The translations under genes were made by a program, and so were the position numbers. This document shows positions 1-64,000 of a DNA stretch of 64,000 nucleotides, one piece after another; position 1 is the first letter of the stretch; each line of letters opens with the position of its first letter. Under the pieces are notes generated by a model that saw only the letters and a program-made list of their open reading frames with translations, did no database searches and was not told the origin of the DNA. The stretch spans positions 868,001 through 932,000 of the forward strand of contig JBAIAA010000783.1 in assembly GCA_037893245.1 (NCBI GenBank), in the 5' to 3' direction. This stretch comes from Crossaster papposus. Taxonomy: Eukaryota; Echinodermata; Asteroidea; Velatida; Solasteridae.

Positions 1-272
1 CATACACTTAGAACACCACCCCCAGATGTTCCTGAAAGAAATTTGGCACGATTGCGTCATTCAAGGTCACGTGACGTCACCTTAAATGTTCAATTTTCCC
101 CCATAGGTTTTGTACACGTTTTTCTTTTCTATTTACTTTGACACTTTGGTAAATCCGATTGACTTGAGACTTAACACACACCTCAACCACCATCCTCATG
201 GGGGCCAAGAGGACAATCGTCATGATGACGTCATCGTGGGTCATGTGACGTCACATTAAAGGTGTAGTTTTT

Positions 273-566
273 AGGACCCTCTATCTCTGAAAGTACATGT
301 CCGATTTTGGTCAAACTTGGTATACAGGTATTCCGGGATGTGTTATAGACGAAAATCGGGGTGACGTCATGATGACGTCATCGTGGGTCATGTGACGTCA
401 CATTAAAGGTGTAGTTTTTAAGACCCTCTATCTCTGGAAGTACAAGTCCAATTAGGGTCAAACTTGATATTTAGGTATTTCGGGATGTGTTATAGACGGA
501 AATTAAGGTGACCTAACGATGACGTCATCGGGTGTCATGTGATGTCAAATTAAAGGTTTAGTTTTC
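273..566 (+). repeat. Type B monomer, about 147 bp (two representative units)
   Basis: The words GGACCCTCTATCTCTG near 273 and AGACCCTCTATCTCTGG near 420 mark successive units. Each runs through TCCGATTNGGGTCAAACTTG, GTATTCCGGGATGTGTTATA, then two CRE palindromes (ATGATGACGTCATCG and ATGTGACGTCACAT). Type B shares its CRE block and ATTAAAGGT with type A, so the two are probably derived from one ancestor. Confidence 0.75.
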
Positions 567-896
567 CCTATAGGATTTGTACATGTTTTTTGCAACCAAT
601 ATATATTTGGCACTTTTGTAAATCTGATCAACTTCAGATTTGGTACACACTTCGACAACCACTAACATATTGAAAGTAATTTTAGACATGCGAAACAGCT
701 CTGTGTTTGTCCACAAACACATTTCTAGTTTTTTTTTTTTTTCTTTTTCAGCATTTTCTCCATAGGATTTGCACACGTTTGTTCAGACAATACACTTTGA
801 CTCTTTGGTAAATCCGATGGACTTGAGACTTGGCATACACTTAGACAACCACCCAAGGACGGTCCTAGAAGAAATTCGTCGCGATTACGTCATTCA

Positions 897-1246
897 AGGT
901 CACGTGACTTCGCGTTAAAGGTGAAATTTTCCCCATAGGTTTTGTACACGTTTTTCTTAAGACTATTGTCTTTGACACTTTGGTTAATCCGACCGACTTA
1001 AAACTTGGCATACACTTAGAACACCACCCCCAGATGTTCCTGAAAGAAATTCGGCACGATTGCGTCTTTCAAGGTCACGTGACGTCACATTAAAGGTGCA
1101 CATTTTTCTCCCATTGGTTTTGTACACGTTTTTCTTTAGACTATTGACTTTGACACTTTAGTAAATCCGATCGACTTGAGACTTGGCACACACATAGACC
1201 ACCATCCACAGACGGTCGTAGAAAACAATTGGCACGATTACGTCAT
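897..1246 (+). repeat. Type A monomer, about 175 bp (two representative units)
   Basis: Successive units start with AAGGTCACGTGAC at about 897, 1071 and 1247. Each unit contains, in order: the CACGTG/TGACGTCA block, GTTAAAGGTG, a CCCCATAGGTTTTGTACACG stretch, TTGACTTTGACACTTTGGTA, ATCCGATCGACTTGAGACTT, a CACACACTTAGACCACC-like run and GATTACGTCATTC. Units elsewhere in the array differ mainly by substitutions and short indels. Confidence 0.8.
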
Positions 1247-1447
1247 TCAAGGTCACGGGGCGTCACATTAAAGGTTCAATTTTCCCCCATAGGTTTTTGT
1301 ACACGACTTTGACACTTCCGTAAATTTGATCGACTTGAGACTTGGCACACACAAAAGACCACACACACATATTGAAAGTAATTTTAGACACTCGAAACAG
1401 CTCTGTGTTTGTCCACAAACACATGTCTATTTTTTTTTTTTTTTTTT

Positions 1448-1543
1448 AGCTGTTTCGGTTTTTCACCGAAACAGCTCTTGTAATCGTTAAAGTTTTTTTT
1501 TTTCTTTTTTTTTTAGCTGTTTCGGTTTTTCACCGAAACAGCT
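1448..1543. repeat. Two subterminal hairpins (1448-1476, 1515-1543)
   Basis: Each is a perfect 12-bp inverted repeat, AGCTGTTTCGGT and ACCGAAACAGCT, with a 5-nt loop. Each is followed by TTGTAATCGTTAAAG and a T tract. The arm CCGAAACAGCT also occurs just before each 3' hairpin of the array. This fits paired subterminal inverted repeats at the two ends of one element family. Confidence 0.65.
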
Positions 1544-4500
1544 TTTGTAATCGTTAAAGTTTTTTTTTTTCTTTTTTTTTTTTTTCTTTTTCAGACTTTT
1601 CTCCATAGGATTTGCACACGTTTGTTCAGACAATACACTTTGACACTTTAATAAATCCGATCGACTTGAGACTTGGCACACACTTAGACCACCACCCACA
1701 GACGGTCCTCGAAGAAATTCGTTACGATTACGTCATTCAAGGTCACGTGACTTCGCATTAAAGGTGAAATTTTCCCCATAGGTTTTGTACACGTTTTTCT
1801 TCAGACTCTTGACTTTGACACTTTGGTAAATCCGACCGACTTGAAACTTGGCATACACTTAGAACACCCTTCTTAGATGTTTCTGAAAGAAATTCGGCAC
1901 GATTGCATCATTCACGGTCACGTGACGTCACATTAAAGGTGCACATTTTTCTCCCATAGGTTTTGTACACGTTTTTCTTTAGACTATTGCCGTTGACACT
2001 TTAGTAAATCTGATCGACTTGAGACTTGGCACACACAAAAGACCACCACACACATATTAAAAGTAATTTTAGACACTCGAAACAGCTCTGTGTTTGTCCA
2101 CAAACACATGTCTAGTTTTTTTTTTTTTTTCTTTTTCAGCATTTTCTCCATAGGATTTGCACACGTTTGTTCAGACAATACACTTTGACACTTTGGTAAA
2201 TCCGATAGACTTGAGACTTGGCATACACTTAGACAACCACCCAAGGACGGTCCTAGAAGAAATTCGTCGCGATTACGTCATTCAAGGTCACGTGACGTCA
2301 TGTTAAAGGTAAAATTTTCCCCATAGGTTTTGTACACGTTTTTCTTCAGACTCTTGACTTTGACACTTTGGTATATCCGACCGACTTGAAACTTGGTATA
2401 TACTTAGAACACCACCCACAGATGGCTCTTGAAGAAATTCGGTACGATTGCATCATTCAAGGTCACGTGACGTGACGTTAAAGGTGCAAATTTTGTCCCC
2501 ATAGGGTTTGTACACGTTTTTCTTCAGACTATTGACTTTGACACTTTCGTAGACTTGATCGACTTGAGACTTAGCACACACCTCGACCACCATCTCCAGG
2601 AGGGCCAAGGGTAAAATCTTCATGATGACGTCATCGGGGGGTCACGGCACGTCACATTAAAGGTTCAGTTTTTAGGACCCGCTATCTCTGGAAGTACAGT
2701 TCTGATTGGGGTCAAACTTGGTATGCAAGTATTCCAGGGTGTGTTATAGACGAAAAATAAAATGACATCATGATGACGTCATCGTGGGTCATGTGACGTC
2801 ACATTAAAGGGATTAAAGGTTCAGTTTTTAGGACCCGCTATCTCTGGAAGTACAGGTGCGATTGGGGTCAAACTTGGTATGCAAGTATTCCAGAATGTTT
2901 TATAGACGAAAAATAAAATTACATCATGATGACGTCATCGTGGGTCATGTGACGTCACATTAAAGGTCCAGTTTTTAGGACCCTCTATCTCTAGAAGTAC
3001 ATGTCCGATTGGGGTCAAACTTGGTATGCAAGTATTCCAGGATGTGTTACAGACGAAAATTAAGATGACATCATGATGACATCATCGGGTATCATGTGAC
3101 GTCACATTAAAGGTTCAAATTTCCCCATAGGATTTGTACACGTTTTTTCAACTAATATATATTTGGCACTTGTGTAAATCCAATCGACTTCAGACTTGGC
3201 ACACACATAGACCACCACACACACATATATTGAAAGTAACGTTAGACAATCGAAACAGCTCTGTGTTTGTCCACAAACACATGTCTAGTTTTTTTTTTTT
3301 TTTTGCCTTTTGTTCTCCATAGGATTTGTACACGTTTGTTCAGACAATACACTTTGACACTTTGGTAAATCCGATGGACTTGAGACTTGGCATACACTTA
3401 GACAACCACCCAAGGACGGTCCTAGAAGAAATTCGTCGCGATTACGTCATTCAAGGTCACGTGACTTCGCGTTAAAGGTGAAATTTTTCCCATAGGTTTT
3501 GTACACGTTTTTCTTCAGACTGTTGAATTTGACACTTTGGTAAATCCGACCGACTTGAAACTTGCCATACACTCAGAACACCACCACCAGATGTTTCTGA
3601 AAGAAATTCAGCACGATTGCGTCATTCAAGGTCACGTGACGTCAAGTTAAAGGTTTAATTCGTCCCCCATAGGTTTTGTACACGTTTTCTTTAGACTATT
3701 GACTTTGACACTAAGTAAATCCGATCGACTTGAAACTTGGCACACACATAGACCACCATCCACAGACGGTCGTAGGAGAAATTTGGCACGATTACGTCAT
3801 TCAAGGTCACGGGGCGTCACGTTAAAGGTTCAATTTTCCCCTATAGGTTTTGTACACGTTTTACTTAAGAATATTGACTTTGACACTTTATTAAATCTGA
3901 TCGACTTGAGACTTGGCACACACAAAAGACCACCACACACATATTGAAAGTAATTTGAGACACTCGAAACAGCTCCGTGTTTGTCCACAAACACATGTCT
4001 AGTTTTTTTTTTTTTTTTGCCTTTTGTTCTCCATAGGATTTGTACACGTTTGTTCAGACAATACACTTTGACACTTTGGTAAATCCGATGGACTTGAGAC
4101 TTGGCATACACTTAGACAACCACCCAAGGACGGTCCTAGAAGAAATTCGTCGCGATTACGTCATTCAAGGTCACGTGACTTAGCGTTAAAGGTGAAATTT
4201 TTCCCATAGGTTTTGTACACGTTTTTCTTCAGACTATTGAATTTGACACTTTGGTCAATCCGACCGAATTGAAACTTGCCATACACTCAGAACACCACCA
4301 CCAGATGTTTCTGAAAGAAATTCAGCACGATTGCGTCATTCAAGGTCACGTGACGTCAAGTTAAAGGTTTAATTTGTCCCCCATAGGTTTTGTACACGTT
4401 TTTCTTGAGACTCTTGACTTTGACACTTAGTTAATCCGATCGACTTGAGACTTGGCACACACATAGACCACCATCTACAGACGGTCGTAGGAGAAATTTG

Positions 4501-4727
4501 GCACGATTACGTCATTCAAGGTTACGGGGTGTCACGTTAAAGGTTCAATTTTCCCCCATAGGTTTTGTACACGTTTTTCTTTAGACTATTGACTTTGACA
4601 CTTTAGTAAATCTGATCGACTTGAGACTTGGCACACACAAAAGATTACCACATACATATTGAAAGTAATTTTAGACACTCGAAACAGCTCTGTGTTTGTC
4701 CACAAACACATGTCTAGTTTTTTTTTT

Positions 4728-4812
4728 AGCTGTTTCGGTTTTTCACCGAAACAGCTTTTGTAATCGTTAAAGTTTTTTTTTTAGCTGTTTCGGCCTTTCA
4801 GCCGAAACAGCT
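4728..4812. repeat. Two subterminal hairpins with a compensated base pair
   Basis: 4728-4756 has arms ending GGT/ACC. 4783-4812 has arms ending GGC/GCC with a 6-nt loop. The T-A to C-G change occurs on both arms, so pairing is kept. Both are followed by a short TTGTNNTCGTTAAAG tail and T tracts. Confidence 0.7.
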
Positions 4813-4840
4813 TTTGTTTTCGTTAAAGTTTTTTTTTTTC

Positions 4841-4871
<31 letters not shown>

Positions 4872-7759
4872 TATTTGTCATTTTTTCCCATAGGATTTGT
4901 ACACGTTTTTTCTGCCAATACACTTTGACACTTTGGTAAATCCGATCGACTTGAAACTTGGCATACACTTAGACAACCACCCAAGGACGGTCCTAGAAGA
5001 AATTCGTCGCGATTCCGTAATTCAAGGTCACGTGACGTCATGTTAAAGGTATAATTTTCCCCATAGGTTTTTCACACGTTTTTCCTCAAACTATTGACTT
5101 TGACACTTTAATGAATTCGATCGACTTGAGACTTAGCATACACTTAGATAGTCCTGGACGAAATTCGGCATGATTTGCGTTATTCAAGGTCACGTGACGT
5201 GACGTTAAAGGTGTACATTTTTTTCCCATAGGGTTTGTACACGTTTGTCTTCAGACTATTGACTTTGACACTTTCGTACATTTGATCGACTCGAGACTTA
5301 GCACACATCTCGACCACCATCCCCAGGTGGGCCAAGGGGAAAATCGTCATAATGACATCATCGTGGGTCATGTGACGTCACATTAAAGGTGCAGTTTTAA
5401 GGACCCTCTATCTTTGGAAATACAGGCCCGATTGGGGTCAAGCTTGGTATGCAAGTATTCCAGGATGTGTTACAGACGAAAATTAAGATGACATCATGAT
5501 GACATCATCGGGTGTCATGTGACGTCACATTAAAGGTGCAATTTTCCCCATAGGATTTGTACACATTTTTTCCAACTAATATATCTTTGGCAATTGTGTA
5601 AATCCACGCAGCTTTACCTTACATACGCACTGTGGACATTCCTTTGTCTTCGTGTAGTTAACAAACTTTGACTAAATACTCATTTGTCTCGCTTCCCCAA
5701 AACAAATTTACCCTCAAATTTGGATTATGGGCCTCTCAGCTGTCCCTTCTATCTTTTCTATATATAACCCTAACCCGTTTTTCCTCTAGCGCTCTTTTTC
5801 GGAAACTAAAAAACAGATTGTGGACGTGTGCAAGTCCACAAACCGTAACCTCTTCCCGCATCGTGTGGACCTATATTGTTCGGATGTCCACAGTGCGTAT
5901 GCAAGACTAACTCATCGACGTCAGACTTGGCACACACATAGACCATCATCAGATACACATATAGAAAGTAATGTTAGACACCCAAAACAGCTCTGTGTTT
6001 GTCCACAAACACATGTCTAGTTTCTTTTTTTTTTTCTTTTTTTTTTTTTTTCTTTTTCAGACTTTTCTCCATAGGATTTGCACACGTTTGTTCAGACAAT
6101 ACACTTTGACACTTTGGTAAATCCGATCGACTTGATACTTGGCATACATTTAGACAACCACCCAAAGACGGTCCTCGAAGAAATTCGTCGCGATTACGTC
6201 ATTCAAGGTCACGTGACTTCGCGTTAAAGGTGAAATTTTTCCCATAGGTTTTGTACACGTTTTTCTTCAGACTATTGACTTTGACACTTTAGTAAATCAG
6301 ACCGACTTGAAACTTGGCATACCCTTAGAACACCACCCCCAGATGTTTCTGAATGAAATTCGGCACGATTGCGTCATTTAAGGTCACGTGACGTCACATT
6401 AAAGGTTCACATTTTTCTCCCATTGGTTTTGTATACGTTTTTCTTTAGACTATTGACTGACACTTTAGTAAATCCGATCGACTTGAGACTTGGCACGCAC
6501 TTAGACCACCATCCACAGACGGCCCTAGAAGAAATTTGGCACGATTGCGTCATTCAAGGTCACGTGACGTCACCTTAAAGATTCAATTTTTTCCCCATAG
6601 GTTTTGTACACGTTTTTCTTCAGACTTTTGACTTTGACACTTTGTAAATTTGATCGACTTGAGACTTGGCACACACATAGACCACCACACACACATATTG
6701 AAAATAATGTAAGACACTCGAAACAGCTCTGTGTTTGTCCACAAACACATGTCTAGTTTTTTTTTTTTTCCCTCTGTTTTAGACTCCTCTCCATAGGGTT
6801 TGTACACATGTTTTCTTCAACCAGTACACTTTGGCACTTTGGTAAATCCGATTGAATTGAGACTTGGCATACATTTAGACCACCACCCACAGATGGTCCT
6901 AGAAGAAATTCGTCATGATTGCGTCATTCAAGGTCACGTGACGTCACTTTAAAGGTGCAATTTTTCCCCATAGGTTTTGTACACGTTTTTCTTCAGACTA
7001 TTGAATTTGACAATTTGGTAAATCCGATCTTTTTTTTTTTTTTTTTTGCCTTTTGTTCTCCATAGGATTTGTACACGTTTGTTCAGACAATACACTTTGA
7101 CACTTTGGTAAATCCGATGGACTTGAGACTTGGCATACACTTAGACAACCACCCAAGGACGGTCCTAGAAGAAATTCGTCGCGATTACGTCATTCAAGGT
7201 CACGTGACTTCGCGTTAAAGGTGAAATTTTTCCCATAGGTTTTGTACACGTTTTTCTTCAGACTGTTGAATTTGACACTTTGGTAAATCCGACCGACTTG
7301 AAACTTGCCATACACTCAGAACACCACCACCAGATGTTTCTGAAAGAAATTCAGCACGATTGCGTTATTCAAGGTCACGTGACGTCAAGTTAAAGGTTTA
7401 ATTCGTCCCCCATAGGTTTTGTACACGTTTTCTTTAGACTCTTGACTTTGACACTAAGTAAATCCGATCGACTTGAGACTTGGCACACACATAAACCACC
7501 ATCCACAGACGGTCATAGGAGAAATTTGGCACGATTACGTCATTCAAGGTTACGGGGTGTCACGTTAAAGGTTCAATTTTCCCCCATAGGTTTTGTACAC
7601 GTTTTTCTTTAGACTATTGACTTTGACACTTTAGTAAATCTGATCGACTTGAGACTTGGCACACACAAAAGATTACCACATACATATTGAAAGTAATTTT
7701 AGACACTCGAAACAGCTCTGCGTTTGTCCACAAACACATGTCTAGTTTTTTTTTTTTTT

Positions 7760-7788
7760 AGCTGTTTCGGTTTTTCACCGAAACAGCT
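7760..7788. repeat. Subterminal hairpin
   Basis: Same 12-bp stem (AGCTGTTTCGGT/ACCGAAACAGCT) as at 1448, placed 14 bases after a CTAG terminus and followed by a long T tract. Confidence 0.65.
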
Positions 7789-7802
7789 TTTGTTTTCGTT
7801 AA

Positions 7803-7834
<32 letters not shown>

Positions 7835-10800
7835 CCACTTTCAGACTTTTTCCCATAGGATTTGTACACGTTTTTTCAGCCAATACACTTTGACACTTTG
7901 GTAAATCCGATCGACTTGAGACTTGGCATACATTTAGACAACCACCCAAGGACGGTCCTAGAAGAAATTCGTCGCGATTACGTCATTCAAGGTCACGTGA
8001 CTTCGCGTTAAAGGTGAAATTTTCCCCATAGGTTTTGTACACGTTTTTCTTCAGACTATTACATTTGACACTTTGGTCAATCTGACCGACTTGAAACTTG
8101 CCATACACTCAGAACACCACCACCAGATGTTTCTGAAAGAAATTCAGCACGATTGCGTCATTCAAGGTCACGTGACGTCAAGTTAAAGGTTTAATTTGTC
8201 CCCCATAGGTTTTGTACACGTTTTTCTTTAGTCTATTGACTTTGACACTTAGTAAATCCGATCGACTTGAGACTTGGCACACACGTAGACCACTATCCAC
8301 AGACGGTCGTAGGAGAAATGTGGCACGATTACGTCATTCAAGGTCACGGGGCGTCACGTTAAAGGTTCAATTTTCCCCCATAGGTTTTGTACAGTTTGTC
8401 TTTAGACTATTGTCTTTGACACTAGTAAATCTGATCGACTTGAGACTTGGCACACACAAAAGACCACCACATACACATTGAAAGTAACTTTGGACACTCG
8501 AAACAGCTCTGTGTTTGTCCACAAACACATGTCTAGTTTTTTTTTTTTCTCCTTCAGACTCTTCTCCATAGGGTTTGTACACGTTTTTTCTTCAGCCAAT
8601 ACACTTTGGCACTTTGGTAAATCCGATCGACTTGAGACTTGGCATACATTTAGACAACCACCCACAGATGGTCCTAGAAGAAATTCGTCATGATTACGTC
8701 ATTCGTGGTCACGTGACGTCACGTTAAAGGTGTAATTTTTCCCCATAGGATTTGTACACGTTTTTCTTCAGAATATTGAATTTGACACTTCGGTAAATCC
8801 GATCGACTTGAGACTTAAGACACACCTCGACCACCATCCCCAGAGGGGTCAAAAGAAAAATCGTCATGATGACGTCATCGTGGGTCATTTGACGTCACAT
8901 TAAAGGTGCAGTTTATAAGACCCTCTATCTCTGGAAGTACAGGCCCGATTGGGGACAAACTTGATATGCAAGTATCCTGGGATGTGTTATAGACGATGAT
9001 TAAGATGACATTACGATGACGTCATCGGGTGTCATGTGACGTCACATTAAAGGGGCAGTTTTCCCTATAGGTTTTGTACACGTTTTTCGTCAGACTATTG
9101 AATTTGACACTTTGGTAAATCCAATCGACTCGAGACTTAGTACACACCTCGACCACCATCTCTAGGAGGGCTACCAGGATAATCGTCATGATGACGTCAT
9201 CGTGGGTCATGTGACGTCACTTTAAAGGTGTAGTTTTTAAGACCCTTTATCTCTGGAAGTAAAGGTCTGATTGGGGTCAAACTTGGTATGCAAGTATTCC
9301 AGGAAGTGTTATAGACGAAAATTAAGATGACGTCATGACGACGTCATCACGGACCATGTGACGTCACATTAAAGGTGCAGTTTTCCCTATAGGTTTTGTA
9401 CACGTTTTTCGTCAGACTATTGAATTTGACACTTTGGTCAATCCAATCGACTCGAGACTTAGTACACACCTCGACCACCATCTCTAGGAGAGCCACAAGG
9501 ATAATCGTCATGATGACGTCATCGTGGGTCATGTGACGTCACTTTAAAGGTGTAGTTTTTAAGACCCTCTATCTCTGGAAGTAAAGGTCTGATTGGGGTC
9601 AAACTTGGTATGCAAGTATTCCAGGATGTGTTATAGAGGAAAATTAAGATGACGTCATGACGACGTCATCGTGGGCCATGTGACGTCACATTAAAGGTGA
9701 GTTTTCCCCTTAGGATTTGAACACGTTTTTTCAACTAATATATCTTTGACACTTTGGTAAATCCGATCGACTTCAGACTTGGCTAGCTACTCTTAGCATA
9801 CTACCCACGGATGATTCTAGAAGAAATTCGTCACGATTACGTCATTCATGGTCACGTGACGTCACGTTAAAGGTTCAATTTTCCCCATAGGTTTTGTACA
9901 CGTTTTCATCAAGACTATTGACTTCGACACTTTAGTAAATCCGATTGACCTAAAAGTTAGCGCACACCTCAACCACCAACCTCAGAAGGGCCAATATGAA
10001 AATCGCCATGATGACGTCATCGGGGGTCATGTGACGTCACATTAAAGGTTCAGTTCTTAGGACCCTCTATCTCTGGAAGTACAAGTCCGATTAGTGTCAA
10101 ACTTGGTATACAGGTATTCCGGGATGTGTTATATACGAAAATTAAGGTGACGTCATAATGACGTCATGTGACGTCACATTAAAGGTGTAGTTTTCCCCAT
10201 ATGATTTGTACACGTTTTTTCACCCGATATATACATCCGGTCGACTCCAGACTTAGCACACACCTCGACCACCATACCCATGAGGGCCAAGGGAAACATC
10301 GTCATAATGACGTCCTCGTGGGTCATGTGACGTCACATTAAAGGGGCAGATTTTAGGACCCTCTATCTCTGGAAGTACAAGTCTGATTGGGGTCAAACTT
10401 GGTATGCAAGTATTCCAGAATGTGTTATATACGAAAATTAAGATGACATCATGATGACATCATCGGGTGTCATGTGACGTCATATTAAAGGTGTAGTTTT
10501 CCCCAAAGGATTTGTACACGTTTTTTGTCAACCAATATATCTTTGGCACTTGGGTAAATCAGATTGACTTCAGCTTTGCGACACACTTAGACCACCACCC
10601 ACTTATTACAAAACAAATTAGACATCCGAAACAGCTCTGTGTTTGTCCACAAACACATGTCTAGTTTTTTCTTTTCTTTTTTTTTCTTTTTTAGACTTTT
10701 CTCCATAGGATTTGCACACGTTTGTTCAGACAATACACTTTGACACTTTGGTAAATCCGATCGACTTGATACTTGGCATACATTTAGACAACCACCCAAA

Positions 10801-11216
10801 GACGGTCCTCGAAGAAATTCGTCGCGATTACGTCATTCAAGGTCACGTGACCCCACGTTAAAGATAATATTTTCCCCATAGGTTTTGTACACGTTTTTCT
10901 TCAGACTATTGAATTTGACACTTCGGTAAATCCGACCGACTTGAAACTTGGCATGCCCTTAGAACACCACCCCCAGATGTTCCTGAAAGAAATTTGGCAC
11001 GATTGCGTCATTGAACGTCACGTGACGTCACGTTAAAGGTTCAATTTTCCCCCATGGGTTTTGTACACGTTTTTCTTTAGACTGTTGACTTTGACACTTT
11101 CGTAAATTTGATCGACTTGAGACTTGGCACACACATAGACCACCACACACACATATTGAAAGTAATGTAAGACACTCGAAACAGCTCTGTGTTTGTCCAC
11201 AAACACATATCTAGTT

Positions 11217-11246
11217 AGCTGTTTCGGCAATTCAGCCGAAACAGCT
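11217..11246. repeat. Subterminal hairpin directly after a CTAG end
   Basis: Stem AGCTGTTTCGGC/GCCGAAACAGCT with loop AATTCA. Only two T residues separate it from the CTAG at 11211-11214, so an element end and an element start are nearly back to back. Confidence 0.65.
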
Positions 11247-11260
11247 ATTGTTTTTGTTAA

Positions 11261-11305
<45 letters not shown>

Positions 11306-14300
11306 CCTTCTGTTTCAGACTATTCTCCATAGGATTTGTACACGTTTTTTTTTCAGCCAGTACACTTTGACACTCTGGTAAATCCGATCGACTTGAGACT
11401 TGGCATACACTTAGACCACCACCCACAGATGATCCTACCGGTAGAAGAAATTTGTCACGATTACGTCATTCGTGGTCACGTGACGTCACGTTAAAGGTGC
11501 AATTTTTTCCCATAGGATTTGTACACGTTTTTCTTCAGAATATTGAATTTGACACTTTTGTAAACCCAATCGACTTGAGACTTAGCACAGACCTTGACCA
11601 ACATCCTTAGGAGGGCCAAGAAAAAAATAATCAAGATGACGTCATCGTGGGTCATGTGACGTCACATTAAAGGTGTAGTTTTTAAGACCCTCTAACTCTG
11701 AAAGTACAAGTCCGGTTGGGGTCAAACTTGGTTTGCAAGTATTCGAGGATGTGTTAAAGACGAACATTAAGATGACGTAATTATGACATCATCGGGTGTC
11801 ATGTGACGTCACATTAAAGGTTCAGTTTTCTCCTTAGGTTTTGTACACGTTTTTCTTCAAAATATTGAATTTGACACTTCTGTAAATCCGATCGACTTCC
11901 GACTTAGCACACACCTCGACCACCATACCCAGGAGGGCCAAGGGGAAAATCGTCAGGATGACGTCATCGTGGGTCATGTGACGTCACATTAAAGGGGCAG
12001 ATTTTAGGACCCTCTATCTCTAGAAGTACATGTCTGATTGGGGCCAAACTTGGTATGCAAGTATTCCAGAATGTGTTATAGACAAAAATTAAGATGACAT
12101 CATGATGACATCATCGGGTGTCATGTGACGTCACTTTAAAGGTGCAGTTTTTCCCATAGGATTTGTACACGTATTTTTCAACTTATATATCTTTGGAAAA
12201 TTGGCAAATCCAATCGATTTCAGACTTGGCACACACATAATGAAAGTCATCTTAGACAGCCGAAACAGCTCTGTGTTTGTCCACAAACACATGTCTAGTT
12301 TTTCCTTTTTTTCTTCTGTTTCAGACTCTTCTCGATAGGGTTTGTACACGTTTTTTCTTCAGCCAATACACTTTGACACTTTGGTAAATCCGGTCGACTT
12401 GAGACTTGGCATACATTTAGACAACCACCCAAGGACGGTCCTAGAAGAAATTCGTCGCGATTACGTCATTCGTGGTCACGTGACGTCACGTTAAAGGTGC
12501 AATTTTTCCCCATAGGATTTGTACATGTTTTTCTTCAGACTATTGAATTTGACACTTCTGTAAATTCGATCGACTTGAGACTTAGCACAGACCTCGACCA
12601 CCATCCTTAGGAGGGCCAAGAAAAAAATAATCAAGATGACGTCATCGCGGGTCATGTGACGTCACATTAAAGGTGTAGTTTTTAAGACCCTCTAACTCTG
12701 AAAGTACAAGTCCGGTTGGGGTCAAACTTGGTTTGCAAGTATTCGAGGATGTGTTATAGACGAAAATTAAGATGACGTAATTATGACATCATCGGGTGTC
12801 ATGTGACGTCACATTAAAGGTTGAATGTTCTCCATAGGTTTTGTACACGTTTTTCTTCAAAATATTGAATTTGACACTTCTGTAAATTCGATCGACTTGA
12901 GACTTAGCACAGACCTCGACCACCATCCTTAGGAGGGCCAAGAAAAAAATAATCAAGATGACGTCATCGCGGGTCATGTGACGTCACATTAAAGGTGTAG
13001 TTTTTAAGACCCTCTAACTCTGAAAGTACAAGTCCGGTTGGGGTCAAACTTGGTTTGCAAGTATTCGAGGATGTGTTATAGACGAAAATTAAGATGACGT
13101 AATTATGACATCATCGGGTGTCATGTGACGTCACATTAAAGGTTTAGTTTTTAAGACCCTCTATCTTTAGAAGTACATGTCCGATTGGGGTCAAACTTGG
13201 TATGCAAGTATTCCAGGATGTGTTACAGACGAAATTTAAGATGACATCATGATGACATCATCGGGTATCATGTGACGTCACATTAAAGGTTCAATTTTCC
13301 CCATAGGATTTGTACACGTTTTTTCAACTAATATATCTTTGGCAATTGTGTAAATTCATCGACTTCAGACTTGGCACACACATAGACCATTATCAGATAC
13401 ACATATAGAAAGTAATGTTAGACACCCGAAACAGCTCTGTGTTTGTCCACAAACACATGTCTAGTTTTTTTTTTTCCAGTTTCAGACTTTTTCCCATAGG
13501 ATTTGTACACGTTTCGTTCAGCCAATACACTTTGACACTTTGGTAAATCCGATCGACTTAAAACTTGGCATACAATAAGAACACCACCCACGGATGGTCC
13601 TAGAAGAAATTCGTCGCGATTACGTCATTCATGGTCACGTGACGTCACGTTAAAGGTGCAATTTTTCCCCATAGGTTTTGTACACGTTTTCATCCAGACT
13701 ATTGACTTTGACACTTTAGTGAATCCGATTGACCTAAAAGTTAGCACACACCTCAACCACCATCCTCAGAAGGGCCAATATGAAAATCGCCATGATGACG
13801 TCATCGGGGGTCATGTGACGTCACATTAAAGGTTCAGTTTTTAGGACCCTCTATCTCTGGAAGTACAAGTCCGATTAGTGTCAAACTTGGTATACAGGTA
13901 TTCCGGGATGTGTTATATACGAAAATTAAGGTTACGTCATAATGACGTCATAACGACGTCTTTTGACGTCACATTAAAGGTGGAGTTTTCCCCATAAGAT
14001 TTGTACACGTTTTTTCACATGATATATATTTGGCACTTTGGTAAATCCGATCGACTTCAGACTTGGCTAGCTACTCTTAGCATACTACCCACGGATGATT
14101 CTAAAAGAAATTCGTCACGATTACGTCATTCATGGTCACGTGACGTCACGTTAAAGGTTCAGTTTTCCCCCATAGGTTTTGTAGACGTTTTCATCAAGAC
14201 TATTGACTTCGACACTTTAGTCAATCCGATTGACCTAAAAGTTAGCGCACACCTCAACCACCAACCTCAGAAGGGCCAATATGAAAATCGCCATGATGAC

Positions 14301-15222
14301 GTCATCGGGGGTCATGTGACGTCACATTAAAGGTCAGTTCCTAGGACCCTCTATCTCTGGAAGTACATGTCCGATTAGTGTCAAACTTGGTATACAGGTA
14401 TTCCGGGATGTGTTATATACGAAAATTAAGGTGATGTCATAATGACGTCATAACGACGTCATGTGACTTCACATTAAAGGTGTAGTTTTCCCCATAAGAT
14501 TTGTACACGTTTTTTCACCCGATATATATTTGGCACTTTGGTAAATCCGATCGACTTTAGACTTGGCTAGCTACTCTTACCATACTACCCACAGATGATT
14601 CTAGAAGAAATTCGTCACGATTACGTCATTCGTGGTCACGTGACATCACGTTAAAGGTGCAGTTTTTTCCCCATAGGTTTTGTACACGTTTTTCTTAAGA
14701 CTATTGACTTTGACACTTTGGTCAATCCGATCGACTTCCGACTTAGCACACACTTCGATCACCATCCCCAGGAGGGCCAAGATAAAAATCGTCATAATGA
14801 CGTCTTAGTGGGTCATGTGACGTCACATTATAAATGTTCATTTTTTTGGACCCTCTATCTCTGGAAGTACTGGTCCGATTGTGCTCAAACGTGGTTTACA
14901 GGTATTCCGGGATATGCTATAGATATAAATGGAGGTGATGGCATGATGACGTCATCGGGTGTTGTGGCGTCACCTTAAAGGTGTAGTTGTTAAGACCCTC
15001 TATCTCTAGAAGTACAGGTCCGATTGGGGTCAAACTTGGTACGCAAGTATTTCGGGATGTGTTATAGGTATTCATTGGGGTCACGTCATGATGACGTCAT
15101 CGGGTGTAATGAGATGTCACAAGGTGTATTTGTTATAGTTTTAGATCAATGTTGGTGTCATTTATGTCACATTTGTTATCAATGAAAGTATTTTGTGATG
15201 GTGTCATAGAATCATTAACACT

Positions 15223-15259
15223 GCCGAAACAGCTAGTGTTTGTCCACAAACACATCTAG
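15223..15259 (+). repeat. Terminal 3' end of the array
   Basis: GCCGAAACAGCT (15223-15234) is followed by the stem GTGTTTGT (15236-15243), CC, ACAAACAC (15246-15253), AT and CTAG (15256-15259). The next base is T, and all similarity to the array ends there. This is the one copy that can be compared with unrelated flanking DNA, so it fixes the element boundary. Confidence 0.75.
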
Positions 15260-15763
15260 TTTTATTATTGTCAGCACTAGTACATAAACTTCAGTACTCA
15301 CTCATTTTTTTTATGGAACATAACTTGCAAAGTGACATTAAAATAAATAGAATCACATGAAAATTGAGAATTAACAAATAAATGTTCACAATTTGTGGCC
15401 CTGTACCCACGTTTTGGTTGCTGTGGTCCAGGAGTGATAATGCCTGCCCCAACCCTACAGTTTTATTTTACAATGGACCTGTAACATTACTGGGAAGCTG
15501 AATTGTTTGTGATAAAAGTCATGGTTGTAATAACATTTAAAATTACAGAAATGGTGAATTGTATGCACCATTTGCAAATAATAATTACATTTAAATTTGT
15601 GTAAATGCCTATTTGAGTACCATATTTTCTCAGTAAGAGGGATATTCATACTCCATCGTGGATGTTTCGGTATGTAGCTCTAATAAGTTTAAACTAGGTT
15701 ACACTTTTCAATTAGAAAAAGCCTTGAAAATAGTTGCCCTCATTGGAACAGGGATAGTGGAAG
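15260..15763. other. Unassigned flank
   Basis: AT-rich single-copy-looking DNA. I see no exon, RNA gene or transposon end here. Confidence 0.5.
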
Positions 15764-15767
15764 TTAA

Positions 15768-16001
15768 CCAGTTCGCGCCGGATGACGTATATAAACGCAA
15801 AAATTTTCCCAAATTCAAAACGGATGACGAATAAACACGCCAAGTTCAAGTTCGGAAATGTATGTCAGCAGCGCGCAAGGCCGGAAATGCGTGGGTGTGC
15901 TACCCAGCACTATCGGCCTGAACACGCTTCGGATCTAGTTTCGTTAAAAATAATCCCGCCCGTCGGCTCGGCGATGTTAAAATAATCCCGGCGCGAACTG
16001 G
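15768..16001 (+). mobile_element. MITE with TTAA target-site duplication (copy 1)
   Basis: A 234-bp element with terminal inverted repeats CCAGTTCGCGCCGG and CCGGCGCGAACTGG. It is flanked by TTAA at 15764-15767 and 16002-16005. TTAA duplication with a CC start suggests a piggyBac-like origin; Kolobok also uses TTAA. Two more copies lie at 28649-31871 (interrupted, opposite orientation) and 60027-60259 (opposite orientation). Confidence 0.85.
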
Positions 16002-16163
16002 TTAACTGAATGAAAAATGTCAGAAAAATGCTCCTGACTTGTCTTAAATATTTAGTCATTTAGTACACAAAAACCAGTTCCAGCATAATTCTCTCAGCTT
16101 TTCCCTCTAAAATTAAGAATTATAACAATCACAAAATCACTGAAGTGAGCACATTAATGTTAC

Positions 16164-16340
16164 CACATTTACAACCCATGCGATATTTGGCAGATAATGC
16201 ACATAGCCGGTACGACATGCTTCTAATGTTGGGGCTTAGATAGTAGGCTGGCACTGGATCTGAGTAAACACAAGTCTTCTGTGGAGGTCTGTCATTAGCA
16301 CTGCTTGTCTCCTGATTAGCAACTGCATATAAGGTTAAAT
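16164..16340 (-). CDS. Internal coding exon of an unrecognised protein
   Basis: On the minus strand a 177-nt open segment is preceded by a pyrimidine-rich acceptor (TTTTTTCTCTCTAG) and followed by a donor (AAATGTG then GTAACA). It begins with two bases that complete a codon, reads 58 codons and ends with one base of the next, so both introns are phase 1. The peptide includes QKTCVYSDPVPAYYLSPNIR and then SYRLCALSAKYRMGCKC, with four cysteines. I do not recognise the family. It could belong to the same minus-strand gene as the putative first exon at 17594-17764, but nothing proves the link. Open frame, both splice signals and natural composition support it as an exon. Confidence 0.5.
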
Positions 16341-16379
16341 CTAGAGAGAAAAAAGAAGGGAAAAATACAATCAATGATG

Positions 16380-16857
16380 AAATTTGGAAATGACTTGTTA
16401 CAAGAAAAGAAATTTAGTTCGTCACTTGTCCCTATTTTTTTTTTTTTTAAATGTTCTACACAAAAATATAGAGCCAAAGTTGCACACGCTTCCCACCCCC
16501 CCCCAAAAAAACAAAATTGAAATAAAATTTCTTTAGTTGAACGGAATTTTTACGATTTGAAATGCAAACTTGCGGTACAATTTTCCTGAGATACCGGTAT
16601 GGTCTTATTTGTAACCTTGTACAAACAAAAAATTGCTCACACCTAATGTTTTCTCAAACACCCCCCCCCCCCCCCCCCACCCTTATAAAAAGGGGATAAA
16701 AGATAGGTGTATGTACTTAGCCAGAGCTGGCTAATTTTTTTCTACATAAACGAGATTTGACGAGCTACATGTATGTGTAGCTAAGTTGTCGTGAATCCAA
16801 CAATTTCATTTATAAAATTAGCACGCGGAGTTTCTGTAGGCTGTGTCCGGATTACTT
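16380..16857. other. Unassigned intergenic or intronic DNA
   Basis: AT-rich DNA with a T run near 16440 and a run of sixteen C at about 16663-16678. No gene signal seen. Confidence 0.5.
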
Positions 16858-16942
16858 GGCTGCGGCTTGAAATTATGCATGAGTCTATGGTAGCAGCTAC
16901 AACCACATTTTATAGACTCGTGCATAATGTCAAACTGCAGCC
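16858..16942. mobile_element. Small foldback (MITE-like) element
   Basis: Arms of about 31 bp face each other: GGCTGCGGCTTGAAATTATG at the left and, reversed, GGCTGCAGTTTGACATTATG at the right. Both continue through GCAYGAGTCTAT. The central loop is about 23 bp. No clear target duplication, so the family is open. Confidence 0.55.
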
Positions 16943-17593
16943 AGAAGGCAAAATAGCGGCCAACGTTCATGCTGGATATAGAAAAAAATTCGCGTGAAAA
17001 AAGATATCCATTTTAAAAATGAATTGTAACCTCGAGTTGAATGACAATCTTTTGACTTTTTGTATTGTGTTATTACAGTTCTCTTCCTCTTTGGTCAATA
17101 TCAAATATGTTTTGTATTATTAGTATGACCCCCGACAACATGCACAGCACCGACAACACATTCATTCCATAACATATATTCTACATTGACAATTGACAAA
17201 AGAAAGAGTTACAGAACTATAATAACATAAAGCGTGTTCGAATGTGTGGCCCCGTATATAAGGTCAATATCATAGTTAAGAGAATATGGCCTGTTGGCGT
17301 AAATGTCATTTAAGAGCATCAGAATCTTTTTCGGAACCACAAACAAACACTGAGGTGTTATAAGCTTCATCCTGAACGAAGTCTGAAGTCTAGGCCTAAA
17401 CGTTACTGCAACACCTACCGGTTCCAACGATTTTCCTTTGTCGTTTCTCTTGGACAGCTGTGACTTGCTCTATCTTATTGATGTCCAAAAACCGGGCGTA
17501 GCAAGATCATAAAATCCAACATGTTGCGGTTGTCCGCCTGCCGATGCTAAACCCATCCGCTCTCTGCAACGCGGAGTCATGTTTGGCCAGTAA

Positions 17594-17764
17594 TTATCTC
17601 GCTATATCTGACTGTTTTCCCTTCAAACTCTTCCATTTGTCAGCAAACTCGAGGAAGCGAGACCAGCTTTGATTAGAAAAAGGTGAAACCCTGCCTTTGG
17701 CTCCAGAATCACAGTGCAAAATGCACATAAATAAAGGCTCGGCGTCGTCTTTAGAAGCCGCCAT
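17594..17764 (-). CDS. Possible first exon or short ORF, N-terminus of an unknown protein
   Basis: The minus strand starts with ATG in a good context (CCAACATGGCGG) and stays open for 56 codons to TAA. The peptide begins MAASKDDAEPLF and contains QSWSRFLEFADKWKSLKGKQ. A W-x3-F-x5-KWxSL pattern recalls N-terminal exons of uncharacterised animal proteins, but I cannot name one. Inverted CCAAT boxes (ATTGG at 17814-17818 and near 17850) lie just upstream, and the region is relatively CpG-rich, both of which fit a promoter. No good donor lies before the stop. A different frame stays open for about 43 codons past it, so a frameshift or a missed splice is possible. Confidence 0.4.
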   Translation of the reverse strand: MAASKDDAEPLFMCILHCDSGAKGRVSPFSNQSWSRFLEFADKWKSLKGKQSDIAR

Positions 17765-17849
17765 GTTGGATTGCTGTACACCGGGTCAGAAACTGTGCGT
17801 AACGAGAGCGCTGATTGGATGCCGACGGAGATTCACAACACAGTATTTC

Positions 17850-19415
17850 CAATTGGTCACAATTTAGGTTTAGTCGCGTGAGTGCCGTTTTGTTAAATGA
17901 AACTTTGTTTCAGTTTTGGCTTCAGTTATGCAGTTTGGTAATAACGCTGGAGCCACGTACGGGCCAAAGCCAGGTTCATGTAACGGCAAGTTTTGAAAAA
18001 AAAATTATAATCGCTCCATATTTTCGCCAAAAATACACCAAAAGTGCCACTTTTGCAAAAATGAACAGTCATTTTTGTATTTAGCAACAACAACTTGAAT
18101 GAACTTCGATGTTTTCATTTTGTACCAAAATGGGGATCACGAACGAACACAATAATCGCACTCGTCCCATGGTCTAAAGGAGAATATTTTCTGATTTGGA
18201 AGCATTTTATATACTGTACATGTATCAGTATCTGGTAACCTTCGGGAGGTCAATGACTTTGAAAACACCACCTGTGACTAATAAAGCCTATGTCATTATC
18301 TTCAGGCTATGAAAATGACCAGATTCAAAAATTATTAACAACTCGAAAGGTGCTGCTACAGTCAGTTCGCAGCTTTCGGAAAAGTGATTTCTTTTATTAG
18401 CTACATGTACGTACGCATAACTCTCTTGGTAAAATTAATATTCATGTGATTGAATACCACATTTTTAAATTAATTTGTTCGATAATGGGTCTACATGTAT
18501 ATTAAACAACAATTTTATCCAAAATTGAAGATTTCAAAAAAATGTTGAAATATTTAGAGAATATGGGTTGAAACGGTGTTGTTACTGTCGTGAGTTTACG
18601 GTTGTCGAAAATGTTTCAAGGTACATGTATATAAATTGAAAGACGGCAGACCAAATTCACAATTCTGTGAAAGGTTTGGTTATAAATTAGATTAACTTAT
18701 TCACTTGATGATTTGAAATAAGCAGGGTCGCCAACAATTCCCAAGCATTCCATACAATTTTTTATGAAATTGTAAACGAACGTTATTGCACCATTGTACA
18801 TTTTTTCATTAGTCAACCCCCCAAACCAGTTCACGTCCTGACCAATCACATAAATTGACTCTGCCGCACAATAAGCTGCCGGCTGACTGGATCACGTGAT
18901 CAAAAATGCCAAAGACAACATTTCTGTTCGAAAAGAAATTGGCTTTTCTCCCTTTAAATTTATTTTTTAGTTTAATTTGTTTTGTCCACGTGCAGTCAGT
19001 TAAATTATCAATTGTATGAAACAAAGGTCCATGAGAATGATTTTATAATAATGTTACTTTGGATTTTGCATTTTAGTACTGGTAGCCCTTATGCACATGT
19101 ACCCTGTAAGTTCATGACAATCGGATCTACCAGTACCCTTGTTTTTAAAACAAAAATATTCATTTTGATTTGTTTGACGTCTTTGTGAGTTCACACATTT
19201 GTCAGTTTTTTTATATAAATATACCTACATGTACATGTAACAAGTTACTAAATAAATTATGTATACTACATTGATAAGACATGGCCCAAAGGTTCAAAAA
19301 TATAATTCATCTTAAAATGTTTGATGGCGTCATGGTACCATTGGATTTTCATCTACAAACACAATTTTAAAATAATTAGACCAGGATGATTTTGGGCCTA
19401 TATATTCACCGGCCT
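17850..19415. other. Unassigned stretch with one transposon-end relic
   Basis: AT-rich, no convincing exon. ACAGTCAGTTCGCAG near 18359 resembles the left end of the 20265-22959 element (ACAGTCAGTCCGCAGCG), so it may be a decayed end of a second copy. I found no matching right end. Confidence 0.4.
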
Positions 19416-19423
19416 ATTGGTAC

Positions 19424-19737
19424 CACTGACCTCTATACATGGACAGATCATCATTGTTTCATTTTGAAGTCGGCATGCAGAGAAGTGCAACATGGCGGAC
19501 CCACGACGTGACTCTGTGAGCCAATAAAATGTCCAGGTGTTGGTACGATACGCATTACGTAATGTTTATAAATACAAAGTGTACAGAATAAATCCGCTGA
19601 CCTCCACACCTGGACATTTCATTGGCTCACAGCAGTGACGTCTCGGGTCCGCCATGTTGCACTTCCAGTTCGCGCCGACTTCAAGTGTTAGCACAGCAGA
19701 ATATGGACAATGGTCCGTCCAGGTGTAGAGGTCAGTG
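19424..19737. mobile_element. Palindromic MITE with 8-bp TSD (hAT-like)
   Basis: A 314-bp element starts CACTGACCTCTA and ends TAGAGGTCAGTG. It is flanked by perfect 8-bp copies ATTGGTAC at 19416-19423 and 19738-19745. The two halves are inverted copies over about 120 bp (for example TGCAACATGGCGGACCC in each arm), so the strand can fold into one long hairpin. An 8-bp duplication fits hAT; P and Merlin elements also make 8-bp duplications. It sits 45 bp upstream of the 3' splice site of the coiled-coil exon at 19791. Confidence 0.85.
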
Positions 19738-19790
19738 ATTGGTACATGTACATGTAGCTCCAGATTTCATGGTTTGTGTTTTCTTGACAG

Positions 19791-19913
19791 GAATTAGCTC
19801 AACAATCTGAGCTAGCAACAGTGACTGACAGGGAGAGGGACCATCTACTGAATAAAAGATACAGTGATCTGATAAGGGACCAGAAGAAAAGAGATGCAGA
19901 AATTGATGCAGAG
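19791..19913 (+). CDS. Coiled-coil exon, phase 0/0
   Basis: Preceded by a clear acceptor (TTTTCTTGACAG) and followed by GAG then GTCTGT as donor. The 123-nt exon encodes 41 residues, including LATVTDRERDHLLNKRYSDL and IRDQKKRDAEIDAE. It is highly charged, has no proline or glycine and has heptad-like spacing, typical of a helical coiled coil. It joins in phase 0 to the exon at 32693, which continues the same style of helix. The KRYxDL pattern is reminiscent of the CCDC50/Ymer N-terminal domain, but this is a weak guess. Upstream exons were not found. Confidence 0.65.
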
Positions 19914-20264
19914 GTCTGTAAAATCTCAGCTGCATCTATGTGATCACTGTTAGTTCATTGGGGTGGTGAAACAATAACAAATTATGTCTTAAATTAAACA
20001 TTTACTGGCTAATTAATATATCTTCCTCAAAGATGGCCATCTCGAATTGAAACTATGCAATCACGCATGTGGAAAAATGTCCAAGTACATGTACGCATTG
20101 TACGATGTACATGTATGCACACCTCTGCTTACATTTACAGCATAATAATATGTACTTCATAATAGTGAGGAGAAAATGGCTTCACTGAAAACCAAGATGA
20201 ATAGTTTTTTTTAAATGCCATATTATTCACTCCCAGCTTGGACCACAGAATTATTGCACGCCTA
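19914..20264. other. Intronic DNA, nothing recognised
   Basis: Presumed start of the large intron. It contains TACATGTA words and no element ends except the CCTA that precedes the next transposon. Confidence 0.45.
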
Positions 20265-21835
20265 CAGTCAGTCCGCAGCGCACTGAAAAGCCGTTCCTTT
20301 TATGTGCGATTTATGCATGGCACTTTGTGCGTGACCTCGTTTTTGAATACCTAATGAGCTGGCGACAACGCCTGAAATTTGGTCCGAAACATCCGTTTTA
20401 TTTACCGACTGTCAATATTATGTATATTTTATTTTGGATAAGGAAACATTTTGTTATATTATCAAATCAGATTGGAAATTATATGACATTTAGAGGGTGA
20501 AATTTATAACGTAAAAAAAGCTCCCGAACCAACAAATTGACCTTTAAAAAAAGACGAATTTTGTCCATCTTCTGGCAGCGGCCACAACCCAATTTCACAC
20601 TGATGTTAAAGATAATTTCATATTCTATCACAAAACTGTAGATTTGGGGTTGATTTTAACTTAGTCCAGTCAGGGCGCAGAAAATTATAACGTTCTCAAT
20701 AAATTAACAAACGGAACATCACGCCATGACAGTCCATAGTCTTCCTGCGCCCTCATTGGTCGAAAATGACGTCATTGAAAAAGGCTTCGTGGTAACGTGT
20801 AGTTCATGCACATTTCAATACTCAGTTGTTTTTTGTGTATTCTTTTAATTGTAAGCTCAAGCGAAAAGGATTCTGCTAATCAGTATTTTGTTTAATCTTT
20901 TTAACAGTGGACTGATTAAAAAATAATAATATTGCCTGCGTAATACAATGTATACAGCCAAATATACAAAAAAACAAGCAACAAATGAAGTCGTTGTTTA
21001 AAATTTATCATATTGTGAGGTTGGTTTATAAAAGAAACTGCACTTTTTATTTGAAACTTGCATGTTATTGTTTACATTAATATACCCTGTTGATGTTATA
21101 CGACTTGAATACAATTGTTAAATTAAATCCTGAAATTCTAAAAAATTATTTTAATTACATCATCAATTACATGTACATGTACATAAATACAGATTGAAGA
21201 AATGACCCAAATTAGGGTTGGTAATGAGATAATAAATGTTTAGCAATTAAGCAAAACATTAACAAAAATATGGCCAACATTAAAATTAAAATAATGACAA
21301 CATAGTGAAGATGATAATTACCATCATCTTTGGCATAATGTTCAATGTGCAAACCATTGAGATTTATTATAAAAGTAAATAAAGTTTGTTTTATCTTTGC
21401 TTGATGTTTTTGGCATAGTTTCTTTGGCATTAATTTATTGTAAATATTAAATTACAATGTATACCCGCTTCTAACATTGCAAAAACAAATGATTTTAAAT
21501 AAGACATCAATTTAGTAATATAGATGTTAATGCACATAAATTATATCACTGAATAGAAATAATACAATCTGCATTCATAAAGTAATATGCTGTTTGTGTC
21601 AAATTTACATTGTAGCTCAAAACTTTGTTGGCATAGTTTTTGGCATTAAGTCCTAGATGATTTGACAAACTGACCCGACTCGACCAGACTCGGTTTCGAT
21701 CTGTTTCAGCTGCACTGTGTTTGCACAACACTGACACAAAGTCATGTATATTATTTAAAACACTAAAATACAAAAACATTTAAATCTACATGTACAAAGC
21801 ACGTGCTGCATATATCCACCAGTACATTTAAATCT

Positions 21836-22077
21836 TCAACTATTTTCAACACTTCTTTGGAAACCCAACTCTAGATCATTTGTCCCAACATGAATCATTA
21901 CAAATACAATATGTCAGGCACAGTTGTGAGGTTGATGTCATGCTGATGAAGCAGATACTTTCTAAGGCCAGAAATTGTAGTACCGCGACCTGCAAATCAA
22001 CCAATTTTAGTAGTGATGTTCTCTTTGAGATACTTTGTGAGAGAATATCCAAGGACAAGAGCTTTGCCTTTGGCCTT
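21836..22077 (-). pseudogene. SGNH/GDSL hydrolase-like fragment (broken)
   Basis: Minus-strand translation gives KALVLGYSLTKYLKENITTK, then a stop, then FAGRGTTISGLRKYLLHQHD, then a frame change, then VMIHVGTNDLELGF. The order GxS block, GxT loop and HVGTNDL block is that of SGNH-fold esterase-like domains often carried by invertebrate transposable elements. The first block has GYS where GDS is usual. One in-frame TGA and a frameshift break it, and no catalytic C-terminal Dxx.H block is visible. It lies inside the 20265-22959 TIR element, so it was probably that element's cargo rather than a host gene. Confidence 0.6.
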
Positions 22078-22476
22078 CTGTAGAGGTTCCTGACATGCTG
22101 GCAATGGCTGCGATGGCTGCGGTGGGCATGGCCATGGTGGTGGACGGCATGACTACTACCTAGTATAAGAAACATATTGGAAGACAGAAATATGAACTAT
22201 GAAGTTTAGCACAATAATAGCAGTAACTATTATTATTAAACAATTTGTGAATTTTGAACAAAAATATAGGCCTAAGTCGTTTTTATACATGAAAGAAAAA
22301 TCAATTTTCTATCAATGCACGACATAAAGGCAGAAACCTAACTTTATCATATAAATAAGCCACACAAAACAAAACAATTAATTCTGTTTCTGTTGGCTAA
22401 TGTACAAAACTACAATCACCATCTAGTGCCTATCCAGCACATTGCTTGTGTGCATAATGAAACACACGCTCTGCGT

Positions 22477-22614
22477 ATGTACAAGCCGAAAGACATGGAC
22501 GAAAAAGTTGAAATCGCGCGCACGAAAATCGTCGCAAAATACATGAAACAAATGTCGCCACAGGCTAAATTGTATATCAAACGAAAGATCATTGCTTCCT
22601 TTATTGATGTGTAG
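22477..22614 (+). CDS. Short ORF with BESS-like C-terminus
   Basis: An ATG at 22477 opens a 45-codon frame ending TAG at 22614; the frame is open upstream to about 22393 without a better ATG. The last part, VAKYMKQMSPQAKLYIKRKI, has the hydrophobic and basic spacing of BESS motifs that end many MADF-type DNA-binding proteins, including transposon-encoded ones. It stands near the right end of the TIR element on the opposite strand from the SGNH remnant. No MADF domain is visible upstream, so it is probably the last exon of a lost or degraded gene. Expression cannot be judged. Confidence 0.4.
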   Translation: MYKPKDMDEKVEIARTKIVAKYMKQMSPQAKLYIKRKIIASFIDV

Positions 22615-23207
22615 TGATCATTTTTGGCAATATTTGTTAGTCCAGTCAGGGCGCAGAAACTAAACACACGACAACAAATTTCCTTAAAATCATACCATAA
22701 CTTCGAGTGAACAAAATTCTGCCAAAAACGTACTGAATCTCGTCATATTTTATATCATTCGATTCAGAAAATCGTTCGCTTTCCACTTACCCCGCCATCT
22801 TGGAGAATCACTGCTTCGTTTGCAACGTGTAGCTCGTGAAAACAAAGCGGTCGAACTCTCGCAATTACTCGCGTAAATCTCGTGGCCGATTTGCGACGCC
22901 GGCCCTGCAAATAAAGTTCGGGATATGACCTCATTAACGCGTGCGCTGCGGACTGACTGCCTAGAAAAAATTTCCAGAAAAATGTAGGTGTGCATTTTTC
23001 CACACGCCTGTGATTTTAAAATTGAACGGACTGACATACATGTGTAGGTATGCAGCAATATACAATGTGCAATATACAATGATCTGACCTGCGACATCAC
23101 TCCACAAACCAAATTGTGTGCAAATCATGATGCGAGCGCGTACCCCCGGCCACTTGCCAAGCTTGTGTACTTGTACTGGTACGCGATTTTTGTTTTATAA
23201 ATTTATA

Positions 23208-23490
23208 TTTTTTGGGAATAATTACAGGATATCTAGCTCAATCATTTTGCTGGATGCCTAGAATCATTATTTACTTTCAAATGAGTAAGATATTTCTCAA
23301 AAATTTGGTAGTACATGTAAATATTTAAGTGGTAGTGTAGGCATATTTGCAATTTCGTGTATTTTTTTTTTTTAAAGCCAAAACTCATGATTTTGTAAGA
23401 AGGTATCATAAGCTTTAAAAAAAGTGGCATTTTTTCTAAACATTCTAAGGGTATGAAATCCAAGATGGCGTCCAAAATAGCCGCCGAACA
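23208..23490 (+). repeat. Dispersed repeat, left flank of the BEL/Pao remnant
   Basis: 23208-23320 matches 30061-30180 and 30254-30375 (GAATAATTACAGGATATCTA shared). 23331-23490 matches 27560-27745 in inverted orientation (GAAATCCAAGATGGC here, GCCATCTTGGATTTC there). The BEL/Pao remnant therefore lies between inverted copies of this repeat. Confidence 0.65.
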
Positions 23491-23669
23491 CTAATAATGC
23501 GATATCTTCGCGAATACATGTGATACAATTACAAATAAAGTGTCTAAATATGTTTTCTGAGACCAGGAATCTAATAGAATCATCAAATTTATGTTATATG
23601 TATGATCGTCATAAAAGGGTAAGCACAAATTTAGATAGCAGGACGGACCTGCGTTACATCCCGGCATGC

Positions 23670-24389
23670 ATGTGAATAAACATCCGTATCGTTTTACTCT
23701 GCTATGGCCTTGTTTGACGTAGCACGGCCCGAAACAGTCCACTCCAACATATGTAAATGGTGGTTCACCGGGGGTAACTACTCTGCAGCATGCGGGAAGA
23801 TTAGCCATGCGCTGCTCTCCAGGTGATCTTCGCAGCCTATTATCAAGAAGAGAACATGCTCTTTGCCAGAATAACCAGACAAGGACTCATGTGCATGTCG
23901 AACAACCAAGCTAGATAGGTGGTGATCTCGAGGTAGTGTCGCTGGGTACTTGCTATTCTCCTAAATTTGTGCAAGTTGAATTCTACCTCCAAGTCTGAGT
24001 GTACCCCTCTCATTAAGAAACGGCTCAAGGCTGTAGATTGAGCTTTGTCTCTGTACTGAGGTCTTGCCCATCTGTAGGTCGTGGAGTTCCTTCATGTAGC
24101 TCTTTCCCTAGACATATCTCAACAAGACTAGTTCCGCTTCTCGCAGCTCGACGACTGTCTGTCTTCTTGTGCCTTTATCACCACCCAGAGTCTGAAGCTT
24201 ATGACCAAGGAACCATTGCTTGAACCGAAGGAGCCATGCCACAGCCTTTCTGAGACGGTACCAAGATGATAATCTATTGATCAGTCTGTCTATGATGTCA
24301 TCTTGTTCAGCCGCATCAGTTGCTCTGGATACTGCTTCCTTCTTCACATCCTTGTTCCTCTCAAGTAGATTTGGAGCTTCCGGTGTCAC
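23670..24389 (-). pseudogene. BEL/Pao integrase, N-terminal part only
   Basis: The linker RLSSWYRLRKAVAWLLRF is at 24389-24108. In another frame ERGTLRLGGRI is followed, past a stop, by [20 protein letters not shown], the histidine half of the HHCC zinc-binding domain. The C-x2-C half is missing, apparently by deletion. The core starts normally ([17 protein letters not shown]) and breaks off after [10 protein letters not shown], so the second D and the E of the catalytic triad are absent. Confidence 0.8.
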
Positions 24390-24407
24390 CAGCCATGTGG
24401 CCTCATC

Positions 24408-25008
24408 CTACCAAAGGAAGTTCGGACCCTTTCTCCACCTATCTCTGTTAATCATGTCCTGAGCATCAAGACCTCTGGATGTGTCGTCAGCAGGATTTAG
24501 CTCGGATTGCACGTACCTCCATTGACTTGCTGTTGAACCGTCATGAATCACAGCTACCATGTTTGCCACAAAGGTATGGAAACGCTTTGTTTGGTTATTG
24601 ATGAACTGAACCACCAACATGCCGTCAGTCCAAAACATTGACTCCTGTACCTCCAGTCTTAATTCTCGCTTCAGCATCTTTTCCATCCTAACTGCTACTA
24701 CAGCTGCAGACAACTTCTTGGGTGTTAACAAGACGTAAGTAGGAAACGCTCCCATATGCGTCTTGTGAGGCATCGGATAAGTGATGGAGTTGACACTCAC
24801 GAATCTGCCCAAACCAGTCTGAAACAAGACACCTCTCCATGGTAAACCTATCCATCATTAAAAGATCTTCCAACCACCTGACCCAGTGCCGTTCGGTGTC
24901 AACCTCCAAGGGATTATTCCAGCCTTTACTCATAATTATGCACTCGTTCTGGAAGAGAATCTTGGCTTGAAGGATGTATGGACACACAAACCCAAGGGGG
25001 TCGTACAC
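24408..25008 (-). pseudogene. BEL/Pao connection and RNase H fragment
   Basis: YDPLGFVCPYILQAKILFQN (frame 25008-24688) is the typical BEL/Pao start of the connection region and includes LSDASQDAYG, an RNase H acidic motif. Frame 24827-24408 continues with FWTDGMLVVQFINNQTKRFH and WRYVQSELNPADDTSRG, ending near GPNFLW, as in family members. The shift between frames is near 24800. Confidence 0.8.
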
Positions 25009-25021
25009 AGAGCAGATGACA

Positions 25022-25892
25022 CTAAAGCAGACATCTTTTGGTGTGACATCTGGACTTTGATTTTATCTTGATACCGAGCAGATCATTCTGTGTCCCAATT
25101 AAGGCTCTCTCCACCGGAAGGCTGTCTTGGTCAAGGATCAGGTCCTTGAATACTTTAGCCCCGTCAACTTGTGGTAAAGATTCTAATACATTTCTGCTGC
25201 TACCAATCCACTTGGTCAAGCGAAAACGTCCCGTTGCCAACAGGCCAGTCAGCTGCTTTTTTATCTGAAAAGCTTCATCTTCAGACTGCACGGACTTGAG
25301 GCAGTCATCAACATAGAAGTTTCTTTTACCGTGACACCACATGAGCACTGAATTTGTCTTTATTGTCTTCTGCTGTGCGTCTTAGTGCGAAGTTAGCACA
25401 GCTCGGGCTCCAAACGCCCCCAAACAGGTAAACTGTCATTCGGAAAACATCTGGTGGCTGAGTTGTGTCTCCTTCCGGCCACCAAGGAAAGCTCAGGGCA
25501 TCTCTGTGCTCTTTCTGAACTTGCACCTGGTGGAACATTTGTTCGACGTCACCCATCAAGCCGACCTTGTACTCACGAAAGCGCATGATGACTCCCGCAA
25601 GCTTATTCATCATATCCGGCTCCTGTAGAAAAGTGTCATTGAAAGACATCCCATGACTCTTGGCTACACAGTCAAACACGACTCTCAGCTTATCTGGTTT
25701 GTTGGGGTTGATAACGGCGTGGTGAGGCAGATACCAGGTTGCACCGGGAGAATTGTTCAGCTGTTCGTCTGCCACCTTCTCGACGTAGACCTTCTCAACC
25801 AGCTGGTTCATCTCTTTGATATATCTAATTTTCCGGAGGTTTCCTTTCGTTAATCTCTTGCCGAGAGACGAAAGACGCCTCTCTGCCATCAT
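25022..25892 (-). pseudogene. BEL/Pao reverse transcriptase fragment
   Basis: Frame 25892-25326 has the expected RT blocks: LPHHAVINPNKPDKLRVVFD, the GLMGDVEQMFHQVQV block with its catalytic aspartate, and FGGVWSPSCANFALRRTAED. Frame 25348-25022 supplies the second catalytic block NFYVDDCLKS. The two frames overlap but do not join without a shift. Residue order and spacing fit BEL/Pao better than Gypsy or Copia, which lack this PHH-V-NP-KP-K start. Confidence 0.85.
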
Positions 25893-25967
25893 CTTTTTGT
25901 TATATAGGCAGGTCTGAGGGGTCGCGCTTAAAAGGAATGGCTAGCTGGTAATGGCCATTGACTATGC

Positions 25968-26645
25968 TTATTGACCCTTTCTATATTTGTTTACCGCCCT
26001 CATATAGTCAACTGACATAGCAGGCAAGTCACTTGCCAAGGATAGGCTGATATCCAACTTCCAAAACCTCTCTACCTGAGCCTCAAGGTTCCCTTGGACA
26101 AAGTTAGATACAGCACTACCGGTTCCCTTGTAACCCAACGGACCATTATTAGTCCATCCGAGTGATGTTTTGACAGCATAGGGATCCTCCTCCTTGCCAT
26201 GTCGTACCTCAAGAGAGACTAATATATCGGGTACATCTTGGCCATTTAACATGGTGACACCTTCCTTAGATATACGAGGAAATGGGATGTCCTTTAGGTG
26301 CTTGTGAGGGCTCAAATCTTTGTGAGTGGCACAGCTGTCTCGCAGGATAGGAAAGTCCTTCAAGGCGTAGACTCGTAGCAGGTGGAACACTTTGCCCGTG
26401 TTGTTACCGGATATGTTTAGAATGACCGCCAGTGCCTCTACTTGTGATTCCTTGTTCAGTGTGTCGAGGGACAGGGCTTGTGGACTACCCTGTATGTCAA
26501 GCATCCTCACCAGATCTACGGAGCAGAAACTCTTGTTACTGCCAGGGTCGAGTAGCGCATGAGTCTTGATGATGTCACTTCTGCCGACGCCCTTCACGAT
26601 TACCGCAACGATAGGCAAAGCCACCTTGTTAGTAACATGGCCCAC
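25968..26645 (-). pseudogene. BEL/Pao aspartic protease (A17-like) fragment
   Basis: A 225-residue frame carries ALLDPGSNKSFC, the active-site D-S/P-G motif of Pao proteases (the usual third residue is S or T), and later NGQDVPDILVSLEVRHGKEE, PYAVKTSLGW and GPLGYKG, all in family order. It links Gag to reverse transcriptase in Pol. After its stop the expected linker, VNGHYQLAIPFKRDPSDLP, lies in another frame at about 25910-25975. Confidence 0.8.
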
Positions 26646-27232
26646 TCCGCATGCAAGACGATAGCTCCCATGTTCTGGCTGTCAGTTGACCGTAGCTCTG
26701 TCGGGGCTTGAACGTTGATACTGGAAGACATTGTGCAGTAGTTTTTAGTGTCTCACTTTGCAACCTCCAACTCCACATGCGACCTGATCACATCTTCTGG
26801 CAAAGTGGCGTCTAACCGTCAGGCAATTGAAACGTAACCTGTTCTTTCGGGCTACATCGAGACGATCATGTGGACTCATCATATGAACTGGCTACACTCA
26901 ACTAACTGATGCCCTCCAGAGCACAGGGGACAAGACTGTTTCTGAGCATGCTGGTATCCATTTCCTTTGCTCAGTCGGGTTCTTTTAGTATATGGCTGTG
27001 ATGTAGTCTTGGCTTGGACGTAGAAGTTTGATCCCTTCTTGGATTCTCTGCTGCTTCTTTCCTCAAACCCATACACAGGATCGGTGGCCTCCCTGGCAGC
27101 CCTTCGAAAAAATTCAAGCTTCATGATGTTGGGATAGCGGCCAGTTTTGTCGAGGTGATCTATAGCCTTTGAACGCCATTTTTCGACCGCCATGTTAAAA
27201 TAAAAGAGCAGCCTCTGTCTCAAATTGTGCAA
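26640..27232 (-). pseudogene. BEL/Pao Gag C-terminal fragment
   Basis: The first frame (27232-26879) has a helical stretch with RRAAREATDPVYGFEE, then the knuckle CPLCSGGHQLVEC. After a frameshift near 26880 a second zinc-binding segment follows (DRLDVARKNRLRFNCL, then a C/H-rich run). Stops interrupt it in the place of one of the usual histidines and shortly after. Gag in this family shapes the particle and binds RNA; the N-terminal two thirds are missing here. Confidence 0.75.
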
Positions 27233-27239
27233 AATAAAA

Positions 27240-27745
27240 AGATTATAATATTAAATAAAAGGATTAGTAGCCAGGTGAAAGTTATTGTTATTATAGTCAC
27301 CTCTATACAAGTTCCAAGCCAAACTCATTCACAGTGATTATGGCATGATCTAACGATGAATTTATTAAGCTCCACCACATCCAAGCCTTTCCCGGAAAAT
27401 CCTCTATGCATAATTCTATTATACAGCGAGATAGTTTTCTCGGAAGATTTTGTGGTGATAGTAAAAATATGGTTCGGGTTTTGTTGAGAGTGGTTCCAAG
27501 CATTTCATGCTGAAAAAAATGTAACCTCATTAAGTTATTTTTAGTGTCAAATTTAGGGCGTTTTGCTACTTTGGCGGCCATCTTGGATTTCAGGCCGTTA
27601 GAATGCTCAGAAAAAATGCCACCCTAATTTTTGTTCATGTTCATAGTATCATCTAACAAAATCAAGTGAGTTTTTGCTTTTAACAAAAAAAATGCACGAA
27701 TCTTTTTTTCATGACGAATATGCCTACACTATGACCCTGTGGATG
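27240..27745 (-). repeat. Dispersed repeat, right flank of the BEL/Pao remnant
   Basis: 27560-27745 is the inverted partner of 23331-23490. Both contain a GCCATCTTGGATTTC core, an AGAAAAAATGCCAC stretch and an ATGCCTACACTA end. The 27240-27560 part shows nothing else; a 92-codon frame there is not supported as a gene. Confidence 0.6.
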
Positions 27746-28203
27746 AAAAGCAATTTTTTGGCAATAAAAACACACTAAATACAGCCAAGGGAATTTTTTT
27801 TTCTTAAATCTTATAGAAAACAAGAACTGTTACTAATAATAAGCCAATCATAACACCAAAAATATTCAATCTGTGGAGTAAGGTCCAAAAGAGTGTTTAA
27901 TTGACATGGAATGACTTCTATGGCAGAAGTCTGAAAAAGAATATAAAAAGGTACATGTAGGAGGAATGAATGGAAAACACTAACTTAATGAAAACAATAC
28001 CTGTTCTCGGGAACAAAACGTATGTAAAAAGGGCGTGAATATTATTAGAGGAAAACAATTTTTGTTCCCGATTGAAATCAAAGACGGCTAAAACAACGAA
28101 AACCAGCTGTTTCTATGTTTGCCGAAACGGATAGCAAGGTACAATACACATTAACAATATTAATTTACTGCCATACAGGTTCACTTTATTTGCGTTTTAA
28201 TTC
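27746..28203. other. Unassigned intronic DNA
   Basis: AT-rich sequence with long A and T runs. No exon or repeat ends recognised. Confidence 0.45.
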
Positions 28204-28956
28204 AGATTCATAAATACCTGGGACAGTTTAGGCATTCCTTGGTCGAGAGCCCGTCACGTGGCCGGTATTAAACGGACGATAAAGACATGGCTGGAAGTGG
28301 TCAAAACCAGCTGGCACCAAAACCCTGTCACGCAATGTCGCATTATACCCGTCCTCAGGGCTCACTTTATTTAGTGTTGAGCGCGTACAACTCGACACCC
28401 TGGGAACGAGGTTGCCATTGCAATGGCAGTAATAGTCTGGTTCATAGTAAAGATGCTTTATTGCATGTTTTGTGTAGAGCGACAGAGGCGGAAACATGTC
28501 ATTTGACACACACAGAATGGCGAAACACCGAAATTTACTTGCGACAATTTTCCACGATTTTCGGGGCTTTTTTTGCTGAATTTTACAAAAAAGGTATTTA
28601 TGAATGGAAATAAATGTGTGTTCGGACGGTATTAATCACTCTGTTTAACCAGTTCGCGCCGGGATTATTTTAACAACGCCGAGCCGACGGGCGGGATTAT
28701 TTTAGACGAAACTCGATCTGAAGCGTGTTCAGGCTGATAGTGCCGGGAAGCACACCCACGCATTTCCGGCCTTGCGCGCTGCTGACATACATGTACATTT
28801 CCGAACTTGAACTTGGCGTGTTTATGCGTCATCCGTTTTGAATTTTGGGAAATTTTTGCGTTTATATACAGTACATTTCATAAGTTAGGTTACATATCGA
28901 GCCGCTCGAAAGGCTCGATTATCGAGCCGCTCGATGCCGACTGAGTGCATACTCAA

Positions 28957-29232
28957 TCTCCACTCGAACATCGCTCGATGCGCGCTCGAACTCTGCTCGA
29001 TGCGCGCTCGATCCGCGCTCGAACTCCGCTCGATGCGTGCTCGATCTCTGCTCGTTGCGCGCTCGATCTCTGCTATGATGCGCGCTCGATCTCCGCTCGA
29101 TCCGCGCTCGATTTCCGCTCGATCCGCGCTCGATTTTCGCTCGATCCGCGCTCGATTTCTGCTCGATCCGCGCTCGATCCGTGCTCGATCTCCACTCGAT
29201 GTGTGCTCGATCTCCGCTTGATGTGCATTAGA
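28957..29232 (+). repeat. 11-bp CTCGAT minisatellite, left
   Basis: Units such as CGCTCGATCTC and CGCTCGATCCG repeat at about 11-bp steps directly inside the left TIR. Apparent reading frames of Arg/Ser/Leu repeats are by-products of the period and are not genes. Confidence 0.8.
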
Positions 29233-29829
29233 TAAATATCCGCTCTATTCCCATATTCACGCTCGATATGATGCGACTGATATAACTTGAGATAATGTCT
29301 GTAAACCCCTTCTTATTCCTCCATGGTATACCTAACAAATCCCAGTTAAAAAAAGCCTTTCTTTAATAATATAGTCCCTTCCACGTGCAGAGACTATGAG
29401 ATCATCGCTTAGATCCTAAGATCCTGGTGCGCATGGACCATGGTACATTCACCAGAGGGGTTGTCACTTGTCAGGCCCCAGTGGCTTGCTCAGAAGTGGT
29501 AAGAAAATAACAAAGCTTGTACACGTTTCCCGTAGGCTTGTGTACAAAAGTCCCTGTTGCCATGGATTGCCACCCATTGACAAAATAGAACAGTCTTTTG
29601 ATCTCCACCATTCTTGGTCTGAAGGACGCCGGCCTTGAATAAAAACATTTTAGATGTTGGTGGAGGGAAGAGTAGGGCGGCTCAAATTACGTACAATAGT
29701 AAGAACGATTTTTTTTCGACCGGCAATCATTGTAAAACCCCGACTATTATATTAAATCATTGGTAATTGCTTAAATTCTTAATAATGGGAGGATTTGGGG
29801 GGTTGTACATGTATAAAGTAAATATCGTT

Positions 29830-30375
29830 TAAAGGTAAAGTAGTATACACCATTGGTAATCTTGAATTATCATGAATGGGTAGATTTGGGGGGTTGTATT
29901 TCATAGTAATTATCGTTTAACTGACTTTTCCGAAGTTTTACAATCATGGATGCCGGGAAAAGCACGTTTTCAACCGGGGTCGAGCACTTATTCTTATGTT
30001 ATCTTTGTTTTTTCGCAATCGCCGTCCGGCGATCGCGAATTTTTCTTTATAAAATTCAATTTTTTGGGAATAATTACAGGATATCTAGCGCAATCGTTTT
30101 GCTGAATGTCTAGAATCATTATTTACTTTCAATTGAGTAAGATATTTCTTAATAATTCGGTAGTAAATATTTTCGATATCTGCAAATGGTGTACCTGTCT
30201 GAAGTTTTACAATCGTGGATGCCGAGAAAAGCACGAAAAACGGCGTTTGTTTAGAATAATTACAGGATATCTAGCGCAATCATTTTGCTGGATGCCTAGA
30301 ATCATTATTTACTTTCAGATGAGTAAGATATTTCTTAATAATTCGTTAGTAAATATTGTTGATATCTGCAACCTA
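29830..30375 (+). repeat. Dispersed repeats inside the TA-flanked element
   Basis: 29832-30050 matches 47453-47660 (GTATACACCATTGGTAAT, later TTTTACAATCATGGATGCCG). 30061-30180 and 30254-30375 are direct copies of each other and match 23208-23320. They may be independent insertions or cargo. Confidence 0.6.
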
Positions 30376-30419
30376 GATTAATCCTACCTTTTAGGTTTGA
30401 AATTGTTGTAAATATTTAA

Positions 30420-31560
30420 TGTTGTTTATTTTTAATGTTTGGTTTGAATTGCATGTGTGCCTCAATTATTACTTCAATTTCTTTGTGCCCTTTTCTTTCA
30501 AGACTGAGTTTAAAGAGACACATCTTTATAAAACTACGAAACTTTGGACAAAAAGGGGGGGTGCACAATTACTGAATAATTCCCTTAGTTTAACAGCGTT
30601 TCCTGGGCCTGCTGTCAGAGAGAAGCTTGGCTTTTGTCGTCTAGGCGAAGTTAACCGCAAAAGTCCAGAATGTCAACAAACAACATCAAAGACGCCCGAC
30701 ACGGCAGTTGGGTGGTTTTTTTCTTCCAACTTCCAAGTACTGAAACGCACACAAAAAAGGAGCTGATCTGTCTAGCCAGTAAAGTCTGTTCGTACTATCT
30801 GTGTCTTTCTTCATTGGACGGCAATTTATTTTAACGCGCTTTTTAATTGGTCAACGTTTACGGCTAGCGCATAAAAAAAATCAAAGACGCCCGACACAGC
30901 AGTTGGGTTTTCTTTTGTTATACAGAAATGCACACCAGCTGCTCACATACAAAGGGAGTTTATCTGTCACTCAAGTCTGGGCGAGCCAGTGATGTAGTCT
31001 ATTCATTGGATGGGGATTTTTAAAAAAGATTGCAAGGCCTAGGCTTTTCTCGGCCCTTGCTAGGCATTTGAAAGGCTTTCATGCGTCTGAGATTCGCTGG
31101 CCTCCCTGAATTTTTTTTTCAACGTTACGGGACGTGTCTAGAGCTACAATCAAACGTCAAACTGTTTTGCGCATGCGCAAATTTCTTGCCGCACAGGGTG
31201 CGGCGGAAACCTGGAAATGAATAAGCTAAATTATAGGAACGTATAATCCAATGAAATCGTCGTCCATCCTTTATGAATATTCATATTTTTTTATTGACAC
31301 ATCAAATTTAGGCCATATTGATACTTGATACTTGATATTGATATTGATACTTCACGAACATTTTTTCTGCACAAATTTATTAATTTTTTATTAAAAAGGC
31401 ACGACGAAATGAAGCCGATAAAATACGCAAAAAAATTCAAAAAACATATTTTTTCGATTAAACTTTCTTAATTTTCTTTGTTTTAATTTTCTATAGAATA
31501 TACAACTGTTAAAGTTCTCACAGAGACTGCAAACTGTGTTTTACGGGTGAAAGTTCACCG
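30420..31560. other. Interior of the TA-flanked element, no gene recognised
   Basis: Contains two related segments (near 30660-30740 and 30870-30930) that share AAAGACGCCCGACAC and GCAGTTGGGT. No coding signal beyond spurious frames. Confidence 0.45.
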
Positions 31561-31624
31561 CTCGAATTATTTTCTTCAGGGTACCGGGTAAACAAAACAC
31601 GTTCATGCTCGTCTCGATTCTTGA

Positions 31625-31778
31625 ATACACTTCAATTTCCGCTCGATGCATTGCGTGTTGGATCTCCACTCGATTAGTGCTCGATCTCTGCTCGATCTCC
31701 GCTCGATGTCCGCTCGATGTTCGCTCGATCATTGCTCGATGTCCACTCGATCTCTGCTCGGTCACGGCTCGACGCAAT
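31625..31778 (+). repeat. 11-bp CTCGAT minisatellite, right
   Basis: The same unit and the same strand orientation as at 28957, now directly inside the right TIR of the same element. Confidence 0.75.
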
Positions 31779-31870
31779 TTTGATCGAGCAGCTCGATAAT
31801 CGAGCCTTTCGAGCGGCTCGATATGTAACCTAACTTATGAAATGCACTGTACGTCATCCGGCGCGAACTG

Positions 31871-31938
31871 GTTAATACCGCTTGGAGTCTGGTTGCTGAT
31901 AATTAATTATCAGCACCCAGACTCCAAGCGGTAATAAC
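31871..31938. repeat. Near-perfect 68-bp palindrome
   Basis: Left arm GTTAATACCGCTTGGAGTCT continues to the centre AATTAATT and is mirrored on the right, with two mismatches over 34 bp and no loop. It is the counterpart of the 37-bp hairpin at 62071-62159. Confidence 0.8.
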
Positions 31939-32019
31939 CAGAGTGATTAAAACCTCTCGAACACACATTTATTCCCTTATTAACCCTCCTATATTGCGGT
32001 TGCCATAGAATTGTCAGAC

Positions 32020-32560
32020 CCTTAAAAAACCTTTCAAGTTTGCTGGACTGAAGGGTTTTGAAAGGTGAGAAAACTGTCTGACAAAAGGAACCTACATGTA
32101 GATGAAAGATTTCGAAGGGCGAAACAACTCTCTGAACAAACTGGTGTGAGAAAAAAGGAAAAACATGATGGCAATGATTGCAATGATTGTAACAGAGTTG
32201 AAATGTTTTGAAATTTGTAGCTGTTTTCTGTCAGGGATACTCTTTGTACTTGGGAGTAACTTTACCTTTCAAAACATGCAACTGTACTGATATTTGGTTG
32301 AGCAATAGCTCCACCTTTCATTTCCTTTCGCAGGGTTTTGGAGGGTCTGGCCATTTTCTGATAGACTTCATATACATACTGTACCTTTATCATAGGGGTG
32401 TAGCCCAATTTTTTTACCTTTCAATACCTTTCAAAAGGTATTGAAAGGTGTGGTAGTGCAGTTGCAACAAATTCTGGAGTGTTTTAAAAGGTTCATACAT
32501 GTACTTATTTATAGCCATTTTGCCCAGTAAGCAGATTTTAAAAGGTTTTGAAAGGTAAAA
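32020..32560. repeat. Interspersed TTTTGAAAGGT motif cluster
   Basis: The word GGTTTTGAAAGGT or its complement ACCTTTCAAAACC recurs roughly eight times at irregular spacing, twice as a local palindrome (ACCTTTCAATACC...GGTATTGAAAGGT). It resembles a decayed minisatellite. Confidence 0.45.
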
Positions 32561-32692
32561 CCATAAGAGGGTACGTTATTACTTAAATACATAGTAATGA
32601 CAAAAAGAGCTATGAAAATAAAAAAAGGGCACCCTATATGGTAATGGTGTTTGTCAATTGATTGTCTTCAATGTATATGTTTGCACATGCAG

Positions 32693-32871
32693 CTGAAGAA
32701 ACAAGAGGAGAACATTCGGCTGGAGGAAGAGGCCTACATTGCAGCTAAACGAGAAGCAGCAAGAGCAGTGAACCAAACAAGGGCCCTTGATCATCAGAGG
32801 AGTAAACCTGTACACATAGCTAATGGCGTTTCCAAATCGTGGTTAGGTGACAATAAAAATGAATGGAATGT
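32693..32871 (+). CDS. Coiled-coil exon, continuation of the 19791 exon
   Basis: An acceptor (TTTGCACATGCAG) precedes an open frame that starts in phase 0, matching the phase-0 end of the 19791 exon. It encodes LKKQEENIRLEEEAYIAAKR followed by EAARAVNQTRALDHQRSKP and a polar tail ending NKNEWN. The frame reaches TGA at 32873, but that stop lies inside GTGAGT, a consensus donor at 32872. The exon most likely ends at 32871 (phase 2) and the stop is intronic. The alternative is that this is the last exon and the protein ends NEWNV. Together with the upstream exon it forms a charged coiled coil of at least 100 residues. Confidence 0.6.
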
Positions 32872-32996
32872 GTGAGTATTGATGAACAACATTGAGCGTA
32901 CATAGTCATGTGGTACAAATTTGTAAAAAAAAATTAGAAGTAAAAATGAGGTGGGGGGGGGGGGGGAGGGGGGGCAGCTTGGCAGCTTGCCGCTTA

Positions 32997-33957
32997 CCGT
33001 AATTTCCTGCGGTAAAGCCGCACGGCGGTAAAGGCGCAGGTCCCTAAAATCACCCAACAAAAATTTCAAACGTCAACAGATAAAGCGCACCGCCGAATAA
33101 AGCGCATGCTTGAACGCACCCAAAAGAACACCAGACGCCACCCGGTGTAGGTACATCGCCACAAAGGGGTCATTTTGTTGCCTTAGAACGATCCCACTAT
33201 TCCAAGCAAGAATTTGCTGAGTACTTGAGTTTATCTGGCACGCAAACAATGTATGAAAACTTCAAACCAGTTGTCACAATATCGCACGAGGTTTATACAT
33301 ATCATGTATCACTAGCTGCATGCATGTATGTACATGCACATGTACATCACATGCAGCGATCGCGTGCTGGGTATCCCTAATTGCGACACTCCCTAGTCTT
33401 TTTTTCCAGTCGTTGCGAATGCTCCGAGCTGTGTAGTTCGGATGGTGAATTGCATGAAGCCGGAATGTAGACGAAAAAAACGTTTAGAAAAAGGCCACAT
33501 AGTACAGGCCAGCTTTTTATCGCTGTTGTACGCGTCATGCAGCGCACGCTGTAGTCTTGTTTGCAAGACGATCTTAATCGCGGTATATGCAGCGCGCGTA
33601 GGCCGCCGATGCGGCGTACGTTAGAGGGCGCCCCGCATCGCGAAGATCGTCTTGCAAACAAGACTGCGCACGCTGCCGAGTGCTAAATCACATGTATACA
33701 TGTACATGTACGGTCGTAGGGGGATCAACACATCGCGGCATTGTTAATGGAAACACAGTCACAATGTCCGGAGAGTTGAGCTAATTGGTTGACCGCATTA
33801 TTGAGTAAGATTGCGGCGTTCAAAGAATTCTTCACACAAAGACCATCACTTTGAACTCAAGCGACATCATATACGGCGCACCGAAAGATAAGGCGCGGCG
33901 ATGTTTTTGTGGTCTAGAAAGTCAGATAAGCCGCGTCTTTACCGCAGGAAATTAGGG
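32997..33957. mobile_element. 961-bp TIR element with TA TSD
   Basis: CCGTAATTTCCTGCGGTAAA at the left and CCCTAATTTCCTGCGGTAAA (reverse complement of the right end) are near-identical TIRs. TA flanks both (32995-32996, 33958-33959). Inside both ends are GCGCACCG-type words. No transposase coding. A poly-G stretch (32952-32984) lies immediately outside the left end. Confidence 0.7.
33552..33665. mobile_element. 114-bp foldback element with 10-bp TSD
   Basis: AGTCTTGTTTGCAAGACGAT (33553 onward, 23-bp arm) recurs as its perfect reverse complement ending at 33665. The flanks are identical 10-mers GCGCACGCTG (33542-33551 and 33666-33675). A 9-10 bp duplication suggests a Mutator-like (MULE) MITE. 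It is nested inside the 32997-33957 element. Confidence 0.75.
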
Positions 33958-34109
33958 TAATTCACGCCAAATTTGTACATGCTCTGCCGGCTAAGCCAAA
34001 GGGGCATACTGCATTTGCCTCGTTCTTTCATGTGGGTTTGTGCGTATCCATTTACACTGTATACTCGGTGTTGTCGCCAGGGATTTATTTGAAAAAAAAA
34101 TCACTGCAT

Positions 34110-34200
34110 AGAGTATGACTCAAACCCACGACCTCATGCTTCCTAGTGTAGATGTCTTGCCACTCAATCACCGAGCTAGCCGGGGTCGGCTGGCTGGTTC
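34110..34200 (-). repeat. tRNA-derived SINE head
   Basis: Read on the minus strand, GGCTAGCTCGGTGATTGAGT resembles a pol III A box, and about 40 bases on GTGGGTTTGAGTC resembles a B box (GGTTCRANNCC). The spacing is that of a tRNA. The acceptor stem is not complementary, so it is a SINE or tRNA relic rather than a working tRNA gene. No tail or TSD was delimited. Confidence 0.5.
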
Positions 34201-34209
34201 GAGTCTGAT

Positions 34210-34800
34210 TAGCATTCTGTTGTTATTGTCAGCGGAATTGCGTGCGCAAGTGCATTGGAAATGCATGTTTAGGTATCGGAGGTATTTTCCAATTAGGATA
34301 ATGAACACAGTGCTCTACATGTATCTATTTATAGTCCTAATATCTAGTTTGTTTTGACGCTGTTTTTCTATCTACTGAAAGATGTAAAAGCGTGTCAAAA
34401 ATATATCAAATTAGAGAAAAAGGAGAGCGAAAAAGTGTTGTACACCATTGTTCTATTTTACGCGCCTGGGTCCTTCTGAAGCGTATACATACAGTACATG
34501 TATAAGGTAGTCAACGCCATATTATATGTACCATACCGTATCTACATGTACGTCGACATCTGCTCGCAGTACAGGGCTTTGCGGGGCCGATAATGAGCCA
34601 ATGGATCATGTTCCAACCTTTACGCTCGGGTCAAACAATTTTTTTAACTTTCTTTTCATAAATTGTGAAATTAATTATGAATTAAGTATCCATATTTATG
34701 GCCATTTCATGGTTCAATCGTAACCTTTATGCATGAGACTTGCAGGGTAAATGTACCGTGGGTCTGCATCAAATGTAATGCTTCTGCTGTGTCAAACCAC
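34210..34800. other. Unassigned intergenic DNA
   Basis: No exon or element boundary recognised; several TACATGTA words. Confidence 0.45.
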
Positions 34801-34839
34801 AGGAAATGTCCTGTCATTTTTTGGGACATTACCACAGGA

Positions 34840-35040
34840 CAAATTCCTGTGGTACTTTTCCTGCGGTACTTTTCCTGCGGTACTATTCCTGCGGTACTAT
34901 TCCTGCGGTACTATTCCTGTGGTACCTGTAGAACTATTCCTGTGGTACCTGTGGTACTATATCCCTGTGATACCATTCCTGTGGTAACATGTTCCTGTGA
35001 TACATGTTCCCAGTACTTGTTCCTGTGGTATCATGTGGTA
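34840..35040 (+). repeat. CCTGTGGTAC minisatellite
   Basis: About a dozen units of roughly 15 bp (TTCCTGYGGTACTA), clean at the left and degenerating to the right. The same word recurs in inverted form at 36930-37540. Confidence 0.75.
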
Positions 35041-35146
35041 TTTACCTTTCAATGAGTACCACTTTCTTCTGTTGAATATTCTTGTAAAAACATGGCACTT
35101 AGAAATTAAAGTGATGCACTAAAACCCTTTAAATATGCTCTTTCAG

Positions 35147-35312
35147 ATTGTTGTTTATTGAAAGTCCTTCCACCACCACCACCACCACCACCAATCCTAC
35201 ATGTACTTGTGTCGATTTGTTAAGATATACAGCAAACAAAGTAGATTCAGGTTACATTCAAATTTTGGATTCAAGGAGCAACTGTTTGCATTCATACATT
35301 TCTTTGCAATGA
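35147..35312 (+). CDS. Low-confidence candidate terminal exon
   Basis: After the acceptor CTCTTTCAG a frame opens in the phase that would follow the phase-2 donor at 32872. It runs 54 codons to TGA at 35310. It includes a threonine run from the (CCA)n microsatellite at 35171-35193 and has no recognisable domain. Only the acceptor and matching phase support it, so it may be chance. Confidence 0.2.
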
Positions 35313-35812
35313 AGTTTCATGTCCTTAAACTATAATGACGGTAATAACAGCAAGTCAGCAAGTTATTTTATATATATATTTCTGAGTCAACTTGTGCGTA
35401 GTTTGATTAAGTAAAGTGGAAGGGTTTATTGGGTTCTGTCACATTTGATTTACATGTGATAATACAAAAGCCATAGAACGATCTCTTCGCTTGATATTTG
35501 CAAATTGTACTGATTCAAGAAGAGGAAAGAAACTACTGATTGGTTATAGTTTCAAACCTAATGTATTTGACTTACAAATACAATTATGTTCGAGTATAAT
35601 TAGCTGTTAAAATCTTTGTGATGCGAATGCGAAAAGTATAATTGAATAATGAACATGTATACCAAAAAAGTCCTTCAACATTTCTTAGTGCCCAGAGTTT
35701 ACCCTTATAATGCACAAGTTTGTTCGATCACATCAACAATTAAGACTTCATTTATAAAGTCTCTGTACAAGCTCCTCTCGGTGTTCGCTGAATTCCCCCG
35801 TCTACATCTGTT

Positions 35813-35882
35813 TCAACCAGCCACAAATTTGATCTCTTCACTAGTAGTACGGTTAAACTGATCTTCAATCTTGACCAACTCC
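35813..35882 (-). CDS. Low-confidence candidate last exon on the minus strand
   Basis: The minus strand has an acceptor (TTTGTTCTCAATGCCAG) followed by 22 codons, ELVKIEDQFNRTTSEEIKFV plus two residues, then TGA. The peptide looks natural and polar, but it is short and no partner exon was identified. Confidence 0.25.
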
Positions 35883-35889
35883 CTGGCAT

Positions 35890-36925
35890 TGAGAACAAAC
35901 AAAAATTACAAAAAGGAAAATTCATTAACAAAGTTCAAAACCAAGGGAAAAAACAAATATATAATCTGAAAGAATCAAACGTAGTTTAAGACGTACCGGT
36001 ACACCTTAAAGAATGGCACCAATCACAAACCTAGCCTTTTTAGCCTTCAATATTTTCAGTCATTACATTGACATTGTTTGTAGTTCGTTTGAGCACCCAT
36101 GATGATGTTTTAATATTCCATTACATTGGTTTTTAAGAAAGTCTTTATATTATCCCAAGTACATGTAATGTGATCAAAAATGTGTTGATCGTATGTTGCA
36201 TATTGGAATAAACAATCAGTTGACTAACATTACAGGATCACAACATGTATATAAAAGATTGACAAGATATAAATGTTGAACATTGAAGTCAATACAAAAA
36301 AACTTACCACACAATTACTGAGTCAACCGACAGCCATGACAGCAGGGGTACTATGCAGAATGCAATAAAGTTCTGTCCAAATGAAAGCCTTATGTTTTCA
36401 ACCAAAACATACATAAACTCAAGTCATTTTGTCATGATATCTTGACAGGCATGTGAGATACATTTTGGCAGTTCTGGGGCACCATTATACTATGAATAGT
36501 TGCAGTTTTCAAGAAAACATTGATATACGTACATATACCACTGATAAACTGCTCTTTCCCCAACCCAATTCGTAATATGCAGCATGTGCAGTGGTGTAGC
36601 CAAGCCTAGAGTTAATGCAAGGTCATTGGACCTTGAGACTTGCATGCACTGTATAGGGGTCAAAGGGCATTCACATGTCCTTACAAGACGACCACAAGCC
36701 ATTGTGCGCCTATACTGCACCAGAGCTGTGTACAACAATGACTGAGAGATAAGCATTTAGTTTTGTGTGATGTGTGTATTAACTGAAATAAGAGCAGCAT
36801 TTCTTGTCTGGTATTTTCTCCCAGCATCCACAAAAAAAACCCCAGACAGTTCTGTGAAACAATTTACTATTTCTACCTGCCCTCAAAATTAAAATCCCTA
36901 TGAAAATTACAGCAAAAGTAAATCT
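35890..36925. other. Unassigned DNA
   Basis: AT-rich; I see no exon with both splice signals and no element ends. Confidence 0.45.
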
Positions 36926-36929
36926 AACT

Positions 36930-37540
36930 CGAGTACCACAGGGATACCACAAGACAGAGATGTAGGAACCAATTAATCTATGTGGTACATATGTACCTGA
37001 CTGTCGATGTGTACTGTGTGGTATCTCAGTATATGTACATGTACCATTGGGATACCACAGGACAACAAGATGGGAATTAAAACCAATGTCTTTAATTTGT
37101 GTGTTATCTCAGCATTTACCACAGGGATACCACAGGACAGAGATGTGGGAAACGTACGGCAATCTTGTGGTACTAACTGTCCTTGTGTGGTCTCTTAATA
37201 GTTACAATGAGTACCACAGTACAGGGCAGAGATGTCCTGTGGTACTTAATTATTACCACACAAAACCATTTTGTATGACATGCCCTCTGGTAATTTGTGT
37301 GATATCAAAGTAAATACCACAGGAATACCACAGGACATCTCTATCCTGTGGTATATTACCACACAAAACCATTTTGTACGACTGTCCTGTGGTAATTTGT
37401 GTGGTATCTAAGTAATTACCACAGGAATACCACAGGGCAGAAAAGTCCTGTGGTACATACCACACAAATTTGTGTGGTATTTGACTGTCCTGCGGTAATT
37501 GTGTGGTATACCACAGGAATACCACAGGACATTTTCGTAA
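36930..37540. repeat. Approx. 100-bp tandem repeat built on CCACAGGA/TCCTGTGG
   Basis: TACCACAGGRATACCACAGG recurs near 36935, 37117, 37313, 37417 and 37508, with weaker copies between. Inverted TCCTGTGGTA words between units create many local palindromes (for example around 37450). Related to the minisatellite at 34840. Confidence 0.65.
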
Positions 37541-37984
37541 GGGGTAGCACGACGTTCAACCATTTTTGTTCAACCAAATTTGACGCTGTGTCGTGCTGCA
37601 CACCGTGGCATCAAACGCCGTGCCAAATTATAATAAATTCCTACTTGGGCTTGTAATTGGAATGCTTAAGCACAAATTCAAAATGTTCAAGGAACAAAAT
37701 TGCAAACAATAATCACAGTTTGCAATTAATTTTGTGTTAATTTATTGTGTGCTGGCTTTTTGGCAAATTTGTTTCTTTGAGACTTGGGAGTAAATAAATA
37801 TTACACAATAATCTCTACGAAAACACCCTAAACGTATCACTATTACGCAAATAAATAATGTTCATGTTCATAAAAAGTGACAAAAATGTTTCACTAAGGT
37901 TTATCACGCCCACTTGGGGTCAACATGTAAATTGAGGTTACCCAATATTACCAGGGAGAATGTAACTGATCATCCATGGCGTTT

Positions 37985-38130
37985 CCGTGATATCAATGGC
38001 GGCACTAATTTGCATAAAAAATGATACGTGGGACATTTTTTGATTTTTTTAACATAGCAAATAGTTTTCTACGCATAGAGACACCAATTAGAAATTGATT
38101 TCCGAGGGTGCATGAAACCCCCTTATTCCC
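37985..38130 (+). repeat. Dispersed repeat (inverted partner at 53484-53640)
   Basis: Shares CAATTAGAAATTGATTTCCG and the GGTGCATGAAACCCCC-like end with 53484-53640 in opposite orientation, about 15 kb away. Confidence 0.65.
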
Positions 38131-38140
38131 ACTAAACTAA

Positions 38141-38164
38141 TGTTCTTTGCCTGGAGCAGGCAGT
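38141..38164 (+). repeat. 24-bp inverted terminus, left (partner 48039-48062)
   Basis: TGTTCTTTGCCTGGAGCAGG plus CAGT recurs as an exact reverse complement at 48039-48062. It contains its own short palindrome (GCCTGGAGCAGGC). The pair could be the ends of a 9.9-kb insertion or two short dispersed copies. Confidence 0.5.
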
Positions 38165-38180
38165 TCGCCTTAAGAAAATA

Positions 38181-38312
38181 CAGTAGTCTCGCGTATACTC
38201 CGCTGCAGCGATTGGCGAGAATTGTCTGCGGCTATTGTTTGATGGGAATAAATCAATGACATATTGATTTAAATTCGAAAATGTTTGGGCGATCGCCACG
38301 GCGAGACTACTC
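38181..38312. mobile_element. 132-bp MITE with TA flanks
   Basis: Starts CAGTAGTCTCGC and ends GCGAGACTACTC. TA precedes and follows it (38179-38180, 38313-38314). TIRs differ at the first base only. Tc1/mariner-like by duplication. Confidence 0.55.
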
Positions 38313-38744
38313 TATTTTGTGCGTTGTGTAAAAGGAGAGTTTAAAGACAAGGGGAATTGAATTTAAGAAACATAGATTCTAAAGAGTCGGTTTCAATTCA
38401 CACATTGCCAATATTATTGCAAAGGCCGTGCGTAATTAATTTTATGTTTCAGGTCGAGAGTGCGCATATATTTTGGCCTCTCAGCTTACAAACAACTCAA
38501 CTGGAAAATGCACATATGTTGCTCGTCTATTTTTCGGGATTTTGAACATTTTCAACACAAACCTTTAACATTTAATTAAGATTTCTACAAAACATGAACA
38601 ATAGAAATGTACTATGTTGAAAAACAAGTTTGCGCACCAATTTTATGGAACCACGGGATCCGAAACATAGAATTTATTACGCACAGCCTCACTAAAACAT
38701 AGATGCAGAATATAATCTATTATCAGGAATCCAAGATGTGCATT

Positions 38745-39090
38745 GTAAAGTATTTGCATCGCTGCTTTGTTCGGACTCCAGAGTCCACATTTGATCTTAG
38801 AAATGGGGGGAAGGATTCGAGCGTAGAGACTAGAATCCGAACAGCAGTACCTTCTACAGTATAGGGCGGGTGGGTGGGAAAGATGTTTGAGACCTTACCT
38901 GTCCTTGGAGCAAACAAACCAAAGGCTTCTTCGCCTTATACCGTCCTCTCTCGTAGTGACCAGATTTACCAAGTGAGTGTGGATCCTCCGCCCGCAACGT
39001 CGCCGCGATGCAAATAGTAAAGTATTTGCATCGCTGCTTTGTTCGGACTCCAGAGTCCACATTTGATCTTAGAAATGGGGGGAAGGATTC
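38745..39090 (+). repeat. Duplicated 74-bp segment and a 56-bp dispersed repeat
   Basis: 38745-38818 and 39017-39090 are near-identical (TATTTGCATCGCTGCTTTGT core), 272 bp apart. 38962-39017 is identical to 47365-47420 (AGTGAGTGTGGATCCTCCGC core), 8.4 kb away in the same orientation. I could not extend either into LTRs. Confidence 0.65.
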
Positions 39091-39147
39091 TTCGCTCCGA
39101 ACTTAGACTCCCAATCCATTCCCCTATGCTCTCTTCATCTACACCCA

Positions 39148-39362
39148 ACCCTTATCTCATCCCATATCTCATCCCATATCTCATCCCATATCTCATCCCA
39201 TATCTCATCCCATATCTCATCCCATATCTCATCCCATATCTCATCCCATAGCTCATCCCATAGCTCATCCCATAGCTCATCCCACATCTCATCCCACATC
39301 TCATCCCACATCTCATCCCACATCTCATCCCACATCTCATCCCACATCTCATCCCACGCCTC
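39148..39362 (+). repeat. 12-bp minisatellite CATATCTCATCC with block variants
   Basis: About 18 units. The first block has CATATCTCATCC, then three units CATAGCTCATCC, then CACATCTCATCC to the end. Variants are grouped, not mixed, which shows local unit-by-unit expansion. Long frames here are by-products. Confidence 0.85.
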
Positions 39363-39399
39363 ACCCCTAATCTTACCCGTGATTCTCCTCGGGATACAC

Positions 39400-40780
39400 A
39401 GCATATGCCACCAATAATTTCTGCATCTATTAATTGTCTACCAGTTAAGGATCTTGAGGTGTTGTTCCCTGCCGACAGGCTCCTCTAGCCGCTTGCCGCA
39501 GACCCTCAAATGAGGCCAAGCCATGCTTTGTAGGTACCATCCTTGTTTGCACACTACCGCAAGAAGCTCAGCACCTTACATTATTCCTCAGAGAGCCGTT
39601 TCCAGCTGCCTTACCTTTTTTGCATTGTACATTTTGCTATTGTACTCATATCTGCTGTAGCCAACCAATTCTTAATTTCGCTTTGCCACCCGATGTCGCT
39701 TCTGCACTTGGCCTGTTAGTGAAGGCACTATCCCAACAAGTTGCTTAGATGGATTATAGCATCTTGACTATTCTTACAATGCATGCTGAATCCTGAGCTG
39801 CCTATAACGACCTCTCGCCCTGCCCGTCAGCAATTTATTCGAGGAAAACTGTTCTCTCACCGAGCCCATCCATCGGCGAAATTTGGCAGCTGTCCACTAT
39901 ACCTCCTGGTTGCTTTAAATCAAAGGACATCCTCATCCGAGTCGACCCGCGCCATCCGAATTCCCTCAAATGTGAAATGATACCTTGTACATATAAACTG
40001 GACTTGTGTGGATTTGCCTAAAGCATCCTATAATCCAACCTCAACCGAATACGAGTGTATCAATTTCACTTCCGGCTGCGCCGACTACCTCCCCTATCTC
40101 CGATCGTCTGTTTAACCAAGAAACGTCTTACTGTATACCCCGTTTATTTGCCTGCCGCTGAACATAACTCCTCATGCTGGCGTGGCCTCGTGTATGTGAA
40201 CCTGTCAAAAAACAAACAAACAACAACAAAACAAACAACACAACACAACCCCCTAAAATGAGAACGTATATCCTCCGTCGCATAAACCTAAGGAAACCAT
40301 TTGCCTTTCCTGCCCAGTCGTCCGTCGAGGCTCTTCTGCTATCTTTTATAAATATTTTATCATTTCGAAATTCATACTCCTGGACTCTCCGTCTGAAGCG
40401 GTTGAACCATTGTGTAGACCAAGCCAGGGAGCTGGAATAAACGTGTAGACATTTTATTTCCCTGATGTTGACGTGACATGATCTCCACGAAACTTGGACT
40501 TCCACACCTGGCTTCCATTGAACTTACTGCAGCAGAAGAGATATGACTTAAAAGAATGTGCATTGTCGCTCAAACTTCGAAATACACCGGCCACATGGGA
40601 CTACGTGTATCACAATCCTTCCTGGCTATATTTTGTGGTAGACGCTCCGCTGCCAAGACCTCAAACGGTTGTTTGTATTCAACTAATCTGTAAATCCCCA
40701 GTTGTGGCGTGGTATTCCTTTTATTTCCGCCTGCGATTTATTTAATTATTTCGTTATATTTTATTTGTATTTGTATTTAA
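39400..40780. other. Unassigned DNA, 39.4-40.8 kb
   Basis: Somewhat C-rich on the plus strand. Contains a CAACAACAAAACAAAC run near 40210. No supported exon; several 60-125 codon frames lack splice or start support. Confidence 0.45.
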
Positions 40781-40877
40781 TTTTATTTGTTTTTATTTGT
40801 TTTTATTTGTTTTTTTTTGTTTGTTTTTTTTTTTTTTTTTTCTTTTTTTTTTTTTCCTTTTTTTTTTTTTTTTTTTG
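40780..40877 (+). repeat. Poly-T / TTTG-rich tract
   Basis: TTTATTTG units pass into nearly pure T. On the minus strand this could be the poly(A) tail of a retrotransposed copy, but no body was recognised next to it. Confidence 0.6.
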
Positions 40878-40879
40878 TG

Positions 40880-42840
40880 ACGAACTGCCCTAAGCCGATT
40901 AAACCTCTTTATATTCTTCACCGATACGGATGTCCGAAAGAAGCGGCAAAAATAGTGCCATACGCCGACCAAATCACGCCAGAAGATCCCCGTATGCATC
41001 CTTCTCCGAAATGTAGTTCTCCAATTATTCGCGTTCTCAATCGTGAATAAAGTATGTTATTTTCGCATTCCCTATCCTGTTGCACAGCCTGTAAGAGAAA
41101 CATAAAATGCAGCATACATGAACTTGGGGAACACCAAGTCTCGACGGCAAAAAGAGCAATCGAAAAAGAGTCTGAGCTATTACTTACCAGCCCTCACGGG
41201 ACACAGGCAGCATCTCCGTGTTGCTTCATTTCAAACAATACTCACAACCTCCAGTATCTTTCTGGATGTCCCTTCTCCATCGCTACCTCTTCAATTAGTG
41301 CGCCAGACGAGGCCATTGTCTTGAAGAATACCCAATTGAGCTGCCGAAGTTCTAATCCTGACTTGCATCCTTCCCTCGTCCCTCGTAAGCGCGTTATCAT
41401 CAAACTACACGCCCGTCGTCTTGCGTGCCGAACAAGGTCAGTGCTTGCTACTGCATTCCCTCACTTCGATGTACCAGAGTCCTTCCTGCAAAACATTCTT
41501 ATGCGAAACGGTCAGCTCGGCTAACAATTGAAAATATTTTATCTACTAATGCATATCGGCACCAAAGTATGTAATTCACGATTTAAATCATTCTTGATGA
41601 TTGGCCGACAGTGGCCCTTTTCTACAAAAGCAGGGCAAAACTGGACACAACATCATGGTCAAATCGTAAAAACAACGGAGAAAACAAAATTGTCGATACA
41701 TAGGGACTCCATTCTCTAATTTTGTATAAATACATTTTCACGCATGCGTTTCTTCCCGATGCTATTTGCTGCCATATTTGTATAGAGATATTTATCTCCT
41801 GATAATCCGCTCTGCCTAATTTTGCGGCTTGCTCCCTTTATTTACGGTACTCATTCCAGATTATTATTATTTGTCTCATTTTCCCGAGATGTTTTATTAT
41901 CTCATTCTTATAACCGGGGTTCATCTCCCCATTTGTTTGTTTTATTTCTCAAAATGTACAAAACACCGTGGACATCAAAATGTATAGAGTGGACCGCGCC
42001 CGTCAAGTACTTGTAGCGTGACGTGTACATGTACATGTTCAATTACTAGCACAGTGCAATTTAACCTTAGCGTGATTGTATAGAAGCAGGTAACTAAAAC
42101 CTTAAAGTGCTCAAATGTTTCATTTAACACTCGACCATTACTAAAACCAAATGGGCATATCGTATTTTTCCCACAAGCGGAAGGCGAAAATCTAACCGGA
42201 CAGCATAGCAACCAATTGATCAGACGTCAAAATAATACCCTGCGAGTTGTCGACCTTCCGGGGAGCGTGGTCTACAGAATCGGCCTATTTAGCTCAAATT
42301 TAAGGGGAATATAGAACACACAAACAAATCCCGTGCCATTATAACTGGGGCTGTTTCCCCCCATTGTCATGCATCTGTTTTATTGAGCAATCTCTACAAG
42401 CATCAAATCTTAAAAGTTTTAGATTCAATTTACCATAAATACCGTAAATCCCCGTTTCATTATTCCTTTCACCTTTCCTGACTATTATGTCGGTATTGTC
42501 TCGTTTCCGTTTTGTCTTCTATTGCAACACCTTGACTTCCCATTGCCGTCTAATATTCATAACCCTTTGCTTTGCCCCTGTTTGTGCTGCTACATCACTT
42601 TATTACATTATCCTACTCTCTGTACCGGCATATTCATTCGAATGTTGCCATTCGTGGCCGAATAACTAATACAAATATAAAGACAAAAATATATCCCTTT
42701 ACCTCCCTCCTTAATTCACTGGGGCTATTTTCCTCTTTACAAATGCATATCCCAATCTGGGCCTTTCCCCACATCAATACCTGGGGCTCTCCCCACATCA
42801 TCTCGGGGGTTTTCCCCCATTATGTCTACCAATCGGGTTT
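40880..42840. other. Unassigned DNA, 40.9-42.8 kb
   Basis: Holds the longest non-repeat frame on the plus strand outside repeats (41054-41524, 156 codons), but that frame has no recognisable motif or good start context. Nothing else seen. Confidence 0.4.
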
Positions 42841-42868
42841 TCCACCTTCCTTTTCCTTTTCCTTTTCC

Positions 42869-42955
42869 CGTTTCCTTTCTCAGTTTCCTTTCTCAGTTTC
42901 CTTTCTCAGTTTCCTTTCTCAGTTTCCTTTCTCAGTTTCCTTTCTCAGTTTCCTT
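42869..42955 (+). repeat. 13-bp minisatellite TTTCCTTTCTCAG
   Basis: Seven near-perfect units leading into the 12-bp array. Confidence 0.85.
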
Positions 42956-43006
42956 TCCTTTCCCCTTTTCCTTTTGCCTTTTCCCCTTCCTTTCCACTTT
43001 TCCCTT

Positions 43007-43316
43007 CCTTGCCTTTTTCCTTGCCTTTTTCCTTGCCTTTTTCCTTGCCTTTTTCCTTGCCTTTTTCCTTGCCTTTTTCCTTGCCTTTTTCCTTGCCTTT
43101 TTCCTTGCCTTTTTCCTTGCCTTTTTCCTTGCCTTTTTCCTTGCCTTTTTCCTTGCCTTTTTCCTTGCCTTTTTCCTTGCCTTTTTCCTTGCCTTTTTCC
43201 TTGCCTTTTTCCTTGCCTTTTTCCTTGCCTTTTTCCTTGCCTTTTTCCTTGCCTTTTTCCTTGGCCTTTTTCCTTGCCTTTTTCCTTGCCTTTTTCCTTG
43301 CCTTTTTCCTTGCCTT
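43007..43316 (+). repeat. 12-bp minisatellite CCTTGCCTTTTT
   Basis: About 26 nearly identical units, with one extra G near 43262. All three plus-strand frames and the three minus frames are open across it, which explains several long but meaningless ORFs. Confidence 0.9.
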
Positions 43317-43319
43317 TCC

Positions 43320-43470
43320 ATCCATCTATACCCATACATATTCCTATATATCCCTATATCCATATAATATATCCATACACATCCATATACATCTATCCAT
43401 ATTTCTATGCATCTATATATCCATATCCATATCCATACCCATACCCATACATATACACACACATATGCAA
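43320..43470 (+). repeat. TATCCA-rich microsatellite
   Basis: Degenerate CCATATNCATA units with ACACAC at the end. Confidence 0.7.
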
Positions 43471-43504
43471 ATATATACATACACTATACATGTACACATA
43501 CCAA

Positions 43505-43690
43505 CACGTCTGTCTATTAAATCCGTCGAGGAGTTTAGTTTGTTCCTCTCGATGATTTCCTTTGTTTGCACTATAACTTTTTCGAACGGCTCTCGTTGGT
43601 TTTGTACACGAAACTCAATCGAGGACGTCCTCGATTCTAACCATAACCCCAAATCACCTTCGTGTCGTCCACTTACACCCTAAACAAACG
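43505..43690 (+). repeat. Dispersed repeat family, copy 1 (partner 52957-53143)
   Basis: Shares GAGGAGTTT, a GACGTCCTCGATTCTAACC-type core, CACCTTCGTGTCGTC and ACACCCTAAACAAACGC with 52957-53143 in the same orientation. Confidence 0.65.
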
Positions 43691-43699
43691 CGTGTATAC

Positions 43700-46600
43700 A
43701 TGGACCATTTAGGTCGACAGACCTTTCTAAGTTTTAGTTCAGAGAGATTTTCCTCAGCCCACGAACCTCCCATGGAGTGTCTTCATAACGTAATATACGA
43801 AACAAATTGATGGACCTCCTATTATCCCTCTTTTGTTCGTGCTTTAAATGATTCGGAAGGCCCCTTTTCGAAATAGGGGACCCTATAGCCCTCTAATGTT
43901 ATACGTCCCCTATTTCAATCAAAAACGAACTCACGCATGACTACACACCCCATAATGCATAAACGCCTCCCGCCGTGTAAACGGGGTTTTCCCCTAGCAC
44001 ATGTAGCGCCCTGTAGCCAGGGATTTCCCTACCACTCCATAGCGGCTCAGACTCGTCACTATAAAGTACCTTGTATTGCCGCCTTCATAGTAAAGTTAGA
44101 GCTCAGTCTAAACCTAGCCCACCAATTGACATTCCAGCTGACCAGATCGACTGAAAGTACATAATTCCTGAGTTATAGAGAGAATAGATCAAATTCAGAG
44201 GGCGCGCCCCTCTGCAACGGCCCTGCGCCATCGCGCGCATGTTACATTCTGAGCGCTTTCTATCGACAGTTTACATGTATACATTATATTCTTGGCACTC
44301 GTGGGTTCCTGATGTAAAGTGGTTTTATGATCAACACTTGACCTTAAACCTTTAATAATAAAAAATGAACTACTTCGTTCACACTGGACCCCATTATTTA
44401 TGTAAATGCTTATCACCGGTAACCTTCGTTTTCAATTTTGTTTAGCTAAAACCAACTCAATTTAGTACTTTACAAAATTTAATTTATAAAAGTGTTATGC
44501 CGCAATATAATCCTTTTATTAAGATGATTTGAAAATCCATTTTCTGTTTTGGACCCAAACATACCGCGGTGGCAACTTTCGTAAAGGTAACTCACGCTAT
44601 ACATTTTGCCTAGCAAAGGTTCAACAGCCAGAAAATAGGTAATCGAAATAAATATTTGTTATAGAAGATGAATAGTTTTCCCGAAGACTTCCTTTTAGCA
44701 AAAAACATCTGTATGCGGGGCCTGCCTTTGTTTTCTCCAAGCATTACAAAACTATTTTCCATAGGCGCAGCACGTACTCGAACGAATGATCTAAAATCCT
44801 TTTCGATTGTGACGCTCAGTTGTCAATTGCTGCGATGCTCGCGTTTATTAGACAGCATAAATTGTCTACTTTCAGTCATACTCTTCTAAGGATTTTACCG
44901 CAATGTGATATAAATCGCCCGACACCGAAAATTGGCTGACATGCACATACAATTTGTGAATAGGAAATCGTTCCCACGACATAGGTTCACCCGCCGGGCT
45001 ACACCCCCATAGATTTCGCGGATACTTGGTTAAACATTTTGCCGATCAGACATTCTCCCAGCCGAGCATAATTTTCACAGGCATCACGTTTACAGATTTA
45101 TTTGTGAACCAAGCGTTACATTCCTTATTATAATTTTAAGGCATTTGCCAACTATAGGCCTTTCCCAGACACCGTTTTACAGGTAGTATTTGCAAACCTC
45201 GGGGCCCGACCCCGCCAAGAAACTATGCTTGAGCCTGACCTGTACCTTCTGTTGCTCATTGTTACACTCTGCCAAGACTATAGTCATCTAGAGCAACCAA
45301 ATCCTGCAAGTGGAACCACAACTGAAAATAAATTGATATAATCTGTTTAGGCCTATACAGTTGCGTTTACTGTACATTTTCCCATCGTATAAATGTACAT
45401 GCCCACTGCCCTTTCCACCAACACTACCTAGGACACTCCACCCTTGCGTCCAATCCCCGACCAACATCCACCTCTTGGCCAAACCCAACGCACAGACCAC
45501 CGTCCAAATGTTCCAAATACACTTTCCCATACCAATCAAGGTCTGATCGCCTGGGCTGTGCCAAACATAAAACAATTTCAGGGGCTAACTATAAATGCTC
45601 CTTTTTAGGCCTATATTCACTCTGAAACCTTGGGGGACCCAGGGCAAAGCTTGACCCCTCTATCGCTCCAAGGACCTCCTCCATCTTGTTAGTGCCTCTG
45701 ATGATGAAGCTTCTGTTTCACTATGACCCCTGCCACACCATAGCCGTCACATGTCCTGTGCATATGGGATTAAATCAAAAGGAAACGTGAGATACATAAA
45801 CGGTGCTGCATCCGTCAAATCACAGAGGGATAAATCCATCTATATAACCTTGTTAGGCCTACCGCTTACTACCAGCACTTACAGTTACACGTATGTTTAT
45901 GGCGTATTGCCACTGCAGTCACCATATTTTAACTCCGAAAAGGTCTGACATGTCCTTTTATAGGACTACAAGTTTCTCTCACAACTCGATCTGAATTTAG
46001 ACAAAGTCTGGAAAAACAACCCCACATCTGGTACTCACTTGGCTATACCTACAGACTCACCTGTCGCATCTGATATGAAACATCCCCTAGTGCCCATGGT
46101 GATTCACTAACCTAATTGCATAAGCTGGCGCTACAGTGGTCTAAGAGCTATACAATTTATTTGATATAGGCCTTTCCACAGCTATTCTCTGAAAATCTAC
46201 CTAAAAGTTTACCAAATTAATTATTTCGATCAGCCCGATTGGGGATTAAATTTTCTTTTTGTTTATGCACAATTGTCACGAAGATGAACGTAAATCATAT
46301 TTTGTAAAGAACAAATTAATAACTGTGAAACAAACTAAGGATAACAACCATTTGACCCTATACTCATAACCCGGAAGGGTTTACTGAGACTGCTGGCTTA
46401 AACTGCCATAGGCCTTACTTCCTTAAATCTCAGATTTTTTAGGAACGCCGAACATGCGCAGCCTAGCCGTACCATACTGCGCGAAAGCTACAACAAATTC
46501 AATCACGGCGACGCTAAGGGAATACAAATAAAATGTACATGTGCTTTGCATTTTGAAAGCCACCTTACATCCTCTTCGTTTTAGACCATCCTTACATTAG

Positions 46601-47364
46601 GCATATTATCATACTCTGATAACTGGACCGGTATTTTGCATTACTAATGAGTGCTACTATTATGAACCATGATAAAACCCGGTCCGATACAGGCCTACTG
46701 ATAATAAATAAATAAATTATCCATATCCACATACCTTTTGACAATACCCACGCCTTCATGAAAATCCCGCAGGAATGCGATGCCACCTTCGTGCCGCGCC
46801 GTGCATGCTTGAGCGCGTGCTAAAGCACAATAGCTTTGTACAATAGCTTTGTACAATACAAAGACTGCGTACCCTACTCAATGTGCCACGCCCGTTGCAC
46901 TGATGACCCTGTCACTGCACCAACGTACGTACACGCATAGAGGAATTCCTACATAACATGGTATATGTGAAAACACACAAAATGGTATTAAAAGAACGAA
47001 TTTCGAACTTGCTAAAATTCTTATTACGACACTTTCGCAGCCTAATAACCATTATAAAATTTCACATTGACAAAATGACCTGGCTGCCCTATAAAATTGT
47101 ACCTCCTTACCAGTGCCATATTGGACCACCGGCAAGAATTTAGATATCTCCTACCTCGTTTCCTAAAACGAACACCAATCCAGGCTCTATACCTCCATCA
47201 GAATCGCAAACCTGGCCCAATTTCCAACCATTTAGAATCGAGCTCTTCCTTTCCGGCACCCGTTATGGCAATCCGACTTAATAATTGACTGGTCAACCAG
47301 CCGATTTATGGGTGGGCACCCAAAACTCCAGCGCAAGCAATAATACGTCATGCTCGTAGTGCAA
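43700..47364. other. Unassigned DNA, 43.7-47.4 kb
   Basis: A 3.7-kb stretch where I find no gene, RNA or transposon end. CAATAGCTTTGTA is duplicated near 46830. Weak B-box-like words near 44770 and 44980 are insufficient for a SINE call. Confidence 0.4.
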
Positions 47365-47660
47365 AGATTTACCAAGTGAGTGTGGATCCTCCGCCCGCAA
47401 CGTCGCCGCGATGCAAATAGCATCTGTAGTCACTTTGACTACCACAGATATTAAAGGTAGTATACACCATTGGTAATTATTTGAATTATTATGAATGGGT
47501 GGAATTTGGGGGTTGTATTTGATAGTAAATATCGCTTAACTAACCTGTCTAAAGTTTTACAATCATGAATGCCGAGAAAAGCACGAAAACTGGCGTTTGT
47601 TTTCAAACGGCGTCGAGCAGTTATTGTTATGTTATTTGTGTCTTTTTCGCGATCGCCGTC
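47365..47660 (+). repeat. 56-bp dispersed repeat followed by a second dispersed repeat
   Basis: 47365-47420 equals 38962-39017. 47453-47660 matches 29832-30050 (CACCATTGGTAATT, GCCGAGAAAAGCACG). Confidence 0.65.
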
Positions 47661-48180
47661 CAAATATGGGAATGGTTTGTATGGTGGGTAATAATCCTGC
47701 GACTTTTTCAACAATCCATTTAAAGAAGACTAGTGAACGTATGGTAGCTTACTCGTCATCGATGATTCAAATAAGTGTGTCACGTTCACACTTCTCCCTC
47801 AGCTGCCATCGATGTTATACGCCTTTCTCTGTATACTAGCGCTATAACGCAAATTGTCCGACTACAGGGGGTAATTTTATGTTTACACTTGTTTTTTTCT
47901 CTCTCTACAACACCACGTAAAAGTTCTTATGGGGCAGGTCGTGCAGTCTCGAGACGAAACCTAACCATGGTCTGAGCGAACCGCACCTGATGACGAGTCT
48001 CGCTTTTTAGACATTTTTGTTCTGGTTCTGGCGAACGTACTGCCTGCTCCAGGCAAAGAACACAGTGAGTGGTGCACCTGATACTTTATAATAGTATAAC
48101 AAATGGTAATACCAAACTACATTTCATCGTACATTTTTGTTTTGGTTATTTAAGGTTCTATCTCACACATAACTTGTATG
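47661..48180. other. Mostly unassigned; right inverted terminus at 48039-48062
   Basis: Contains the exact reverse complement of 38141-38164. No gene signal. Confidence 0.45.
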
Positions 48181-48770
48181 AAAGAGTGACCTTTGACCTT
48201 GTCTTAAGTGACCTTTCCAGAATAATATTTTGTCTTAAGTCGGTGATTCTGGATGTATGGACCTCACTTAACATTTTCCAAGTGGTTTAAGATTTGTAAC
48301 AATTTTGTCAAATAAAACCTTAATTAGCACTAATTAGCGTCTTGTCTTAAGTGACCTTTCCAGAACCTAATTTTGTCTTAAGTTGGTTATTTTGTACATG
48401 TGAATCAAATTCTACATTTTTTAGGTTTTATCTCACACAAACTTGTATGAAAGGTCATTTGGTGCAAATTGACCTTTGACCTTGTCTTAAGTGACCTTTC
48501 CAGAATATAATTGTGTCTTAAGTTGGTGATTCTGGTTGTATGGACCTTACTTAACATTTTCCATGTGGTCTCAGATTTGTAACAATTTTGTCAAATAAAA
48601 CCCTAATTAGCACTAATTAGCGTGTTGTCTTAAGTGACCTTTCCAGAACATAATTTTTTCTTAAGTTGGCGATTCTGGATATATGGACCTTACATTGGCC
48701 ACAAGTGTTTTCAGATTTGTAACAATTTTGTCAAATAAAACTTGAGGGGTACCCCCCACCCCACCCAGAA
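48180..48770 (+). repeat. 140-bp tandem repeat, four units
   Basis: GTCTTAAGTGACCTTTCCAG recurs at 48201, 48344, 48484 and 48627. Units also share TTTGTAACAATTTTGTCAAA and AATTAGCACTAATTAGCG. The last unit decays around 48770 and a further TTTGTAACAA trace lies at 48841. Confidence 0.8.
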
Positions 48771-48887
48771 CTTGCCAAACTTAAGAAAAGACTTTTTGGA
48801 GACAGGTAAGGTAGCTGTACCCCACTCAGCCATCAAAGCTTTTGTAACAATTTTGTCAAATAAATCTCAACTAGCTCTTGGTCTAAT

Positions 48888-49659
48888 AGTGTCCCAGAAA
48901 AAAAGGTAATTCTAACAATAAGGGTTAGGTTGACAAAGATATGCATTTTATGACTATTAATTATGTTTTACCATGAAGTAGAAGCAAAATGGTTTCCGGT
49001 AATAACTTGATTTTATTCATCCAGTCATGCAGCATTGTTTGGAAAATGATATGTAAAAACCCTTTTGGGACAGTTCATGCTTTAAATCATGCTGTGGCAC
49101 GGCCAGCCAGTGTATTGAACGTCAGCTTTGACTTCTTGTGACTTTTTTATTTGGCGGTATTTAAAAAACAGTGTTTACGAGTCATCCACGTAAACCTTCA
49201 GGATTTGCAAGCCCACATTCAACATGAGGCCGACTTTCTACGTGATGACCCTGCAATGGTGAGACGAGATGCAATGGACATTCACTGCCATTGTGGACTT
49301 TGCATTGAAAGAGGTGGGCACGAGAAAGGTGTTGGTGCATAATTCAGTACTGAATAAATGTGACCAATTGATAAACATTTTGTACGTATAGCATTTAGAT
49401 TTATCATGGTTAGATTTTCCTCGGACCATATACCTGAATGTGCTGCTCATGTCTGACAATAATCTGTCTCAAAAGGGTTTTCACTTACCATTTTCCAAAC
49501 AATGGTGCTCAGTGATGCATCACCGGAGGAATGCATTCAAGTTACCACTGGAAAGCATGTTGTTTCTACTTTTAGGGCAAACACACTTAATAGCCATAAA
49601 ATGCATATCTTTGTGAAATTAACCCTTATTGTCAGAATTACATTTTTTTGTGGGACACT
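48888..49659. mobile_element. 772-bp element with long TIRs (about 185 bp)
   Basis: Left AGTGTCCCAGAAAAAAAGGT and right, reversed, AGTGTCCCACAAAAAAATGT start two inverted arms. The arms stay alignable through ACAATAAGGGTTA, AAAGATATGCATTTTATG and CATTGTTTGGAAAATG. Outermost bases and TSD are unclear (TA possible). The interior holds a coding fragment. Confidence 0.65.
49172..49313 (+). CDS. Coding fragment inside the TIR element, unknown protein
   Basis: Between an acceptor-like AAAAAACAG and a possible donor GAGGTGGGC, a frame reads CLRVIHVNLQDLQAHIQHEA, then DFLRDDPAMVRRDAMDIHCH and CGLCIERG. The frame remains open to a TAA at 49340. CHCGLC suggests a metal site. The composition is natural for a protein, unlike the surrounding AT-rich DNA. 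It may be an exon of the element's own gene or a captured host exon. No family recognised. Confidence 0.35.
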
Positions 49660-49704
49660 CTGTAGAACCATGGGTGGTATGAGTAAAAACTTGCAAATAC
49701 TTGT

Positions 49705-49930
49705 TCAAAAAGTAACCACGTCGTGGTCATTTGTAACCACGTTCCTGTCATCAGATATGCACAGATGACATACGTGGTCAAAATGACCCAGTGCGATGTG
49801 GTCAACAAAAACAACCACGTATTGTTGCCAGATTTTGACAACAATCGTGGCTGAAATATAACCCCAATCGCGTGGTCAAATTAACCTCTTTTCGTTGTCA
49901 TTTCGGAATAACCCCATTTTTGTGGTCACC
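49705..49930. repeat. Cluster of CGTGGTCA/TAACCACG words
   Basis: GTGGTCA, ACCACG or close variants (such as GTTGTCA) occur about ten times in 225 bp on both strands, with diverse spacers. It reads like a degenerate 20-bp minisatellite with internal palindromes. Confidence 0.5.
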
Positions 49931-50216
49931 AATTTATATGAATATGTTTATAAATCTATGGAGAATTTACTGAAAGGCTGTGGTATTAAACTAAATTTGA
50001 AAAAGTAATATAGGTTGGATGTAATATAAACACATGAAGACAGTCTCTGTCTACGAATAGTCAGTTTATCATTTGGTACCATAAACACACAGCCCCACAA
50101 CCAGCGTCCCAGTCTGGCTACTCCGGCCTTTTTCAACTGAATTTGCGCTACACTGACCGATCGTACCATGCACGCGTATCGGGACCGGCGGCCGGTCCGT
50201 ATGCATTTGAAGCTAC

Positions 50217-50679
50217 CTTATGATTAGGCCTATATCCTACAATAAGTGCACCCCGGCCTTCCCGAAGGACTTGGCAATTGTGCCTATGATTACCAACATT
50301 GCGGATTTTCCACAGAAGTATCTTACGGGCACTTGGGTTGGTCTCGGACGCAATCGCTACAACTTCGCTCTCTTCTTTGTGACATGACTGGAGATGACGG
50401 CGCAACTTAGATTGAGGTACTTCACAGTAAAAGCAGAAGTGTTTTTTTTTCCAATTTCCTGTGACCACCTTCTTTGCTGGTATCCATGACTGTTATGTGA
50501 CAGGTCTCAGTAGCCTCGGTTGATGATCTCTGTGACTCGGCACTTGAGGCTTCATATGGAGGAGGACAAACAGCAGGTCCTGTATCAGAATCAGCTTGTG
50601 GGCCATCATCTCCACTGGAACTGCTTTGTGGACTGTCCGAACCATTTAAGTGCAGACTCAAGAACAGCGGATGGGCCAC
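50217..50679 (-). CDS. Exon C of a Tudor-like/zinc-finger gene
   Basis: Minus-strand exon after the acceptor TTTCTATGCCAG, entered in phase 0. It begins VAHPLFLSLHLNGSDSPQ and continues as a Ser/Asp/Glu-rich linker. After a nine-A run (50442-50450) the frame must shift by one to continue as HFCFYCEVPQSKLRRHLQSC, a C2H2-type finger, and then ARKILLWKIRNVGNHRHNCQ and VLREGRGALIVGYRPNHK. This finger followed by an LRNxGNxxHN-like segment recurs in uncharacterised animal proteins. A donor (AAG then GTAGCT) follows at 50216, so more exons lie downstream. One A fewer in the run would restore the frame; a sequencing error, a polymorphism or a real break are all possible. Confidence 0.65.
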
Positions 50680-51014
50680 CTGGCATAGAAATCAAATCAA
50701 AATCACATTTAATTTTAAACAAATAACAATTTCTTTGGGTTATCTTTAAAATATACTATCCATTTTAACACCATCACAAGCAACCACCCCACCCCACATT
50801 CGCCCTTGATGTGCAACTGAACTGACGACATACAGTTATCCTCTTCATAAAAAGATATGTAATTCATATGAGAATTTGTGTCATGTGCATTCATTATGAC
50901 TTCCAAGACTGAGCAGTTCACTAATTAAATACTTGTAGTCAGCGTACAGTACAGGCGTTGTTCATATTAATAATAATAATAATAATAACACATTTCATTT
51001 GTATTCTTCCTAAC

Positions 51015-51112
51015 CTGTCTGTTGTTAATTAATGCATCATATGGTAATTTTCTCAGCTGGTGCTCAAATAGGCAGCGTGTCATGCCAAAAGTGTACTGGA
51101 CGCAGTACTTTC
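51015..51112 (-). CDS. Exon B of the Tudor-like/zinc-finger gene
   Basis: 98 nt after the acceptor ATTTCTTATCAG. Two bases complete a codon begun in exon A, then 32 codons read KYCVQYTFGMTRCLFEHQLR and KLPYDALINNRQ. The donor is CAG then GTTAGG, phase 0, matching exon C. Joined to exon A, the turn-strand pattern WYSAVIISFTKG-KYCVQYTFG resembles Tudor/Agenet-type beta-barrel modules (WYxAxV...GxYxVxF). Tudor-like folds bind methylated peptides, but the ligand here is unknown. Confidence 0.7.
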
Positions 51113-51429
51113 CTGATAAGAAATCCACAAATTCAAATAATTAAACTTTAAAGGGAAATGCAATTGGGAGTAGTGGGAGAGGAATGGGGAAAACTATTTG
51201 TTGTTTACAGATCATATACATGTATATTGGTTTTTGGTTCGGGGGGGGGGAGGGGAGAGGAAGCAAGTTTAGGGAAAATGGCATTGTTTATTTACATGTG
51301 GTACATGTCATGGGGGAATGTAAGAGGGTATAGAGCTGTCTTAATTTATGTGTGACAAATGGGAATCTACATATGGATTACATTTCTTACCTACGGAACC
51401 CCTAAAGAGACATGACGAAATCACTGTGA

Positions 51430-51640
51430 CAAAATAAATTTAGTTTTGTATTTCGTGCCTACAAAATCATTTCGTGCCCACGAAATGATTTATTTTGTGA
51501 GCTCGAAATCATTTCAAGGCGAAGAAATGATTTCCTGCGCTCGAAAAAATTTTTTTTCGTGAGCTCGAAATAATTTATTTCGTGCGCTTCGCCGCTTGAA
51601 ATAATTTCGTGCGCTCGAAATCATTTTGTGCAATTGTTAG
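51430..51640. repeat. Palindromic ATTTCGTG/CGAAAT word cluster (intronic)
   Basis: ATTTCGTGCGCTCGAAAT-like words and their complements recur about ten times, with local dyads such as TCATTTCGTGCCCACGAAAT. The cluster sits in the intron between exons A and B. A poly-G run (51241-51250) lies upstream of it. Confidence 0.55.
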
Positions 51641-51905
51641 TAAATATGACGTGTCAGCATTAGGCAGGTAGTCGGCAAGTCTTGCTCCAAGACCGAGTTG
51701 TTTATTTGTTTCGGGCGCGCCATCCATCTATGCAGTTCATCAATCATCAATACTCCGAAAACGGGCTTATAGGGCTTCCTTGATTATCACGAGATTTGTT
51801 TCACAGCACATTCTTGACGCAAGGGTAACGTGAACCCACAAATTTTCCAGGGCATTCCATTTGTATTCGTCATTCTGTATGTCCCTTTAGGGGCTCCGCA
51901 CTTAC

Positions 51906-52080
51906 CTTTGGTGAAGGAGATTATTACGGCAGAATACCATGATGAATCTGGAGGCCACAGTACGATTACGTTCTCCCTTTCATGATACTGGTGATTTGTC
52001 AAGGTTCCATCAAGACGACTACGTGGTTTCATGTTTGTAATGGTAGTGCTGTCAGCCACACCTAGACTAACTACATGTAG
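51906..52080 (-). CDS. Exon A of the Tudor-like/zinc-finger gene
   Basis: 175 nt between the acceptor TATTGTTACAG and a perfect donor (AAAG then GTAAGT), in phase 0 and out phase 1. It encodes LHVVSLGVADSTTITNMKPR, then SRLDGTLTNHQYHERENVIV and LWPPDSSWYSAVIISFTK. The only ATG in frame is codon 17, in a good context (AAACATGA). The alternative is the ATG at the end of the upstream exon (52513-52515), which joins exactly in frame. Exons A, B and C are on one strand with consecutive compatible phases (0, 1, 0), which is strong evidence for a true gene. Confidence 0.7.
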
Positions 52081-52512
52081 CTGTAACAATACAACAACAA
52101 TATACCATCAAACTGATAATACAAGTAAATATGAATAATTATGTGGCTACTTATTTGCTTTATTATTTATAAAATAACTACAATTAACTACATGTATTTC
52201 TTGTTCGCACGGTGCTCAACAACTCATGCTTGGGTTGGCAAAATAAAGCAGTTAAATTTGGTTCTAACTTATTATTATTATTATTCTGAAATTATGCATA
52301 TTCACTTCCCACATCATCCTAAGACTAGAGTGAGAGAGGCCATGACTACAAATTAGTACTAACGTTACACTATAGTCTAGCTAATAAAAAGTACATACAT
52401 TTATGCATACTCACAATCATAGCAATACTAGGTTCAATTTAAATGTCATAGAGTGAGCTACATAGTCATAGCGATTAACATGCAAGCTTCCAAATACAAT
52501 CGCTCTACTTAC

Positions 52513-52560
52513 CATCTATCCACAAATCTATTCCAGCTCCATGGTACACCTAGCTAGCTG
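52513..52560 (-). other. Putative first exon (5' UTR plus start codon) of the same gene
   Basis: A perfect donor GTAAGT begins at 52512. The last three exon bases are ATG (52515-52513), so splicing to exon A would give M-LHVVSLG in frame. A four-codon upstream ORF (ATG at 52542 to TAG at 52528) and a second TAG directly before the ATG sit in the leader. The context of the terminal ATG is weak (T at -3), so initiation at codon 17 of exon A remains possible. The 5' limit is unknown. Confidence 0.45.
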
Positions 52561-52569
52561 CAAATGACC

Positions 52570-52950
52570 ACGTCTTCGCATTAACTACAATATGCCTCAC
52601 TACACTCGGGCCAAAACAATGTTTATAATAGTTAATACATGTCTAGACTAGTAGAGATATTTATACTTCGTTGTCACACGCGCCACTCATGGAAATCAAC
52701 GGAGGGCGCTATGCCATTCAGGGTAATACTGTTTGGATTTTTTTGGACGAGGTAAAAAATGTGCATACTCCCCCACGTCAGGCCTTATGCGTGAACTGAG
52801 GACTCCTCCCAAACGCCTTGATATTTAACCAACAGTCAAAAATGGCCACGAAAGTCCCATTTTTCACAAAATTTGATACCGAGGACGCGCTCGGTTTGCA
52901 AGGTGTCCTCAGTATGCGAGTGTGTACTCCATTTGCGGTATTGACATGTA
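52570..52950. other. Upstream region of the Tudor-like/zinc-finger gene
   Basis: This is where a minus-strand promoter would lie. CGCGCCACTCATGG near 52680 is locally CpG-rich, but I see no clear TATA or Inr. The start of a dispersed repeat may begin near 52870. Confidence 0.35.
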
Positions 52951-52956
52951 CACACA

Positions 52957-53143
52957 CATTTGTTTATGGTGTAAATCGAGGAGTTTCCATTGTTCCTCTC
53001 AAAAAATTTCGTTGTTTGTACTCAAACTTTTTCCGACGGCTCTCATTGGTTTTGTACATGAATCTCAATCGAGGTCGTCCTCGATTCTAACCCTAACCCC
53101 AATTCACCTTCGTGTCGTCAGGTATGTGTACACCATAAACAAA
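52957..53143 (+). mobile_element. Dispersed repeat with short TIRs (copy 2 of the 43505 family)
   Basis: TTTGTTTATGGTGTA near the left end faces TACACCATAAACAAA at the right end. The interior matches 43505-43690 (GAGGAGTTT, CGTCCTCGATTCTAACC, CACCTTCGTGTCGTC). It looks like a small MITE. CTAACCCTAACCCC inside is part of the family, not a telomere. Confidence 0.6.
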
Positions 53144-53483
53144 CGCACACACACACACCCACATAAAAGGAAAATCCTGTATTATTCTATCAATTCTCAC
53201 AAACACCAAGTTTCCTTCCTTTGAGTTTGATTTCCTATTGATTTTTAAAAGTTAAATCTATTACACATTTAATATGACATCACATGACCCTTCATGACGT
53301 CATCAAGACTTCATCTTCATCTAGGTTAAGTTTTATGGGAATACAACTTTGTTTTCTGTAAAATGTGCTTGTGCAAAAATGCCAGGTACAAAGTATATAG
53401 GATTTGGGTTACAAAAAAAAAGTAACAACTAGAACTATGTCTGTTTAAAGAACAACACATATATAGTTTAGTGGGAAGGAGGG
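53144..53483. other. Unassigned DNA
   Basis: ACACAC run at the left, then AT-rich sequence. Nothing else recognised. Confidence 0.4.
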
Positions 53484-53640
53484 GGTTTCGTGCACCCTCG
53501 GAAATCAATTTCTAATTGGTGTCTCTAGGTCACAAAAAATGCGTAGAAAACGATTTGCTATGTTAAAAAATTCAAAAAAATGTCCCACGTATCATTTTTA
53601 TGCAAATTAGTGCCGCCATTATCAAAAAATCTACGTTTCA
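53484..53640 (-). repeat. Dispersed repeat (inverted partner of 37985-38130)
   Basis: CGGAAATCAATTTCTAATTG and the flanking GGGGTTTCGTGCACC match 37985-38130 reversed, including a TGCAAATTAGTGCCGCCATT segment. Confidence 0.65.
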
Positions 53641-53644
53641 CTAT

Positions 53645-53786
53645 ATCTCAGCCAATATTGCAGTTAACTGAATAAAGAAGGTGTCTAGACCCATGTTTTG
53701 AGGGTCAAAGATCACAATAAAACTATTCCCAAAGTGACATGTGTCCGTGGGATAGGAGTATTATCAAAAATTCATTTGTATACATA
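53645..53786 (+). repeat. Host monomer interrupted by the 4.3-kb element, left part
   Basis: TATCTCAGCCAATATTGCAG and AGACCCATGTTTTGAGGGTC recur, diverged, at 58089-58160 and in part at 58247. The DNA into which the TA element inserted is therefore an array of about 150-bp monomers. Confidence 0.6.
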
Positions 53787-53880
53787 TACAGTGATGATTA
53801 AATTGAAGTACCCCTCGCACTCGTACTCGCTCGCAATTCACCCGATAACGCACGTATCTACTCGGCCATTGTCTGAGGAT

Positions 53881-54027
53881 TTACGAGGTCTCGCAGTTAC
53901 GCGCGAGGATATACGGGGTCTCGCAGTTACGCGCGAGGATATACGGGGTCTCGCAGTTACGCGCGAGGATATACGGGGTCTCGCAGTTACGCGCGAGGAT
54001 ATACGGGGTCTCGCAGTTACGCGCGAG
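53881..54027 (+). repeat. 30-bp minisatellite TCGCAGTTACGCGCGAGGAT...
   Basis: Five nearly identical units start at 53891, 53921, 53951, 53981 and 54011. Very CpG-rich compared with the AT-rich surroundings. Confidence 0.9.
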
Positions 54028-54331
54028 CGCTTCCGAGGTGCATGAAGAACGAGCACTTACGAGGGCAGTCATCCATGCATAACAATGACTTCGTGTGATT
54101 CCCAAGTACGTGTAGAGGCCCATTTACCAATCGATCCGGCTTTTCAGTTGGGACAACTGTTCTGAGTGATTGTTGCGCTACACAGAAGCCCAATTGGGAG
54201 CGCTTTTACTGTGAACATGGAGTTATAAAAAGGACAATTGGTTGAGTGCCAAGGAACGATCTACATTTATTTTCATTATATTTAGTGCACCGTGCTTCTT
54301 TTGTGGGATCTTGTTGAGTGCTCTACATGTA

Positions 54332-54532
54332 CACAGGCCCGTACACAGGGGGGGTGCGACGGGTGCGTACGCACCCCCCCAAATTACCAAAAGGTCCACA
54401 TTTTCCGGGGTAAATAATGGTATTTTGATGTAGAAATAACGGTACTGGCACACGACAAATTTTGGTCCCATTGTTGGTCCCATCAAGTACAACTTCGCAC
54501 CCCCCCATAAAAAATCCTGCGTACGGGCCTGG
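54332..54532. mobile_element. 201-bp hAT-like MITE
   Basis: Starts CACAGGCCCGTAC and ends GTACGGGCCTGG, with G/C homopolymers just inside (GGGGGGG and CCCCCCC). Flanking TACATGTA at 54324-54331 and 54533-54540 is an 8-bp duplication. That word is common in this genome, so some chance remains. CAGG termini and an 8-bp TSD fit hAT. Confidence 0.7.
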
Positions 54533-54959
54533 TACATGTATGTCCATTGTGTCGGTGAGTTTTGAAGCTGAACGACAAAGTATTGTTGATCTCTATTCGT
54601 ATTATCGAGCGGTGTATTCGGAAGGACAAAAACCGTTGGTGAGAATGAGATCGTGCAAAAAAAGAACTTCCAATCATGTCCTTCTAACCTTTTTCATTGG
54701 TTGTAATTGTATGCCACAAAGAGACATTCCCCAGCCAATTAAAATTCCAATGTGGTGGTCGGCCACATGTTGGCCGGCTTGCTTTTTGTAGGTCAGCTGT
54801 CAATCATTATCTGGATTTCTTGTGCCTACTTGGATTATATTCAAAATATTAGTTTGGGGGGTCTTGGGGTCTTGGGGTCCTGGATCGGGATTTTGTATCA
54901 CCTTGATTATATTCCTACATGTATTTATTCTTGGCTGTAGGCCTATTGGTTTGGTGGAA

Positions 54960-55140
54960 GTTTTTGAAAGCTATCCTTGTAATTTACGGGCCATAAAATA
55001 GATCGTTTTTGTTAAATACATGTACAAGAAAAACGGAAAATAAATGGTATTAAATTGTTCCCTTAAATCCGTTTAAAATTGTTTAGGTGTTAAGGTCCCG
55101 TTTTTTGTGGTTTTTTTTTCAAACAATGAAAGCAGAAATA
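54960..55140 (+). repeat. Diverged unit preceding the 1-kb tandem repeats
   Basis: TAATTTACGGGCC, GTTAAATACATGTACAAGAA and AATAAATGGTATTAAATTG loosely follow the order of the 55141 unit, so it is probably an older, shortened copy. Confidence 0.4.
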
Positions 55141-55821
55141 AATGTTATTAAATAAACCTCTGAAATTTATTTCGCTAGCCTCGTAATTTAATGGTCCGGT
55201 GTACGTTGATTTTATTAGATACCAGAAAAACCAAGAATAAATCCTATTATTATTTACCCCTGAAATCGGTTGGGGAAATGTTTAGGAGTTCAGACAAATA
55301 AGTCTTTAGGTACCCTTTCCCCCTTTTTTTCTATAAAAAGACAATATAAGGACAATTTCAAAATTAACCGTAGGAATATATTTTGGATGGCTAGGGTTTT
55401 CGTAAATAAACAGGCTCGGAATTTTTTACACCTTTTTATTTGTACATCTAAATATATTTTGTAAACGAGTACGGCAAACTTTTGTAAAAGTACTTGCATC
55501 CAATTTAATGACCATCGGTTAGGCCAAGAGATAAATACAACTTATATTAGAAAATTGTGTGATGTTTCATTAAATGTACATTTATTTTGTGAGAATAGAC
55601 ACCAGAACTGCACATTTCCTCTGGCTTTATTATTTTCCCCTACTTTATTATTTTACCACTTCTAGTACTTGCCCTTTCCCCAAGTTGCGTAAAATAATCT
55701 CTCTACGAGGAGAACTCCCGATCCTTTTGTGGAGCCTGTCAATCAAAACCTATTCTTCACAGTCATCAAAGCTTAACGCCGCCTCCATAGCGCCTGGGCC
55801 GGTTTCCTTTGATTTATTTAG

Positions 55822-55884
55822 CCAATCAAGAACGAGTCATCGGGGCTATGATTGGTTCTTCAATAACAGAGGGTGTCTTTAAAA
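55822..55884 (+). promoter_or_regulatory. Promoter-like block, unit 1
   Basis: CCAAT at 55822-55826, inverted CCAAT (ATTGG) at 55851-55855 and TTTAAAA at 55878-55884, about 23 bp further on. Spacing would allow plus-strand initiation near 55910. No recognisable RNA or protein gene follows. Confidence 0.35.
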
Positions 55885-56757
55885 GGGCTCGAATTACTAT
55901 CCGCGGGCAAAAGCAAAGGGTGGGGCGCGTGGGAAAAAAGGAGATTGTGTTTGCTGGTGGCGTCTGACAATTGCTGTAGCTGACAAAAGCAAAGTTCTGC
56001 CGTGACAATCTTGCGGTCATTGGACATCCCCAAGCAATGCTTGGATTTAAACAGAGTGAGGAAAGGAAGTGAAATTTCAAATGTTATTAAATAAACCTCT
56101 GACATTTATTTCGCTAGCCTCGTAATATAATGGTCCGGTGTATGTTGATTTTATTAGATACCAGAAAAACGAAGAATAAATCGTATTTTATTTACCCCTG
56201 AAATCGGTTGGGGAAATGTTTAGGAGTTCAGACAAATAATTCTTCAAGTACCCTTTCCCCTTTTTTTCTATAAAAAGACAATATAAGGACAATTTCCAAA
56301 TTAACCGTAGTAATATATTTTGGATGACTAGGGTTTCGCAAATAAACAGGCTCAGAATTGTTTACACCTTTTTATTTGTACATCTAAATAAATTTTGTAA
56401 ACGAGTACGGCAAACTTTTGTAAAAGTACTTGCATCCAATTTAATGACCATCGGTTAGGCCAATAGATAAATACAACTTATATTAGAAAATTGTGTGATG
56501 TTTCAGTAAATGTACATTTATTTTGTGAGAATAGACACCAGAACTGCACATTTCCTCTGGCTTTATTATTTTCCCCCACTTTATTATTTTACCACTTCTA
56601 GTACTTGCCCTTTCCCCAAGTTGCGTAAATAATCTCTCTACTGGGAGAACTCCCCGATCCTTTTGTGGAGCCTGTCAATCAAAACCTATTCTTCACAGTC
56701 ATCAAAGCTTAACGCCGCCTCCATAACGCCTGGGCCGGTTTCCTTCAATTTATTTAG

Positions 56758-56820
56758 CCAATCAAGAACGAGTCATCGGGGCTATGATTGGTTCTTCAAT
56801 AACAGAGGGTGTCTTTAAAA
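56758..56820 (+). promoter_or_regulatory. Promoter-like block, unit 2
   Basis: Same CCAAT (56758-56762), ATTGG (56787-56791) and TTTAAAA (56814-56820) arrangement, conserved with the unit. Confidence 0.35.
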
Positions 56821-57500
56821 GGGCTCGAATTACTACCCGCGGGCAAAAGCAAAGGGTGGGGCGCGTGGGAAAAAAGGAGATTGTGTTTGCTGGTGGTGTC
56901 TGACAATTGCTGTAGCTGACAAAAGCAAAGTCAGACATTGAATGGTTTAGTGTGGGAAACGCTCGTTGATCCACGGTTGTTGATTGGTCGAGGCAATGTG
57001 GCTATTAACTGTGAAGCTCTGCCATGACGATCTTGCGGTCATCGGACATCCCCAAGCAATGCCTGGGGATTTAAACAGAGTGAGGAAAGGAAGTGAAATT
57101 TCAAATGTTATTAAATAAACCTGGAATTTATTTCGCTAGTCTCGTAATTTAATGGTCGGGTGTATGTCGATTTTATTAGATATCAGAAAAACCAAGAATA
57201 AATCGCATTATTATTTACCCCTGAAATCGGTTGAAGAAATTTTTGGAGTTCATTCCAATAAGTCTTTAAGTACCCTTTCTCTTCTTCTTTTTTCTATAAA
57301 AACATGGACAATTACATAATTAATCTAAGGAATATTTTTGTTTAGGACTGTGGTTTCCTAAAGGAACAGGCTCGGGGTCTTAACATGTTTTTATTTGTAC
57401 ATCTTAATACCTTCTGTAAATCAGTACGGCAAGGTAGGAAGGTACTTACAGCCAATTAAATGATCTTCGGTTGGGTTAAGAGATAAATAAATTCGCTCGA

Positions 57501-58063
57501 TAAATACACCGACCAACGCATTTTAAATAAATTTTGTATCTGCCAGGCATGGGTTAGTGTAATTATATACAATGTATCTTTGTTGGAGATAGCGGGCCGG
57601 TACAACATTCTACGAGTACCACTTTGTGTTGAGAGAACATCCGCTCTGAAAGAAGAAAGTCAACACCCAATGACAATAAAGATTTGTTTAACTGGACTTC
57701 ATGATTGGATAACGATCTTGTCACTGGGAAGTAGTGAGCGGTGCTAAGGCTTTGATGTTGGTCTTTTCAAGAATTTTTTGTCGGGTCATCACTCAGTTAC
57801 TTGGGGAATCCTGCAGTTTACAGTCTAGTCTGCGACATTCAGTGTACATACACACAGGCGGTCGTTCGTACATGGAAACCAAACTGGAATTTCACGGGTC
57901 AGTGATCACCGCTCGTACGGTCGCTCGACACACGCGGGGATTTTCGAGCGGGTTCGAGCGAGTTAATTTAATGCTGAGGGTTTTCGAGACGGTAAGAGTG
58001 ATTTCGAGATCTCGTAAACACACTTAAACGCACGTACCTCCTCGTACTCGCTCGCAAATTAAT
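57501..58063. other. Right interior of the 4.3-kb element
   Basis: No gene. 57930-58040 is rich in TCGAG/CTCG words. CTCGTACTCGCTCGCAA here repeats 53823-53840, directly inside the left TIR, in the same orientation. Confidence 0.45.
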
Positions 58064-58088
58064 GGGTACTTCAATTTATTCACCACTG

Positions 58089-58830
58089 TATCGCCCAATA
58101 TTGACATAATTGCACAAGTAAGGTGTCTGTACCCATGTTTTGAGGGTCAAGGATCATTAGAAGACTTCCTTAAGTAACTTTGTGTGTCGGTGGCATGTAA
58201 ATGCCGAAATTCTAAAGTGCCAGCATTAACTAAAAAATGTTTTTGCTGTATCTCGGCCAATACTACATTAAGAGGCACTTTTAAAGGCAATTATTTCTAA
58301 AATTGTATGTATTTTTTATCACAGGTCCACTTTCAGATCCATCAGTCAATGTTATTGTCGCCGCTTATGTATTTGTCATGTAGTTTAAACTTGAGTGATA
58401 TTCCCTTATAGAACCCTATTTGCATAAAACCGCAGGTCAAACCCTCCACCTAAGCATGCTTGGTATGTTATTATGTAACACATTCAGTATCTTCACTTAT
58501 TACCGCGGCGTGCGGGAGCTTTTGAGTCAGTTACGTTCACGCTCCTGACCAACTCACTTCGTTTTGTCTGTAGTCGGCCATTTCTAAGTATTGTTTTGCG
58601 TAATAGCGATACGTTTAGTTTTTTTTTAGAGAGATAATTGTGTAATATTAATTTACTCCAAGTCTCAAAGAAACAAATTTGCCAAATGGCAACACACAAA
58701 TAAATTAACAAACAATTAATTGCAAACTGTGATTACAGACGGCGGTGATATTGGGCACATATATAGCGTTTATATGTGTATACATTGTAGTATTGTTCCG
58801 GTAGTATCGTAATAAACAGGTCAAAAGAAA
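58089..58830. repeat. Right part of the host monomers, then unassigned DNA
   Basis: 58089-58160 and 58247-58275 continue the monomers seen at 53645. From about 58300 to 58830 I see no further feature. Confidence 0.5.
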
Positions 58831-58831
58831 T

Positions 58832-59578
58832 AAGTCCCCCCTGGGAAATCTGCATTTTTCTGGAAGACAGTTAGTCTCCTTAACCTGTTACAAAAATGTA
58901 AAATGTAGTTTGAAATGTTACACATTTATTGTGCAATAAAGTTTTACCCAACTGTTAACCTTTGCCTTGAAATGCTGCCATTTATTAAATGTGATGACCA
59001 ATAAAAAATGACACTTTCTTGCATAGAGATGGAACAAATTGAGAAAATCATGTTTTTACATAATTTTTTAATATTCTTTCCTCACTTCAATTAATTTTCC
59101 TAAAGTGTACAAATGTAAACATGCATTTAATGTTTTCGTTTTTTGTTTTTAATTTCATTACTGAAACGAAAGGACAAAAAAAAAAGGTTTCCATTTCCCC
59201 AAAACCTTTATGCTTTAAAACAAATTGTTTTGCTTGGGTGACTCTAATTTACTGTACTTAGTAAATTTAGAAAATTAAAAACAAAAACAAAAACATTAAA
59301 TGCATGTTTACATTTGTACACTTAATTTGTACAATTAATTGAAGTGAGGAAAGAATATAAACAAATTCTGTAAAAACATAATTTTCTTCATTTGTTCAAT
59401 ACCTATGCAAGAAAGTGTCATTTTTATTGGTCATCACATTTAATAAATGGCAGCATCTCGAGACTTTATTGAACAATAAATGTGTAACATTTCAGACTAC
59501 ATTTTACATTTGTGTAACAGGTTAAGTAGCCTAACCGTCTTCCAGAAAAATGCACATTTCCCATTAGGCCTATTTCCA
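58832..59578. mobile_element. 747-bp foldback element with about 300-bp arms
   Basis: Left TGGGAAATCTGCATTTTTCT and right, reversed, TGGGAAATGTGCATTTTTCT begin two inverted arms. The arms align through AACCTGTTACA, TTACACATTTATTGT, ATGGCAGCA (reversed on the left), GCAAGAAAGTGTCATTTTT and ATGCATTTAATGTTTT. The loop is about 130 bp. No TSD was resolved. Confidence 0.7.
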
Positions 59579-59671
59579 GAATTGTGAGAGAAAATAATGC
59601 ATGTTGGGAGATATTTCTACAGTACATTAGACTGGAATTTGAATATCACTATAGGCCCCCAATACCACATG

Positions 59672-59927
59672 GTCTAGAAGACCCTTTTTATACATCTGAT
59701 TGATTTAAAAAAAAAAAAGGATTTTCAGATCAATTTCTTACCCACTCAATAAAGAATGTTCAGTTGACTTGCCTGTCAAACAGTTTATGAAACAAATATG
59801 TTGTTTATAAAACTTACCATCATTAACTGTTTGATCTACAAGTCAACATGGAATTGGGGTGGAAAATGGTGTAAAATTACTGTTTATTTTGGAAATCAAT
59901 CAGATGTATTAAAAGGGTCTTCTAGAC
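59672..59927. mobile_element. 256-bp foldback element
   Basis: GTCTAGAAGACCCTTTTTAT and its inverted partner at the right end frame a second inner pair (GTTGACTTG and CAAGTCAAC with AAACAGTTTA/TAACTGTTT). TSD unclear. Confidence 0.6.
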
Positions 59928-60026
59928 TACGAATCGACTAACCGGCATATTCCAGATAGAACCACGTTATGGAAACAAAACAAAAATAATAAATCTAGAA
60001 ATCTTTGGTCATTATGACGTCATTAA

Positions 60027-60259
60027 CCAGTTCGCGCCGGGATTATTTAAAATTCACTGAGCCAAGGGGCAGGATTATTTTTAACGAAACTCGATCCGAA
60101 GCGTGTTCAGGCCGAAAGTGCCGGGAAGCACACCCACGCATTTCCGGCCTTGCTCGCTGCTGACAGACATTTCCGAACTTGACTTGGCGTGTTTATGCGT
60201 CATCCATTTTGAATTTGGGGAAAACTTTGCGTTTATATACGCCATCCGGCGCGAACTGG
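60027..60259 (-). mobile_element. TTAA MITE (copy 3)
   Basis: 233 bp, CCAGTTCGCGCCGG to CCGGCGCGAACTGG, flanked by TTAA at 60023-60026 and 60260-60263. Same orientation as the 28649 copy. Confidence 0.85.
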
Positions 60260-60263
60260 TTAA

Positions 60264-60720
60264 CAAAAAGCTTGATCTTTTATATTTACTATTTGAATTA
60301 AAAATCTGGATTATATCTCTTGCAGTCGATTTTTTTGCAATTTTTAAAGGTCAAAGCTGTTTCCATTGTAACTTATGATCTAGTGATGTCATCGTTTTTG
60401 TCTTTCTCTCAACTTGTTTTTAGCATGAAGCTAATTACATCAGTTATACAGTGATTTCAGCAAACTTTAGACCTAATAATGAAAATAGAAAGTGGCACAT
60501 CATCGATTTGGGTAGCTTTAGTTAAATTGGGTATATCTATCGACTGAAAATCAGATAAAATTCAGATGAAATATAAATCATCTGAAAGTGTGTAGCTTTT
60601 TGAAAGCAATTGTCATAACTTTATGATTTAATACATATGCGTTCCATTTGCACAATTCTTTTTCGGACAGCCTGTACAACCCAACAACACTTTTGGACAT
60701 ACATGTAACATTGACCAGAG
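60264..60720. other. Unassigned DNA
   Basis: AT-rich; no exon or element end recognised. Confidence 0.4.
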
Positions 60721-60724
60721 TTGT

Positions 60725-60915
60725 AGTGGCTCGAGTCAATGACTCTACTCGACTCAGACTCAAGACACATTTTTTGTGACTCGACTTAACTCGAATCCCG
60801 ATGGGTAAATGACTCGACTCGACTTGAGTCACTGAGGCAAATGACTCGACTTGACTAGAGTCCCTCATCAGAATGACCTGACTCCCTCATCAGAATGACC
60901 TGACTCGAGCTAATA
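60725..60915 (+). repeat. GACTCGACT-rich degenerate minisatellite
   Basis: GACTCGACT, CTCGAGTCA and close variants repeat irregularly. AGAATGACCTGACTC is duplicated at the right end. Sequence style resembles 62200-64000. Confidence 0.65.
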
Positions 60916-61133
60916 AGACCGAAGTCCCAAACATATCAGCAACACTTTGCGAAAAATATTTGCAATGACTTACGCCAGTGCCGGTTTATGTTCGTGTCAC
61001 GTTTAGAGAATATAGAGTACATTGCATACATAATATACAGTGGCTTTCTGTTTTCCTTCCTCCACGATACAACAAACATACACAGTGTCATGGACTTCCA
61101 CCTTGTGTTTCTGTAACGTGTTTATTTATTGTG

Positions 61134-62200
61134 TATTCATAAATACCTGGGACAGTTTAGGCATTCCTATTGGTCGAGAGCCCGTCACGTGGCCGGTATT
61201 AAACGGACGATAAAGACATGGCTGGAAGTGTTTAAACCCAGTTGGCAACAAAGGTGGCCTCCGCACATGGACAACATTATTCCTATCTCAGCGTTGCGCG
61301 ACTGGTTGCGCGTCATTCCGTATTTGGAGTGACGTCACATTTTTGATAAATATTTATTTTAATCAAAGAAGCTAAATTGTTGCCCCGAAAGTGGGTGAGT
61401 TATAAAGCTCAGGAAAATTTGGGGTAAAAAGAATAATTATGTTTAAACCCTTTTTTAAATGAGTTGTAATTTAAATCCATACAAGATGGATTAATAAATA
61501 TAATCTTCTTGGCAAAGCCTGAAAAGTTGATGTAAAAATATCGTCTGCTTTCTCGGCGCTATTTTTGTTGTGATGTCATAATTTCTATAGTTATTTACTT
61601 TTGTGAAAGAAGATAAATAGTTTTTCCCCCCAAAAGGTGGGTTTCGGAGATCAGGAAATCTGGGATGAGAAAATAATTATATTTAAAACTATTTTTAAAT
61701 AAATTGTAATTTTAAACCATTGAAAAAAAAGAAATCAATGCAAACCTCTTGACCGAGCCTGAAAAGTTCATGTGAAAATAGAGTACAGCTCGACACTCTG
61801 GGAACGAGGTTGCCAATGCTGTGATTGCCATTTAGTCTGGTTCATAGTAAATACGCTTTATTGCATGTATTGTGTAGAGCGACAGAGGCGGAAACATGTC
61901 ATTTGACAGTGGCCCGTGAACATGGATAGGGGAAAACACACAGAATGGCGAAACACCGAAATTAACTTGCGACAATTTTCCGTGATTTTGGGGACTTTTT
62001 GGCAGAATTTTACAAAAAAGGTATTTATGAATGGGAATAAATGTGTGTTCGGTCGGTATTAATCACTCTTTTTAATACCGCTTGGAGTCTGGGTGCTGAT
62101 AATTACCCTCGCCTTCGGCTCAGGTAATTATCAGCACCCAGACTCCAAGCGGTATTAAACAGAGTGATTAAAACCTCTCGAACACACATTTATTCCCTTA
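61134..62200 (+). mobile_element. Outer composite repeat, copy 2 (uninterrupted tail)
   Basis: Matches 28204-28648 plus 31872-31983. It carries about 480 bp between the two halves of the left portion that copy 1 lacks. At 62072-62075 it has a single TTAA exactly where copy 1 holds the MITE, so it preserves the empty site. CTGTAACGTGTTTATTTATT occurs on both sides (61110 and 62251). Confidence 0.75.
62071..62159. repeat. 37-bp perfect hairpin
   Basis: The arm TTTAATACCGCTTGGAGTCT continuing to 62107 is matched without mismatch by 62123-62159, with a 15-nt loop (CTCGCCTTCGGCTCA). The TTAA lies inside the arm. Confidence 0.9.
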
Positions 62201-62316
62201 GTATTCCATAATTTGTGACTCGAATTATCTCGAGCTACTCGACTACACACTGTAACGTGTTTATTTATTGTGTAGTATGATAATTTGTGACTCGAATTAT
62301 CTCGAGCTAAATAAAT
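62200..62316 (+). repeat. Duplicated leader of the 18-bp satellite
   Basis: ATAATTTGTGACTCGAATTA and TCTCGAGCT occur twice, about 72 bp apart, before the satellite begins. Confidence 0.7.
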
Positions 62317-64000
62317 GACTCGACTGCGCACTGTGGCTGGACTGCGCACTGTGGCTGGACTGCGCACTGTGGCTGGACTGCGCACTGTGGCTGGACTGCG
62401 CACTGTGGCTGGACTGCGCACTGTGGCTCGACTGCGCACTGTGGCTCGACTGCGCACTGTGGCTCGACTGCGCACTGTGGCTCGACTGCGCACTGTGGCT
62501 CGACTGCGCACTGTGGCTCGACTGCGCACTGTGGCTCGACTGCGCACTGTGGCTCGACTGCGCACTGTGGCTCGACTGCGCACTGTGGCTCGACTGCGCA
62601 CTGTGGCTCGACTGCGCACTGTGGCTCGACTGCGCACTGTGGCTCGACTGGGCACTGTGGCTCGACTGGGCACTGTGGCTCGACTGGACACTGTGGCTCG
62701 ACTGGACACTGTGGCTCGACTGGACACTGTGGCTCGACTGGACACTGTGGCTCGACTGGACACTGTGGCTCGACTGGACACTGTGGCTCGACTGGACACT
62801 GTGGCTCGACTGCGCACTGTGGCTCGACTGCGCACTGTGGCTCGACTGCGCACTGTGGCTCGACTGCGCACTGTGGCTCGACTGCGCACTGTGGCTCGAC
62901 TGCGCACTGTGGCTCGACTGCGCACTGTGGCTCGACTGCGCACTGTGGCTCGACTGCGCACTGTGGCTCGACTGCGCACTGTGGCTCGACTGCGCACTGT
63001 GGCTCGACTGCGCACTGTGGCTCGACTGCGCACTGTGGCTCGACTGCGCACTGTGGCTCGACTGCGCACTGTGGCTCGACTGCGCACTGTGGCTCGACTG
63101 CGCACTGTGGCTCGACTGCGCACTGTGGCTCGACTGCGCACTGTGGCTCGACTGCGCACTGTGGCTCGACTGCGCACTGTGGCTCGACTGCGCACTGTGG
63201 CTCGACTGCGCACTGTGGCTCGACTGCGCACTGTGGCTCGACTGCGCACTGTGGCTCGACTGCGCACTGTGGCTCGACTGCGCACTGTGGCTCGACTGCG
63301 CACTGTGGCTCGACTGCGCACTGTGGCTCGACTGCGCACTGTGGCTCGACTGCGCACTGTGGCTCGACTGCGCACTGTGGCTCGACTGCGCACTGTGGCT
63401 CGACTGCGCACTGTGGCTCGACTGCGCACTGTGGCTCGACTGCGCACTGTGGCTCGACTGCGCACTGTGGCTCGACTGCGCACTGTGGCTCGACTGCGCA
63501 CTGTGGCTCGACTGCGCACTGTGGCTCGACTGCGCACTGTGGCTCGACTGCGCACTGTGGCTCGACTGCGCACTGTGGCTCGACTGCGCACTGTGGCTCG
63601 ACTGCGCACTGTGGCTCGACTGCGCACTGTGGCTCGACTGCGCACTGTGGCTCGACTGCGCACTGTGGCTCGACTGCGCACTGTGGCTCGACTGCGCACT
63701 GTGGCTCGACTGCGCACTGTGGCTCGACTGCGCACTGTGGCTCGACTGCGCACTGTGGCTCGACTGCGCACTGTGGCTCGACTGCGCACTGTGGCTCGAC
63801 TGCGCACTGTGGCTCGACTGCGCACTGTGGCTCGACTGCGCACTGTGGCTCGACTGCGCACTGTGGCTCGACTGCGCACTGTGGCTCGACTGCGCACTGT
63901 GGCTCGACTGCGCACTGTGGCTCGACTGCGCACTGTGGCTCGACTGCGCACTGTGGCTCGACTGCGCACTGTGGCTCGACTGCGCACTGTGGCTCGACTG
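62317..64000 (+). repeat. 18-bp satellite GCTCGACTGCGCACTGTG
   Basis: About 93 units, running off the window end. Variants are grouped: five units with GCTGGACTGCG at the left, then standard units, two with GGGCACTG, seven with GGACACTG (about 62684-62806), then only standard units. The 610-codon minus-strand frame is a by-product of an 18-bp period that lacks stops. Confidence 0.95.

Follow-up and report, generated by a model that had tools for sequence, protein, structure and literature searches.

The repeated transposon ends in the first 15,259 bases of the window (the whole 64,000-nucleotide stretch of Crossaster papposus contig JBAIAA010000783.1 that we analysed) belong to a HINE family that has, very probably, nested in itself, with most of the repeated 3' ends marking self-insertions into the poly-T tract behind its 5' modules. 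Family members insert between T's, and they do so inside one another.

Results

A one-directional array with an exact right edge

The right part of the array occupies positions 1 to 15259 (plus strand) of the window. The first-pass annotation had its right edge in place, but coordinate 1 is not its start: the 10 kb to the left of the window are the same array, with further termini, and the array here exceeds 25 kb in one direction. Both monomer lengths that had been described, 147 and 175 bp, were recovered as periods computed on the window sequence. A directional pattern for the hairpin terminus confirmed the count of 15 copies on the plus strand and found none on the minus strand of the whole window; all 15 lie within positions 1-15300, with none in the rest, and 100 dinucleotide shuffles of that interval gave 0 matches. 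Reversed 3' ends were likewise absent from the window, from the 10 kb upstream and from the 20 loci compared. Searching the window for Rfam families and tRNAs yielded no matches.

CTAG closes 14 of the 15 3' ends (CTAT at 1430), and T follows directly after every one of them. All 15 had been taken for one terminus type; the last one (GCTAGTGTTTG...ACATCTAG) turned out to be of another subfamily than the 14 inner termini, which mostly read ...CTCTGTGTTTG...ACATGTCTAG. This last 3' end (GCCGAAACAGCT AGTGTTTGTCCACAAACAC AT CTAG, 15223..15259) forms the array edge and is followed by T and unrelated DNA. The stop at 15259 is exact, as had been claimed, since among other copies of this 3' end the sequence past CTAG varies by locus; the comparison covered 8 non-array flanks, of which two are one and the same, and also took in copies with a T-tract and monomer, or a 5' module, past CTAG. 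A genome search (40 best of 374 candidates scored) is not in itself evidence for this edge, since its query stopped at 15259.

The earlier list of termini, sound for the 15 3' ends, had missed six 5' modules (AGCTGTTTCGG-n-CCGAAACAGCT) in the window, all on the plus strand like the 3' ends. Together with a stack of six similar 5' modules at window coordinates -817 to -521, they can be read as brackets. Stack members near -521, -589, -653, -704, -756 and -817 are partners of the 3' ends (subTIR arm, palindrome, CTAG) at 690..728, 1391..1430, 3963..4002, 4678..4717, 7706..7745 and 10625..10664, respectively. The module at 1515..1543, stacked within the T-tract of the module at 1448..1476, pairs with the 3' end at 2076..2115, and the 1448 module with that at 3250..3288; similarly, the module at 4783..4812, stacked within the T-tract of the one at 4728..4756, pairs with 5982..6020, and the 4728 module with 6717..6756. 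A 777-bp element extends from the module at 7760..7788 to the 3' end at 8497..8536, and the module at 11217..11246, which begins two T past the previous CTAG, is the partner of 12259..12298. Within the 25 kb read, the 3' ends at 11175..11214 and 13425..13464 have no partner and the second-type element at 13465..15259, of which a T-tract remnant, the repeats and the 3' end are present, has no 5' module.

Element structure and the T rule

The unit of the array consists of a 5' subTIR with an inverted repeat, a poly-T tract, the 147/175-bp repeats, and a 3' subTIR with a palindrome, CTAG and T. Its start reads T, AGCTGTTTCGG-spacer-CCGAAACAGCT(A/T/C)TTGT..TCGTTAAAG, with a variable tail before the poly-T tract, and its finish is a subTIR arm, an 8-bp palindrome and CTAG, then T. 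The 5' subTIR with its complementary inverted repeat has 9,205 exact occurrences genome-wide (0 for the reversed-pattern control). Features of HINEs that we found include the 3' arm of CCGAAACAGCT type, which matches the 5' subTIR and is joined by the palindrome GTGTTTGTCCACAAACAC and CTAG, and a microsatellite-like poly-T with satellite-like repeats between the end modules. Positions 1-16300 of the window have no open frame of 200 codons. The structural features testable here fit, and they support the Helentron/HINE assignment made in the first-pass annotation, that is, a non-autonomous Helentron.

Exact 3' ends across the genome have T as the next base in 7,994 of 8,014 cases (20 non-T), and exact 5' modules with a 7-base spacer have T before them in 5,379 of 5,391 (12 non-T). 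In the parsed loci T stands behind all 124 3' ends and ahead of all 87 5' modules. Insertion thus takes place between T's, with a target duplication of at most a couple of T's, as in HINEs. Canonical Helitrons (Helitron1) also end in a hairpin and CTRR, and a 3' hairpin of this type with CTAG is present here; Helitron1 inserts between A and T, however, leaving A as the 5' neighbour, a rule that fails for a family in which this neighbour is nearly always T.

The T tract hit is usually the family's own, a point that the first-pass annotation had not seen: another 5' module is the immediate left neighbour of 48 of the 87 5' modules and a 3' end that of 32, with 7 elsewhere and none within the repeats. 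Of the 19,021 TT sites in loci that have at least three termini, only 3,140 belong to runs of 8 T's or longer. Exact 5'-5' stacks with a gap of 6-16 nt number 1,571 in the genome.

Near-identical insertions and split T-tracts

Loci for comparison extended from 8.9 kb to the left of a 3' end to 1 kb to its right, and overlapping ones (L033/L034 and L036/L037) were merged; they are partly dependent, L034_33 and L040 having one right flank in common. One element of 1,519 bp is found at four loci with an ungapped pairwise identity of 99.67-99.87%. At L042 it sits in a T-tract of non-array DNA; at L030, L035 and L043 it interrupts the T-tract belonging to another 5' module, and beyond its CTAG the T-tract and monomers resume. 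Scoring the best 40 of 5,790 candidates gave no other match of about 100%; next in rank were full-length matches at 95%. Filled and empty forms of a site can be compared at L029 and L027, which are paralogous loci rather than one locus before and after insertion. L027 is uninterrupted, and in its counterpart L029 a 779-bp element (6320-7098) breaks up that T-tract, so that 28 T's in the former stand against 11 + 19 in the latter; module and tract start are identical over 58 bp, and the 1,813 bp behind the insert differ by 1 mismatch. A second young set comprises four copies of a 1,954-bp body with 99.7-99.9% identity, one each at L031 and L032 and two in L036_37; the L032 copy directly follows its own module, and the other three resume behind a nested CTAG. 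Of the two options raised in the first-pass annotation, repeated insertion into T tracts is thus demonstrated directly, both by elements that are almost identical yet sit in unrelated surroundings and by the related empty sites.

What lies behind the inner 3' ends follows the same pattern. A T-tract remnant and monomer continue past CTAG at 83 of the 124 3' ends (75 classified by script and 8 by eye, the latter from 17 rows that the script had called 'other'). Copies continuing beyond CTAG had been named as evidence against a true end there; at first sight the 75 cases are just that, yet what continues is the interrupted outer element and not a longer terminus. We then asked how the two halves of split T-tracts pair, using a key from 36 uninterrupted elements, which made 31 of 39 resumed pairs usable. 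Read as nested brackets, 23 of the 31 are concordant and 8 discordant, compared with a mean of 7.6 in shuffles, none of 5,000 reaching 23; if the last 5' module is taken as the partner, the figure falls to 9 of 31.

Surplus 3' ends and alternative origins of the array

The merged loci contain 88 5' modules and 126 3' ends, and part of this imbalance is an edge effect of how loci were cut. Missed copies do not explain it, because a profile search added only one 5' module and two 3' matches (its near-palindromic 5' model also matched the minus strand, and plus-strand matches alone were counted). Seven loci show the left edge of their array. Four of them, L027, L030, L042 and L036_37, are never short of modules, and three have 3' ends without one: L029 (one), L031 (two) and L038 (two). 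Other transposons are the left neighbours of L029 and L031 and may hide modules there; L038 has non-array DNA on both sides. Module-less ends at L038 and L031 are what would be expected if a composite had begun at an inner 5' module and passed inner 3' ends, a single transposition bypassing inner CTAG hairpins and so generating concatemers or composites with many 3' ends. A bypassed termination signal is also the explanation for tandem Helitron arrays in other genomes, according to excerpts of PMC4067079. Simple concatemers, however, would join CTAG to the start of their own element, and the T-tract remnant with monomer is seen instead; the split halves match nested rather than neighbouring partners. 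One candidate composite, shared by L031, L032 and the two places in L036_37, was rejected: the inner element is common to all four, but the outer bodies are only 75-92% identical, and the composite was therefore not copied as a unit at these four places. We consider this second option of the first-pass annotation unlikely as a general account and not needed for most 3' ends, although it is still viable for surplus ones such as those at L038. The surplus may also reflect 5' modules lost through deletion between the short repeats of a stack, for which we see a substantial, if less than even, chance. Stacks such as that at -817 to -521 would in principle be unstable substrates, and L038 apart from its surplus parses as nested; on the other hand, of 48 modules compared with their neighbour in a stack, 7 are of identical type, where chance predicts 4.0, and 41 differ, a pattern without signs of frequent exchange and one that indicates that stacks are mostly not tandem duplications.

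The same difference between stacked neighbours argues against satellite amplification, in which unequal exchange or slippage would have multiplied a one-terminus unit without transposition into the array. In its favour, the 3' ends at 3288, 4002 and 4717 are spaced 714-715 bp apart, the repeats have higher-order periods of 351 and 322 bp, and L040 has a 2.9-kb self-repeat of 98.9%. With locus edges left out, 119 of 236 left ends and 120 of 232 right ends of the 119 shared segments coincide with a module or terminus T-tract, 10 to 18 times the share of random positions (5.1% and 2.8%). The other half, approximately, lie away from T-tracts, in or beside repeats. These observations show that the repeats do undergo exchange, and amplification is likely as a second process. 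As the sole cause of the array it is refuted by the four-copy 1,519-bp element, whose near-identical copies have unrelated flanks, and by the L027/L029 pair, and amplification of this kind appears very improbable.

Search for an autonomous partner

The partner of HINE/DINE-1 elements is a Rep-helicase-endonuclease (excerpts of PMC4067079), and Helentrons with Rep, PIF1 and Exo_endo_phos are present in the genome. Searches with PF14214 (best 150 of 273 candidates scored) and PF05970 (best 150 of 298) led to no element with both array termini among the Rep/helicase loci examined, where the first-pass annotation had hoped for one. Neither terminus was seen at the 10 highest-scoring Rep loci, taken as 3.5 kb each and reaching just 1.5 kb past the Rep domain. 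C257 encodes Rep, PIF1 and an endonuclease domain in one frame that stops at 530010; the 1,500 bases before 530000 there (L049) are coding, and the 4,000 bases from 530000 (L048, C257 only) contained no array 3' end by a loose pattern and no fitting hairpin.

Discussion

Nesting of the family in itself suggests a simple route to the array. Elements of this family contain a long T tract directly behind the 5' module, and further T's run on past each CTAG; other members land in the tract or run of older copies, and do so in the same orientation because only one strand offers the T's. With every insertion the outer element is split, so that 5' modules accumulate as stacks, and behind an inner 3' end the remainder of the outer T tract resumes together with the outer repeats, which leaves many 3' ends in a single orientation. 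Nesting and the rule of insertion between T's are directly documented; the insertions were presumably made by a Helentron Rep-helicase-endonuclease, and the family's own tract may be chosen by active targeting rather than by plain preference for T tracts. Chances seem evenly balanced that the strand-specific 5' poly-T acts as a built-in landing pad, the preferred target through which the family grows by self-nesting while sparing unique DNA, and that recursive insertion is a main route to satellite-like arrays in this genome.

The following comparisons draw on excerpts of the published descriptions. One of the closest published element groups, compared by description and not by sequence, shares a 5' subTIR of 11-12 bp, a complementary inverted repeat after 1-12 bp, a 3' subTIR and palindrome, a microsatellite, satellite-like tandem repeats, T-rich targets and the lack of target duplication; its microsatellites are mostly 4-nt (GTCY etc.), whereas here the tract is poly-T, a preferred target, and the published text does not use the word 'nested'. 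HINE/DINE-1 elements and Helentrons likewise have subTIRs, a 3' stem-loop, TT targets in T-rich DNA, variable T numbers at their ends and empty sites without target change, but family-wide nesting does not feature in the excerpts of PMC4067079. Self-insertion was proposed for FoHeli of Fusarium oxysporum (Helitron2; PMC5148889), leading to several short 5' termini and one 3' terminus in a few cases, as compared with the 1,571 exact stacks found here, where 3' ends multiply too. Plant centromeric tandem Helitrons (Xiong et al. 2016, cited in PMC12628747) also form satellite-like rolling-circle arrays, many of them with multiple 5' ends, a single 3' end and terminator loss, in contrast to the many 3' ends here. 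Drosophila TE dimers (McGurk and Barbash, cited in PMC12628747) are likewise seeded by insertion preference and not replication error, although the citing text mentions no built-in target tract. In our searches of open-access literature we came across no report of self-nesting into an element's own tract.

Self-nesting offers a concrete, readable mechanism for the growth of satellite-like DNA. Its bracket grammar, of 5' stacks and of 3' ends with resumed halves, makes the order of insertions readable, and the thousands of junctions in one genome allow self-insertion to be separated from missed termination, a usual explanation for tandem Helitrons. It also suggests how a rolling-circle family could gain high copy number yet spare unique DNA. 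The putative landing pad may be shared, since at L043 an element with a hairpin unlike this one and with CTCTAG at its end, probably from a second Helentron-like family, has its end within a HINE T-tract as well.

Structure of the array and its elements

Scanning the window (bases 868001-932000 of contig C783, in a genome of 1.02 Gb and 1,841 contigs) for the arm-palindrome-CTAG-T pattern retrieved 15 termini between 1 and 15259, all on the plus strand. Beyond 15259 the window has no further terminus of this form, and 100 dinucleotide shuffles of 1-15300 gave zero matches. The first-pass annotation, which had described 15 plus-oriented termini separated by 175/147-bp monomers, is thus borne out, both periods (147 and 175 bp) being recovered from the repeats between termini. 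The terminal tetranucleotide is CTAG in 14 of the 15 cases and CTAT in one, at 1430. The right limit of the array is the CTAG at 15259, the exact boundary that had been proposed. The genome search is uninformative on this boundary, since its query stopped at that CTAG; in other genomic copies of the outer 3' end, the sequence past CTAG varies between loci, indicating a genuine element end. Position 1 did not hold as the start: the 10 kb to the left of the window continue the same array, which therefore exceeds 25 kb, and a scan of these 10 kb found no reversed 3' ends.

The earlier feature list was correct for the 3' ends and lacked the 5' modules. These consist of AGCTGTTTCGG, a spacer, the complement CCGAAACAGCT and a tail such as nTTGTnnTCGTTAAAG, followed by a T tract; inverting AGCTGTTTCGG gives the CCGAAACAGCT arm that adjoins the 3' palindrome. 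Genome-wide, the 5' hairpin occurs at 9,205 exact places. Where the inner 3' end occurs as an exact match, the next base is T in 7,994 cases and another base in 20, and 5' modules with a 7-base spacer are preceded by T in 5,379 cases and by another base in 12. The 20 exceptional 3' ends are followed by G (16/20), A (3) or C (1), and four of them are regularly spaced on contig C80.

We assign the array element to the HINEs (non-autonomous Helentrons). It has the same module set as the HINEs of the Pacific oyster, which comprise a 5' subTIR, an inverted repeat, a microsatellite, satellite-like repeats, a 3' subTIR and a palindrome (PMC7492417). In outline, HINE and DINE-1 show these modules too (PMC4067079).

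Termini adjoin T-tracts and other termini

We surveyed 20 loci of 9.9 kb around outer-3'-end matches, drawn from 40 places listed by a genome search with that end, together with the beginning of the window and the 10 kb preceding it. After merging of overlaps these contained 124 3' ends and 87 5' modules by pattern (126 and 88 by profile), with T behind 124/124 3' ends and ahead of 87/87 modules. The modules stood just behind another module (48), just behind a 3' end (32) or elsewhere (7), and none of the 80 array-internal modules lay within the repeats. In loci with three or more termini, 15,881 of 19,021 TT sites lie outside T runs of at least 8. By script, the 3' ends were followed by T-tract and monomer (75), a module (32) or other sequence (17); on reading, the last group comprised 8 non-array flanks (with L040 and L034_33 having one flank in common), 8 T-tract and monomer variants, and one missed module.

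Nested insertion multiplies 3' ends

The repeated 3' ends arise mostly by nesting of elements within the T-tracts of others. Repeated insertion into T tracts, one of two origins put forward in the first-pass annotation, is supported by near-identical elements in different settings, an uninterrupted counterpart and matching halves. A 1,519-bp element is present four times at 99.67-99.87% pairwise identity, these being the only ~100% matches among 40 scored of 5,790 candidates. At locus L042 it sits in a T-tract of non-array DNA; at L030, L035 and L043 it lies within the T-tract of another element's module, and the outer element continues past its CTAG. Locus L027 (7032-8911) is an uninterrupted counterpart of L029, in which the T-tract holds a 779-bp element: starting at the module, the two loci agree over 58 bases, and past the insert they differ at a single position in 1,813 bases. 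The T-tract has 28 T in L027 versus 11 + 19 in L029, so there was no duplication beyond at most two T's. A 1,954-bp body, whose four copies (L031, L032 and twice in the merged locus L036_37) show 99.7-99.9% identity, stands directly behind its own module in L032 and continues past another element's CTAG in the other three places; the outer bodies that follow show 75-92% identity.

If elements are nested, T-tract halves behind a module and behind the matching 3' end should share subfamily. Thirty-six uninterrupted elements served as key; of 39 resumed pairs, 8 had no key and 31 were usable. The halves agreed to within one base in 23/31 nested pairs, as compared to 9/31 when paired with the last preceding module instead; shuffled pairs gave a mean of 7.6 agreements, reaching 23 in 0/5,000. 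Neighbouring modules in stacks differ in type in 41/48 cases, and stacks are therefore mostly not duplications; 1,571 exact module stacks with a 6-16 base gap occur genome-wide. Within the 25 kb read, a module can be matched to 12 of the 15 window 3' ends; for six of these it belongs to a stack of six modules that lies 0.5-0.8 kb before position 1. The 3' ends at 11214, 13464 and 15259 have no partner there. Nesting was common in every multi-terminus locus read.

For Fusarium elements, self-insertion was proposed as the origin of multiple 5' ends accompanied by a single 3' end (PMC5148889), whereas in Crossaster the 3' ends multiply as well. Tandem Helitrons are otherwise ascribed to bypassed or lost termination (PMC4067079; PMC12628747); the Crossaster element, in contrast, carries the target itself. 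The HINE T tract may have evolved as a landing pad, or it may be a by-product.

Surplus 3' ends and exchange

Across the surveyed loci 3' ends outnumber modules, and part of this surplus is an effect of how the loci were cut. The left array edge is in view at 7 loci, where L027, L030, L042 and L036_37 are never short of modules, and L029, L031 and L038 lack one, two and two, respectively. To the left, L029 borders on the terminus of an element whose hairpin is a different one, and L031 on a Gypsy-like element; L038 is flanked by other DNA on both sides. Surplus 3' ends would result from read-through starting at an inner module or from loss of modules out of stacks, and either may be the cause.

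Alongside nesting, exchange also acts on the arrays. L040 contains a 2.9-kb self-repeat at 98.9%. Where loci share segments, roughly half of the segment ends fall outside T-tracts; the others are at T-tracts (left 119/236, right 120/232; random positions, 5.1% and 2.8%).

L029 (546-1455) and L043 (2293-3205, both in array orientation) have in common a 0.9-kb stretch with a hairpin TCTGTTC..GAACAGA and the end CTCTAG; behind it, a HINE T-tract and body follow in L043, and a HINE begins in the following T's in L029.

Candidate mobilizing partner

The genome contains many matches to Rep (150 scored of 273 candidates) and PIF1 (150 of 298). In one copy, on contig C257, a single frame encodes Rep, PIF1 and an Exo_endo_phos endonuclease; this copy is a Helentron. 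A Helentron partner mobilizing the HINEs is inferred from anatomy; in the one copy read, no CTAG-type 3' terminus was found in the 4.0 kb behind the frame. Positions 3000-4000 of this stretch (L048) show, by eye, imperfect repeats of roughly 70 bp, possibly tandem repeats of that Helentron itself.

Other features of the window

A Pao retrotransposon peptidase domain (PF05380, 1.2e-21) lies at 24691-25062 on the minus strand, surrounded by short minus-strand frames, within a region of about 22.7-28.6 kb that is probably a decayed BEL/Pao-like element. Two separate 11-bp repeat arrays of the CGCTCGATCCG / CTCGATCACTG kind, with higher periods of 22/33 bp, occupy 28972-29224 and 31669-31772. The 12-bp repeat TTCCTTGCCTTT is found at 43005-43317 (26 copies, 99%), and an 18-bp GC-rich satellite, CTCGACTGCGCACTGTGG (93 copies, 99%), extends from 62319 to the window end at 64000.
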